From: Oscillospiraceae bacterium
GTDB taxonomy: Bacteria > Bacillota > Clostridia > Oscillospirales > Ruminococcaceae
DNA length: 36,978 nt
Reading direction: 5' to 3'
Assembly: GCA_017427265.1 (NCBI GenBank)
Contig: JAFRTG010000034.1
Span: forward strand, 1 to 36,978
Made by a program: the position numbers and the translations under genes
The notes under the pieces: generated by a model
The model's database searches: none
What the model was told of the DNA's origin: nothing
The model's input: the letters and a program-made list of their open reading frames with translations, nothing else
Part shown: piece by piece, positions 1 through 36,978 of the stretch
Numbering within the stretch: the first letter of the stretch is position 1
Layout: every line of letters begins with the position of its first letter

Positions 1-1046
1 AAATACACATCCTGTTCTTCTTCGAGCAGAAGGTCTTTCATGATGCCCTTTTCAATGCGGATGATCCACGGCATCAGCGAATACTGAACAAATGCGATGC
101 CCTGATGCTCGATGTTATTGAAGGTGCTGCGTTTGAGGTCTTGTACCAGATGCGGCGGAACCTGAAACATTCGGCAAATCTCCTCCACATCAAATTCCCT
201 CGTGGAAAGAAACTGCGAATCCTCCGGCGGCAGGGAGATTGGCTTATACTGCATACCTTCTTCGAGAACTGCGATGCGGTGGGCGTTTCTTGCCCCGCCG
301 TATGCCCGCGTCCAGTTATCTCGAATTTTCTGCGGATCTTTCAGAACTCCCGGATGCTCCAGCACTCCGGCAGGCTGTGCTCCGTTTTTGAAGAATGCAC
401 TGCCGTATCGCTCCACTGCCATGACTGCACCGAGTGCGTTTTTCATCATTGCTATCGGTGAGAATCCGACCAGTCCGTTAAAGCCTAAGCCGGGGATGTG
501 CAGAATTTCATCCCTGCGGAAAATGATATCCTTGTCATGCTCGCCGGGCTTTTCATCGGTGTAGGCGTGATAGGTGTAAAATAGGTCGCCGGATTTCGGA
601 TCGCGGTCGATCTCCATATTCTCTGGCAGCAGCGGATACAATCCGAGAATTTCATTCTTGCCGTCTCGGACGATTTGTGCGTAAGCGTTCCCCCATAATA
701 AAAGGTGGCACATGAGGGCTTCCCAGAACGAGAATGAGGACATCTCCGGATTTGGCTGTCGGTAGAGAATCTTATACAGCGGATGATCGGTCGCCATTTC
801 CTTGTCATCGCCCTGCCCGGTGTATCTGTATAGGTGCAGGGGAAGTCCGGCGATAGTATTGGAGAGCAGTCTCACGCAAGCATATACGGTAACAATTTGC
901 ATTGCCGTGCGTTCATCGACACGCTCTCCGCTGTGCGTCATGCCGAACACAAATAAGCTGCCTGAATCACGGACATTATCCTGAATATCCGGCAGCATCG
1001 GCGCATCTCTCGGCTTGCTGATGCCGAGCCAGCTCAAAAAGCCCAT
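1..1046 (-). CDS. HK97-type phage portal protein, 3' end outside the window
   Basis: Portal subunit: forms the dodecameric ring at the capsid vertex through which DNA is packaged and ejected. I translated it directly from the minus strand: it begins MGFLSWLGISK, is open for about 348 codons and runs off the left edge. Family hallmarks are visible: 'VYACVRLLSNTIAGLPLHLY' near residues 54-73, 'LLLWGNAYAQIVRD' near 120, 'GFSPIAMMKNALG' near 200, and 'FQVPPHLVQDLKRSTFNNIE' near 305, the conserved portal segment. The start at 1046 follows an AGGAGGT ribosome-binding site, 15 bases after the terminase stop, so it is translated with the packaging operon. HK97-family portals are usually about 400-450 residues, so only the last part is missing. 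Prohead protease and capsid genes would be expected further left; that is inference. Confidence 0.93.
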   Translation of the reverse strand, partial: MGFLSWLGISKPRDAPMLPDIQDNVRDSGSLFVFGMTHSGERVDERTAMQIVTVYACVRLLSNTIAGLPLHLYRYTGQGDDKEMATDHPLYKILYRQPNPEMSSFSFWEALMCHLLLWGNAYAQIVRDGKNEILGLYPLLPENMEIDRDPKSGDLFYTYHAYTDEKPGEHDKDIIFRRDEILHIPGLGFNGLVGFSPIAMMKNALGAVMAVERYGSAFFKNGAQPAGVLEHPGVLKDPQKIRDNWTRAYGGARNAHRIAVLEEGMQYKPISLPPEDSQFLSTREFDVEEICRMFQVPPHLVQDLKRSTFNNIEHQGIAFVQYSLMPWIIRIEKGIMKDLLLEEEQDVY

Positions 1047-1061
1047 AAACATTACCTCCTG

Positions 1062-2702
1062 TCAGATGACCACAAGATCGTGATCGGGTTCATCATATAC
1101 ACTGCCTTGCATCTCGTGACGGATACAGCGGTCAAGCGCCATGATCCATGCCACGATGCCGTCAATCTTTTCTGTACTTTTCTTTTTACTCGGTTTGATG
1201 TTCTCCGCCGCATCGATTTCAGCGACCACATTACCCGCCATCCAGCGCAGGACAGGGTTGCCGCCGTGTATAAACTGCCCTTCGAGAATGAGCTTGTACA
1301 GCTCTTTCATCGGAGGCGACATATCCTTGAAGCCCATACCCATCGGAACAACGGTAAAGCCGTCACCCTCAAGGTCGGTGATAAGCTGTGTGGCATTCCA
1401 GCGGTCGGCAGCAATTTCCTTGATGTTATACATCGTGTGCAGCTCGTTTATTGTCTTGCGCACAAAATTATAATCGACAACATTGCCCTCGGTGATATGA
1501 AAAAGCCCCATACGCTCCCAGACATCATAGGGAACATGATCTCGCCGCACTCGCAAATCAAGCGTTTCTCTCGGCAGCCAGAAGTGTGGCACAACGATGT
1601 ATTTTTCACCATCATGCAGCGGAGGGAATACCAGTACAAAAGCGGTAATGTCGCTCGTACTCGACAGGTCAAGTCCGGCGTAACACTCCCGCCCGCGGAG
1701 CTTTTCAAGGTCGATAGGGAGGTTGCCCCTGTCATAAATATGCTCCGGAATCCATGCGACGGCGCTGCCTACCCACTGATCCAGACGAAGCTGACGAAAC
1801 ACGTTCTCCTCGGCGGGATTTGTCAGTGCCTCTCGGTGAGCATCACGTACTCGGTCGATGGTGATCGTATGCCCCAGTGATGGATTTGCCTTGTACCAAG
1901 ATTCCTCGGCGTTCCAGTCGTCATCATCGTCAAGACCGTATATCACGGGATAAAAGGACGGATCAATACGTCTGCCGTCCAGAATATCCTTTGCTTTTGT
2001 ATGATATTCGTAGCAGATGCTGTTGCGGTCGGTGCCGGCGGTTGTGATCAGGAAGTACAGCGGCTGTGTACGGGCATCGCCGGAGCCCTTTGTCAGAACG
2101 TCCACAAGGCTGCGGTTCGGTTGGGCATGAAGTTCATCAAGAACCAGACCGGATACATTCAGTCCGTGCTTGGTACCGACTTCTGCGGAAAGCACCTGAT
2201 AAAAGCCAACATTGCTGTAATTCACCAGACGCTTTGTTGCCGCCATGATCTTAGAACGTTTCAGCAGCGCCGGTGTCATTTCGACCATACGCTTGGCGAC
2301 ATCGAATACGATGGAGGCCTGCTGTCGGTCGGCTGCAGCGCCATATACTTCGGCGGAAGGCTCGTTGTCAGCGTAAAGCAGATACAGTGCAATTGCAGCG
2401 GCAAGCTCGGACTTTCCATTTTTCTTTGGAATTTCGACATAGGCTGTGCGGAACTGCCGGGTATCATCTTCTTTGACGATGCCGAAAATATCTCTCACGA
2501 TGCGTTCCTGCCACGGAAGTAACCAGAAGGGCTTTCCCGCCCAGCGACCTTTGGTATGGCAGAGGTTTTCGATGAAGCGCACAGCCCTGTCCGCTTTTGC
2601 AGCATCGTAGTGCGATTCCGGCAGCATGAAGCGTGTAGGCTGATAGTCCTTCAGCTTCGGATAATTTTTCGGACGTTCCCGCGCCCTTGCCGTTCCTGCC
2701 AT
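1062..2702 (-). CDS. terL: Phage terminase large subunit (Terminase_1 family)
   Basis: ATPase-nuclease motor that cuts concatemeric phage DNA and pumps it into the prohead. The protein is 546 residues, normal for this family. The N-terminal ATPase has 'YVEIPKKNGKSELAAA' (Walker A, near residue 90) and 'GLVLDELHA' (Walker B, near 188). 'FLITTAGTD' near 217 is a coupling motif. The C-terminal RNase H-like nuclease begins at 'CYAGLDLSSTSDITAF' near 343 with its first acidic residue, and 'AADRWNATQLITDL' near 434 belongs to the same fold. Its ATG overlaps the stop of the small-subunit gene by one base (TGATG), so the two are translationally coupled. The portal gene follows 15 bases downstream. 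Confidence 0.96.
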   Translation of the reverse strand: MAGTARARERPKNYPKLKDYQPTRFMLPESHYDAAKADRAVRFIENLCHTKGRWAGKPFWLLPWQERIVRDIFGIVKEDDTRQFRTAYVEIPKKNGKSELAAAIALYLLYADNEPSAEVYGAAADRQQASIVFDVAKRMVEMTPALLKRSKIMAATKRLVNYSNVGFYQVLSAEVGTKHGLNVSGLVLDELHAQPNRSLVDVLTKGSGDARTQPLYFLITTAGTDRNSICYEYHTKAKDILDGRRIDPSFYPVIYGLDDDDDWNAEESWYKANPSLGHTITIDRVRDAHREALTNPAEENVFRQLRLDQWVGSAVAWIPEHIYDRGNLPIDLEKLRGRECYAGLDLSSTSDITAFVLVFPPLHDGEKYIVVPHFWLPRETLDLRVRRDHVPYDVWERMGLFHITEGNVVDYNFVRKTINELHTMYNIKEIAADRWNATQLITDLEGDGFTVVPMGMGFKDMSPPMKELYKLILEGQFIHGGNPVLRWMAGNVVAEIDAAENIKPSKKKSTEKIDGIVAWIMALDRCIRHEMQGSVYDEPDHDLVVI

Positions 2703-3175
2703 CAGCCACCTCCGAGTAGTTCATCCATATCGTCAACGGCAGCGTTTTTCATATCTGCTCCTGCCGTGATCCTGCTTCTTGCCGCCGGAGTCAGACCGAA
2801 CTGCTCTGCAATCTTATTCATGATCTTCAGATAGGTCTGAGCAATGGACACCTGCGGAACCTGCTGCCAGTAGCCAGATTTCGTTTTCACGATAGTTCCA
2901 TGCTGTGTCATGAATTCCTCGGCTTCCTTCCACCGGGCATATGCCTGACAGTACGATGCGAATGCCGCCTGATCGACCTCGGTCAGCACACCGATCTGCT
3001 CCAGTTGCTTTGACAGCCTGCGCCATTCTTTTTTCGCTTCGGGTTCCAGCCACTTCGGACACGGAGGTGCTTTGCGTTCCGGTTTCGGCTCTGCATCATT
3101 CAGCGGACGCTTACCCGGATTGCCTTCCAGCTCTTTGATCGCTGTAGGCTTTGGTTTTCTGCCTCTCTGAGCCAT
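2702..3175 (-). CDS. terS: Phage terminase small subunit, P27 family
   Basis: DNA-recognition subunit of the packaging terminase. The N-terminus 'MAQRGRKPKPTAIKELEGNPGKRPLN' is the typical P27-family signature (basic start, then ELxGNPGKR). A helical core follows with 'WLEPEAKKEWRRLSKQL' and 'LTEVDQAAFASYCQAYARW' around residues 40-75, and a C-terminal part 'QFGLTPAARSRI' near 128. At 157 residues it is normal length. I place the start at 3175 because GGAAGGAG lies 8 bases upstream; an ATG at 3181 and the longer open frame have no better site. It ends one base into terL. It lies just downstream of a DUF6809-like gene. In many related prophages an HNH nuclease gene sits directly upstream of terS; here the HNH gene is about 26 kb away. 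Confidence 0.93.
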   Translation of the reverse strand: MAQRGRKPKPTAIKELEGNPGKRPLNDAEPKPERKAPPCPKWLEPEAKKEWRRLSKQLEQIGVLTEVDQAAFASYCQAYARWKEAEEFMTQHGTIVKTKSGYWQQVPQVSIAQTYLKIMNKIAEQFGLTPAARSRITAGADMKNAAVDDMDELLGGG

Positions 3176-3258
3176 CCGCATCACTCCTTCCAATAAAAAT
3201 GTGCATAAAGAAAAGGCCTGCGTACTGCAAGCCTCTCCCATGTATTTATCCACCATGA

Positions 3259-3522
3259 TTATCCGTTCAGCATATCCAGCATCAACTTTGCACCATCACG
3301 AAAGCTCCTTGTGTAGCTGTCCTCCGAGGTGATCGACTCCATCTGTCGATGTATATCGACCAATTTCTCGATTGATGCCGCCGCTTCTATCTCCATTCCA
3401 TCGGTGATCTGATCATACAGATTGTACGCATTCGCATTCAGCTTGTCGTATTCATCTGCCCTGACCTTGATATCGGTCGGTGCGCTGATCCTGCCCCGGT
3501 ATAACTCACTGATTGCTCCCAT
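3259..3522 (-). CDS. Small helical protein resembling DUF6809
   Basis: An 87-residue acidic, predicted all-helical protein of unknown role. It starts MGAISELYRGRISAP and ends SFRDGAKLMLDMLNG. The 'ELYxGxI' start and the 'F..G.KL...ML' end match what I recall of DUF6809, a small family found near terminases in Clostridia prophages; this assignment is from memory and moderate. The start at 3522 is chosen because AGGAGG lies 8 bases before it, whereas the longer frame from 3549 has no site. It sits between the last accessory gene (3588-3812) and terS, with an 83-base gap before terS, so it probably shares the transcript made from the promoter at 3871-3899. Confidence 0.75.
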   Translation of the reverse strand: MGAISELYRGRISAPTDIKVRADEYDKLNANAYNLYDQITDGMEIEAAASIEKLVDIHRQMESITSEDSYTRSFRDGAKLMLDMLNG

Positions 3523-3587
3523 CCGCTTCACCTCCTTGCTGTGGGGCAATGGGGCGGCTTTGTGCTGCCGCCCGCCGTCCGTTTTTC

Positions 3588-3812
3588 TCAGTTGAACTTG
3601 TCGAGGAGCATCTGAAGGACTGCCTTGGTATCCTTGTCAGCCGCCTTGACATCCATGCCCCGGTCGTAGTTGAAAACCGTCTCGCCGCTGCGCTCGATCC
3701 AGATCTTCGAGGCTCTGCCCTCCTTGTAGCCGAACTTGCTGGGCTCCTCGAAGTGCTTCACGCTGTAGCGGTATGCGCTCCCGTTGTAGTTGATCGTGCC
3801 GTGTGTCCACAT
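3588..3812 (-). CDS. Hypothetical 74-residue protein, first gene of the cassette array
   Basis: I do not recognise this family. It begins MWTHGTINYNGSAYRYSVKH and ends AVLQMLLDKFN. The first half is rich in aromatic and beta-forming residues; a C-terminal helix follows. The frame stays open upstream to 3899, but that part ('HGNMVTTEGRKAHRK') is only a translation of the conserved promoter-leader that precedes many genes in this array, so the true start is the ATG at 3812, behind a weak GAGGGA site. It is driven by the promoter at 3871-3899 and is followed 65 bases later by the DUF6809-like gene and the packaging genes. Confidence 0.72.
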   Translation of the reverse strand: MWTHGTINYNGSAYRYSVKHFEEPSKFGYKEGRASKIWIERSGETVFNYDRGMDVKAADKDTKAVLQMLLDKFN

Positions 3813-3870
3813 AGTGTTTCCCTCGCTCTTTCGTAGTTTTCGGTGGGCTTTCCGCCCTTCCGTTGTGACC

Positions 3871-3899
3871 ATATTACCATGATCTGCGGACATTATCAA
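3871..3899 (-). promoter_or_regulatory. Array promoter 1 (TTGATA-17-TAATAT)
   Basis: Minus-strand -35 TTGATA at 3894-3899, 17-base spacer, -10 TAATAT at 3871-3876. Upstream is TTTAGCCGC; in this copy the proximal TGTACA box reads TGGCAG. A distal TGTACA box lies 30 bases further upstream. Downstream the leader carries the CGG-GGGC/GCCC-CCG hairpin. It drives the gene at 3588-3812 and possibly the terminase operon beyond. Confidence 0.85.
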
Positions 3900-3980
3900 G
3901 CGGCTAAACTGCCAGAATGTGCAGGCCGATTTTTCGGCATTTGTTGTACATATTATGCCTTGCCGTAAAACTCACCAGAA

Positions 3981-4060
3981 CGCGCCGTGTGGACGGCTTG
4001 CAGCGTGGGGCAAGTTATCCGCAGGAAAGCTGTAAGCCCCACACAGGCGAACGTGGCGCG
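3981..4060 (-). repeat. Structured intergenic repeat, copy 1
   Basis: Outer arms CGCGCC-GTGTGG (3981-3992) pair with CCACAC (4039-4044) and GGCGCG (4055-4060), leaving a one-sided 10-base bulge. An inner stem pairs GGCTTGCAG with CTGTAAGCC. It lies between the stop of the gene at 4100-4372 and array promoter 1. No U-run follows on the minus strand, so it is not a classical terminator. Confidence 0.7.
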
Positions 4061-4099
4061 GAACAGCCCCTCCGCAGAAGGACTGCTCCGTTTTGCCGT

Positions 4100-4372
4100 T
4101 CAGCCGCCGTAGAACTCCTCGATGTACTGCTTGCCGTCCTTCTCGGTGACCACACTGGGAAAGCGCACCTTGTGTCCCTGCTCAGTCATAATGCTTGCCG
4201 CAAGGTCGGCAATCTCGCCGAGGAATGCCATGTCCCATTCGAGGTCATCGTTCTCGGTCAGCACCTTGCAGAATTCAAATGCTGCTTCGTAGATGTCATC
4301 GTTGCGGTCTGCCTGTGCATCGGTCAGTTCCAGCTCTTCGGCTGCGCCGCACTTTGTGGTGTTTTTGCTCAT
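4100..4372 (-). CDS. Hypothetical acidic 90-residue protein
   Basis: Not recognised. It begins MSKNTTKCGAAEELELTDAQ and ends VTEKDGKQYIEEFYGG. It is strongly acidic through the middle ('DRNDDIYEAAFEFCKVLTEN'), probably helical, with a short C-terminal beta-like tail. No membrane segment or signal peptide is visible. The start at 4372 is preceded by AAGGAGG with 8 bases spacing; the longer frame reads through the upstream leader. It is the second gene of a two-gene unit driven by array promoter 2, 55 bases after the gene at 4428-4607. Acidic, small, phage-borne proteins are often inhibitors of host DNA-binding proteins, but nothing here proves that. Confidence 0.72.
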   Translation of the reverse strand: MSKNTTKCGAAEELELTDAQADRNDDIYEAAFEFCKVLTENDDLEWDMAFLGEIADLAASIMTEQGHKVRFPSVVTEKDGKQYIEEFYGG

Positions 4373-4427
4373 GTAAATGTCCTCCTTGTTTTTGGTGTGG
4401 TGCCGCCCCGTAGGGCAGCGGTTGTTT

Positions 4428-4607
4428 TCAGCACTTCGTGCCAATGCATCTGAGGGTGTCGGCATCGAAGAAGGCTTTGTAGATGTCCGGCTTGCCTACC
4501 CAGACGATGTACTCGTTGTACTCGGCATCGTACTCGATCATGCCAGCGTCCCAAGTCTCGCCCCACTCCTTCTTTGCCTTCTCGATCAGCTCCTGCTTCG
4601 TTTTCAT
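4428..4607 (-). CDS. Hypothetical 59-residue protein
   Basis: Not recognised. It begins MKTKQELIEKAKKEWGETWD and ends FFDADTLRCIGTKC. An N-terminal charged helix is followed by 'YDAEYNEYIVWVGKPD', which looks like two beta strands. It ends with two cysteines seven residues apart. The start at 4607 has ACGGAGGT upstream. Open frame beyond it is the conserved promoter-leader in translation. It is the first gene of a two-gene unit under array promoter 2. Confidence 0.72.
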   Translation of the reverse strand: MKTKQELIEKAKKEWGETWDAGMIEYDAEYNEYIVWVGKPDIYKAFFDADTLRCIGTKC

Positions 4608-4665
4608 GGTGTGTACCTCCGTATGCTCGTTTTTCGGCTGGGCTTCCCGCCCTTCCGTTGTACAC

Positions 4666-4694
4666 ATAATACCATGATCTGCGGACATTATCAA
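4666..4694 (-). promoter_or_regulatory. Array promoter 2 (TTGATA-17-TATTAT)
   Basis: -35 TTGATA at 4689-4694, 17-base spacer, -10 TATTAT at 4666-4671 on the minus strand. The leader hairpin GGGC/GCCC follows. The sequence between this promoter and the structured repeat is more diverged than in other copies; a TGTACA box remains near 4740. It drives 4607 to 4100. Confidence 0.82.
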
Positions 4695-4766
4695 GCGTGA
4701 GTAATCACGATCATTCCGGCGATTTATCGCACCGAATTGTGTACATTATGCCTTGCCGCAGGAGGC

Positions 4767-4853
4767 GCACAGTCGTCACGTGTGGGCGGCTTTTATCGCG
4801 GGGCAAGTTATCCGCAGGAAAGCCGTAAGCCCCCACACGGGCAAACGTGGCGC
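4767..4853 (-). repeat. Structured intergenic repeat, copy 2
   Basis: The conserved right arm lies at 4831-4853 (CCCCACACGG then GCAAACGTGGCGC) and the left arm GTCACGTGTGGGC lies near 4774-4786. An inner stem forms from GGCGGCTT and AAGCCG-like segments. It sits directly downstream of the stop of the gene at 4857-5036. Confidence 0.65.
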
Positions 4854-4856
4854 AAG

Positions 4857-5036
4857 TCAGGGCTTGCTGTTTCTGCCCAGCTCGTAGGCTCTTGCCAGCA
4901 TCATGCGGAGCGTCATTATGCTGACCTCGGTGGTATCCGCATCGATGCCCCGGAAGTCCAGCTTGCCGCGCTCCGCAAGCACAAGGCTTTCTTCCATTGC
5001 GATCTGCTCCAATGCCTTCTGGATTTCGGTATTCAT
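4857..5036 (-). CDS. Small DUF6900-like protein (59 residues)
   Basis: I found this gene by translating the minus strand between two larger genes. It begins MNTEIQKALEQIAMEESLVL and ends LARAYELGRNSKP. The pattern LVLAERG-L..R-D-EVS...L...L.RAYE.GR.SK matches the C-terminal half of the gene at 7193-7558, so the two are paralogs. Both resemble DUF6900 as I recall it (IA..HL..ETLE.R..D..DF.EV....ALE.AY.AG). Function unknown. AAAGGAG precedes the ATG at 5036. It follows the gene at 5089-5451 by 52 bases and shares array promoter 3. Confidence 0.75.
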   Translation of the reverse strand: MNTEIQKALEQIAMEESLVLAERGKLDFRGIDADTTEVSIMTLRMMLARAYELGRNSKP

Positions 5037-5088
5037 GTAGATGCTCCTTTCGGGGATGCCGCCCCTCCGGAGAAGGGCGGCTCATTTT

Positions 5089-5451
5089 TCAGTCGGCGAA
5101 GTTTTCAAGGTACTCGCTGATTGCCTTTGCCGTTTTGGTGTAGTCCGCTGCAGTGGGGTGGTAGCCGTACCACTTGGGATCGTTGTAAGCCGTCCAGACG
5201 TAAAGCCCTTCGTGCTTGCCCCAAAGGTCCTCGAACTTCACCGTCAGGCTGTCGATCTTGCCCTCGGTGCGGTTCAGCACCGTGATCAGGATGTCGTAGC
5301 GGCGGTCCGCCTCGATGCATCTTGCGAACTCGACCTTCACCGTGGTGGTGTCGGTAAGGCGGGCGATGCAGGCGCTTCCGACCAGCTTGGGGTTCTTCAT
5401 GGCGGCGACCTTTGCGGTCATCTTCTTCAGTTCGGTTTCAAAAAAGTTCAT
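5089..5451 (-). CDS. Hypothetical 120-residue protein
   Basis: Not recognised. It begins MNFFETELKKMTAKVAAMKN and ends KAISEYLENFAD. The middle part alternates charged and hydrophobic residues ('TVKVEFARCIEADRRYDILI', 'IDSLTVKFEDLWG') as in a beta-rich fold, flanked by terminal helices. The start at 5451 has CGGAGG with 8 bases spacing. The frame upstream ('MVICDTTEGQ') is the promoter-leader. It is the first gene of a two-gene unit with the DUF6900-like gene under array promoter 3. Confidence 0.74.
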   Translation of the reverse strand: MNFFETELKKMTAKVAAMKNPKLVGSACIARLTDTTTVKVEFARCIEADRRYDILITVLNRTEGKIDSLTVKFEDLWGKHEGLYVWTAYNDPKWYGYHPTAADYTKTAKAISEYLENFAD

Positions 5452-5507
5452 GGTGGAATCCTCCGTTTGTTTTATTCGGCGAGGCGTTTGCCCTTCCGTT
5501 GTGTCAC

Positions 5508-5536
5508 ATATTACCATGATCTCCCCGTAATAGCAA
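5508..5536 (-). promoter_or_regulatory. Array promoter 3 (TTGCTA-17-TAATAT)
   Basis: -35 TTGCTA at 5531-5536, 17-base spacer, -10 TAATAT at 5508-5513 on the minus strand, TTTAGCCGC upstream. The proximal box reads TGGTAG and the distal TGTACA lies 30 bases further. This copy lacks the large structured repeat found in several other leaders. Confidence 0.85.
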
Positions 5537-5643
5537 GCGGCTAAACTACCAGAATGTGCAAGGCAATTTTTCGCTGATTGTTGTACATATTATGCCGCCG
5601 ACCGAAGACGCGGAGCAGAGCCGAAGCCCTGCCCCTGATGTGG

Positions 5644-6021
5644 TCAAAGCATTACGCGGATGCCTTCGACCTCGTAGTCGTCCATGACATGATAGTCGGT
5701 GTCGTTGCGGGTAATGGAATCAAGCCCATACACCGTACAGCCGAGCCGTCTCATCTGATGCAGTGCTTCAATCAGAACTGTGGTTTTTGCCGTTACCACA
5801 ATGGTTGTGATATTGGCAATGCGGAGCGTGTTAAGAAAATCCTCCATGTCGCCCTCGTTCGGCAGGTCGGTCACTTCGTACTCGCTGCTGTTGTGACGGC
5901 GGCTGTCCTTGTAGTTCCACAGTGCCTTCCTTGCACCGAGGCTGTAGCCCGACTTCTGACCGTTGCTCTTGCGTTCGTAGATTTTGCGATCCATCTGTTC
6001 AAACGTGTAAATGATATCCAT
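5644..6021 (-). CDS. Hypothetical protein, paralog of the 9707-10177 gene
   Basis: Protein of 125 residues beginning MDIIYTFEQMDRKIYERKSN and ending DYEVEGIRVML. It aligns with the gene at 9707-10177 over most of its length: 'WNYKDSRRHNSSEYEVTDLPNEGDMEDFLNTLR' corresponds to the partner's 'VFKNRRENDNNEFEMSDYCWDKEFHDFIGTLR', followed by I..-.-.VT...T.L-E... and G.T-GL/GT. The shared part looks like an alpha/beta domain. Function unknown. The start at 6021 is chosen for AAAGGAG 7 bases before it. It is the second gene of a two-gene unit with the DUF3846 gene, 55 bases downstream of it. Confidence 0.78.
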   Translation of the reverse strand: MDIIYTFEQMDRKIYERKSNGQKSGYSLGARKALWNYKDSRRHNSSEYEVTDLPNEGDMEDFLNTLRIANITTIVVTAKTTVLIEALHQMRRLGCTVYGLDSITRNDTDYHVMDDYEVEGIRVML

Positions 6022-6076
6022 GTATTTTCTCCTTTCGGCATTCGGCTGCCCGGTGAAGGGCAGCCCCGCCTTTGTT

Positions 6077-6430
6077 TTAGTCAATAATGTGAAGCACTAC
6101 CATGCCGTTCGGTGTCGGGATGAAGATCTCAGGCTCCCAGAAGATCGCCTTGTACTTTTCAATCTGCTCATCGGTCAGCCCTGTGAAATCCTCAAAGCCC
6201 AGACCGCAGACGAAGAAGGTGCCTTTGATCGGGCCGTACTTCTCAACCGTTCTGTTCCATGCAAGGTCATCGCGGAACAGCCCTTCCTCGTTGACGATCA
6301 CACCGACCTCTTCCTCGAAGGGGTAGATTGCCTGAATGTAGCCGTCCACCTCCGCCTGAAGGTTTTCAAGGGTGTGTTCGATGTCCTTGACGTAGGGGTG
6401 CTTGCCGGGTTCGCATACCAGAATTTTCAT
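6077..6430 (-). CDS. DUF3846 family protein
   Basis: Protein of 117 residues beginning MKILVCEPGKHPYVKDIEHT. The features of DUF3846 are all visible: 'LVCEPGKHPY' at the start, 'YIQAIYPFEEEVGVIVNEEG' near residues 31-50, 'NRTV...GPIKGTFFVCGLG' near 60-85, and 'FTGLTDEQIEKYKAIFW' near 87-103. The family is common on Clostridia plasmids and prophages and has no established function. AAAGGAG precedes the ATG at 6430; the longer open frame upstream is leader sequence. First gene after array promoter 4. Confidence 0.88.
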   Translation of the reverse strand: MKILVCEPGKHPYVKDIEHTLENLQAEVDGYIQAIYPFEEEVGVIVNEEGLFRDDLAWNRTVEKYGPIKGTFFVCGLGFEDFTGLTDEQIEKYKAIFWEPEIFIPTPNGMVVLHIID

Positions 6431-6477
6431 GTAGATTCGCTCCTTTTGTATGATTCCGCTTGTCTGGCGGTAGTGAC

Positions 6478-6506
6478 ATATTAACTCTTTTTCTGCGATA
6501 AGTCCA
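6478..6506 (-). promoter_or_regulatory. Array promoter 4 (TGGACT-17-TAATAT)
   Basis: -35 TGGACT at 6501-6506, 17-base spacer, -10 TAATAT at 6478-6483. The -35 is weaker than in other copies and the upstream sequence differs, a variant shared only with array promoter 9. The leader hairpin is CCGC/GCGG here instead of GGGC/GCCC, so pairing is kept with different bases. Confidence 0.78.
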
Positions 6507-6575
6507 CGCCTTTTCGCAAAATAAATGTACCAGACATGAGGCGGAAAATCAGGCGGAATTGTACATCGCTCAGGT

Positions 6576-6665
6576 CGCACACAGTCGCGCTGTGTAAAGC
6601 GGCTTTCCGCAGGGGCAAGCTGTACGCATCTTCCCGGCACAGCCCCACACAGGGCAACGTGGCGG
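6576..6665 (-). repeat. Structured intergenic repeat, copy 3
   Basis: The conserved arm lies at 6643-6665 (CCCCACACAGGG then CAACGTGGCGG); the left part CGCACACAGTCGCGCTGTGT lies at about 6577-6596. It ends two bases before the stop codon of the gene at 6667-6945. Confidence 0.62.
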
Positions 6666-6666
6666 C

Positions 6667-6945
6667 TTATTCTGCCATCTGCCGAGCCATTTCTGCTCTC
6701 AGCCGTGTCAGTTCACAAAGCATCTCAAAGGAGCGCCCGTACTGCTCCATGTATGCGGCGATGTCGTAGTCGGCGCAGCACAGCAGCTCGAACTTGTCGG
6801 TCACACCGTTCTTTCCGACCATGAACTTTGCCTTTCTCGGAAACTGCCGGTCGAGCGTGCCTTCAAAGCCGTGCTTGTTGAACCAGTCGATTGCGTACAT
6901 CTCCTCGTTGGAAAGTACCCTTGTCGCTTTGATTAGGTCGATCAT
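6667..6945 (-). CDS. Hypothetical 92-residue protein
   Basis: Not recognised. It begins MIDLIKATRVLSNEEMYAID and ends TRLRAEMARQMAE. 'NKHGFEGTLDRQFPRKAKFMV' and 'FELLCCADYDIAAYMEQYG' suggest a small alpha/beta fold, with a C-terminal charged helix. Its start overlaps the end of the gene at 6942-7130 by 4 bases (ATGA), so it is translationally coupled. GGAGGTGAG lies upstream inside that gene. Third gene of the unit under array promoter 5. Confidence 0.75.
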   Translation of the reverse strand: MIDLIKATRVLSNEEMYAIDWFNKHGFEGTLDRQFPRKAKFMVGKNGVTDKFELLCCADYDIAAYMEQYGRSFEMLCELTRLRAEMARQMAE

Positions 6946-7130
6946 TCTTTCTCACCTCCGTATTCCTTAAGGTAGGCGTTCACGCGGTCGCCGTAGCCCA
7001 TCTCAGCAAGCTCCTGCGGTTCAAGGACTTCCAGAAGTGCTTCCATTGCAATCCGCTCAGTGAGCAGTCCATCCGTTGAAAGGTTCGCAATGATTGCGGT
7101 CAGGCATCTGACCTGTTCGTATGTATCCAT
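6942..7130 (-). CDS. Hypothetical 62-residue protein
   Basis: Not recognised. It begins MDTYEQVRCLTAIIANLSTD and ends NAYLKEYGGEKE, predicted to be all helical, with a hydrophobic-charged pattern and no membrane segment. AAGGAGGA precedes the ATG at 7130. Middle gene of a three-gene unit: 62 bases after the DUF6900-like gene and overlapping the next gene by 4 bases. Confidence 0.74.
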   Translation of the reverse strand: MDTYEQVRCLTAIIANLSTDGLLTERIAMEALLEVLEPQELAEMGYGDRVNAYLKEYGGEKE

Positions 7131-7192
7131 GTTCTTTCCTCCTTCGGGTTTGGCAGCCCCTCCCTGCGGAAGGGCTGCGCTGCTCCGTTCGT

Positions 7193-7558
7193 TTACTTGC
7201 TCTTGCGTCCTGCCTCGTAGGCTTCTTTCAGGGCTGCTTCCAGTCCCCAGACCGAAACCTCGATGAAGTCCTCGCGGTCGCAGTGGCGGGTTTCGAGGTC
7301 TCCGCGCTCGGCTACCAGAATCAGGTGCTTTGCGGCAATCTCGTAGACCTTCTTGTCGATGCCCTCCAGCGGATGCTCGGTTCTCTGTAGCTCGCGCTCG
7401 TATTTGGCGATGCTGCTGTCCATGTTTTTCAGTGCCTGCGCCTTCGAGATGCCGTAAACCTCAAGGCAGGCTTCTTCGGTCATCTGCTCGGTGGCGTTTC
7501 TGCCGTTCCGCAGAAAGTTCAGGGTGGTCTTGATCTCGTTCAGCTTTTTCTTGGTCAT
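7193..7558 (-). CDS. DUF6900-like protein (121 residues)
   Basis: It begins MTKKKLNEIKTTLNFLRNGR. The N-terminal half is a long charged helix region ('SIAKYERELQRTEHPL' near residue 50). The C-terminal half 'VYEIAAKHLILVAERGDLET' followed by 'DFIEVSVWGLEAALKEAYEA' is the DUF6900-like domain, also found alone in the 59-residue protein at 4857-5036. The function of the domain is unknown. ACGGAGGT precedes the start at 7558. First gene of a three-gene unit under array promoter 5. Confidence 0.82.
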   Translation of the reverse strand: MTKKKLNEIKTTLNFLRNGRNATEQMTEEACLEVYGISKAQALKNMDSSIAKYERELQRTEHPLEGIDKKVYEIAAKHLILVAERGDLETRHCDREDFIEVSVWGLEAALKEAYEAGRKSK

Positions 7559-7614
7559 GGTGGTGTACCTCCGTTTTTGTTTTCGGCGGGCTGTCTGCCC
7601 CTGCCGTTGTAACC

Positions 7615-7643
7615 ATATTACCGTCTTTTGCGGAATATATCAA
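7615..7643 (-). promoter_or_regulatory. Array promoter 5 (TTGATA-17-TAATAT)
   Basis: -35 TTGATA at 7638-7643, 17-base spacer, -10 TAATAT at 7615-7620. The proximal TGTACA box is 9 bases before the -35 and the distal TGTACA 30 bases further, the full arrangement. The leader hairpin is GGGC-AGACA-GCCC. Confidence 0.88.
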
Positions 7644-7725
7644 GCGGCTAAATGTACAGAACAAAATCGGCGTATCTGCGCCACTTGTTGTACATAGTAC
7701 ACCATGCCCACAGGAGACGCACAGT

Positions 7726-7804
7726 CGCGCCGTGTGGGGCGGTTTTCCGCAGGGGCAAGTTTATCGCTAATCGCTGGAAAACCGCACACAGGCGAACGTG
7801 GCGC
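7726..7804 (-). repeat. Structured intergenic repeat, copy 4
   Basis: The best-formed copy. Left arm CGCGCCGTGTGG starts near 7726; the right arm lies at 7782-7804 (CCGCACACAGG then CGAACGTGGCGC). A perfect 10-base inner stem pairs GCGGTTTTCC with GGAAAACCGC. The inner stem bases differ from copy 1 but still pair. Confidence 0.72.
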
Positions 7805-7830
7805 AAGCCAGCCCCACAGGGCTGAACTTG

Positions 7831-8214
7831 TCAATCCTCGGTCGGCGGGAGCCACTGTCCCGTCCTCTCATCGAAAAGGTAGTAATACGGGATGCCCCAG
7901 TCGTCCCTCATCAGGGAAACAACGCTCTTGTGCGTGACCGCAGGCTGCGGCGGCTCCTTGCGGTCGCGGTGGTAGGCGACCGTCACACCCTCCGCAGGCT
8001 TCTCGAAGCTGTGCTGCTCGTCAGCATTGGGGGCAAGGCGCTCGCCGAGGATGCTGATGTCACCAAGGGCAAGCAGCGCCTTGACCTTCTCGGCGGTGTC
8101 GTAGTGCTTGGTGAGGATGGGCATCTGATGCTCCGGGTAGCCGTCCCAGTGGCAGTAGATTGTTTCCGTGGTGCCGTCCTCATGCAGGATGCCGATTCTC
8201 GAATTCGTGCTCAT
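7831..8214 (-). CDS. Hypothetical 127-residue protein
   Basis: It begins MSTNSRIGILHEDGTTETIY and ends LFDERTGQWLPPTED. The N-terminal 'RIGILHEDGTTETIYCHWDGYPEHQMPIL' followed by 'TAEKVKALLALGDISILGE' resembles a short phage/plasmid domain whose role is unknown; I cannot name it with certainty. The C-terminus 'WGIPYYYLFDERTGQWLP' is aromatic-rich. GGAGGAATTGAAC precedes the ATG at 8214; upstream open frame is leader. Single-gene unit under array promoter 6. Confidence 0.78.
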   Translation of the reverse strand: MSTNSRIGILHEDGTTETIYCHWDGYPEHQMPILTKHYDTAEKVKALLALGDISILGERLAPNADEQHSFEKPAEGVTVAYHRDRKEPPQPAVTHKSVVSLMRDDWGIPYYYLFDERTGQWLPPTED

Positions 8215-8269
8215 GTTCAATTCCTCCAAGGTTTGTATTCGGTGGGCATTCAGCCCTTCCGTTGTGACC

Positions 8270-8298
8270 ATATTACCGTCTTTTCCGGATAATAGCAA
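8270..8298 (-). promoter_or_regulatory. Array promoter 6 (TTGCTA-17-TAATAT)
   Basis: -35 TTGCTA at 8293-8298, 17-base spacer, -10 TAATAT at 8270-8275, with TGTACA-TTTAGCCGC directly upstream and a second TGTACA further up near 8345. Leader hairpin GGGC-TGAAT-GCCC. No large structured repeat in this gap. Confidence 0.88.
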
Positions 8299-8401
8299 GC
8301 GGCTAAATGTACAGATTATTTCGCAAGAAAACCCGCACTTTTCTGTGTACATTATCGTGGCGGTAGGCCCTCCCCGCAGGAAGGGCTCCGCTGGGTTCCG
8401 T

Positions 8402-8722
8402 TCAGGCTCTTTTCACATCGACCAGCCACTCGGCTTCCTTGTGGGCGATGCCCGTAGCCTTTTCGATGATGTCGCTGTCCTCGTCGATGTAGTGCAGTCC
8501 CTTGCCGACCTTGATGAAGCGAACATCCTCGTAGCCCTCGATGGTGGTGCGGTAAACATAACCGCTGCGGCTCTCACCGTCGTAGCTCTTGCCGTCCCAG
8601 CCGTTGAAGGTGAATGTGATGCGCTCCGCAGTCTTGCAGAAGTGGGTCTCGAAGTCCTCGCGGCTGATCGCCGTGTTCGCATCGAGCAGTGTGAGGTGGT
8701 TTCTCAGTGTGTTGGGGTTCAT
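8402..8722 (-). CDS. Hypothetical 106-residue protein
   Basis: Not recognised. It begins MNPNTLRNHLTLLDANTAIS and ends KEAEWLVDVKRA. 'ITFTFNGWDGKSYDGESRSG' and 'VYRTTIEGYEDVRFIKVGKG' look like a beta-rich core between terminal helices. Good ACGGAGGATAC site before the ATG at 8722. Single-gene unit under array promoter 7. Confidence 0.76.
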   Translation of the reverse strand: MNPNTLRNHLTLLDANTAISREDFETHFCKTAERITFTFNGWDGKSYDGESRSGYVYRTTIEGYEDVRFIKVGKGLHYIDEDSDIIEKATGIAHKEAEWLVDVKRA

Positions 8723-8778
8723 GGTAGTATCCTCCGTGTTTTGTATTCGGCGGGCATTCTGCCCTTCCGTTGTGTCAC

Positions 8779-8807
8779 ATATTACCGTCTTTCCCGGAGA
8801 ATAGCAA
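8779..8807 (-). promoter_or_regulatory. Array promoter 7 (TTGCTA-17-TAATAT)
   Basis: -35 TTGCTA at 8802-8807, 17-base spacer, -10 TAATAT at 8779-8784. TGTACA boxes 9 and 45 bases before the -35 (30 bases between boxes). Leader hairpin GGGC-AGAAT-GCCC. Confidence 0.88.
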
Positions 8808-8908
8808 GCGGCTAAATGTACAGATCATTTCTGGCGTATCTGCGCAGTTCCTTGTACATAAAGCCATGCAGAAGAACAGCCCCCGAAGGGGCTGTATCCA
8901 ATCGCATC

Positions 8909-9343
8909 TTATCCGAAAAGGTCTGCGCCGAACATCTCTGCGTTCATTCTGCGCTGTGCCATCAGGAATGCTCCGCCGTAGCTCTTGCAGTGCTTTTCGT
9001 AGCCCTCGGCATCCATCTCCCGCAACAGGTCATCCGGGAATTCGTAAAGCGGGTAGCAGCAGAAGCCGCTGTATCCGTAGACCGGCTCTCCGAAACGCTC
9101 GTACTGCTTTGCGCCGATGCTCCGCAGGAAGTCCACTGCGGTCGGATTGTTGTTGGTGTCGATGAAGGTGCAGTTGCGCGGGATCAGTGTGCCGTTCCCG
9201 ATGCTGCTGCCGATGTTGACCGAAAGCACCGCATCGAACTCGTCATCCTCTGCGATTGCGGTGATCGCCATGACCATCGGGTCGGAAGCGTAGTCTGCGA
9301 TGCTGAAACGCACCTTGATGCCGTTCATGTAGTAATCTGCCAT
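8909..9343 (-). CDS. DUF4313 family protein
   Basis: Protein of 144 residues beginning MADYYMNGIKVRFSIADYAS. Features fitting DUF4313: 'NGIKVRFSIADYASDPMVMA' at the N-terminus, 'AVLSVNIGSSIGNGTLIPRN' then 'CTFIDTNNNPTAVDFL' near residues 60-85, and 'YSGFCCYPLYEF' near 103. The family is widespread on Bacteroidota and Bacillota mobile elements, function unknown. GGAGGATACGAAA precedes the ATG at 9343. Single-gene unit under array promoter 8. Confidence 0.86.
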   Translation of the reverse strand: MADYYMNGIKVRFSIADYASDPMVMAITAIAEDDEFDAVLSVNIGSSIGNGTLIPRNCTFIDTNNNPTAVDFLRSIGAKQYERFGEPVYGYSGFCCYPLYEFPDDLLREMDAEGYEKHCKSYGGAFLMAQRRMNAEMFGADLFG

Positions 9344-9395
9344 TTTCGTATCCTCCAAAAGAATGTATTTCCGAGGTTTTCCCTTCGGTAGCGAC

Positions 9396-9424
9396 ATTAT
9401 AACTCTTCCTGCCGAGTGTATCAA
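9396..9424 (-). promoter_or_regulatory. Array promoter 8 (TTGATA-17-TATAAT)
   Basis: -35 TTGATA at 9419-9424, 17-base spacer, perfect -10 TATAAT at 9396-9401. The leader hairpin is CCGAaGG/CCTCGG in place of the usual GGGC/GCCC, keeping the pairing. Confidence 0.86.
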
Positions 9425-9486
9425 GCGGCTGAATGTACAGATCATTTTTGGCGTATCTGCATGGATTCTTGTGCAGTATGTGTATC

Positions 9487-9639
9487 TCACCACACCTTGA
9501 ATTCCGGCATTTCCGTTTCCGGTGCTGCCGCCTGTCCTTCTTCAGTATCAAGGTCAATCAGCTCGACCTCGGTGTCTTTTTCGGAGCTGAAAACCTCCTG
9601 CACCAGTCCGCCCTCGACCACGATCACGATTTTTGCCAT
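9487..9639 (-). CDS. Short hypothetical protein (50 residues)
   Basis: Found by translating the minus strand. It begins MAKIVIVVEGGLVQEVFSSE and ends PETEMPEFKVW. The N-terminal 'MAKIVIVVEGGLVQEV' forms a predicted strand-turn-strand, followed by an acidic Ala/Glu-rich tail. Similar short MAKI..EGGLVQ proteins occur on Clostridia mobile elements as far as I recall, without known function. GGAGGTGAACAGC precedes the ATG at 9639. It is the second gene after the one at 9707-10177, 67 bases downstream. Confidence 0.78.
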   Translation of the reverse strand: MAKIVIVVEGGLVQEVFSSEKDTEVELIDLDTEEGQAAAPETEMPEFKVW

Positions 9640-9706
9640 GCTGTTCACCTCCGTTCTGCTCAGCTTATGGGGCAGGCGGTTCTGCCCGCCCCCTTTGCGG
9701 TCGTAT

Positions 9707-10177
9707 TCAGTTCACTTTGAAAAGGATGCCCTGTGCCGTTTCGTATTCTTCCTCGCCCCAGCGCAGGCTCTTTTTTGTGATGGTGTGCGTTCCGACTATC
9801 GTGCAGCCCTCTGCGATAAATCCGTAGATGTTTTCCATCAGCGCCGTGCTCTGATTCGTAAGCGTGAACTCGGTGATGCCCAGCTTGCGGAGCGTTCCGA
9901 TGAAATCGTGGAATTCCTTGTCCCAGCAGTAGTCGCTCATCTCGAACTCGTTGTTGTCGTTCTCGCGGCGATTCTTGAAAACCCAGTAGGCTTTCATCTC
10001 GCCGCCGCTGTAGGGGTAGGGTCCTGCCACCTTTTCCTCGGCGTACCAAGCGTCCATCTCCGGGCTGTCGTAGCCGTGTGCCTCAGCGATCTGCTGCTTG
10101 CGCTCGGCGCGTTCCTTTTTGGCGCGTTCGTAGGCGGCGCAGCGGAAGGTCATCTCCTCGAAGTAGCTGTCGTTCAT
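9707..10177 (-). CDS. Hypothetical protein, paralog of the 5644-6021 gene
   Basis: Protein of 156 residues beginning MNDSYFEEMTFRCAAYERAK. The N-terminal 30 residues form a Lys/Arg/Glu-rich helix. Residues from about 70 ('YWVFKNRRENDNNEFEMSDY') to the end match the paralog at 5644-6021, including 'FIGTLRKLGITEFTLTNQST'. It has about 30 residues more at the N-terminus ('DSPEMDAWYAEEKVAGPYPY'). CGGAGGATACGAAC precedes the ATG at 10177. First gene under array promoter 9, followed by the 50-residue gene. Function unknown. Confidence 0.8.
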   Translation of the reverse strand: MNDSYFEEMTFRCAAYERAKKERAERKQQIAEAHGYDSPEMDAWYAEEKVAGPYPYSGGEMKAYWVFKNRRENDNNEFEMSDYCWDKEFHDFIGTLRKLGITEFTLTNQSTALMENIYGFIAEGCTIVGTHTITKKSLRWGEEEYETAQGILFKVN

Positions 10178-10235
10178 GTTCGTATCCTCCGTGTTTTGAA
10201 TTTCGGCGGGCTGTCTGCCCCTGCCGTTGTGTAGC

Positions 10236-10264
10236 ATATTACCATGATCTTCGCAATAAGTCCA
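10236..10264 (-). promoter_or_regulatory. Array promoter 9 (TGGACT-17-TAATAT)
   Basis: -35 TGGACT at 10259-10264, 17-base spacer, -10 TAATAT at 10236-10241. Same variant -35 as array promoter 4, with upstream sequence AAAATAAATCG instead of the TGTACA-TTTAGCCGC block. Leader hairpin GGGC-AGACA-GCCC. Confidence 0.78.
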
Positions 10265-10349
10265 CGCCTATGTGCAAAATAAATCGTAGAAGAGTCGCCG
10301 TTTTCATCGTGCTGAACAGGTACATATACACAAGCCCACAGGAGGCTCA

Positions 10350-10432
10350 CAAACGCGCCGTGTCGCGCCCGGAATCCTTCCAACAAACAAGCGGCGCAGA
10401 GCCTTAAAGCCCCACACCGCCCGCTGTGCGCC
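10350..10432 (-). repeat. Structured intergenic repeat, copy 5 (diverged)
   Basis: Left arm CGCGCCGTGTCGCGCC near 10353; right arm at 10410-10432 (CCCCACACCGCCCGC then TGTGCGCC). More diverged than copies 1-4. It ends just before the stop of the zinc-ribbon gene at 10435. Confidence 0.5.
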
Positions 10433-10434
10433 CC

Positions 10435-10638
10435 TTATTCGGGAATGTACTTGTCGTGGATGATGCCGAGGATCTTGTCCTGCTCATCAATGCTGATGCC
10501 CATGCTTTCGAGGGCTTCCCTCGTGCCGCAGTCGGGGCAGATCAGCGTATCGTTGTCGTAGCGGGACAGCGCCGGTCGCTCAGTGTAGGTGCGTCCGCAC
10601 TTGGGGCATTTGCGTGGTTCGTTTACTCGGTCTTTCAT
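10435..10638 (-). CDS. Small zinc-ribbon protein (67 residues)
   Basis: It begins MKDRVNEPRKCPKCGRTYTE and ends LGIIHDKYIPE. Two CxxC knuckles ('CPKCG' at residues 11-15 and 'CPDCG' at 34-38) form a zinc ribbon; a C-terminal helix 'EQDKILGIIHDKYIP' follows. Such proteins usually bind nucleic acid or protein partners. AGGAGG precedes the ATG at 10638. Second gene after the one at 10690-10953, 51 bases downstream. Confidence 0.82.
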   Translation of the reverse strand: MKDRVNEPRKCPKCGRTYTERPALSRYDNDTLICPDCGTREALESMGISIDEQDKILGIIHDKYIPE

Positions 10639-10689
10639 GTGAATTCCTCCTATGTAGTTGGTGGTGTGCCGCCCGAAGGCGGCAGGATG

Positions 10690-10953
10690 TCATTCTTCGG
10701 TTCGCTCGGTGTGGCTGAGAATCTCATCGGCGCTGCCCGATTCTGCGTATCCGCAGTCCCAGATTGCAAGGAGCATCTCCTCGTCGGTTTCGGGGACCTT
10801 AATGCTGTAGGTGATCTTCCGTGCCCGAATGTCGTTCAGCATCTTGGTGGTCGTTTCGAGGAAGTCGGCGGGGATCTCTCTGGTCGTGCCGTCCCATCCG
10901 AGTAGACGCACTCCGTGGCGGCGCAGGCTTTCGATATGTTCTTTGCTTGTCAT
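10690..10953 (-). CDS. Hypothetical 87-residue protein
   Basis: Not recognised. It begins MTSKEHIESLRRHGVRLLGW and ends DEILSHTERTEE. An N-terminal helix, 'GVRLLGWDGTTREIPADFLE', then 'TYSIKVPETDEEMLLAIWDC' suggest a small alpha/beta protein with an acidic C-terminus. The ATG at 10953 has AAAGGAG 8 bases upstream; the ATG at 10959 is too close to that site. First gene under array promoter 10. Confidence 0.74.
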   Translation of the reverse strand: MTSKEHIESLRRHGVRLLGWDGTTREIPADFLETTTKMLNDIRARKITYSIKVPETDEEMLLAIWDCGYAESGSADEILSHTERTEE

Positions 10954-10993
10954 GTTCATGACTCCTTTGCGGTGTTTTCCTTTCGGTAGTGAC

Positions 10994-11022
10994 ATATTAA
11001 CTCTTTACTCGAAAAATAGCAA
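10994..11022 (-). promoter_or_regulatory. Array promoter 10 (TTGCTA-17-TAATAT)
   Basis: -35 TTGCTA at 11017-11022, 17-base spacer, -10 TAATAT at 10994-10999, TGTACA-TTTACCGGG directly upstream. The 5' leader is short and its hairpin less clear than in other copies. Confidence 0.84.
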
Positions 11023-11094
11023 CCCGGTAAATGTACAGATCATTTAGGGCGGTTCTTCACGGTTTGTTGTTCATTTTATGCCTTGCCCACATTT

Positions 11095-11184
11095 GCGCCG
11101 TGTCGCGTTGTGTGGCGCGGTTGACTGAGATGGGATACCGATTCGGAGGATACCCCTTCCGCCCCACACGGGGCGACGTGGCGG
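11095..11184 (-). repeat. Structured intergenic repeat, copy 6
   Basis: Left part GCGCCGTGTCGCGTTGTGTGG near 11095; right arm at 11162-11184 (CCCCACACGGGGC then GACGTGGCGG). It lies between array promoter 10 and the stop of the amidoligase gene. Confidence 0.6.
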
Positions 11185-11239
11185 CTGTGTGTGCCGCCGT
11201 GCCGTTCCGTTTTTGAATCCGCCCCGCAGGGCAGACCCG

Positions 11240-12184
11240 TCAAGGTCTGCCGAAGCGGAATGCGTTGTCGCCTGTAAGGTTTTCGGTAAGCGTTTCTCTT
11301 GCGGTCTCGAATTCGCTTCCGATAAAGCCCATTCTCATCAGCCAAGTCCGCATTGCGAACTTTTTGTTTTCCTTCTGCTGTTCCTTGGGGCTTGCGCTTC
11401 TGAGGTCCTTTGCCATCTGGCTCATTGCGAGGCAAAGCTGAATGTAGCTCTTGAGCTTGCCTGCGTGAAGTCCGTTCTGCTTGCCGTTGGAGGGCGGTGC
11501 GAACTGGAAAAGTCTGAACTCGACCGTACCCTTTGTGAAGGTGGCGTGCAGGTTGAGCATGTGGTAGCGGCTGTCGTTGTAGTGGTGTGTTCTGCCGTAG
11601 CTGCATCCCTGTGAGCTGTACCAGATGTCCGCAAGCTGTGCCATCGTGCGGGGCTTTTTGCGGTTGAGCTGGTCGAGAAATCTCGGGTCGACCGTTCTGC
11701 AGTAGCGGTTCATTCTGCTGTGGTCTACCTTGATTGCTTCGGCGATCAGTGTTTCGTGGCTTGCCATGATGTTTGCGAGGTTTCTCAGGCTCTGCGGTGT
11801 GTGTCCCTGCGCTCCGATGTGAATGTGAACTCCGCATCCTCTTGTGTAGTCGCTCTTTGCGCCTGCCTTGCGAAGGCGTCTGATCAGCTCCTGCAGGGTT
11901 TCGATGTCTGCGTAGTGCAGGATTGGTGTGACCAGTTCGCACTTTTCGCTGTCCGGTCCGCTGATGCTGCAGTCGCGCTGGAATTTCCACTCGCGTCCCT
12001 GTGCGTCCCAGGCGCTGTAGGTTTCGTAGCCGTTGCGGCTGCCTGTGTATTCGCTGCGGTCGGTGCCGAAGAACTCGGCGGCAAGCTTTGCGGCAGCCTT
12101 GCGGGTGATGTTGTTCATCTCAACCTCAACCCCAATGGTCTGCTCCTTCATTCTGTTGATCTGCTGTGCGGTTTTCTCAGTCAT
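11240..12184 (-). CDS. Amidoligase-family enzyme with a C-terminal phage module
   Basis: Putative carboxylate-amine ligase of the glutamine-synthetase-like amidoligase superfamily, 314 residues. 'IGVEVEMNNI' (residues 18-27) carries the ExE metal-binding pair; 'GCGVHIHIG' near 118 is the second signature; 'TVEFRLFQFAPPSNG' near 222 is a further conserved Glu/Arg segment. These enzymes join an amino group to a carboxylate with ATP, and Iyer, Aravind and colleagues described phage and plasmid versions next to gamma-glutamylcyclotransferase-like genes, as here. The last ~40 residues ('KFAMRTWLMRMGFIGSEFET' to 'LTGDNAFRF') closely match the C-terminus of the protein at 13820-14812. CGGAGGATAC precedes the ATG at 12184. 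Single-gene unit under array promoter 11. The substrate is unknown. Confidence 0.88.
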   Translation of the reverse strand: MTEKTAQQINRMKEQTIGVEVEMNNITRKAAAKLAAEFFGTDRSEYTGSRNGYETYSAWDAQGREWKFQRDCSISGPDSEKCELVTPILHYADIETLQELIRRLRKAGAKSDYTRGCGVHIHIGAQGHTPQSLRNLANIMASHETLIAEAIKVDHSRMNRYCRTVDPRFLDQLNRKKPRTMAQLADIWYSSQGCSYGRTHHYNDSRYHMLNLHATFTKGTVEFRLFQFAPPSNGKQNGLHAGKLKSYIQLCLAMSQMAKDLRSASPKEQQKENKKFAMRTWLMRMGFIGSEFETARETLTENLTGDNAFRFGRP

Positions 12185-12238
12185 TTTTGTATCCTCCGTT
12201 TCGGTTTTCGGAAGGCTGTGTGCCTTTCGTTGTGTCAC

Positions 12239-12267
12239 ATATTACCGTCTTTGGGAGGAAATAGCAA
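12239..12267 (-). promoter_or_regulatory. Array promoter 11 (TTGCTA-17-TAATAT)
   Basis: -35 TTGCTA at 12262-12267, 17-base spacer, -10 TAATAT at 12239-12244, with TGTACA-TTTAGCGGC upstream. The region further up (12290-12465) lacks the structured repeat. It holds a hairpin-like GGCAGGGCTGG/CCTGCC segment after the next gene's stop, and unrelated A+T-rich sequence. Confidence 0.87.
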
Positions 12268-12465
12268 GCCGCTAAATGTACAGATCATTCGAGTGTATTT
12301 TTTCCGAATCTCTGGTGATTTTACATACTTGAAAGACTTGCATTTTTATGGTATACTTGGATACGATGGAATAGGTTCTCACATTTTCGGGAGCACCCAT
12401 TTCGGTATAAAATCGGCGGTCGGGAAGGCAGGAATCCAGCCCTGCCGTTCCGTCGTTTTTTGCTT

Positions 12466-12936
12466 TTATCTATACAGATCCCTCGCGCTTCGCTCGTAGG
12501 CTTCATAGAGGAATTCGGGATCGAATCCGAATGACCGATAACCTGTCACGCAAGTCCAGAAGTATCGGGGTGTCGGTTCTCCGAGTCGTCGCTTTTCATT
12601 CATGATGTACAGAAAGCCGTTTGTCATCACCGTCCTGCCGCTTGCAGTGCGGAACACCGGGAGTCTGATCTCCTTTTTATAGTAGCAGACCGGGCAGCCT
12701 TCGTAGCGATCGAGCATCTTCTCATGCTCCGCTGTGACCTCCCAGACCGCGATCGGAACAACGCCGTCCGGCTTCGGCTCGATGGTCAGGTAGAATCCGG
12801 TCTTGCTGCCTTTGAAGAGCAGCTCGTAACCTTCGAGCAGCGCCGTTCCTACCGGCTTTGCACCGGGGCATCGCATCTGCATCTGTCTGCGGTTGAGGTT
12901 GCTGCCGTAGGCGAGGTAGTATCTTTTCTTGCTCAT
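12466..12936 (-). CDS. Gamma-glutamylcyclotransferase-like (AIG2 fold) protein
   Basis: Protein of 156 residues with the GGCT fold signature: 'YYLAYGSNLNRRQMQMRCPG' at residues 6-25 (the YGSNL loop that holds the product), 'GYELLFKG' near 35, 'VPIAVWEVT' near 60 and 'EHEKMLDRYEG' near 70-80, where the glutamate(s) include the general acid/base. It would cleave gamma-glutamyl-amine or similar isopeptide bonds with cyclisation. The context (amidoligase just downstream, a second GGCT just upstream) suggests making and unmaking of an amide-linked tag or metabolite; that is inference. CGGAGGAGATCAC precedes the ATG at 12936. Single-gene unit under array promoter 12. Confidence 0.88.
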   Translation of the reverse strand: MSKKRYYLAYGSNLNRRQMQMRCPGAKPVGTALLEGYELLFKGSKTGFYLTIEPKPDGVVPIAVWEVTAEHEKMLDRYEGCPVCYYKKEIRLPVFRTASGRTVMTNGFLYIMNEKRRLGEPTPRYFWTCVTGYRSFGFDPEFLYEAYERSARDLYR

Positions 12937-12989
12937 GTGATCTCCTCCGTTCAGGGTATTTGGCTGGCATTGCCTTGCCGTTGTGTAGC

Positions 12990-13018
12990 ATATTACCATA
13001 CCCTGCGGAGGTTATCAA
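12990..13018 (-). promoter_or_regulatory. Array promoter 12 (TTGATA-17-TAATAT)
   Basis: -35 TTGATA at 13013-13018, 17-base spacer, -10 TAATAT at 12990-12995, TGTACA-TTTACCCGC upstream, and a TGCACA box about 30 bases further up. The full arrangement is present. Confidence 0.87.
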
Positions 13019-13088
13019 GCGGGTAAATGTACAGATCATAACGGACGATTCTTCGCCGTTTGTTGTGCATATTACGCCTTGCCGAAAA

Positions 13089-13178
13089 ACGCGCCGTGTC
13101 GCGCTGTGTGAGGCAGAAACCGAAACGGAGTAACTGTCGGAGGATATCCGCAAAGCCCCACACAGGCGAACGTGGTGC
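13089..13178 (-). repeat. Structured intergenic repeat, copy 7
   Basis: Left arm CGCGCCGTGTCGCGCTGTGTG near 13091; right arm at 13156-13178 (CCCCACACAGG then CGAACGTGGTGC). It ends two bases before the stop codon of the second GGCT-like gene. Confidence 0.62.
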
Positions 13179-13180
13179 GT

Positions 13181-13597
13181 TCAGCGGTTAATCAGGGATT
13201 CCTGCCGAGCTTGTTCGAGGAAGGAGATGTCCAGCCCGTTCATTTCGTATCCCTGATGGATGATGCCGTAGTAGAAATTGTCGGGAGGTCTGACTCCCTT
13301 GCTGTTCATGATGTAAACCATCGCATCGACCGTCTTGCCGTTCAGCTCGACCTGCACAGTCTCCCTGCGGTAAAGGTGCGGGTAGCCCTCGTAGCGGTCA
13401 AGCGGAATCTCATCGGCAGGCTTGATGTCCCAGAGCAGAACGGGAACGCTGCGGTCGGGATCGGGTTCGATAGTCGCCACACCGCTGAATACCAGCCGGT
13501 AGCCGTGAAGCGTGCTTGTGCCGAGGACTTCGGCTGTGGGGCAGCGCCGCTGCATCTGCCCGATGTGAAGGTTTGAGCCATAGGCTAAGTAGATCAT
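13181..13597 (-). CDS. Second gamma-glutamylcyclotransferase-like protein
   Basis: Protein of 138 residues beginning MIYLAYGSNLHIGQMQRRCP. It has the same landmarks as the neighbour at 12466-12936: YGSNL, 'LHGYRLVFSGVATIEP', 'VPVLLWDIKP' and 'DEIPLDRYEGYPHLYRRE' near residue 72-89, plus 'AMVYIMN' and a C-terminal 'YYGIIHQGYEMNGLD'. The two are clear paralogs but well diverged, so they may have different substrates. Its ATG overlaps the stop of the DUF4314 gene by 4 bases (13594-13597). Third gene of the unit that starts at 14812 under array promoter 13. Confidence 0.88.
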   Translation of the reverse strand: MIYLAYGSNLHIGQMQRRCPTAEVLGTSTLHGYRLVFSGVATIEPDPDRSVPVLLWDIKPADEIPLDRYEGYPHLYRRETVQVELNGKTVDAMVYIMNSKGVRPPDNFYYGIIHQGYEMNGLDISFLEQARQESLINR

Positions 13598-13836
13598 GAT
13601 TTTTCCTCCTCGTTGGTGATGATTGTGAAGTCGTCCTCGCCGGGAATTAGGGAGAGCGTTCTGCCGTTGTCCCATTTCATGTGGACATTGCCGGCATCAT
13701 CGATATAATCCACAGAACCGGTCGTTCCGGGCGGAATGGGCGCATAGGGATCGTCCATATGGTTCAGGCGGATACGGGTGCCTGCGGGATAACGCTCCCG
13801 CAGGGCTGTCAGTTCATGTTCATTCGGAAACTGCAT
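13594..13836 (-). CDS. DUF4314 family protein
   Basis: Protein of 80 residues beginning MQFPNEHELTALRERYPAGT. 'RYPAGTRIRLNHMDDPYAPI', 'PPGTTGSVDYIDDAGNVHMK' and 'WDNGRTLSLIPGEDDF' are the defining blocks of DUF4314, a small beta-barrel-like domain (SH3/KOW-like) on Clostridia mobile elements, role unknown. The start is at 13836, within the last codons of the larger upstream gene (17-base overlap); AGGAAGAAAACG serves as a moderate site. It is coupled to both neighbours by overlaps. Confidence 0.86.
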   Translation of the reverse strand: MQFPNEHELTALRERYPAGTRIRLNHMDDPYAPIPPGTTGSVDYIDDAGNVHMKWDNGRTLSLIPGEDDFTIITNEEEKS

Positions 13837-14812
13837 CGTTTTCTTCCTCCTCGGTGGTCTGCGCGATGGCCTTTGCCGCCTCACGCTTTGCCTTCTGACG
13901 CTCCGTCCATTTTGCCTTTTCCTCATCGTTGCGGAAAGCGGTATGCCCGGTCAGATGCTCCAGAAGGATGCGGCGGTCGGTCTTGTGGTCTGCGCCGCCG
14001 AAGCCGATGCGTACCAGCCAGACGCGCATTGCATATTTTTCGTTACTGTCATCGACATCCTTTGCCTGCACACGCTTCTGCGTCAGTGCCATGCTGTTCA
14101 TCGCTGCGGCGAGGTTCGTGAATGCCTGCACATGGTCGGTATCCGGCGCTTCACCGAAACCGTCAAAGATGAGCTTGTCATCGGCGAAGCGGATGCCCTT
14201 CAGCTCAGGGTTCGTTTCCTCCCACTCTCTGATAAAGGCGATCAGCTCGTAAGTGCTGCGGAACTCATGTCCGCCAATCTCATCCACAAGGCTCTTATCG
14301 GCGGCGAATGCTCCGCAGGTCGCCTTGCTGAGAAGTGCGCCCCTTGCGTGGATCATGCAGATGAGGTTCGTGAGGCTCTGCACCGTGTGGTCAGCCAGCG
14401 GAAGGGCGACCGTTACCGCAATCGGGAAGCCGTTCGTTTCGGTTTCCGGCTCATTGTCATTTGTGACATCTTCATCGGTGTCCGGCGTATCCTCCTCGGT
14501 GTCGGAGATGATGGTCACATCGATCTCGACATAGTCCTCTTCGGCTTCCGTTGCGGTATCTGTTCCTGCCGGCGGAGTGATTGTTTCACCGTTGTAGCCT
14601 GCATCGGCAAGTCCGTCCAGAACCTTCTCCACGATCTCGGTGTCGCTGCGGTCGGTGAAACTGAGAACCGCATCCTTGCCGAGGGTAAAGAAGTCGATCT
14701 GGTAGGCGCAGCTCGGAACGCCGAGGTACTTGACCTCTGCACCGATGATCTCTGCGATTTTCTGTGCCAGTGCCTTGCGCTGGCTCTTTTCGATATTGTA
14801 CTTGATTTCCAT
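13820..14812 (-). CDS. Prophage 'virulence-related' family protein, 330 residues
   Basis: It begins MEIKYNIEKSQRKALAQKIA. The N-terminal ~75 residues ('IAEIIGAEVKYLGVPSCAYQ' then 'IDFFTLGKDAVLSFTDRSDT') match a domain often annotated as virulence-related on Clostridia prophages and plasmids; the label has no proven basis. An acidic linker (residues about 85-130, Glu/Asp/Thr-rich) follows. The central part has 'FPIAVTVALPLADHTVQSLT' and 'LLSKATCGAFAADKSLVDEI'. The C-terminal 'KYAMRVWLVRIGFGGADHKT' to 'LTGHTAFRN' is shared with the amidoligase at 11240-12184, then a Lys/Glu/Ala-rich tail. CGGAGGTTTTATT precedes the ATG at 14812. First gene under array promoter 13. Confidence 0.82.
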   Translation of the reverse strand: MEIKYNIEKSQRKALAQKIAEIIGAEVKYLGVPSCAYQIDFFTLGKDAVLSFTDRSDTEIVEKVLDGLADAGYNGETITPPAGTDTATEAEEDYVEIDVTIISDTEEDTPDTDEDVTNDNEPETETNGFPIAVTVALPLADHTVQSLTNLICMIHARGALLSKATCGAFAADKSLVDEIGGHEFRSTYELIAFIREWEETNPELKGIRFADDKLIFDGFGEAPDTDHVQAFTNLAAAMNSMALTQKRVQAKDVDDSNEKYAMRVWLVRIGFGGADHKTDRRILLEHLTGHTAFRNDEEKAKWTERQKAKREAAKAIAQTTEEEENDAVSE

Positions 14813-14882
14813 AATAAAACCTCCGTTTTTACTGCCGCCCCTTGCGCCCTGTGCGCTTGGGCTGCGGCGTTTTCGTAGTCAC

Positions 14883-14911
14883 ATATTACCGTCTTTTGCC
14901 CCGGAATGCAA
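14883..14911 (-). promoter_or_regulatory. Array promoter 13 (TTGCAT-17-TAATAT)
   Basis: -35 TTGCAT at 14906-14911, 17-base spacer, -10 TAATAT at 14883-14888. A related but diverged copy: GTACATTCTCC stands where GTACATTTAGCC is usual, and a TGCACA box lies further up near 14956. It drives 14812 to 13181 and is the rightmost minus-strand array promoter. Confidence 0.8.
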
Positions 14912-14971
14912 GACTGTAAAACGGAGAATGTACGGGGTATATCCGCCCCACTGATTGTGCATAATACGAGT

Positions 14972-15044
14972 GTAAAAAAGAAGCCTGCGGCAGAACATCT
15001 GATTTAGTATCAGAATGTTCACAATTTGCTGCAAGGCTTCTTTA
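14972..15044 (-). terminator. Large terminator of the SLOG gene
   Basis: Long inverted repeat starting just past the stop at 15048. AGGCTTCTT (15034-15042) pairs with AAGAAGCCT (14978-14986). An inner stem pairs ATCTGAT (14997-15003) with ATCAGAAT-like sequence near 15008. On the minus strand the stem is followed by a run of T residues, so it can stop transcription before array promoter 13; a weaker T run on the other side may make it bidirectional. Confidence 0.82.
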
Positions 15045-15047
15045 TTA

Positions 15048-15386
15048 CTATTTCTTTCTCGGTGCGAAAACCCTGACCGGAACACGCTGTTTCCGACAGT
15101 GGTCGATCACATATTTTGTACCGCGGGACTGTCCGTCCCAGAATGCAAGCACCACATCGGCATAGGCGATAATCTCAAGATTCCGTTTCAGCGGGGCGCT
15201 CCTGCCGAAGCGTTCATAATCCGGCAGAAACTCCTTCAGCGGAATGCCGTGTACCTGTGCATATGCCCGCGCATCCGAATCAATGCCCCTTGCTCCTCCG
15301 CTGACGATTTCTGTGACATTCTCCGGCAGATACTTTTCAAGGTCATTCACATGAAGTCCTCTCGATCCGATGATTGCAATTTTCAT
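15048..15386 (-). CDS. SLOG/DUF2493-like nucleotide-binding protein
   Basis: Protein of 112 residues beginning MKIAIIGSRGLHVNDLEKYL. It has the SLOG (SMF/DprA-LOG) Rossmann-like pattern: 'IAIIGSRG' at residues 3-10, 'EIVSGGARGIDSDARAYA' near 26-43 (the GGARGID phosphate-binding loop), and 'ADVVLAFWDGQSRGTKYVID' near 76-95. SLOG domains bind nucleotides or nucleotide-derived ligands and occur in conflict and nucleotide-processing systems. CAAGGAGCG precedes the ATG. It has its own promoter region, shared divergently with the ribbon-helix-helix gene, and its own terminator. Confidence 0.87.
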   Translation of the reverse strand: MKIAIIGSRGLHVNDLEKYLPENVTEIVSGGARGIDSDARAYAQVHGIPLKEFLPDYERFGRSAPLKRNLEIIAYADVVLAFWDGQSRGTKYVIDHCRKQRVPVRVFAPRKK

Positions 15387-15396
15387 AACGCATCGC

Positions 15397-15480
15397 TCCT
15401 TGTAGATATGTTTTAGATATACTTTGTATCTATTTCAAACATTATACCACAAAATGCGTCTAAAATATAGTCATAGTAAG
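15397..15480. promoter_or_regulatory. Divergent promoter region with a small palindrome
   Basis: Between the SLOG gene (minus) and the ribbon-helix-helix gene (plus). A perfect -10 TATAAT for the minus direction lies at 15441-15446, with a weak -35. A palindrome AGATA-7-TATCT at 15415-15431 lies downstream of it, with further AGATAT copies beside it at 15404-15420, a likely operator for the neighbouring regulator. Confidence 0.5.
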
Positions 15481-15499
15481 TTTGAAAGGAAGTCTTATT

Positions 15500-15682
15500 A
15501 TGGCTATTAAGAGTTTATCCATCCGAATCGAGCAGGAAATGCTTGACAAATTACACGTTGTTGCTGACTATGAAGGGCGTTCTGCCAACAGTCAGATTCT
15601 GATATTGATCCGTGACTGCATCGAGCAGTACGAGGAAAAGCACGGCAAGATCGAGCTTGGCGGGGACAAGAAATCAAAATAA
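15500..15682 (+). CDS. Arc-like ribbon-helix-helix regulator
   Basis: Protein of 60 residues beginning MAIKSLSIRIEQEMLDKLHV. 'KSLSIRIEQEMLDKL' gives the N-terminal strand (residues 3-10) that would insert into the major groove as a dimer; 'VVADYEGRSANSQILILIRD' and 'CIEQYEEKHGKIE' are the two helices. It is a DNA-binding repressor by family. AAAGGA lies 9 bases before the ATG at 15500; the longer frame from 15482 lacks a site. One of only two plus-strand genes in the window, divergent from the SLOG gene. Its likely target is the shared intergenic region. It converges on the displaced methylase tail at 15760. Confidence 0.86.
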   Translation: MAIKSLSIRIEQEMLDKLHVVADYEGRSANSQILILIRDCIEQYEEKHGKIELGGDKKSK

Positions 15683-15759
15683 GTGTATCTCTGCGAATCT
15701 GAAGTAACGCAGAATCGGACTTATACGCTATCGCGTTTCAAAACGGGCACGTTATGCGT

Positions 15760-15837
15760 TCACTTTTGTGTATCTCTCTGCGCTGCCCATGCGATGCCGG
15801 AAAGCACGAAATAAGTGCAAGGAAGCGCCACACCGTT
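15760..15837 (-). pseudogene. Displaced native C-terminus of the cytosine-5 methyltransferase
   Basis: Minus-strand frame with no start of its own, reading NGVALPCTYFVLSGIAWAA then six more residues and TGA. This is the classic C-terminal end of C5 DNA methylases (motif X, GN-x-V-ALPC). It lies immediately outside the left end of the RIT element, in the same orientation as the methylase gene at 19323-21674. Both frames meet at the same AAC-GG sequence. It is therefore what the methylase gene ended with before the element entered. Not translated now except by chance. Confidence 0.88.
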
Positions 15838-15858
15838 ATGGAAAGCTGTACATAACGG
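15833..15858. other. Left junction: inverted half-sites CCGTTATG-10-CATAACGG
   Basis: Perfect 8-base inverted arms at 15833-15840 and 15851-15858 around a 10-base spacer GAAAGCTGTA. This is the form expected for a tyrosine-recombinase core site. The outer arm belongs to the displaced methylase tail, the inner arm to the element. At the right junction AACGG (minus strand, 19387-19391) and AAGCT are spaced similarly but the outer arm is not a clear match. Confidence 0.72.
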
Positions 15859-15928
15859 GATTTATCTTGGAGTTGTATATTATGTGATGTGCGGCATAAA
15901 ATGGGCGGTAGATAGCGGAATTGTGTAA
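15854..15928 (+). other. Left-end spare methylase C-terminus, reading outward-in on the plus strand
   Basis: Open frame NGIYLGVVYYVMCGIKWAV followed by five residues and TAA, 24 codons plus stop. It parallels the 22-residue tail that the right end supplies to the methylase, and it aligns without gaps with the native tail. The first 15 codons lie in the inverted repeat; the rest differ from the right end in sequence but keep a Trp and remain open to a stop. It has no start; it could be expressed only if the element were inserted in the opposite orientation. Confidence 0.8.
15861..15897. repeat. RIT left inverted repeat (37 bases)
   Basis: Identical over 37 bases to the reverse complement of 19348-19384. 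It encodes Y-L-G-V-V-Y-Y-V-M-C-G of the substitute methylase tail on the plus strand. Confidence 0.93.
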
Positions 15929-15929
15929 A

Positions 15930-15956
15930 AGTACTCAACATAATATATTGAGTACT
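15930..15956. repeat. Inner inverted repeat AGTACTCAA-9-TTGAGTACT
   Basis: Perfect 9-base arms around CATAATATA, just inside the left end and just after the spare tail's stop codon. A plausible accessory recombinase-binding site. It overlaps nothing coding. Confidence 0.6.
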
Positions 15957-15960
15957 CTGA

Positions 15961-15996
15961 GAAGAAAAGAGAGGCAGATCAATTTAGACCTGCCTC
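15961..15996 (-). terminator. Terminator of the ritABC operon
   Basis: Immediately after the ritC stop: GAGGCAGGTC (15987-15996 on the minus strand) pairs with GATCTGCCTC (15971-15980) through a 6-base loop, one G-U pair, followed by TCTTTTCTTC. A rho-independent terminator that also keeps recombinase transcripts from running into the phage. Confidence 0.85.
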
Positions 15997-16003
15997 CTCT
16001 ATG

Positions 16004-17029
16004 CTACTTAGTTCCTTGAGAACCAAAATTTTTGAGCCAATCCATCATATTTTTACTTTTTTGCCATGAGGGAATTTCATGAACAGGCGAATTTTGAACT
16101 TGTTCCAAAGCTTTACGCTTCATTTCAAGACTGGAACGAGCATAAATTCCCGTTGTTTTAATATCTGAATGTCCCAAAAAATCACGCACGCTAATCAAAT
16201 CGTTATTTGATTCATAGATGTGCATTGCCTTTGTGTGGCGCAAAAGATGTGGATTTATCTTTGGTGGTATTGACGAATCAATCATTGAAGCCATTTTAGC
16301 GTACTTATTCAGAATATAAGTAATTCCTGCTCTGGTGAGTTTTTGACCATTACGATTTGTAAATAGCGGCAAATGGCTTTTTTCGGGGGTAAGCATGTGC
16401 ATTTCTGTAAGATAGTTTTTCAGATTTTTAGCCGTTGTTGGAAGAATAGGGACTGTACGTGTTTTACGCCCTTTTCCGTATATTCTCACATGAGCAGGAT
16501 GTTCTAATCGTACATCTTCAATTTTAAGATCACATATTTCTTGTACTCTTGCGGCGGTATCATATAGTAAACATAGGATAGTTGCATCTCTTCTTCCTTG
16601 ACGTGTAGTTGTATTCGGTTGACGCAATAGAACTGAAACAGCTTCCTTTGTAAGTGGCTGTATTGCTGTTCGTTCAGTTGTTTTAACCGGAATTGCTAGA
16701 ATTCTCTGAAAATTAAATAAAAGGCGTGGTTCTTGTGTCTGTAGATATTTGGTAAATGAATGAATCGCTGCTAGTCTTTGATTGCGTGTATTAACGCTAT
16801 TATGTCTGTTTGTCTCAAGCCAAAGCATAAAGCAATCAATCAGTTCGGGTGTAAAATCTTTCAAAGTGATTTTTTCTATGTTTTTCTTTTCTACATCTTG
16901 ACAATAGCTAAGCAATAATCTGAATGTATCACAGTACGATGCAATCGTGTTTGGACTTAGGTTTTTTAATTCCGGTAAATAATGAGATAGGAATTTAGTC
17001 AAATGTACGGAAAAATCAGTTGTCCTCAT
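16004..17029 (-). CDS. Tyrosine recombinase RitC-like, 341 residues
   Basis: Third recombinase of the trio. The N-terminal SAM-like core-binding domain runs from 'LTKFLSHYLPELKNLSPNTI' to about residue 105. Catalytic residues: Arg in 'DTAARVQEICDLK' near 160, Lys in the 'YGKGRKTRTVPI' hairpin near 185, HxxR in 'NPHLLRHTKAMHIY' near 265, His in 'DFLGHSDIKTTGIYARSS' near 290 and the nucleophilic Tyr in the same stretch. All five are present, so it is probably active. GGGAGG precedes its ATG, which lies 14 bases inside ritB. In this family the three proteins are thought to act together on the element's two ends. Confidence 0.9.
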   Translation of the reverse strand: MRTTDFSVHLTKFLSHYLPELKNLSPNTIASYCDTFRLLLSYCQDVEKKNIEKITLKDFTPELIDCFMLWLETNRHNSVNTRNQRLAAIHSFTKYLQTQEPRLLFNFQRILAIPVKTTERTAIQPLTKEAVSVLLRQPNTTTRQGRRDATILCLLYDTAARVQEICDLKIEDVRLEHPAHVRIYGKGRKTRTVPILPTTAKNLKNYLTEMHMLTPEKSHLPLFTNRNGQKLTRAGITYILNKYAKMASMIDSSIPPKINPHLLRHTKAMHIYESNNDLISVRDFLGHSDIKTTGIYARSSLEMKRKALEQVQNSPVHEIPSWQKSKNMMDWLKNFGSQGTK

Positions 17030-18005
17030 CAGGCACCTCCCATGTAGGAATTGTATCTCCCAGATATTTTGACTCGTTTTCCAAAAATTCCGGATAACAT
17101 TCTGCTGTTAAATGAAGATATATTTGCGTTTTGGACATATTGCAGTGACCTAAATAGGCTGATAGATATGGAAGTGAATTAACAATATCCCCCTTAGATT
17201 TTTTTAGCTTCTGCATAGCCCTAACGGCAAAAGTATGTCTTAGATCATGAACTCTGGGCCCATATCCGCGCCCTTTATGCTCAATTCCGCAGTACCAAAG
17301 TGCTTCTCGGAATCTATCATAAATAACATTTGTGTGATGAGCATTACGACGCGCATTAGGGAAAAAATAATCCTCATTAGAACTACCTTCATGAACCTCT
17401 CTAAAATACTGTTCGTATTCCTCCCATAAACCTTCAGAAAGCGGAACAAAACGTTGCTTGTCATGTTTGGCCGCACGTATTGTCAGTACGCCTCTCATAA
17501 TATCAACATCCTTGACCTTGAGTGTGGCAGCTTCACCAGCACGCAGTCCGCAGCAGATTAATGTTTTGAATAGCAACGGATAAACTATGTGAGCAATCGG
17601 ATATTGTCTGCTCGGCTGCATATTTTCAAAATAATTGATGATTTGAGCTAATTCCTTATCTGTGAATATATAGGGTGTGAAATCAGCATCGTCTCTGGAT
17701 GAAATAGAATAATCAGGATAATATGCGTCATAACCCATTCTTTGAAGATACTCAGCAAACCGTTTAGTAAAATTCAATCGCCATTTCTGGTTTTTTCGTT
17801 TTTCATTCGGCCTTTTTGCTAACCATTTCTCAACAACTTCCTGAGATAAAACTGGAGTTGTTACGCCTTGACTTAAAAGGAAGCGATCCATTGTCCAAAA
17901 GGTTTTGGCTTCTTTGTCGTATTTGCATCCGAGTACCCGTTTCTCTGCAATAAACGAATTAATCTGATTAGCTAAGCCACTCTGATAATGATATATACGA
18001 CTCAT
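17016..18005 (-). CDS. Tyrosine recombinase RitB-like, 329 residues
   Basis: Middle recombinase. It starts MSRIYHYQSGLANQINSFIA with a core-binding domain up to about residue 110, then the catalytic domain: 'CCGLRAGEAATLKVKDVDIM' (Arg, near 155), 'AAKHDKQRFVPL' (Lys, near 180), 'VHDLRHTFAVRAM' (HxxR, near 253) and 'YLGHCNMSKTQIYLHLT' (His and Tyr, near 287-297). Complete catalytic set. Its ATG overlaps the ritA stop by 4 bases (ATGA), so translation is coupled. It is A+T-rich like its neighbours. Confidence 0.9.
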   Translation of the reverse strand: MSRIYHYQSGLANQINSFIAEKRVLGCKYDKEAKTFWTMDRFLLSQGVTTPVLSQEVVEKWLAKRPNEKRKNQKWRLNFTKRFAEYLQRMGYDAYYPDYSISSRDDADFTPYIFTDKELAQIINYFENMQPSRQYPIAHIVYPLLFKTLICCGLRAGEAATLKVKDVDIMRGVLTIRAAKHDKQRFVPLSEGLWEEYEQYFREVHEGSSNEDYFFPNARRNAHHTNVIYDRFREALWYCGIEHKGRGYGPRVHDLRHTFAVRAMQKLKKSKGDIVNSLPYLSAYLGHCNMSKTQIYLHLTAECYPEFLENESKYLGDTIPTWEVPDEDN

Positions 18006-19216
18006 AAAAGCTCACCATCTTCAAACGATAACGCACATTCGCGTAAGGTTTCAATATCTAATCGAATATAATGTGCGAGAGAGTCTCTATCTGAATGTCC
18101 TAAGAAAGAAAAAATTACATCAGGCGAAACACCTGCATCGAGCAATTTGGTTGCAGCCGTAGCTCTAAGTGAGTGCAGGTTGTGGTGGGCTTTCGTAGGT
18201 ATTTTTACACCTGATCGTGAAACATATCTCTTAAATGCCGTACCAAATGATTTCAGTTTGTCATAGGGAGGATTCATGCTTACAAATAGGTAATCATGAT
18301 CCGTTTCTGGTCTTACCTGCAAATAATCAATAACTGCAGAACCAACTCTCTCAGAAAGAGGTAGGACATTGGGCTTATGTGTTTTGCTTTGCTGAAATGA
18401 AATTGAACATATTTCCCAATCAAAATCTGAAACCTTTAATTCACGTATATCCTTACTTCTAACACCAAGTTCAGCAGCAATTAAAATAAATGCGTAATCT
18501 CTCTTACCCTTGACTGATGAACGGTCTACTGCCTCAAGAACAGCTTCTATTTCATCGGATTCCCATATTTTTACCATACTCTGAGAGCTACCCAGTCGGT
18601 ACTGTGGCACAAATGATGTCAGGTCATTATCCGTGTAATTCAACAAGTACAAATATGATAAAAACTTTCTTAATCTGCTGAGTTCACAACGAATAGTACT
18701 CCTTGCATGGCCATTTAGTGATAGCACATATGAGGAGATGTGAGTTTTATCGATTTGCGACAATTTTGTTACTCCAATACTTTGAAAGTATCTCAAAACA
18801 TTTGAAATGCCTTTTCGCATGGTTGAGCAAGAGCTTTCTGAATGCCCAGTTTTTTGAAGGTATTTATCTTGAGCATCAAGAAATTCCATAGCTTCTTGTG
18901 GTAACTCAGAAAGCGGATTAAGCTCACCCATCCTCCATCCTCCACGATAATACATAAGATCCAACATTTTGATGCACTGAATTTTGCGCTTAATAGTTGA
19001 ATCCTTATACTTCGGCTCTTGATGAGTAATTTCTGCAATATACAGATCTTTTAACGAGTGAGAGTAATGAGTATATCCATTCAGATTGCAGAAATCTAGA
19101 AATCGCTTCCATGCAAGGATAACATACTTGCACCTTTTAGGTGAATACCCTTGTTTATGCAATGTTTCCGTCGCATCCATGATCAACTGTTCTACTGTCA
19201 TATTCGACAATGCCAT
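18002..19216 (-). CDS. Tyrosine recombinase RitA-like, about 404 residues
   Basis: First and longest recombinase. 'TVEQLIMDATETLHKQGYSP' starts an extended N-terminal region; the core-binding domain continues to about residue 195 ('STIRCELSRLRKFLSYLYLL'). Catalytic residues: Arg in 'AAELGVRSKDIRELKVSDFD' near 255, Lys in 'QQSKTHKPNVLPL' near 280, HxxR in 'NLHSLRATAATKLL' near 345, His and Tyr in 'FLGHSDRDSLAHYIRLD' near 370-383. The start is uncertain: ATG at 19216 and GTG at 19219 both sit close behind AAAGGA; I prefer the ATG. A promoter and a long palindrome lie directly upstream. Confidence 0.89.
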   Translation of the reverse strand: MALSNMTVEQLIMDATETLHKQGYSPKRCKYVILAWKRFLDFCNLNGYTHYSHSLKDLYIAEITHQEPKYKDSTIKRKIQCIKMLDLMYYRGGWRMGELNPLSELPQEAMEFLDAQDKYLQKTGHSESSCSTMRKGISNVLRYFQSIGVTKLSQIDKTHISSYVLSLNGHARSTIRCELSRLRKFLSYLYLLNYTDNDLTSFVPQYRLGSSQSMVKIWESDEIEAVLEAVDRSSVKGKRDYAFILIAAELGVRSKDIRELKVSDFDWEICSISFQQSKTHKPNVLPLSERVGSAVIDYLQVRPETDHDYLFVSMNPPYDKLKSFGTAFKRYVSRSGVKIPTKAHHNLHSLRATAATKLLDAGVSPDVIFSFLGHSDRDSLAHYIRLDIETLRECALSFEDGELL

Positions 19217-19221
19217 CACGT

Positions 19222-19281
19222 CCTTTCAAGAGAATATTACCACATAATTATGGAATATATGCGGTAATCTCTCAAGAAAGG
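19222..19281 (-). promoter_or_regulatory. ritABC promoter inside a 60-base near-palindrome
   Basis: -35 TTGAGA at 19270-19275, 17-base spacer, -10 CATAAT at 19247-19252 on the minus strand. The promoter is embedded in an imperfect palindrome whose arms run CCTTTC-AAGAGA...ATTACC (19222 on) and GGTAAT-CTCTC-AAGAAAGG (to 19281). Placement suggests the recombinases, or a host factor, bind here and silence the operon. Confidence 0.68.
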
Positions 19282-19322
19282 AACGATGATTTCAAGAATA
19301 TTATGTGAAGTAAATTTGCTGT

Positions 19323-21674
19323 TTACTCTTTATTTATCGACCATACAATGCCGCACATCACATAATATACAACTCCAAGATAAACGCCGTTGCCCCAGAG
19401 CTTGTACTCGGCACTGTCCGTATACGGATCAGCCAGCCATTTGCGGATCTGCTTTTCCGTTTTCGGCTTGCCGTTTGGATTGGTGACCTGCCGCCATGTC
19501 TCCCAGACCTCCGTCCAGAATGCAATATCCGCATCGGAAGGATCGGGAATTGCGAGGTCGGAGCACCACCAGTCCGGGAATCCCTGCAAACGGGCACACT
19601 CCACCGGCGTCAGGCGGCGGACGATATACACCGGCTCATCGTTCGGAAGGTCGTTCACAAGCGGAGGATCCTTCCAGTCAGATGCGACCAGCGTGTTTGC
19701 CTGTTCATGAGCCGCTACCGTATGGTGTGAATTTTTACTGGTGCAGTAGTGGTCTGCCGGTGCTGCGACTGTCGCAGGACCTCTTGCCACTGCCGTGACG
19801 GATACATCCTCTGAAACAGCGAAGTGGTTGTCACGGGAGATTGTGAAGGAGGGATCAGGTGCGACTACGCAATGGCGATCTGCGGTATTCAACGTGAAAC
19901 ACACATCTTCATTGATGCCGTCACCCTGCGGTCCATTTTTGTCGGCTCTGCCGATCATTGAGCCTTGCAACGAGAATGTTTCGGGCATCACGACAGCCTG
20001 CTGATTATCTCCTGCATTCGCTCGGAGCGTACCGCTTTTGCCGTCACTGTATACATGACCGCCGACACGGGATGCCGCACCCGGTTCAAGAGCCACCACC
20101 GCAACTCCGCCGTGATTGCTGTCTGGATTCGCCTCGCTCGTATCAAGGCATCGGGAGATGTCTGTCGGATAACAATGTCCACGAGCATTTTTCGTGCCCT
20201 CGGACGTGAAACGTACATCGAATGTCTCCGGTGCAGGGGCTACCACGCAGATTCCGCCCTGATTCGATGTCACGGAATTTCCGCCGCTCTGATCGAGCGT
20301 TCTGCTTGTTGTCGCTTCGTAAAAGCCGCTGTGCGGGTTGTCCGACATCATCGCATTGGAATGCTTGCTGCATACACCGAAAGCCCTGACCTCCGGCTGA
20401 AAGAGCGTCTGGTCATTATGGGTTCCGAGTGTCGCTGACATATCCTTCTGCCAGAGAGCGCCCTTGCCGCCGCCCTCGCAGCCTGACCTGATCTTCAGCG
20501 TAACAGGCTCCGCCACAAGCGGTACATTATTGCCGCCTGTTCCGGCTCTGCTGCAAAGTGTCTGACAGGTGTCATCTTCACGGATACGGATTCTTCCGTC
20601 AGTCGGATGATTCTCCACGGAGAGCGCCGCCGGAACGACACCGGCTCTCAGTGTGGGAGAAACCTCCTCCTCGTAACCGATGCTCCGAGCCTTTGCGCTG
20701 TGTTCCGTTGAGAAACCCGCCGCCTGTAGGACACCGTTTCTGCCGGTTGACATTCCGCAATTTACACCGAGCGTTGCTGCGGTATCATCGGTCACTGCGG
20801 CATTGTAGCCGTCAATGCCGACTGCGTGAAGCACCGCAGGATGATTGCCATGATCCTGGGCGACCAGCGCAAGCGCTTTGTCCTCGGTGATGCCGACACC
20901 ACTGTTGCCCTGCGGATTCAGGCAGAGGGTTCCACCTCCAGCGTCAGTCCGCCCGCCTGTCTCTCCAGTGCCTTCTTCAGCACCTCTGGCAGTTCCTTGC
21001 CACGAACGGAAGCCCTGCGGAGTATACCCAGACATGCCTTCGGACTTAAATAATATTTCTCCGGCACTTCTGCCAGCAAAATCTGCGACAAGGTAGATTC
21101 TTGCTCTTCGCTGGGGGACACCCCAGTATTGAGCATCGAAAACTCGGTAAGCCACGCTCCATCTGTCTCCCAGATATACGTCTGCTTTTGCCCATCTGTG
21201 ATTTTCAGGCGCAGGCACCTCGATCCCTTTTTCTTTAACTCCGATAACTGCTTCGAGGACAGCTTTGAAATCGTCTCCTCCGTTGGAGGAGAAAGCGCCG
21301 GGGACGTTCTCCCAGACGCAGTATCGCGGGTATTGTCCATTTGTTGCATCCCTCATTTCTTTGATGATGCGAATCGCCTGAAAGAACAGGTTCGACCGAT
21401 CACCGTCATGGATTCCGGCACGCTTGCCCGCAATGGACAGGTCTTGGCACGGGCTGCCGAATGTGATGATATCTACCGGCGGAAGCTCTGCACCGTTCAG
21501 CGTAGATACATCGCCGTAGTGCTTGATCCCCGGCAGACGTCTGTGCGTCACCAGAATCGGAAAAGGTTCAATTTCACTGCTCCACTTCGGCTCGATCCCT
21601 GCGAGGATGCCGCCAAGCGGAAAACCGCCGGAGCCGTCAAACAGGCTGCCGAGCGTCAGATGTTTTGTTTTCAT
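19323..21674 (-). CDS. Cytosine-5 DNA methyltransferase, C-terminus supplied by the RIT element
   Basis: Methylates cytosine C5 in DNA using SAM. 783 residues, far longer than the usual 350-450. Motif I 'LGSLFDGSGGFPLG' (residues 8-21), motif IV 'TFGSPCQDLSIAGKRAG' near 71-87 with the catalytic Cys, motif VI 'WENVPGAF' near 121, motif VIII 'QRRARIYLVADF' near 188-199, motif IX 'ARLQGFPDWW' near 698 and motif X 'LWGNGV' near 759-764. Between VIII and IX lie about 480 residues of degenerate repeats with an S-x-TL core. Residues 762-783 are encoded by the RIT right end; the native tail is stranded at 15760-15837. CAGGAGGAATAA precedes the ATG. Last gene of the methylase cluster, 14 bases after the previous one. 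Confidence 0.93.
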   Translation of the reverse strand: MKTKHLTLGSLFDGSGGFPLGGILAGIEPKWSSEIEPFPILVTHRRLPGIKHYGDVSTLNGAELPPVDIITFGSPCQDLSIAGKRAGIHDGDRSNLFFQAIRIIKEMRDATNGQYPRYCVWENVPGAFSSNGGDDFKAVLEAVIGVKEKGIEVPAPENHRWAKADVYLGDRWSVAYRVFDAQYWGVPQRRARIYLVADFAGRSAGEILFKSEGMSGYTPQGFRSWQGTARGAEEGTGETGGRTDAGGGTLCLNPQGNSGVGITEDKALALVAQDHGNHPAVLHAVGIDGYNAAVTDDTAATLGVNCGMSTGRNGVLQAAGFSTEHSAKARSIGYEEEVSPTLRAGVVPAALSVENHPTDGRIRIREDDTCQTLCSRAGTGGNNVPLVAEPVTLKIRSGCEGGGKGALWQKDMSATLGTHNDQTLFQPEVRAFGVCSKHSNAMMSDNPHSGFYEATTSRTLDQSGGNSVTSNQGGICVVAPAPETFDVRFTSEGTKNARGHCYPTDISRCLDTSEANPDSNHGGVAVVALEPGAASRVGGHVYSDGKSGTLRANAGDNQQAVVMPETFSLQGSMIGRADKNGPQGDGINEDVCFTLNTADRHCVVAPDPSFTISRDNHFAVSEDVSVTAVARGPATVAAPADHYCTSKNSHHTVAAHEQANTLVASDWKDPPLVNDLPNDEPVYIVRRLTPVECARLQGFPDWWCSDLAIPDPSDADIAFWTEVWETWRQVTNPNGKPKTEKQIRKWLADPYTDSAEYKLWGNGVYLGVVYYVMCGIVWSINKE
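19348..19384. repeat. RIT right inverted repeat (37 bases)
   Basis: Reverse complement of 15861-15897, identical over 37 bases. On the minus strand it encodes the stretch from Tyr765 of the methylase to the start of the next few codons (Y-L-G-V-V-Y-Y-V-M-C-G-I). Confidence 0.93.
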
Positions 21675-21688
21675 TTATTCCTCCTGAC

Positions 21689-22324
21689 TCAGACGTACTC
21701 GATGCGCCTGTCAGATTTTTGAAGTACGATAAAGTACGCATGATACTTGCGGCTGTGCTTCTGATTCCGCTTCTGCCAGTCGGCTACGAGACGGCTTTTC
21801 GCAAGCAGCACAAACAGGTCTTTCGGGTAAAAGCCTATCCGCACAGCCTCGTTCATGATATACACATGGCTCATATACTGCTTGCCGCTGCTGACCTTAT
21901 CCTGACATTTGAAGATCAGTATGCCGTCTGGTTTCAGAACTCTGTATGCCTCGGTGAGCATGTCTGAGTAACAGCGGTGCAGGCTCTTTTCGTCTGGATA
22001 TACGCCAAAACGTCTGTTGATGATGTTGCCGTCAGTGGTGTTCAGCGATTTTCCCTTTGTCGCCAGAAACGGCGGATCGAGCATCATGCAGGAGATACTG
22101 CCATCCACAAGCGGAAGATTCCTTGCATCTGCCTGCACCACATCTGCTCTCTGTGGGGAGATGTCAAAGCGGTACTGCGGCAGAGCGATATCTGTTCCGT
22201 TGTAGAACCCCCCTGTGCTGAAGGTCGGATCGCAGTCGATTTTTCCCTCCGGCACATGGAGTCTCAGAATGTTTCGGATGATCTCACCCTGATCGTAGCC
22301 GATGCTTTTGATAAGATCAGCCAT
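21689..22324 (-). CDS. Phage DNA methyltransferase of the DPPF type, about 211 residues
   Basis: SAM-dependent methylase related to amino-methylating DNA enzymes. 'KIDCDPTFSTGGFYNGTDIA' near residues 30-50 carries the SAM-binding motif I variant; 'VDGSISCMMLDPPFLATKGK' near 80-100 carries motif IV as DPPF; 'EAYRVLKPDGILIFKCQDKV' near 135-155 and 'IGFYPKDLFVLLAKSRL' near 175 fit the rest of the fold. A recognisable phage family, target unknown. The start is uncertain: ATG at 22324 overlaps the upstream gene by 8 bases but has a poor site; a TTG at 22348 follows AGAGGA at good spacing. Confidence 0.85.
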   Translation of the reverse strand: MADLIKSIGYDQGEIIRNILRLHVPEGKIDCDPTFSTGGFYNGTDIALPQYRFDISPQRADVVQADARNLPLVDGSISCMMLDPPFLATKGKSLNTTDGNIINRRFGVYPDEKSLHRCYSDMLTEAYRVLKPDGILIFKCQDKVSSGKQYMSHVYIMNEAVRIGFYPKDLFVLLAKSRLVADWQKRNQKHSRKYHAYFIVLQKSDRRIEYV

Positions 22325-22523
22325 CGGTCGCATTCCGGCACAGCGCAATGAAGTCCTCTCTGATCTGCTCCCTGTAAGCTGCCGCCACCGCAGGGATCTC
22401 GTGTGTATACACCGGTCTGCCGATGAAGCCGGAAAGGTAGTCGTACAGATATTTCAGATCATCACCTTTGAGCATCGAAATATCTGTGAAAGCGGTTACG
22501 ACCGCACATTCATGCTTTGTCAT
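22317..22523 (-). CDS. Short DUF7736-like phage protein (68 residues)
   Basis: It begins MTKHECAVVTAFTDISMLKG and contains 'LYDYLSGFIGRPVYTHEIPA'. The pattern MTKHE..VV.AFT...-L..D-....Y....GRPVYTHE is that of a short phage protein family (DUF7736 as I recall). Role unknown. GGGGAGGTGCAGG lies directly before the ATG at 22523, which is 14 bases inside the upstream methylase gene, so the two are coupled. A longer frame upstream is the methylase in another frame. Confidence 0.82.
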   Translation of the reverse strand: MTKHECAVVTAFTDISMLKGDDLKYLYDYLSGFIGRPVYTHEIPAVAAAYREQIREDFIALCRNATDG

Positions 22524-23295
22524 CCTGCACCTCCCCAAGCATCTGCTCACAGGCTTTCGTGTAAAAATCCCGGCTGACTTCAAATCCGTAGCTGTGTCTC
22601 CCAAGCTCCCTCGCCGCACGCAGCGTTGTGCCGGAACCGGCACAGGGATCAATGACCACATCACCCTCATCGGTAAAAATACCGATCAGTCGTTTCAGCA
22701 GATTCACCGGTTTCTGCGAAGGATGTATCTTCGGAATATCCTTGCCGTCACGCACCCAGTCGAAGTGGTCGAAGATCATGTGCCGCTTGCCGTCTGCATC
22801 GGTATTGCGGAACTTCGGCAGTTTATTTCTGTAAAGCACCAGTGCATATTCCGTTGCCCCCACGATCCTCATGTTCGCTTTCAACACCTGCGGACTGTAA
22901 TTCTTCATAAAGCACAAAAACTGATACTTCTTGAAGCCGTATTTCTCCGCCTGCCGGATGACCTCCGGTATCTGCTGAAAGGCACAGAACACGATCATAC
23001 ACGGAGCGTCCTTTTCACCTTTGGACGGCTCTTTTTTGAGCAGCCGGTTACAGAAAGCAAAGTATTCAGCAATGTTGAAGGTGTAGTCCGTGTGGAATGC
23101 CGCCTTGTGCGCTTTGCTGCTTTCACCGTTCTGATTGTCGCCGTCTACATACCAGTCGGGACGGCTGGCATAAAAATCGCCGCCGATGTTATACGGGATG
23201 TCTGCGATGACAAGCTGTGCCTTCGGAATGCAGTAGGATTTGAAGTTCTGAAAGTTATCGTGATATAAAACGCATTTCACATCACTCACCGGCAT
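22510..23295 (-). CDS. Phage DNA methyltransferase with a DIPY catalytic motif
   Basis: Amino-methyltransferase (N6-adenine or N4-cytosine) of about 261 residues. 'CVLYHDNFQNFKSYCIPKAQ' opens the fold, 'LVIADIPYNIGGDFYASRPD' near residues 28-47 is motif IV, 'IHPSQKPVNLLKRLIGIFTD' near 195 precedes motif I 'VVIDPCAGSGTTLRAARELG' near 217, and 'HSYGFEVSRDFYTKA' follows. Order IV then I is the beta-type arrangement. The usual DPPY is DIPY here. The start is not certain: ATG at 23295, GTG at 23289 and GTG at 23280 are all near the end of the upstream gene; the reading frame before 23295 is the ParB-methylase in another frame. Confidence 0.88.
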   Translation of the reverse strand: MPVSDVKCVLYHDNFQNFKSYCIPKAQLVIADIPYNIGGDFYASRPDWYVDGDNQNGESSKAHKAAFHTDYTFNIAEYFAFCNRLLKKEPSKGEKDAPCMIVFCAFQQIPEVIRQAEKYGFKKYQFLCFMKNYSPQVLKANMRIVGATEYALVLYRNKLPKFRNTDADGKRHMIFDHFDWVRDGKDIPKIHPSQKPVNLLKRLIGIFTDEGDVVIDPCAGSGTTLRAARELGRHSYGFEVSRDFYTKACEQMLGEVQDDKA

Positions 23296-24553
23296 CACCG
23301 TCCTGCGGCATCGCTGCGACCGCTTCATCGAAGGAGAGCTTCTGTCCGTCACGGATAACATATGCGACCTCGGCGGTCTGCTTCTCATGACACCATGCCT
23401 GATACCGTTTGACGATGACATCCACGAATTTCGGATCAAGCTCAATGCCACGGCACACACGGTCTGTCTCGCAGCAGGCGATCAGCGTGGAACCGCTGCC
23501 GAGGAACGGATCGAGAACGATACCGTTCGTCATGGTACTGTTTTTGATCGGGTACGCCATCAGCGGGATCGGCTTTGTGGTCGGATGGTCGGGACTGCTC
23601 TTTGGCTTGTCATACTCCCAGACGGTTGTCTGTTTTCGGTCGGCATACCACTGATGCTTGCCCTTCTGCTTCCAGCCGAACAGGCACGGCTCATGAATCC
23701 ACTGGTAGGGACTTCTGCCGAGAACCAGTGAATTTTTCTTCCAGATACAACAGCCGGAAAGCTGGAATCCCGCCTCCTTGAATGCCCTGCGGAAGTTCAG
23801 CCCCTCAGTGTCGGCGTGCCATACATAGATGCTGCCGTCATCGGCAAGACTGTCATACATACATTTATAGGCGGCAAGCAGGAAGTTATAGAAATCGCTG
23901 TCACTCATGTTATCGTTCATGATCTTGCCGGCGGTTTCCTCGACATCCACATTATAAGGGGGATCTGTCAGGACGAGGTTTGCCTTCTGACCGTCCATCA
24001 GCTTTGTGTATGTCTCTGCGACTGTACTGTCGCCGCAGATAACTTTGTGCCTGCCGAGAATCCAGATGTCACCCGGCTGTGAGAAAGTCGGCTTCTTCAG
24101 CTCTTCCTCCACATCGAAGCTGTCCTCTTTGACCTGCTTGTCGTGTACTTGATTGAAAAGCTGCTCTATCTCAGGCGGATCAAAGCCGGTCTTGCCGAGG
24201 TCGAAATCGCTGCTCTGAATATCTTCGAGAAGCTCCGCCAGAAGATTCTCGTCCCATGCGCCTGTGATCTTATTGAGCGCAATGTTCAGCACCTTTTCAC
24301 GAACCTTGTCGATGTCCACCACGGCACAGGGTACCTCGGTGTATCCGAGCGCCGTTGCTACTGTCAGTCTCTGATGTCCGCCGATGATTGTCATATCGGC
24401 ATTAACTACCAGCGGATCGGCAAAGCCGAATTCCTCGATGCTGTTTTTAATTTTCTCGTATTCCTTATCGCCGGGCTTCAGCTTTTTACGGGGGTTATAT
24501 TCCGCAGGCTTCAGTTCCGAGACAGGGATCATACGAAGTTCTGCTGTTTTCAT
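23282..24553 (-). CDS. ParB-domain and DNA methyltransferase fusion, 423 residues
   Basis: N-terminal ParB/sulfiredoxin-like domain: 'IPVSELKPAEYNPRKKL' (residues 8-24), 'NSIEEFGFADPLVVNADMTI' and 'IGGHQRLTVATALG' near 57-70. C-terminal amino-methyltransferase: 'LVLTDPPYNVDVEETAGKIM' near 193 (motif IV DPPY), 'TTKPIPLMAYPIKNSTM' near 330 and 'GIVLDPFLGSGSTLIACCET' near 348 (motif I). Beta-type order. A well-known phage and prophage enzyme that probably methylates adenine; ParB domains of this kind bind nucleotides or DNA. It follows the zinc-ribbon gene by one base and overlaps the next methylase. Confidence 0.94.
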   Translation of the reverse strand: MKTAELRMIPVSELKPAEYNPRKKLKPGDKEYEKIKNSIEEFGFADPLVVNADMTIIGGHQRLTVATALGYTEVPCAVVDIDKVREKVLNIALNKITGAWDENLLAELLEDIQSSDFDLGKTGFDPPEIEQLFNQVHDKQVKEDSFDVEEELKKPTFSQPGDIWILGRHKVICGDSTVAETYTKLMDGQKANLVLTDPPYNVDVEETAGKIMNDNMSDSDFYNFLLAAYKCMYDSLADDGSIYVWHADTEGLNFRRAFKEAGFQLSGCCIWKKNSLVLGRSPYQWIHEPCLFGWKQKGKHQWYADRKQTTVWEYDKPKSSPDHPTTKPIPLMAYPIKNSTMTNGIVLDPFLGSGSTLIACCETDRVCRGIELDPKFVDVIVKRYQAWCHEKQTAEVAYVIRDGQKLSFDEAVAAMPQDGDAGE

Positions 24554-24554
24554 C

Positions 24555-24890
24555 TCATCCCTCCAGAATATATATCTGCCGCAGCTTGGCGGCTCGTTTT
24601 AAGTTCTGTTCCTTCAGCGCAGCCATCTCACGGAGAGTCTGTTCGCTGAGAGGCTTGATCTTGTGCTTCTCTGCAAGCGTTCTGTATCTGCGGATATCCT
24701 TGCGGAGGTCTGCATTTGTCACGGATACGAGATACGCCTTGCCGCAGTAGTCGCAGCGGAAGAAGCTGTATTCGATCTCGCCCTCGCGCTGTGTCAGCGT
24801 TTCCGGCACAAATGCACATCCGCACTTATCACACCGCACCGCATTTTTCAGCACGATGCGAGGCTTATTCTTCTTTGATTTTCGGCTCAT
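24555..24890 (-). CDS. Zinc-ribbon protein upstream of the methylases (111 residues)
   Basis: It begins MSRKSKKNKPRIVLKNAVRC. Two knuckles 'CDKCGCAF' (residue 20) and 'CDYCGKAY' (residue 45) form a zinc ribbon. The C-terminal half is a long charged helix ('DLRKDIRRYRTLAEKHKIKP' to 'ALKEQNLKRAAKLRQIYILE'), likely coiled coil. It is a common phage gene next to ParB-methylases; role unknown. Basic N-terminus suggests nucleic-acid binding. It is first in the methylase operon. AAAGGAG lies shortly upstream. Confidence 0.84.
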   Translation of the reverse strand: MSRKSKKNKPRIVLKNAVRCDKCGCAFVPETLTQREGEIEYSFFRCDYCGKAYLVSVTNADLRKDIRRYRTLAEKHKIKPLSEQTLREMAALKEQNLKRAAKLRQIYILEG

Positions 24891-24965
24891 ACGGCTCCTT
24901 TCCCGGTCATGATCTGCACAAGGAATGTGCGTTATCTGCGCCCGATGTTCTGTACATTTAGCCGC

Positions 24966-24994
24966 TTGCTATTACCCCGATAACGTGGTAATAT
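24966..24994 (+). promoter_or_regulatory. Array promoter 14, on the plus strand (TTGCTA-17-TAATAT)
   Basis: -35 TTGCTA at 24966-24971, 17-base spacer, -10 TAATAT at 24989-24994. TGTACA-TTTAGCCGC lies directly upstream, and a TGCACA box exactly 30 bases before that. It is the same unit as the 13 minus-strand promoters but about 9 kb away and inverted. The leader hairpin is GGGG-AAA-CCCC, compensated relative to GGGC/GCCC. Confidence 0.9.
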
Positions 24995-25050
24995 GGGTAC
25001 AACGGAACGAGGGGAAACCCCACCGAATACAGAACACGGAGGATACAGAT

Positions 25051-25239
25051 ATGAAGTACGAGGTTATCATCAACAACTACCAGAAGGGCGCACAGCTCAA
25101 GACCGCCATGCCGGATCATGTGATCCAGGTCGAAAAGATCGATAGGAATCACCATCGGGTGGTCTACGAGCTGGAGAACGAACGCCAGCGGCAGTTCATC
25201 GAGAAGGTGTACGCCCGGAAGCTCCGCCCCCTCGACTGA
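25051..25239 (+). CDS. Hypothetical 62-residue protein of a solitary array cassette
   Basis: Not recognised. It begins MKYEVIINNYQKGAQLKTAM and ends VYARKLRPLD. 'YEVIINNYQ', 'HVIQVEKIDRNHHRVVYELE' and a C-terminal helix 'NERQRQFIEKVYARK' suggest a small beta-beta-alpha protein. ACGGAGGATACAGAT, the site typical of the accessory array, precedes the ATG; open frame before it is leader. It lies opposite to all surrounding genes and its last 44 bases overlap the end of nrdG on the other strand. It appears to be a single array cassette that has moved here. Confidence 0.8.
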   Translation: MKYEVIINNYQKGAQLKTAMPDHVIQVEKIDRNHHRVVYELENERQRQFIEKVYARKLRPLD

Positions 25240-25717
25240 GGGAGTGGGTGCCGACCACCTCGTCATTCCGCAGGCGCAGGATGCGCTGATTCCGGCTGCC
25301 CCGGAATGCAAGGGAGATATCCTTCTGCTCCAGCAGGAACGGACCGTCCACAAGCACATCGACATACCGGAGGATCTCCTCGCCGCACAGCATCTCGTAA
25401 GTGTATCCGGAGAACAACCAGATATCTTTCTCCGGCATCTCCCACCAGATCTTCTTCAGCAGCGGCAGCAGCACACGCTCGTTTTCCTCCTCGCATGGTT
25501 CACCGCCGAGTACGGAAATGCCCTGTATCCATGAAGGATGCAGGGCATCTAAGATTTCTTTTTCAGTTTCGGCAGTGAACGGCTGACCGTAGTTGAAGTC
25601 CCATGCTTCCGGATTATGACACCCTTTGCAGTGATTCCGGCATCCGCTGACGAACAGCGATACACGCACACCTTCACCGTTGGCAATGTCGTTTTTATTC
25701 AGACCGCAGTAGTTCAC
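25196..25717 (-). CDS. nrdG: Anaerobic ribonucleotide reductase activase
   Basis: Radical-SAM activating enzyme that installs the glycyl radical on NrdD. 'SLFVSGCRNHCKGCHNPEAW' (residues 20-39) has the CxxxCxxC cluster-binding motif; 'ISVLGGEPCEEEN' near 68 is the GGEP SAM-binding motif; 'DVLVDGPFLLEQKDISLAFR' near 121-140 and 'GSRNQRILRL' follow. 173 residues, slightly long: the last ~19 residues ('VVGTHSLSRGGGASGRTPSR') are unlike normal NrdG ends and lie on the opposite strand of the gene at 25051-25239. Its ATG overlaps the nrdD stop by 4 bases. It supports phage dNTP synthesis without oxygen. Confidence 0.94.
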   Translation of the reverse strand: MNYCGLNKNDIANGEGVRVSLFVSGCRNHCKGCHNPEAWDFNYGQPFTAETEKEILDALHPSWIQGISVLGGEPCEEENERVLLPLLKKIWWEMPEKDIWLFSGYTYEMLCGEEILRYVDVLVDGPFLLEQKDISLAFRGSRNQRILRLRNDEVVGTHSLSRGGGASGRTPSR

Positions 25718-27855
25718 AGGTGCATCACCCGATCCTTGATCTCAGCGGTGCGCCCCTGATTCCAGAACTGCGTTCCGAGGTATCCGCAGGTGCGGCGACA
25801 GACATTCAGTGTGCGCTGATCGCTGTTTCCGCAGTTCGGGCATTCCCAGATCAGCTTGCCGTCCTCTTCGGTGATCTGTATCTCTCCGTCATATCCGCAA
25901 ACCTGACAGTAATCAGACTTGGTATTCAGTTCGGCGTACAGGATCGTTTCGTAAATATGCCGCATCAGCGCAAGCACCGCAGGAATGTTGTTCTGAAGAT
26001 TCGGCACTTCCACATATGAAATCGCACCGCCCGGAGAGAGCTCCTGAAATTCAGCCTCGAAAGACAGCTTGGTGAATGCGTCAATTGGCTCTGTCACATG
26101 AACATGATAGCTGTTGGTGATATAGCTTTTGTCAGTAACGTGCGCGATGATGCCGTGTCTGCGCTGCAAGCACTGAGCGAATTTGTAGGTGACGCTCTCC
26201 ATCGGCGTGCCGTACAGCGAAAAGCTGATGTTTGATTCAGAGCGCCATTCGCTGCACTTATCGTTCAGGAATCGCATCACCGAAATGGCGAAGGCTTTAC
26301 CCTCCGGCTCTGTATGCGAACAGCCTGTCATCCGGTAGGTCATCTCCGCAATACCGGCATAGCCGAGGGAGATGGTGCTGTAATTGTTATACAGCAGGTC
26401 ATCGATGACCTCGCCCTTACCGAGCCGTGCCAATGCTCCGTACTGCCAGAGGATCGGCGCTACATCGGACGGCGTTCCTTTCAGGCGCTCATGCCTGCAC
26501 ATCAGAGCCTTGCGGCACAGTTCGCAGCGTTCTTTGAGTATCTGCCAGAACTTGTCTGCATCGCCGTCAGCGGAACACGCAACATCCACAAGGTTGATGG
26601 TAACGACACCTTGATTAAAGCGCCCCCAATAAGTGTGGCTGTCGCTCGGTGTCAAAAAGGACCGGCAGCCCATGCAGGCATACACATCGCCCTTCAGCCG
26701 TTTCATCACTTTTGCAGAGATGTAGTCCGGTACCATTCGCTTTGCCGTACACTTGGCGGCAAGTTCGGTGAGGTAGTAGTATTTTGAACCGGGATGAATG
26801 TTATCCTCATCGAGAACATAGATCAGCTTCGGGAATGCCGGTGTGATCCACACGCCCTTTTCGTTCTTCACACCTTCGATACGCTGAAGGAGCGTTTCCT
26901 CAATGATGAGCGCAAGGTCATCTCTGGTCTGTCCCTCCGGCACCTCGTCCAGATACATGAACACCGTGACAAACGGAGTCTGTCCATTGGTAGTGAGAAG
27001 TGTATTTATCTGGTACTGGATCGTCTGCACACCGCGCTTGACTTCACGGCGTACACGCTTCTCAACAATATGGTTGATCTCATCATCTGACAGCTTTGCA
27101 CCGCAGTCACAGTTCACATCCTCGAACACCTCTGCACGGATCTTCTGGCGGCTGACATCCACAAAAGGCGCAAGATGTGCCAAAGACACTGTCTGCCCGC
27201 CGTATTGGTTTGATGCGACCTGTGCGATGATCTGTGTTGCGATGTTGCAGGCAGTCGAAAAGCTGTGCGGTTTCTCAATCATAGTGCCGGATACCACCGT
27301 ACCGTTCTGAAGCATATCCTCCAGATTCACCAGACAGCAGTTGTGCATCGGCTCTGCGATGTAGTCCAGATCGTGTACATGAATGATGCCGTCGTCATGG
27401 GCGGCAATCACATCTTCCGGAAACAGGAAACGCCGGCAGATGTCTCTGCTGACTTCTCCCGCCATATAGTCGCGGAGCGTGCTATTGATGATCGGGTTCT
27501 TGTTGGCGTTCTCCTGCTTTGCCTCCTCGTTGTTGCGTTCAAGGAGACTGAGGATCTTACCGTCCGTGGTATTCATCCGACGCTGCTGTTCGTGACGCAG
27601 GCGGTATTCGCTGTAGTGCCGTGCAAGTTTGTACGCTTCGGCGTGATTCAGTTCATCAATGACCATGTCCTGAATTTCCTCGACATGGACAGGTCTTGCA
27701 AGGGCATCACACCGCTGCTCGACCTTACCCACGATGAAGCCTATCACTGTATCTGATATCTTCTCAGACACTTCATCATTCGCCGCCGAGATAGCGGCTC
27801 GTATCTTTTCACAGTCGTACGGCACCTCAGCGCCGTTGCGTTTTATTATTCTCAT
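25714..27855 (-). CDS. nrdD: Anaerobic ribonucleoside-triphosphate reductase
   Basis: Class III ribonucleotide reductase, makes dNTPs from NTPs under anaerobic conditions. 713 residues, full length. N-terminal ATP-cone 'MRIIKRNGAEVPYDCEKIRA' (residues 1-20) for allosteric control; 'HVHDLDYIAEPMHNCCLVNL' near 157-176 and 'VYACMGCRSFL' near 390 carry active-site cysteines; a zinc site is formed by 'CQVCGYDGE' and 'CPNCGNSDQ' near 650-675; the glycyl-radical segment is 'RRTCGYLGTQFWNQGRTAEI' near the C-terminus. Coupled by 4-base overlaps to the genes on both sides. The phage gives itself dNTP supply during replication in an anaerobic host. Confidence 0.97.
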   Translation of the reverse strand: MRIIKRNGAEVPYDCEKIRAAISAANDEVSEKISDTVIGFIVGKVEQRCDALARPVHVEEIQDMVIDELNHAEAYKLARHYSEYRLRHEQQRRMNTTDGKILSLLERNNEEAKQENANKNPIINSTLRDYMAGEVSRDICRRFLFPEDVIAAHDDGIIHVHDLDYIAEPMHNCCLVNLEDMLQNGTVVSGTMIEKPHSFSTACNIATQIIAQVASNQYGGQTVSLAHLAPFVDVSRQKIRAEVFEDVNCDCGAKLSDDEINHIVEKRVRREVKRGVQTIQYQINTLLTTNGQTPFVTVFMYLDEVPEGQTRDDLALIIEETLLQRIEGVKNEKGVWITPAFPKLIYVLDEDNIHPGSKYYYLTELAAKCTAKRMVPDYISAKVMKRLKGDVYACMGCRSFLTPSDSHTYWGRFNQGVVTINLVDVACSADGDADKFWQILKERCELCRKALMCRHERLKGTPSDVAPILWQYGALARLGKGEVIDDLLYNNYSTISLGYAGIAEMTYRMTGCSHTEPEGKAFAISVMRFLNDKCSEWRSESNISFSLYGTPMESVTYKFAQCLQRRHGIIAHVTDKSYITNSYHVHVTEPIDAFTKLSFEAEFQELSPGGAISYVEVPNLQNNIPAVLALMRHIYETILYAELNTKSDYCQVCGYDGEIQITEEDGKLIWECPNCGNSDQRTLNVCRRTCGYLGTQFWNQGRTAEIKDRVMHL

Positions 27856-28337
27856 GCTGTATCTATCAGCTCCTTTTCAGACTCTGCCAGAAGTGCGGCA
27901 CAGTCTTTTCCATGATATCTTCGGCATTGCCGGTTCAGTATTTCATACACATACGCCTGCTCGGATTCCGTCAGGTCAATGCTGTACATATCCTCGTTGT
28001 CATCGGAATCTGAATTGACAACCACAAAGCTGATGCTGCTGTCAAGTTTGCATTCCTTATGGTCGCCGGGAAGTTTTGATATTCCCACATAGAAATCATA
28101 CCAGCCATCACAGTCTACATCATCGGTTCTGCCGTCCCTCGGGTGCATCGGGAGATACCCCTTCTCCATTCGGATTCTATCGGCGACCTCAACAAGGGCA
28201 TCTGTAGCTGAGAGCATGAATTCCACAGTTGGAAAGAGGCAAGGATAAGTGTCATACACCTGATCACTGCCGTACATGACCTCCGCACCGCTGTCAAGCT
28301 GTATCGCATTACGAATGAAGTTCTCTGTCAGCGTCAT
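27852..28337 (-). CDS. Hypothetical 161-residue protein upstream of nrdD
   Basis: Not recognised. It begins MTLTENFIRNAIQLDSGAEV and ends LAESEKELIDTA. The central 'VEVADRIRMEKGYLPMHPRD' and 'YDFYVGISKLPGDHKECKLD' segments, then 'SISFVVVNSDSDDNEDMYSI' and 'LTESEQAYVYEILNRQCRRY', suggest an alpha/beta fold with a very acidic loop. GGAGGAGAAGCAAC precedes the ATG at 28337, which is inside the small membrane-protein gene. It overlaps nrdD by 4 bases (ATGA). It is plausibly co-translated with NrdD but no functional link is visible. Confidence 0.8.
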   Translation of the reverse strand: MTLTENFIRNAIQLDSGAEVMYGSDQVYDTYPCLFPTVEFMLSATDALVEVADRIRMEKGYLPMHPRDGRTDDVDCDGWYDFYVGISKLPGDHKECKLDSSISFVVVNSDSDDNEDMYSIDLTESEQAYVYEILNRQCRRYHGKDCAALLAESEKELIDTA

Positions 28338-28497
28338 GTTGCTTCTCCTCCTGCATCGGACACCACCCGTCATATGGACAGTGACCGCAGTCGTGGTAAT
28401 GGCACTTGCCATCGTGCTTGATGATGGAGCTGATCCAGATCGCATGGATCAGGATAATGACCATCATGTAAGTAAGGCATAGAACTGTCACAAGCAT
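28309..28497 (-). CDS. Small single-pass membrane protein with a Cys/His cluster
   Basis: It begins MLVTVLCLTYMMVIILIHAI, one hydrophobic helix of about 22 residues, then a short tail with 'HYHDCGHCPYDGWCPMQEEK', holding three Cys and several His, which could bind metal. 62 residues. The ATG at 28497 is 7 bases after GGAGG; the ATG at 28503 is too close to that site. It lies between the HTH/zinc-finger gene and the next gene, with which it overlaps by 29 bases. Not recognised. Inner-membrane topology is inferred from the helix only. Confidence 0.68.
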   Translation of the reverse strand: MLVTVLCLTYMMVIILIHAIWISSIIKHDGKCHYHDCGHCPYDGWCPMQEEKQHDADRELHS

Positions 28498-28499
28498 TT

Positions 28500-28799
28500 T
28501 CATTCCTCCAGATCTTTTTTCATTCGGTAATATCTTGTACGGCAGCGTCCGGAGCAGAACCGCTTTCGTCTACCGGTTTCCGGCTGCGTGACTTTTGCAC
28601 CGCACACCGGACAGCAGCTGTTCTGCTGACACCAGATCGGATAGTTGAGCCGAGCGAGTTCACCATTTCCTGCAAGCCCATGTGCCTTGCAGAATAACTG
28701 CACCTGATTGATCTTCAAGCCCAGTGACTTTGCAATCAGCCGGTATCCGATACCCTGCATCCGCATTGTCCGCACCTGCTCTTTCTGTGCATCTGTCAT
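28500..28799 (-). CDS. HTH and zinc-finger protein (sigma-like), 99 residues
   Basis: The N-terminal half 'MTDAQKEQVRTMRMQGIGYR' to 'LIAKSLGLKINQVQLFCKAH' forms a helix-turn-helix of the resolvase/sigma-region-4 type (residues 1-42). The C-terminal half 'CCPVCGAKVTQPETGRRKRF' to 'CSGRCRTRYYRMKKD' forms a zinc finger. Related genes are frequent in Clostridia prophages near HNH or terminase genes and are often annotated as sigma-70-like; a role in late transcription or packaging control is inference. The ATG at 28799 has weak upstream AGGATTTGAGGTGG. It begins a run of coupled genes ending in nrdG. Confidence 0.84.
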   Translation of the reverse strand: MTDAQKEQVRTMRMQGIGYRLIAKSLGLKINQVQLFCKAHGLAGNGELARLNYPIWCQQNSCCPVCGAKVTQPETGRRKRFCSGRCRTRYYRMKKDLEE

Positions 28800-29220
28800 C
28801 TGCTTGCCACCTCAAATCCTCCGAAGTTTTGCGGTTTTCGGTATCCACACGGGCTGCACCAAGACCGCAATCTCAAAATTCGGTAAAATGATAAAAACGA
28901 GCTGTTTTTTCATCTTTTTGCGTGAAAAATCGCCTTTTTACGATGCGGTTTGTAACGAAACGCCGTATGTACACCGCTGCCGACTAAACCGACGGCAGCT
29001 TTTGGAAAAGCACGATAAATCAGTACTTTCGTTTTTCTGTGCAATCCATATTTCAATTTCTGTCAGGGTTCCAACTGACCGGGGGCCCTGCAAATTCGCG
29101 TTTTTTCACACGAGAGGGGCCGACGGTCTTGTGCTGCCCTCATTTTAGAGATTTCGCCCCGCCCCCGGAGGGGCGCCCCAGCCCCAGACCCCGCCCCATA
29201 GGTACACCCCTGAGCCACAG
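28800..29220. other. 421-base gene-free region, GC-rich at its right end
   Basis: No convincing gene on either strand. 28861-28960 is A+T-rich with T runs on the plus strand. GCTGCCG/CGGCAGC at about 28976-29000 can form a hairpin with TTTT after it on the plus strand. 29080-29200 contains several G/C runs, including GGGGGCCC, and GCCCC-CGGAGGGGCGCCCC with the palindrome GGGGCGCCCC. In related HK97-like prophages the packaging (cos) site lies next to the HNH gene, so this is where I would look for it. Nothing in the sequence proves it. Confidence 0.4.
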
Positions 29221-29243
29221 TCAATACTTGTACTCAGGGGTGT
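29204..29243 (-). terminator. Inverted repeat at the HNH gene end
   Basis: Perfect 11-base arms ACACCCCTGAG (29204-29214) and CTCAGGGGTGT (29233-29243) around 18 bases. It includes the last codons and stop of the HNH gene. On the minus strand it is followed by ACCTATGGGGCGG, not a U-run, so termination strength is doubtful; it may instead protect the mRNA 3' end. Confidence 0.5.
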
Positions 29244-29580
29244 GATCCTCGTTTCGGGTCTTGATGCTGTGGTGACGATGGCAGAGGCTCTGCCAGTTGC
29301 TCTGATCCCAGAAGAGAACACTGTCTCCTCGGTGCGGCTTGATGTGATCGACATCGGTCGCCTTGACGTAGCGGCCTTGCTTCAGGCACTCCACACACAG
29401 CGGATGTGTTTCAAGGTAACGCTTGCGTGCTTTGTTCCATGCAGTGCCGTAGCCTCGGCTGCCTGCGGAGCGTGTGTCCTCCGGATGGAGAGAGTAGTGC
29501 TTGCCGCAGTACTTGGTGCCGTAGGGTACGAGCGCCGCACAGCCGGGGTGGCGGCATGGTGTCTTTGGTCTGCTTGGCAT
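29221..29580 (-). CDS. HNH endonuclease
   Basis: Protein of 119 residues beginning MPSRPKTPCRHPGCAALVPY. A zinc-binding part 'CRHPGCAALVPYGTKYCGKH' (residues 9-28) precedes 'YGTAWNKARKRYLETHPLCV', then the HNH core 'CVECLKQGRYVKATDVDHIK' near 65-84, with 'NWQSLCHRHHSIKTRNED' near 97. Metal-dependent nuclease; in HK97-like phages, HNH proteins next to terminases are needed for packaging cleavage. Here it is separated from terS/terL by about 26 kb of accessory genes in the linear order. AAAGGAGGCAGAGACA precedes the ATG. Confidence 0.93.
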   Translation of the reverse strand: MPSRPKTPCRHPGCAALVPYGTKYCGKHYSLHPEDTRSAGSRGYGTAWNKARKRYLETHPLCVECLKQGRYVKATDVDHIKPHRGDSVLFWDQSNWQSLCHRHHSIKTRNEDHTPEYKY

Positions 29581-29749
29581 TGTCTCTGCCTCCTTTCCAC
29601 AGTGGTGTTGGTTCCATAGTGATAGGGGCGGTCAGTACCACAGCTTGTCTTGCAGTCGGTGCTGAACAACGCCCCTCATATATTGTCGTGGGAGTGACCA
29701 AAATGGCGGGTCGATTTCAAAAATTTCTCAAAAAATTTTTTAGAGGCTC

Positions 29750-30844
29750 TTACTGCTCCCACGGAAGACCCGATTTTCCGAAGTGTCCATATGCGGAAAC
29801 GGCGTTATAGTTCACATCGAGAAGTCCCAAACCATCGATGATTCCTCTCGGTGTGAGGTCATAGTTCTCACGGACGTACTGATTGATGAACTCCGTATCC
29901 TGATGCTCGGTGCCGAAGGTCTCTACATAGACCGACACAGGCTCTGCCACACCGATGGCGTATGCGATCTGCACTTCTGCCATATCTGCATATCCGGCGC
30001 TGACGATATCCCTTGCGATTTTTCTCGCCGCATATGCGCCGCTGCGGTCAACCTTAGACGGATCTTTGCCGGACATTGCACCACCGCCGATATGCCCGAT
30101 GCCACCGTAGGTATCGCAGGCGAGCTTGCGTCCGGTCACACCGCAGTCGGCAAACGAACTGCCGAGGACAAATCTGCCGGTCGGATTCACGAGCTTTACA
30201 AAATCGGTATTGAGTCCGTATTCGGTTGCGGTACGGATCATGAGGTTTTCGATGATAGGCTTGAAATCTTCCACTTTCACATCGTGTGTATGCTGCACCG
30301 AGCAGAGGAAGGTGGTAATGCGACCGCTGTCATAGTCGTAGCTGACCTGCGCCTTTGCATCCGCTTTCAGCATACGGCAAGGATACGCTTTCAGCAGCTC
30401 CAGAAATCTCGTTGCCAGCACGAAGGGAATCGGAAGAAGCTCCGGTGTCTCGTTGGTCGCATAGCCATACATCATGCCCTGATCACCGGCACCGCCGACA
30501 TTCACACCGAGGGCAATGTCGCTGCTCTGGTGATCGACCAGAACGGCAATGTCCAGATCATCGGCTGTGAAATCCAGCTTGTAATCGAGACCGGCATCGG
30601 CATTCTCTGCGCCGCCGTTGTTGATGCGGTCAAACACCTGCTGCACCAGTGCCTTGTAGTCGGGCTCGTGGGTGCTTGTCAGTTCACCGGCGATCACAAG
30701 GCAGCGGTTCTTGAAAAGGCACTCGATGGCGACACGGGAATTGCGGTCATGCTGAAGGCAGTCGGTTACGATTGCATCTGCGATCTGGTCGCAGATCTTG
30801 TCGGGATGTCCTGCGGATACCTGTTCGCTTGTAATGATTCTCAT
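29750..30844 (-). CDS. metK: S-adenosylmethionine synthetase
   Basis: Makes SAM from methionine and ATP in the cytoplasm. 364 residues after correcting the start: 'MRIITSEQVSAGHPDKICDQ' begins at 30844, behind AGGAG with 10 bases spacing; the open frame to 30916 is leader. Signatures: 'GHPDKICDQIADAI' (ATP loop), 'GAGDQGMMYGYAT' near 117-129 and 'GGGAMSGKDPSKVDRSGAY' near 248-266. Slightly shorter than the usual ~390. Phage-borne copies are known beside DNA methylases and may raise SAM supply for the four methylases downstream. It sits between the primase and HNH genes, with its own upstream region. Confidence 0.96.
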   Translation of the reverse strand: MRIITSEQVSAGHPDKICDQIADAIVTDCLQHDRNSRVAIECLFKNRCLVIAGELTSTHEPDYKALVQQVFDRINNGGAENADAGLDYKLDFTADDLDIAVLVDHQSSDIALGVNVGGAGDQGMMYGYATNETPELLPIPFVLATRFLELLKAYPCRMLKADAKAQVSYDYDSGRITTFLCSVQHTHDVKVEDFKPIIENLMIRTATEYGLNTDFVKLVNPTGRFVLGSSFADCGVTGRKLACDTYGGIGHIGGGAMSGKDPSKVDRSGAYAARKIARDIVSAGYADMAEVQIAYAIGVAEPVSVYVETFGTEHQDTEFINQYVRENYDLTPRGIIDGLGLLDVNYNAVSAYGHFGKSGLPWEQ

Positions 30845-30904
30845 AGACTTAGTTCTCCTGATAAAAATACTTCTAACCTTGACACCTGTTGCCCCTGCCA
30901 CGCT

Positions 30905-31068
30905 TGTAGCAGTCACAAAGTGGGCATTTGCAACAGATGTCCACAGTTTTTTACTGATATTACTTCATTTTCCCTATCTCTGTAGCACTTGTAGCATTCC
31001 ATTACATAACTTTTCCTATATTCTTCTTTATAGTAATATTTATATATTCATTTGCTACATTTGCTACA
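30905..31068. repeat. Paired TGTAGCA heptamers in an A+T-rich gap
   Basis: Heptamers TGTAGCA at 30981-30987 and 30990-30996 (direct, 9 bases apart), and inverted (TGCTACA) at 31053-31059 and 31062-31068 with the same spacing; a single copy at 30905-30911. The two pairs face each other across about 56 bases rich in A and T. The gap 30845-31187 holds no gene. Position between primase and metK, and iteron-like layout, suggest a replication origin or a regulator's operator. Confidence 0.55.
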
Positions 31069-31187
31069 TAAAATAGAATATAGAATAAATATATATACTA
31101 GAAGCAATAGAAAACTACAGTAGATAGGCACTTTTCGGCTTATGCGCCGACAATACGGCTATAGGATATACGCCGACAGCAGCTCGG

Positions 31188-33623
31188 TCACTCCTCATCA
31201 TCGAGAGGCACGAGATCCATTCCCGGTTCTTCGCCACTTACCCAAGCGACATCGTTCACAAGCGACAACGGGTTCATGTTTCCGGTCGTAGTCTGTTTCC
31301 ACGGTCTGCGCCTAACGATGAGATATTCCAGAGAAAGACGCTTATAGAAATTCTGAGAACTCTCATATTTGCATCCATTGTCGCTGCACCATGTCTTGTA
31401 GCGGCTGTAGACCGATGAAGCCTTGATCTCTGCGCCCTTCTCCTTTTTCAGACACTGACGCATGAATTGAGCAATACGGTCGGACTCCACACGATACTCC
31501 TCGGTCGCTGCCTTCACCTCATCCGGCTCGTCAAGTCCCTCTGCCTTGTAGAGTTTATAACCTTCAATACACCAGTTCAGAATGCCGGACAGATTCTCCG
31601 GCTGCATCAGCGTTGTTTTCAGAGTCTTGTCCTGCTCATGATCCTCGAAGTGACGGGTAAAAGGGATGATTTTCAGTCTGCCTGACTCAAACAGAGTACG
31701 GTCAGTGACATTCGGCAGGTGGTTCGTGTCGATGAAGATCTTAGCCTGCATATGGAACTCAAAATAGCCCTCATACAGAAAACGTGCTGTGATAGAGCCA
31801 TTACCGGTGAGCTGCTTTGTGAGACTTGCATTGATCGTCAGCTTTTGCTCCATCTCGGAAATACCGACGAATCTTGCGCCGGCAAGACGGGCGACGTCAT
31901 CCGAAGAGCCGTTGGACTGCCCGCGGAAATAGTTTGTGGCAAGCATATCCGGCTTGGCAGAACGGCCGTATTCTCCCATAACACGCAGGATCGTTTCGAT
32001 GGTTGTGGTCTTGCCATTTCTGGTTGTGGGACCGAACATGATGAACAAGCATTCCAGTGAGGTATCACCGGACAGGGAGTAGCCGATGGCTTTCTGAAGA
32101 TAGCGTGCGACATTCTTCCTGCCGACCATGACCTCATCCACAAACTGAATCCAGCGAGGGCAGACTGCATTCGGATCATAGTCGATGTGGCTGATCTTTG
32201 TAATAAAATCCTTGGGATCATGCTCATGGAATTCAAGTGTCCGCAGATCCAGTGTGCCGTTTTCAAGGTTCAGCAGATAGACATTGGCATCAAACGCCGA
32301 CATTCTGATCGGATGCACAGACTTTGCGTCCTCCACCATCGTCTTGCGGTTCTTTCGCATCTGGAGCTTCTGCACACGCTTGATATATCTGTTGCGGGTG
32401 TCCTCATCTTTGATCTGCAATGCGAAGGTATACAGCAGATCAGCGAGATACTTGGCAAGCTCGGCTACTGCGAGAGCATTCTCGTCCGGCTGCCAGACCT
32501 TGCCGTCATAGACATACCAGACATTGCGGTCGCCGTTGAAACGGGCAATGGGCTTGAAATAATCGGCGAAGGCATTTCCAATACCGATCTCATCACGCTG
32601 GTAGCGCGGGTTCGTATGCGGCTGCATTTCATCCAGTGTGAGCGTGATGCGGGACATATCGGGGCGGAAACTTGCGTGTTCTTCGGTTTGATCATCGTCC
32701 AATGCATCAAAATCATCCTCCGCAGAGGAATCCTGAATTGGTGTATAGACAGCGGAGTTGGTAGCGACAGCATTGCGGATCGTGATCTGTCCGTAGGTTG
32801 CGTCGCCGGTCTTGCGATCCCATTTGTCACGCATCAAGCCCGATGAACGGAAAATGCGGTCGATCTGCTCCTCCACATTGCCGCACCAGAAACACAGCAT
32901 AGAGACAAAAGCCATATCCGCATCGGACTGTGAATCGTAGCCTTCCTCCCAATTGCCCTCGTAGAGTGCCTTGAATTTGTCGCCGGATTCGGATGCAAGC
33001 GCATGAGCGATAACGCCGTCATCATCCAGATAGGACGATGCCTCGATTGTCTTTGCAGATACACGGGTGCTGCGTTTCATGAATGTGTCGAGCAGATTTC
33101 GGAGTGCATCATCGTCACGCTCCACTGTGCCTGCACGGAACATATCGCCGGTGACCGTCACAAAGCGGTTCGTTGTCCCCGGCAGATAGACCTCAAGACC
33201 GTGCTTGCGGTTGTTGATGTAATACACGGTCTTATCGTAGGCGAAGTCGGGAGACAGTTTGAAGAAGCCACGCAGACCTGTGCCGGAGGGAGATTTTTCA
33301 AAATATGCTGTGCTGAAGATACCGAGGATAGATGCTGCCACATCGTTCAGACTTCCGTCCTCTCGGATGCAGTGGTCGATATCGATTGCGCCGATGCCCT
33401 CGGAAACTCTGTAGCCGATACCGTCCCATCCGCCGATAGCATATGCTTTCATTGCGGTCTTGAAATCTGCGAAGGTGGACGGATCATTGGTTTTCGCCAT
33501 TGTACCTGTGCGTGGGTTATACGGCACTTTGGTCGGTCTGCTGCTGCGTTTCTCCATCTTCCAGACGCAGAAGGATGCCGTCTGTTTCAGAACATCCGGA
33601 ATATTGACAAAATTTACAGGCAT
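31188..33623 (-). CDS. Primase-helicase with PrimPol-like N-terminus and D5/P4-type helicase
   Basis: 811 residues. N-terminal primase-polymerase part: 'FCVWKMEKRSSRPTKVPYNP' near residue 18, 'IGYRVSEGIGAIDIDHCI' near 66-83 with acidic metal-binding residues, and 'SPSGTGLRGFFKL' near 107. The C-terminal SF3 helicase: 'LFIMFGPTTRNGKTTTIETI' near 529 (Walker A GPTTRNGKT), 'AGARFVGISEMEQKLTINAS' near 584 (Walker B region) and 'AKIFIDTNHLPNVTD' near 629. A D5-type C-terminal part follows. It initiates and drives phage DNA replication. AAGGAG lies before its ATG, inside the toxin gene it overlaps by 10 bases. Confidence 0.94.
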   Translation of the reverse strand: MPVNFVNIPDVLKQTASFCVWKMEKRSSRPTKVPYNPRTGTMAKTNDPSTFADFKTAMKAYAIGGWDGIGYRVSEGIGAIDIDHCIREDGSLNDVAASILGIFSTAYFEKSPSGTGLRGFFKLSPDFAYDKTVYYINNRKHGLEVYLPGTTNRFVTVTGDMFRAGTVERDDDALRNLLDTFMKRSTRVSAKTIEASSYLDDDGVIAHALASESGDKFKALYEGNWEEGYDSQSDADMAFVSMLCFWCGNVEEQIDRIFRSSGLMRDKWDRKTGDATYGQITIRNAVATNSAVYTPIQDSSAEDDFDALDDDQTEEHASFRPDMSRITLTLDEMQPHTNPRYQRDEIGIGNAFADYFKPIARFNGDRNVWYVYDGKVWQPDENALAVAELAKYLADLLYTFALQIKDEDTRNRYIKRVQKLQMRKNRKTMVEDAKSVHPIRMSAFDANVYLLNLENGTLDLRTLEFHEHDPKDFITKISHIDYDPNAVCPRWIQFVDEVMVGRKNVARYLQKAIGYSLSGDTSLECLFIMFGPTTRNGKTTTIETILRVMGEYGRSAKPDMLATNYFRGQSNGSSDDVARLAGARFVGISEMEQKLTINASLTKQLTGNGSITARFLYEGYFEFHMQAKIFIDTNHLPNVTDRTLFESGRLKIIPFTRHFEDHEQDKTLKTTLMQPENLSGILNWCIEGYKLYKAEGLDEPDEVKAATEEYRVESDRIAQFMRQCLKKEKGAEIKASSVYSRYKTWCSDNGCKYESSQNFYKRLSLEYLIVRRRPWKQTTTGNMNPLSLVNDVAWVSGEEPGMDLVPLDDEE

Positions 33624-34108
33624 TCAGTGGTACTCCTTTCCAACGCAAACTGTGACAAAACAGCAGTCTCAATGCGGTTCATTGCCACGTCATCAGAGAT
33701 ATGCCCTGCGAAGGTGCGGAGCGCATACTTGCTGATGGTAGTGAGCTGCTCCGCCAGCACCATTGACGGTGCGAGAAGCTGACTTCCGCCGATGACACTG
33801 TGCGGATCAAGCTGTGTATGACAGGGCAGCTCCGGTTTTTTCAGGTGTCTGGTCATCGGAATCACATTGACCGTGTCGGCATGGCTGTTGCCGATATCAT
33901 TGGAAATGATGATAACAGGACGAGTGCCGGACTGCACACTGGAATTGGGGTGTGTGCCGAGATTGGCAAACCAGATATCTCCGCGCTGGGGTGTGCGGTC
34001 GGGTTCTCTGTGCGTGGGACGCAGTGCAGGGGCAGAGATATACTTTCTCGGATCAAAGCCGAGCCCTCTGTGGTATTCTGTTTTCATGCGGTTGTTCTTT
34101 CGAGCCAT
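33614..34108 (-). CDS. PemK/MazF-type toxin without an adjacent antitoxin
   Basis: mRNA-interferase fold, 164 residues. The core starts at 'PQRGDIWFANLGTHPNSSVQ' (near residue 40), 'SGTRPVIIISNDIGNSHADT' near 60 and 'VNVIPMTRHLKK' near 80, then 'LLAPSMVLAEQLTTISKYAL' near 112. Conserved Arg/Ser/Thr of the active site (SGTRPV, IPMT) are present. The N-terminal ~38 residues are a basic extension not usual in MazF. Neither neighbour resembles a MazE-type antitoxin; the 98-base upstream gap has a promoter with direct repeats. GGAGGTGAATTTCT precedes the ATG. Alternative: a non-toxic regulator of this fold. Confidence 0.87.
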   Translation of the reverse strand: MARKNNRMKTEYHRGLGFDPRKYISAPALRPTHREPDRTPQRGDIWFANLGTHPNSSVQSGTRPVIIISNDIGNSHADTVNVIPMTRHLKKPELPCHTQLDPHSVIGGSQLLAPSMVLAEQLTTISKYALRTFAGHISDDVAMNRIETAVLSQFALERSTTECL

Positions 34109-34135
34109 AGAAATTCACCTCCGAGATAATAAAAA

Positions 34136-34194
34136 GGCGTTACCGTTTTGCAGCATTTGGCGTTACTTTTATGACGTAACCTTTTTGTCGTCAA
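34136..34194 (-). promoter_or_regulatory. Promoter and direct repeats before the PemK-like gene
   Basis: -35 TTGACG at 34189-34194, 17-base spacer, -10 TAAAAG at 34166-34171 on the minus strand. Direct repeats GTAACGCC (plus-strand GGCGTTAC) at 34136-34143 and 34159-34166, 23 bases apart, plus the tandem TTTGACGACAA/TTGTCGTC pattern at 34187-34203. Repeats overlapping and following the -10 suggest repression. A separate promoter inside the replication operon is unusual. Confidence 0.6.
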
Positions 34195-34206
34195 ATTGTC
34201 GTCATT

Positions 34207-35577
34207 TCAGAGACGGGCTTTTACTGCTGCAATCAGCTTTTCCTGCGTCACATCCTTGTTTGCGAGAGCAGCAAGTACATCCTCGTCCACAGTGTCTTTT
34301 GTTACGATATGGTGGATCGTGACAGTGTGCTGCTGTCCCTGCCGCCAGAGTCTTGCGTTCGTCTGTTGATACAGTTCAAGACTCCATGTCAGCCCGAACC
34401 AGATCATGATATGACCGCCGGATTGAATATTCAGACCATGTCCAGCCGATGCCGGGTGTATAAGAGCAACAGGAATGTTTCCTGAGTTCCAGTCAGAAAT
34501 ATCTGCGCTGTCCTTGATATCCCTCGGAGCATAGCCGCAGGCTGTCAGATGCTCGATGATACGGTTGCGGTCATGCTTGAACCAGTATCCAATCAGCACA
34601 GGCTGTCCGTTGGCGGCTTCGATCAAGTCCTCCAGCATTTCCAGCTTGCGTTGGTGAATGACACGGGCTTCCTTGTTTTCGTCATAGACAGCACCGTTTG
34701 CCATCTGAAGGAGCTTGTTTGAAAGCGATGCAGCGTTGGCGGCATCAATGTCGCCGTCCTCCAATGGAATGATGAGGTCATGCTTTAGCTGATCGTACAG
34801 CTTGCGCTCAGCAACATTCATCTCGACCTCATGATTGACATACACGCAGTCCGGCATATCCAGATAATCAAGCGCCTTCATAGAGATCGTGATATCCGAG
34901 ATCTTGCTATAGATCTGCTCCTCTGCGCCGGGACGGGGTGTGTAACTGAAGACCACACCTGTGCTTGGATTCATGCTGCTCGGCTTGAAGTAGCTTTCAC
35001 GGAAACGACCGATGAACCGTCCGAGCCGTTCGCCGCCATCAAGGATACCGATCTCCGCCCACAAGTCCATGAGACCGTTGGAGGTCGGTGTGCCTGTCAA
35101 ACCTACCCACCGCTTTACGAACGGTCGCACCTTCCGCAGCCACTTAAAGCGCTGAGACTGGTAGTTCTTGAAGGAACTCAGCTCGTCAATGACGATCATA
35201 TCAAAATCCCAGCGCAGACCGTTCTTTTCGTAGTACTCCACGAGCCATTTCACGTTCTCACGGTTGACGATGTAGATGAACGCATTGTGATTCACCGCCG
35301 CTGTTCGCTCTTTCACAGAACCGACAATGACGGAAATCTCGATGTCCTGCAAATGATCCCACTTCTGTACCTCGGCAGGCCATGTGTCACGGGCGACACG
35401 GAGAGGAGCGATGACGAGTACCTTTGACACTTTCAATTCATCAAACATGAGGTCGCGGAGTGCCGTCAGCGTGACTGCCGTCTTGCCCAAGCCCATATCG
35501 AGGAATAAGGCGGATATGATGTGTGTCTTGATATACTCGATGCAGTAGCTTTGATAGTCATGCGGTACAAATTTCAT
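34207..35577 (-). CDS. SNF2-family DNA translocase/helicase
   Basis: Superfamily 2 ATPase, 456 residues. Motif I 'ALFLDMGLGKTAVTLTALRD' (residues 23-42), Ia 'VSKVLVIAPLRVARDTWPAE' near 49, motif II 'DMIVIDELSSFKNYQSQRFK' near 125-144 (DELS), motif III 'VGLTGTPTSNGLMDLWAEI' near 157, and C-terminal motifs V-VI 'LIHPASAGHGLNIQSGG' near 376 and 'QTNARLWRQGQQHTVTIHHI' near 402. A standard phage replication-module helicase. It overlaps the nuclease gene by 4 bases (ATGA), and the two probably work as a helicase-nuclease pair in replication or recombination. Confidence 0.95.
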   Translation of the reverse strand: MKFVPHDYQSYCIEYIKTHIISALFLDMGLGKTAVTLTALRDLMFDELKVSKVLVIAPLRVARDTWPAEVQKWDHLQDIEISVIVGSVKERTAAVNHNAFIYIVNRENVKWLVEYYEKNGLRWDFDMIVIDELSSFKNYQSQRFKWLRKVRPFVKRWVGLTGTPTSNGLMDLWAEIGILDGGERLGRFIGRFRESYFKPSSMNPSTGVVFSYTPRPGAEEQIYSKISDITISMKALDYLDMPDCVYVNHEVEMNVAERKLYDQLKHDLIIPLEDGDIDAANAASLSNKLLQMANGAVYDENKEARVIHQRKLEMLEDLIEAANGQPVLIGYWFKHDRNRIIEHLTACGYAPRDIKDSADISDWNSGNIPVALIHPASAGHGLNIQSGGHIMIWFGLTWSLELYQQTNARLWRQGQQHTVTIHHIVTKDTVDEDVLAALANKDVTQEKLIAAVKARL

Positions 35578-36017
35578 GCATCATCACCGTCCTCATCAAG
35601 TTCGTAGAAGCCCATCAAGTCCTCCGGATCAATGGGTTCAAGCGTTTCTCCGAAGTCATCCATATCTGCCGGCAGCATTGCCATTTCCAGATCGGGTATC
35701 TTTGCACCGATTCCTTCCGGGAAAGGTTCTCCTGGAGTCCATGATAATATGGCTTCGATGCAGGGCTTAATTTGCTGCAGCTTATCAATACAGAGAACCG
35801 GAAAGCCCAGCTTCATAAGCTGATACCGCCTTTTTCGCTGCAGCGGACGCATCATTTTCCCCGGTGCTTTCAGCTCCACAAATATCGTTTTTGCAGGAAA
35901 AAAGAGAACGAGTCTGTCCGGCAGTCCGTTAGCTGTCTGCGATGTCAGCTTATACGCCACACCGCCGGCAGCCTTTACCGCCTTGACAAACTCGTTCTCG
36001 ACAACATATTCTCTCAA
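35574..36017 (-). CDS. VRR-NUC domain nuclease
   Basis: PD-(D/E)xK nuclease of the VRR-NUC type, 147 residues from a TTG start. The core is 'EFVKAVKAAGGVAYKL' (near residue 9), 'TANGLPDRLVLFFPAKTIFV' with catalytic D (near 28-47), 'ELKAPGKMMRPLQRKRRYQL' with E and K (near 49-68) and 'GFPVLCIDKLQQI'. An acidic C-terminal tail 'DPEDLMGFYELDEDGDDA' follows. I chose TTG at 36017 because its TTGA overlaps the upstream stop and GGAAGGAC lies upstream; the longer ATG frames run inside the previous gene. It probably resolves branched DNA with the SNF2 helicase. Confidence 0.91.
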   Translation of the reverse strand: MREYVVENEFVKAVKAAGGVAYKLTSQTANGLPDRLVLFFPAKTIFVELKAPGKMMRPLQRKRRYQLMKLGFPVLCIDKLQQIKPCIEAILSWTPGEPFPEGIGAKIPDLEMAMLPADMDDFGETLEPIDPEDLMGFYELDEDGDDA

Positions 36018-36247
36018 TATCTGCCGTCCTTCCAGTATTCGCACCATCCCGACGGGAACGGCGTGTGGTGACAATTACAGCGGTAGCGGCAGTTTTCGCA
36101 GCATTGGTCGTCCACATACAGTTCCTCATCGCTGTGATCGTAATCTTCATAGCTGCCGCGAGTATAATTGCAGATCTCCGGCACAGGGTATCCGTGGCGT
36201 TTTCTGCGTGTTTTATATCCTTTTCTGTCTTTCCATGTTCTGCTCAT
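36014..36247 (-). CDS. Cysteine-rich 77-residue phage protein
   Basis: It begins MSRTWKDRKGYKTRRKRHGY. A basic N-terminus (RRKRH) is followed by an acidic middle and 'QCCENCRYRCNCHHTPFPSG', a Cys/His cluster that probably holds zinc. Function unknown; DNA or RNA binding is plausible. AAGGAGATCAACGC precedes the ATG at 36247, which overlaps the stop of the DUF932 gene by 4 bases. Its stop overlaps the TTG start of the VRR-NUC gene. Fully embedded in the replication operon. Confidence 0.82.
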   Translation of the reverse strand: MSRTWKDRKGYKTRRKRHGYPVPEICNYTRGSYEDYDHSDEELYVDDQCCENCRYRCNCHHTPFPSGWCEYWKDGRY

Positions 36248-36870
36248 GCGTTGATCTCCTTCCACTGATTTGCCGGCATGGTTGCAACCTGCCAGCCGAT
36301 GCCTTCCAGCGCAGTGGCTCTGTCGTAGGACTCTACATCCTGCGAAGCCCGCGTGATGGCATTGGACAAGCCATAAAGGGAGAGATCTCCGCCTTTGATG
36401 AGATAGTTCAGAATGCTGTCCTGTTCCGGCTGATTCAGGTCATACGCCTTGCCGGTCAGCTCAATAACATCCTGTACTCTGCCTGTGATCTTTGCACCGT
36501 GACTCTGCTCCAACACACCGACGATCTGCGCAAACCTTACCTCCTCGATGGCAGCCATTGTCGTATCACGGAGCTTCAACATGAAAGCCTTGTCCTCGGC
36601 TTCGAGGGTTTCATCGGTGTAGATATTGAAGCTGTCCTCCAGCGCCTTTGCTGCTCTGCCGACATGGGTACGGCGTTCACCCATACTGTTGACCACCATG
36701 CCATTCGTACAAGCAAGCGTATAGACAAGCGGCTGCACGGAGACTGCGCCCAGTCCGACCTCGGAATTGGAAATAATGACACCCGCCTGCACACGGTCAC
36801 CAACACACGCCATCTCAAGCCGATGATTGACAATTTTCAGATATTTTACGCACTCCTTATTTACACGCAC
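36244..36870 (-). CDS. DUF932 family protein, short N-terminus
   Basis: Phage and plasmid protein of unknown function. 'DRVQAGVIISNSEVGLGAVS' and 'VQPLVYTLACTNGMVVNS' (residues about 25-60) are the family signature; a helical C-terminal part runs through 'EEVRFAQIVGVLEQSHGAKI' and 'LYGLSNAITRASQDVESYDR'. DUF932 proteins are often 250-350 residues; at 208 this one lacks much of the usual N-terminal domain. I prefer the GTG at 36870 (GGAG 8 bases upstream) to the GTG at 36879. A 16-codon frame with a strong site overlaps its start. Confidence 0.83.
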   Translation of the reverse strand: MRVNKECVKYLKIVNHRLEMACVGDRVQAGVIISNSEVGLGAVSVQPLVYTLACTNGMVVNSMGERRTHVGRAAKALEDSFNIYTDETLEAEDKAFMLKLRDTTMAAIEEVRFAQIVGVLEQSHGAKITGRVQDVIELTGKAYDLNQPEQDSILNYLIKGGDLSLYGLSNAITRASQDVESYDRATALEGIGWQVATMPANQWKEINA

Positions 36871-36872
36871 TT

Positions 36873-36923
36873 TCACCACTCCTTTCCCATAATTGCGCCA
36901 TATTTATCATAATTAATTCGCAT
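36873..36923 (-). CDS. Possible 16-residue leader peptide or gene remnant
   Basis: ATG at 36923 behind a strong AGAAAGGAGAG site, reading MRINYDKYGAIMGKEW, stop at 36873-36875. It ends three bases before the preferred start of the DUF932 gene, whose own ribosome site lies within it. It may couple translation of the DUF932 gene, or be the front of an ancestral, longer DUF932 gene now out of frame. Weak evidence, no family. Confidence 0.35.
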   Translation of the reverse strand: MRINYDKYGAIMGKEW

Positions 36924-36978
36924 AAATATCTCTCCTTTCTCATTAGTGGAACACTTTGACTATGTATACTAAGTTTCA

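Follow-up and report, generated by a model that had tools for sequence, protein, structure and literature searches.

How can a mobile element enter a conserved motif near the end of a protein-coding gene, in either of two orientations, and still leave a complete reading frame? The question is raised by a 36,978-nucleotide stretch of Oscillospiraceae DNA (the window), in which a phage C5-cytosine methylase gene is interrupted within motif X by a 3,546 bp RIT element (15838-19383, between two copies of AACGG[C/T]GT). We think it very probable that this element belongs to a mobile RIT lineage specialised on motif X of C5-cytosine methylase genes, which inserts in either orientation and encodes a replacement C-terminus for its target at each of its two ends.

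The element has the features expected of an RIT: three adjacent overlapping tyrosine recombinase genes encoding proteins in the range of about 315-410 residues, terminal inverted repeats, a border palindrome and a size of about 3.5 kb. The genes, all on the reverse strand, are ritA-like (18002-19219, 405 residues, GTG start), ritB-like (17016-18005, 329 residues) and ritC-like (16004-17029, 341 residues). With stop codons counted in, the frames overlap by 4 and 14 bp, and all three proteins match PF00589 and have the R / HxxR / H / Y catalytic pattern in a motif scan. The inverted arms (15854-15914, forward, and 19331-19391, reverse) are 87% complementary over 61 nt and include a 37-nt exact repeat (counted by eye). 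A 26-bp palindromic core of 8+10+8 design, CCGTTATG-GAAAGCTGTA-CATAACGG (15833-15858), which the preliminary description of this locus did not mention, is found only at the junction with the native methylase tail. Van Houdt et al. (2012, PMC3414803) describe RIT elements as three overlapping tyrosine recombinase genes of about 3.5 kb, present in several copies per genome, with ritA and ritC bordered by a 28-29 bp inverted repeat and a palindrome. RitA has two core-binding domains and RitC an extra C-terminal helix (PMC8138268, in the portion cited here). RITs were reported in a transposase gene and in radC; these elements have the same gene trio, size and repeats as ours, but the RIT section of that paper describes neither gene-restoring ends nor methylase targeting (PMC3414803).

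The native methylase head (19384-21674, reverse strand) extends up to the shared AACGGCGT, matches PF00145 and TIGR00675, and aligns as far as 19384 with the uninterrupted methylase of an element-free relative, L209, which is about 92% identical to the window over most of both flanks. The L209 alignments to the two flanks overlap by 8 bp, and its empty site reads AACGGCGT. In the window the methylase frame (19323-21674, reverse strand) continues into the element and terminates in NGVYLGVVYYVMCGIVWSINKE plus a stop, all encoded by the ritA end (19323-19391, reverse strand). Outside the other end lies the displaced native tail, NGVALPCTYFVLSGIAWAAQRDTQK plus a stop (15760-15837, reverse strand), which matches the end of the L209 methylase letter for letter. 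The ritC end encodes another tail, NGIYLGVVYYVMCGIKWAVDSGIV plus a stop (15854-15928, forward strand), which is unused in the present orientation. As the insert is missing from L209, whose sequence is collinear with the window on either side and whose methylase has the same tail as that displaced in the window, the insertion is not a chance arrangement. The preliminary description had placed a three-recombinase element within motif X of a C5 methylase, with the methylase in frame across the right junction, the native tail outside the left end and an inverted third frame within that end; the frames, the PF00589 matches and L209 bear out each of these statements, and L209 also supplies the empty site that it had proposed to seek in an element-free prophage. 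The evidence for mobility is comparative, and comes from the empty site of L209 and the multiple junctions of an element contig in Flintibacter muris, which point to movement.

When compared with native methylase tails in the methylase frame, the two window tails scored 26.0 and 17.7, whereas the other two frames scored no higher than -26.7, and when the residues of each tail were shuffled 20,000 times, the observed score was never reached. An AlphaFold model of the chimeric methylase, built from an 18-row alignment, had a mean pLDDT of 37.6, which is too poor for judging the tail. In motif X of the chimeric protein the element tail peptide scores positive, and the chimeric enzyme may be active.

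Some phages and ICEs restore the end of a target gene from one attachment site, as e14 does in icd. In such integrations element DNA likewise completes the gene, but from a single end and in a fixed orientation, whereas in the window element both inverted ends encode the tail. Transposons of the Tn554 type have two recombinases, TnpA and TnpB, and a non-recombinase TnpC; the third gene of the window element instead encodes a tyrosine recombinase. GInt islands (ginABCD, PMC5385486) also have several tyrosine recombinases, integrate at gene 3' ends (ssb) and alter the target C-terminus. However, they carry cargo DNA as well as a fourth gene, their repeats are direct and imperfect, and the sections of that report cited here describe no paired tail-coding inverted ends. 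Judged by frame sizes, the window element has no equivalent of ginD or cargo: besides the trio, the only frames of at least 60 residues between the arms are short (60-81 residues), being contained within the trio genes or spanning an arm. Strand-biased circularising elements (PMC10214605, in the portion cited) form a circle joint with a short spacer between end motifs that is left at one junction, a deposition that resembles the 10-bp spacer of our element, but they differ in gene set (intA, tfp, intB, srap), in spacer length (6 bp) and in occurring in Gammaproteobacteria. IStrons likewise make insertion harmless to the host gene, but by RNA self-splicing, with no substitute peptide (PMC4227781, in the portion cited). 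No description of two-ended C-terminal replacement was found in the literature searched, as far as the sources cover it, the main RIT survey (Ricker 2013) being outside its scope.

Nine elements formed a distinct recombinase clade, and all nine lie at the same C5-methylase motif; RITs that use other genes fall far outside this clade (RitC scores of 466 or less versus at least 648 within it). Queries made from three-row alignments were more productive than single-protein or two-sequence queries, which in viral and genome collections returned nothing or one locus (L036). Sampling whole genomes from the order, another family, the genus and the phylum added only distant RITs to the elements already known, and no further element copy turned up in DNA searches around two of the carriers. 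The preliminary description had listed three observations that would tell against it. The first, that related elements occur in unrelated genes and lack tail-coding ends, had no instance in the close clade. The second, an element-free relative already ending in YLGVVYYVMCG, was absent among 79 other methylase tails, and the tail of L209 is the native one. A YYVM-GI stretch is shared by two of the 79 (L194 and L195, ALPCVYYVMMGI), so this stretch is within natural variation. The third, that only one end is ever in frame, does not hold: the ritA end continues the frame of seven methylase heads (in the window, L036, L038, L040, L042 and F. muris contigs C70 and C71) and the ritC end that of three (L045 and F. 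muris contigs C36 and C42). The L038, L040 and L042 contigs contain just the final 23, 63 and 47 head codons, and these heads were recognised by likeness. The in-frame fusions at both end types also support its proposal that, judged from these sequences, insertion in either orientation would leave the methylase frame complete.

Convincing methylase tails of 22-29 codons are present at both ends of seven of the nine elements. The tails of the other two, L034 and L039, are weakly methylase-like: against native tails their scores are negative (shuffle P 0.01-0.03), and they remain below zero against the tails of their own methylase subfamily (shuffle P 0.01-0.17), and the ritC-end tail of L039 stops after 10 codons. 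The L045 tails score only 3.5 against native tails (shuffle P about 0.001), and the methylase restored by L045 is broken by a second, distant RIT. The suggestion that the element travels with methylase-bearing phages stands in part: it fits the window, L036 and L045, all of them phage or viral contigs, but not L034, which is located in a conjugative element having a MobL relaxase and a T4SS coupling protein. L034 and L041, each with two displaced tails, were at first read as nested insertions; however, a full palindrome is present at both junctions of each, and recombination between copies in two methylase genes explains this at least as well.

The F. muris genome has four methylase genes fused to ends of this kind of element. 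The element-end pattern is on eight contigs besides the element contig, L039, and four of these overlap L039 by exactly 77 bp, so that each end of L039 is joined to a methylase head in one case and to a displaced tail in another. PF00145 matches are found on the head contigs C36, C42, C70 and C71. We dropped the paired contigs as proof of opposite-orientation insertions, as a head-element-head plus a tail-element-tail arrangement formed by recombination fits equally well; the claim for this genome is limited to in-frame fusions at both ends. Both fusion types within one genome, together with inverted ends that finish differently in the window (VWSINKE versus KWAVDSGIV), would suit a phase-variation switch in which inversion between the ends alternates two methylase C-termini. 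We consider such a switch unlikely, because the first 17 residues of the window tails differ at just two places, which leaves little to switch, and because opposite orientations were observed at different loci.

Each element encodes the short protein tail twice, and thus selection on that tail can be measured. In the seven elements with clear tails the two copies have 25 synonymous versus 12 non-synonymous differences, the expected synonymous fraction being 0.23 (P=7e-9). Four elements from separate branches gave 17 versus 5 (P=4e-8) and all nine gave 34 versus 37 (P=4e-7). The other two reading frames of the end pairs had no synonymous excess. All eight tail differences in L045 are synonymous third-position changes; the window's own two tails have 2 synonymous and 3 non-synonymous differences, an excess that is not significant. 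Between element tails and displaced native tails, identity over codons 4-17 is 79/140, 86/140 and 39/140 at codon positions 1, 2 and 3; hence the likeness sits in positions 1 and 2, with position 3 at chance. The synonymous excess and this codon-position pattern argue for selection on the encoded peptide beyond the DNA site alone and, with the peptide scores, support the earlier proposal that both ends have evolved to mimic a conserved protein motif.

These data bear on two other origins of the tails. The ends could be recombinase-binding sites forced to match target DNA, the peptide likeness being a by-product: core sites must be related for tyrosine recombinases to act, element end and target have their first 8 bp (AACGG[C/T]GT) in common, and RITs in general have inverted repeats and palindromes. 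Past the third codon, however, the likeness is confined to codon positions 1 and 2, it extends to codon 17, well beyond a half-site, and the ends diverge synonymously in the methylase frame and in no other. This by-product reading is already strongly disfavoured and we regard it as very improbable. The tails could also be recent copies of the 3' end of a host methylase gene, picked up when an element excised imprecisely and then maintained by drift or by gene conversion between the repeats, without functional selection. The tails of L036, L040 and L042 (SLPIVFFVLSGI or SLPIGFFVLSGI) closely resemble native ones (ALPCVFFVLSGI), and the nearly equal arms of L045 (91%) fit conversion between ends. 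Since third positions are at chance against the displaced native tails, the capture was not recent, and a drifting copy would not retain the observed excess of synonymous differences. We therefore think this account improbable, although capture may be the ancient origin of the tails.

Insertion of a tail-bearing lineage would then proceed as follows. The target, motif X (GN[G/S]V), is close to the 3' end of a C5-cytosine methylase gene. Recombination, presumably carried out by the three recombinases, would join one end to AACGG[C/T]GT or an equivalent, and as the two inverted ends work alike, integration could occur in either orientation. The joined end would supply the codons after N-G/S and a stop (8 to 24 codons in the observed fusions), so that with a substitute ending at each end the methylase frame is completed in either orientation; the other end, followed by the 26-bp palindrome, would be left beside the displaced native tail. 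Because every insertion uses one of the two, both ends would be kept as protein-coding, and tail replacement would probably spare the host phage or mobile element.

To our knowledge, known gene-restoring integrations complete their target from one end in a fixed orientation; this transposon-like element, which has no fixed orientation, would solve gene restoration at both ends. RIT targeting has hitherto been obscure, and methylase motif X provides a defined target. The tails are also a natural experiment in how far C5 methylase motif X may vary and still be accepted, and a prediction of this reading is that the carrier phages and mobile elements benefit from retaining functional target methylases.

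Two-ended C-terminal replacement may, tentatively and at somewhat less than even odds, be a general RIT strategy, in which different lineages retain, at each inverted end, codons that complete the protein they interrupt. If so, the attachment ends of an RIT are a piece of the target's protein that the element evolves for itself, the methylase lineage using a real motif X tail and a phage-portal lineage a minimal ending. Distant RITs use genes other than methylase. The 8+10+8 palindrome design (0 or 1 mismatch) lies beside 28 of 59 distant RIT trios, versus 0 of 59 in a control with the flanks read backwards. The portal lineage comprises eight of the 30 distant elements examined, with YVE-stop or a close variant at both ends and in both orientations; PF04860 was found in all four of these eight that were tested.

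The window is phage DNA, with PHROGs matches for terminase, portal, primase, helicase and ribonucleotide reductase frames. Its methylase frame of 783 codons (19323-21674, minus strand) matches PF00145 and TIGR00675 and is followed directly by three overlapping tyrosine recombinase genes, all of which have the R/HxxR/H/Y pattern in a motif scan. The block is bounded by 61-nt inverted arms that are 87% complementary. The preliminary description had quoted three methylase tails, one native and one from each element end, and all three lie where it had placed them. Judged from its sequence, the element tail would complete motif X of a chimeric methylase, the activity of which is a prediction; the AlphaFold model of the chimera was too poor to use. 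A small Arc-like DNA-binding protein is encoded on the opposite (plus) strand just beyond the displaced tail (15482-15682).

Methylase relatives were taken from viral contigs (the best 80 of the 539 encoding a relative), among them L209, an element-free relative of the window phage. On the side of the methylase head, the part upstream of the insertion, alignment of L209 with the window ends at 19384, with identities of 83.6% in the final 1.2 kb and 91.9% in the 2.7 kb preceding it, and on the tail side it begins at 15837 with 92.2% identity over 5.7 kb. The two alignments overlap by 8 bases, AACGGCGT, and the L209 methylase ends in NGVALPCTYFVLSGIAWAAQRDTQK, which is identical in every letter to the displaced tail of the window. 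The window tail YLGVVYYVMCG had been ascribed to the element; when sought as a native ending, it was found in the window only, among the 80 readable tails of 86 methylase loci (L138-L223). Its YYVM-GI part is present in natural tails, as those of L194 and L195 read ALPCVYYVMMGI. A recombinase profile search of the 86 loci found trio genes in none except the window's own. Two element-free methylases (L138:2552 and L139:5142) have an odd tail, NGICLANAFFVLAGIAWCAGL, which may be a natural variant or a trace left by an excised element.

The window element belongs to one recombinase clade of nine different elements, of which we built a tree (the others are L034, L036, L038, L039, L040, L041, L042 and L045); RitC scores are 648-690 within the clade versus at most 466 in every other trio found. 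All nine share one insertion position within C5-methylase genes, and the head is visible for seven, alongside or (L039) on overlapping contigs. Pfam tests of conjugation genes (MobL relaxase and T4SS coupling protein) place L034 in a conjugative element. The tails coded by the ritA and ritC ends, respectively, are NGVYLGVVYYVMCGIVWSINKE and NGIYLGVVYYVMCGIKWAVDSGIV in the window, NSVCVPVVVFVLSGIKWAYDKDSC and NSVCVPVVIFVLSGIKWAYDKDLSQKMS in L041 and NGCSLPIVFFVLSGIKWAADMDFC and NGCSLPIVFFVLSGIVWAYNKDLTQKMSQ in L042, and L045 codes NGVCVNIVIMVMAAIKFAAEGGFEEK at both ends alike. In L036 (NGVSLPIVFFVLSGIVWAANKDFC) and L038 (NGVCLNIVVMIMFGIKWAANKES) the ritC end is identical to the ritA end up to W, then reads AYNKDLS and AAEQDFS, respectively. 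L040 codes NGISLPIGFFVLSGIKWAAESDFY and (NG)ISLPIGFFVLSGIVWAYNKDTPKKMSK, and the weaker tails are NSVYWDKAIMLMMGTKMA and NSVYLIMVVMRRTDV... in L034 and NSVYLIKVIMLRIGAKMV and (NS)VYLIIVVM in L039, where bracketed residues lie beyond the L039 and L040 contigs, which stop within the ritC end.

In the window, L036, L038, L040 and L042 the head runs in frame into the ritA end, and in L045 it runs in frame into the ritC end; the L038, L040 and L042 contigs contain no more of the head than its final 23, 63 and 47 codons, respectively. The element-end pattern recurs on eight further contigs of Flintibacter muris, four of which overlap the L039 contig by exactly 77 bases: the L039 ritA end meets a head on C70 and a displaced tail on C48, and its ritC end a head on C42 and a displaced tail on C44. 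A variant element, known from end contigs alone, has heads at a ritC-type end (C36) and a ritA-type end (C71) and displaced tails on C75 and C47. All four head contigs match PF00145. Both kinds of end are thus used, with seven heads at the ritA end and three at the ritC end, all ten in frame. L034 and L041 have no visible head; displaced tails form both outer flanks (L034:189-287 and 3743-3841; L041:1-84 and 3750-3911), with the full palindrome described below at both junctions. Recombination of two copies, each lying in a different methylase gene, or a nested insertion probably produced this arrangement.

As a test for selection on the encoded peptide, the ritA and ritC ends within each element were compared across their first 17 codons. 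For the seven elements whose tails resemble those of methylases, this gave 25 synonymous and 12 non-synonymous steps (expected synonymous fraction 0.226; P=7e-9), the steps being partly non-independent owing to shared history within the L036/L040/L041/L042 branch; four elements from separate branches alone gave 17 to 5 (P=4e-8). The other two frames of the seven showed no synonymous excess (P=0.68 and 1.0). L034 (4.3 to 16.7) and L039 (4.7 to 8.3) lie outside this pool, and including them gave 34 to 37 (P=4e-7). Between the L045 ends, eight third-position changes in 26 codons are the sole differences, and all are synonymous; the window's own pair (2 to 3) by itself proves nothing. When ten ends of five elements were compared, over codons 4-17, with the native tail displaced at their own locus, identities at codon positions 1, 2 and 3 were 79/140, 86/140 and 39/140, indicating likeness in protein rather than DNA; the pattern is least clear in the window (9, 7, 7 and 8, 7, 7 of 14). 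We also scored the element tails against native ones, 37 distinct sequences from 77 loci: in frame, the seven elements gave 3.5 to 42.3, whereas every out-of-frame reading of all nine scored -19.0 or less. Six of the seven outscored all 20,000 shuffles, and L045 all except about one in a thousand. In-frame scores were negative for L034 and L039, and against tails of their own methylase subfamily the two gave shuffle P values of 0.01 to 0.17.

At the window's head side only AACGGCGT is present, and the native-tail side has a 26-bp palindrome of two 8-bp half-sites flanking 10 bp, in agreement with the 'overlapping palindromic sequence' described in RITs (PMC3414803). With 0 or 1 mismatch allowed and TTATG required, this design was found beside 28 of 59 distant trio entries (RITs outside the methylase clade) and four of the eight other clade members; backward-read flanks of the 59 gave none and shuffled flanks 0.1 on average. 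Strand-biased circularising elements are reported to put down a spacer at one junction (PMC10214605), a feature the window RIT would share. This geometry supports a putative reaction between joint and target, the orientation of which would be free because the two element ends are alike.

Among 30 distant elements for which an inverted repeat was identified (a set not screened for redundancy), eight are inserted at phage portal gene ends (L049, L051, L052, L053, L054, L086, L091 and L093; PF04860 was found in all four loci tested, L049, L051, L053 and L054, and the others were assigned by a shared sequence motif). Both ends of these RITs complete the frame with YVE and a stop or a close variant; the head enters at the ritA end in six cases and at the ritC end in the other two. 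Other distant RITs lie within genes without visible restoration, such as those of IstB (L115) and an amidoligase (L088). The survey indicates that carrying a long methylase tail characterises a single lineage, and a minimal version may be more widespread among RITs. The RITs of L115 (59-424) and L116 interrupt an IstB-like ATPase gene at its Walker A motif, and the gene is apparently unrestored (PF01695 was tested for L115; L116 was assigned by likeness).

In the parts of the RIT and integration literature covered, we found no description of two-ended restoration. GInt islands are reported to alter the C-terminus of their target (PMC5385486), as is seen at the window methylase.

L045 has a second, distant RIT (8640-12025) in the methylase head at ENV|PGAF, with core CCCTTATG-AACTTCAATA-CATAAGGG, so that two RIT lineages have each inserted into this methylase, which is broken. 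A distant RIT trio behind an N-terminal methylase fragment in Flintibacter (G568:C62:1-9000, L241) may be another example of a methylase head entered by a distant RIT.
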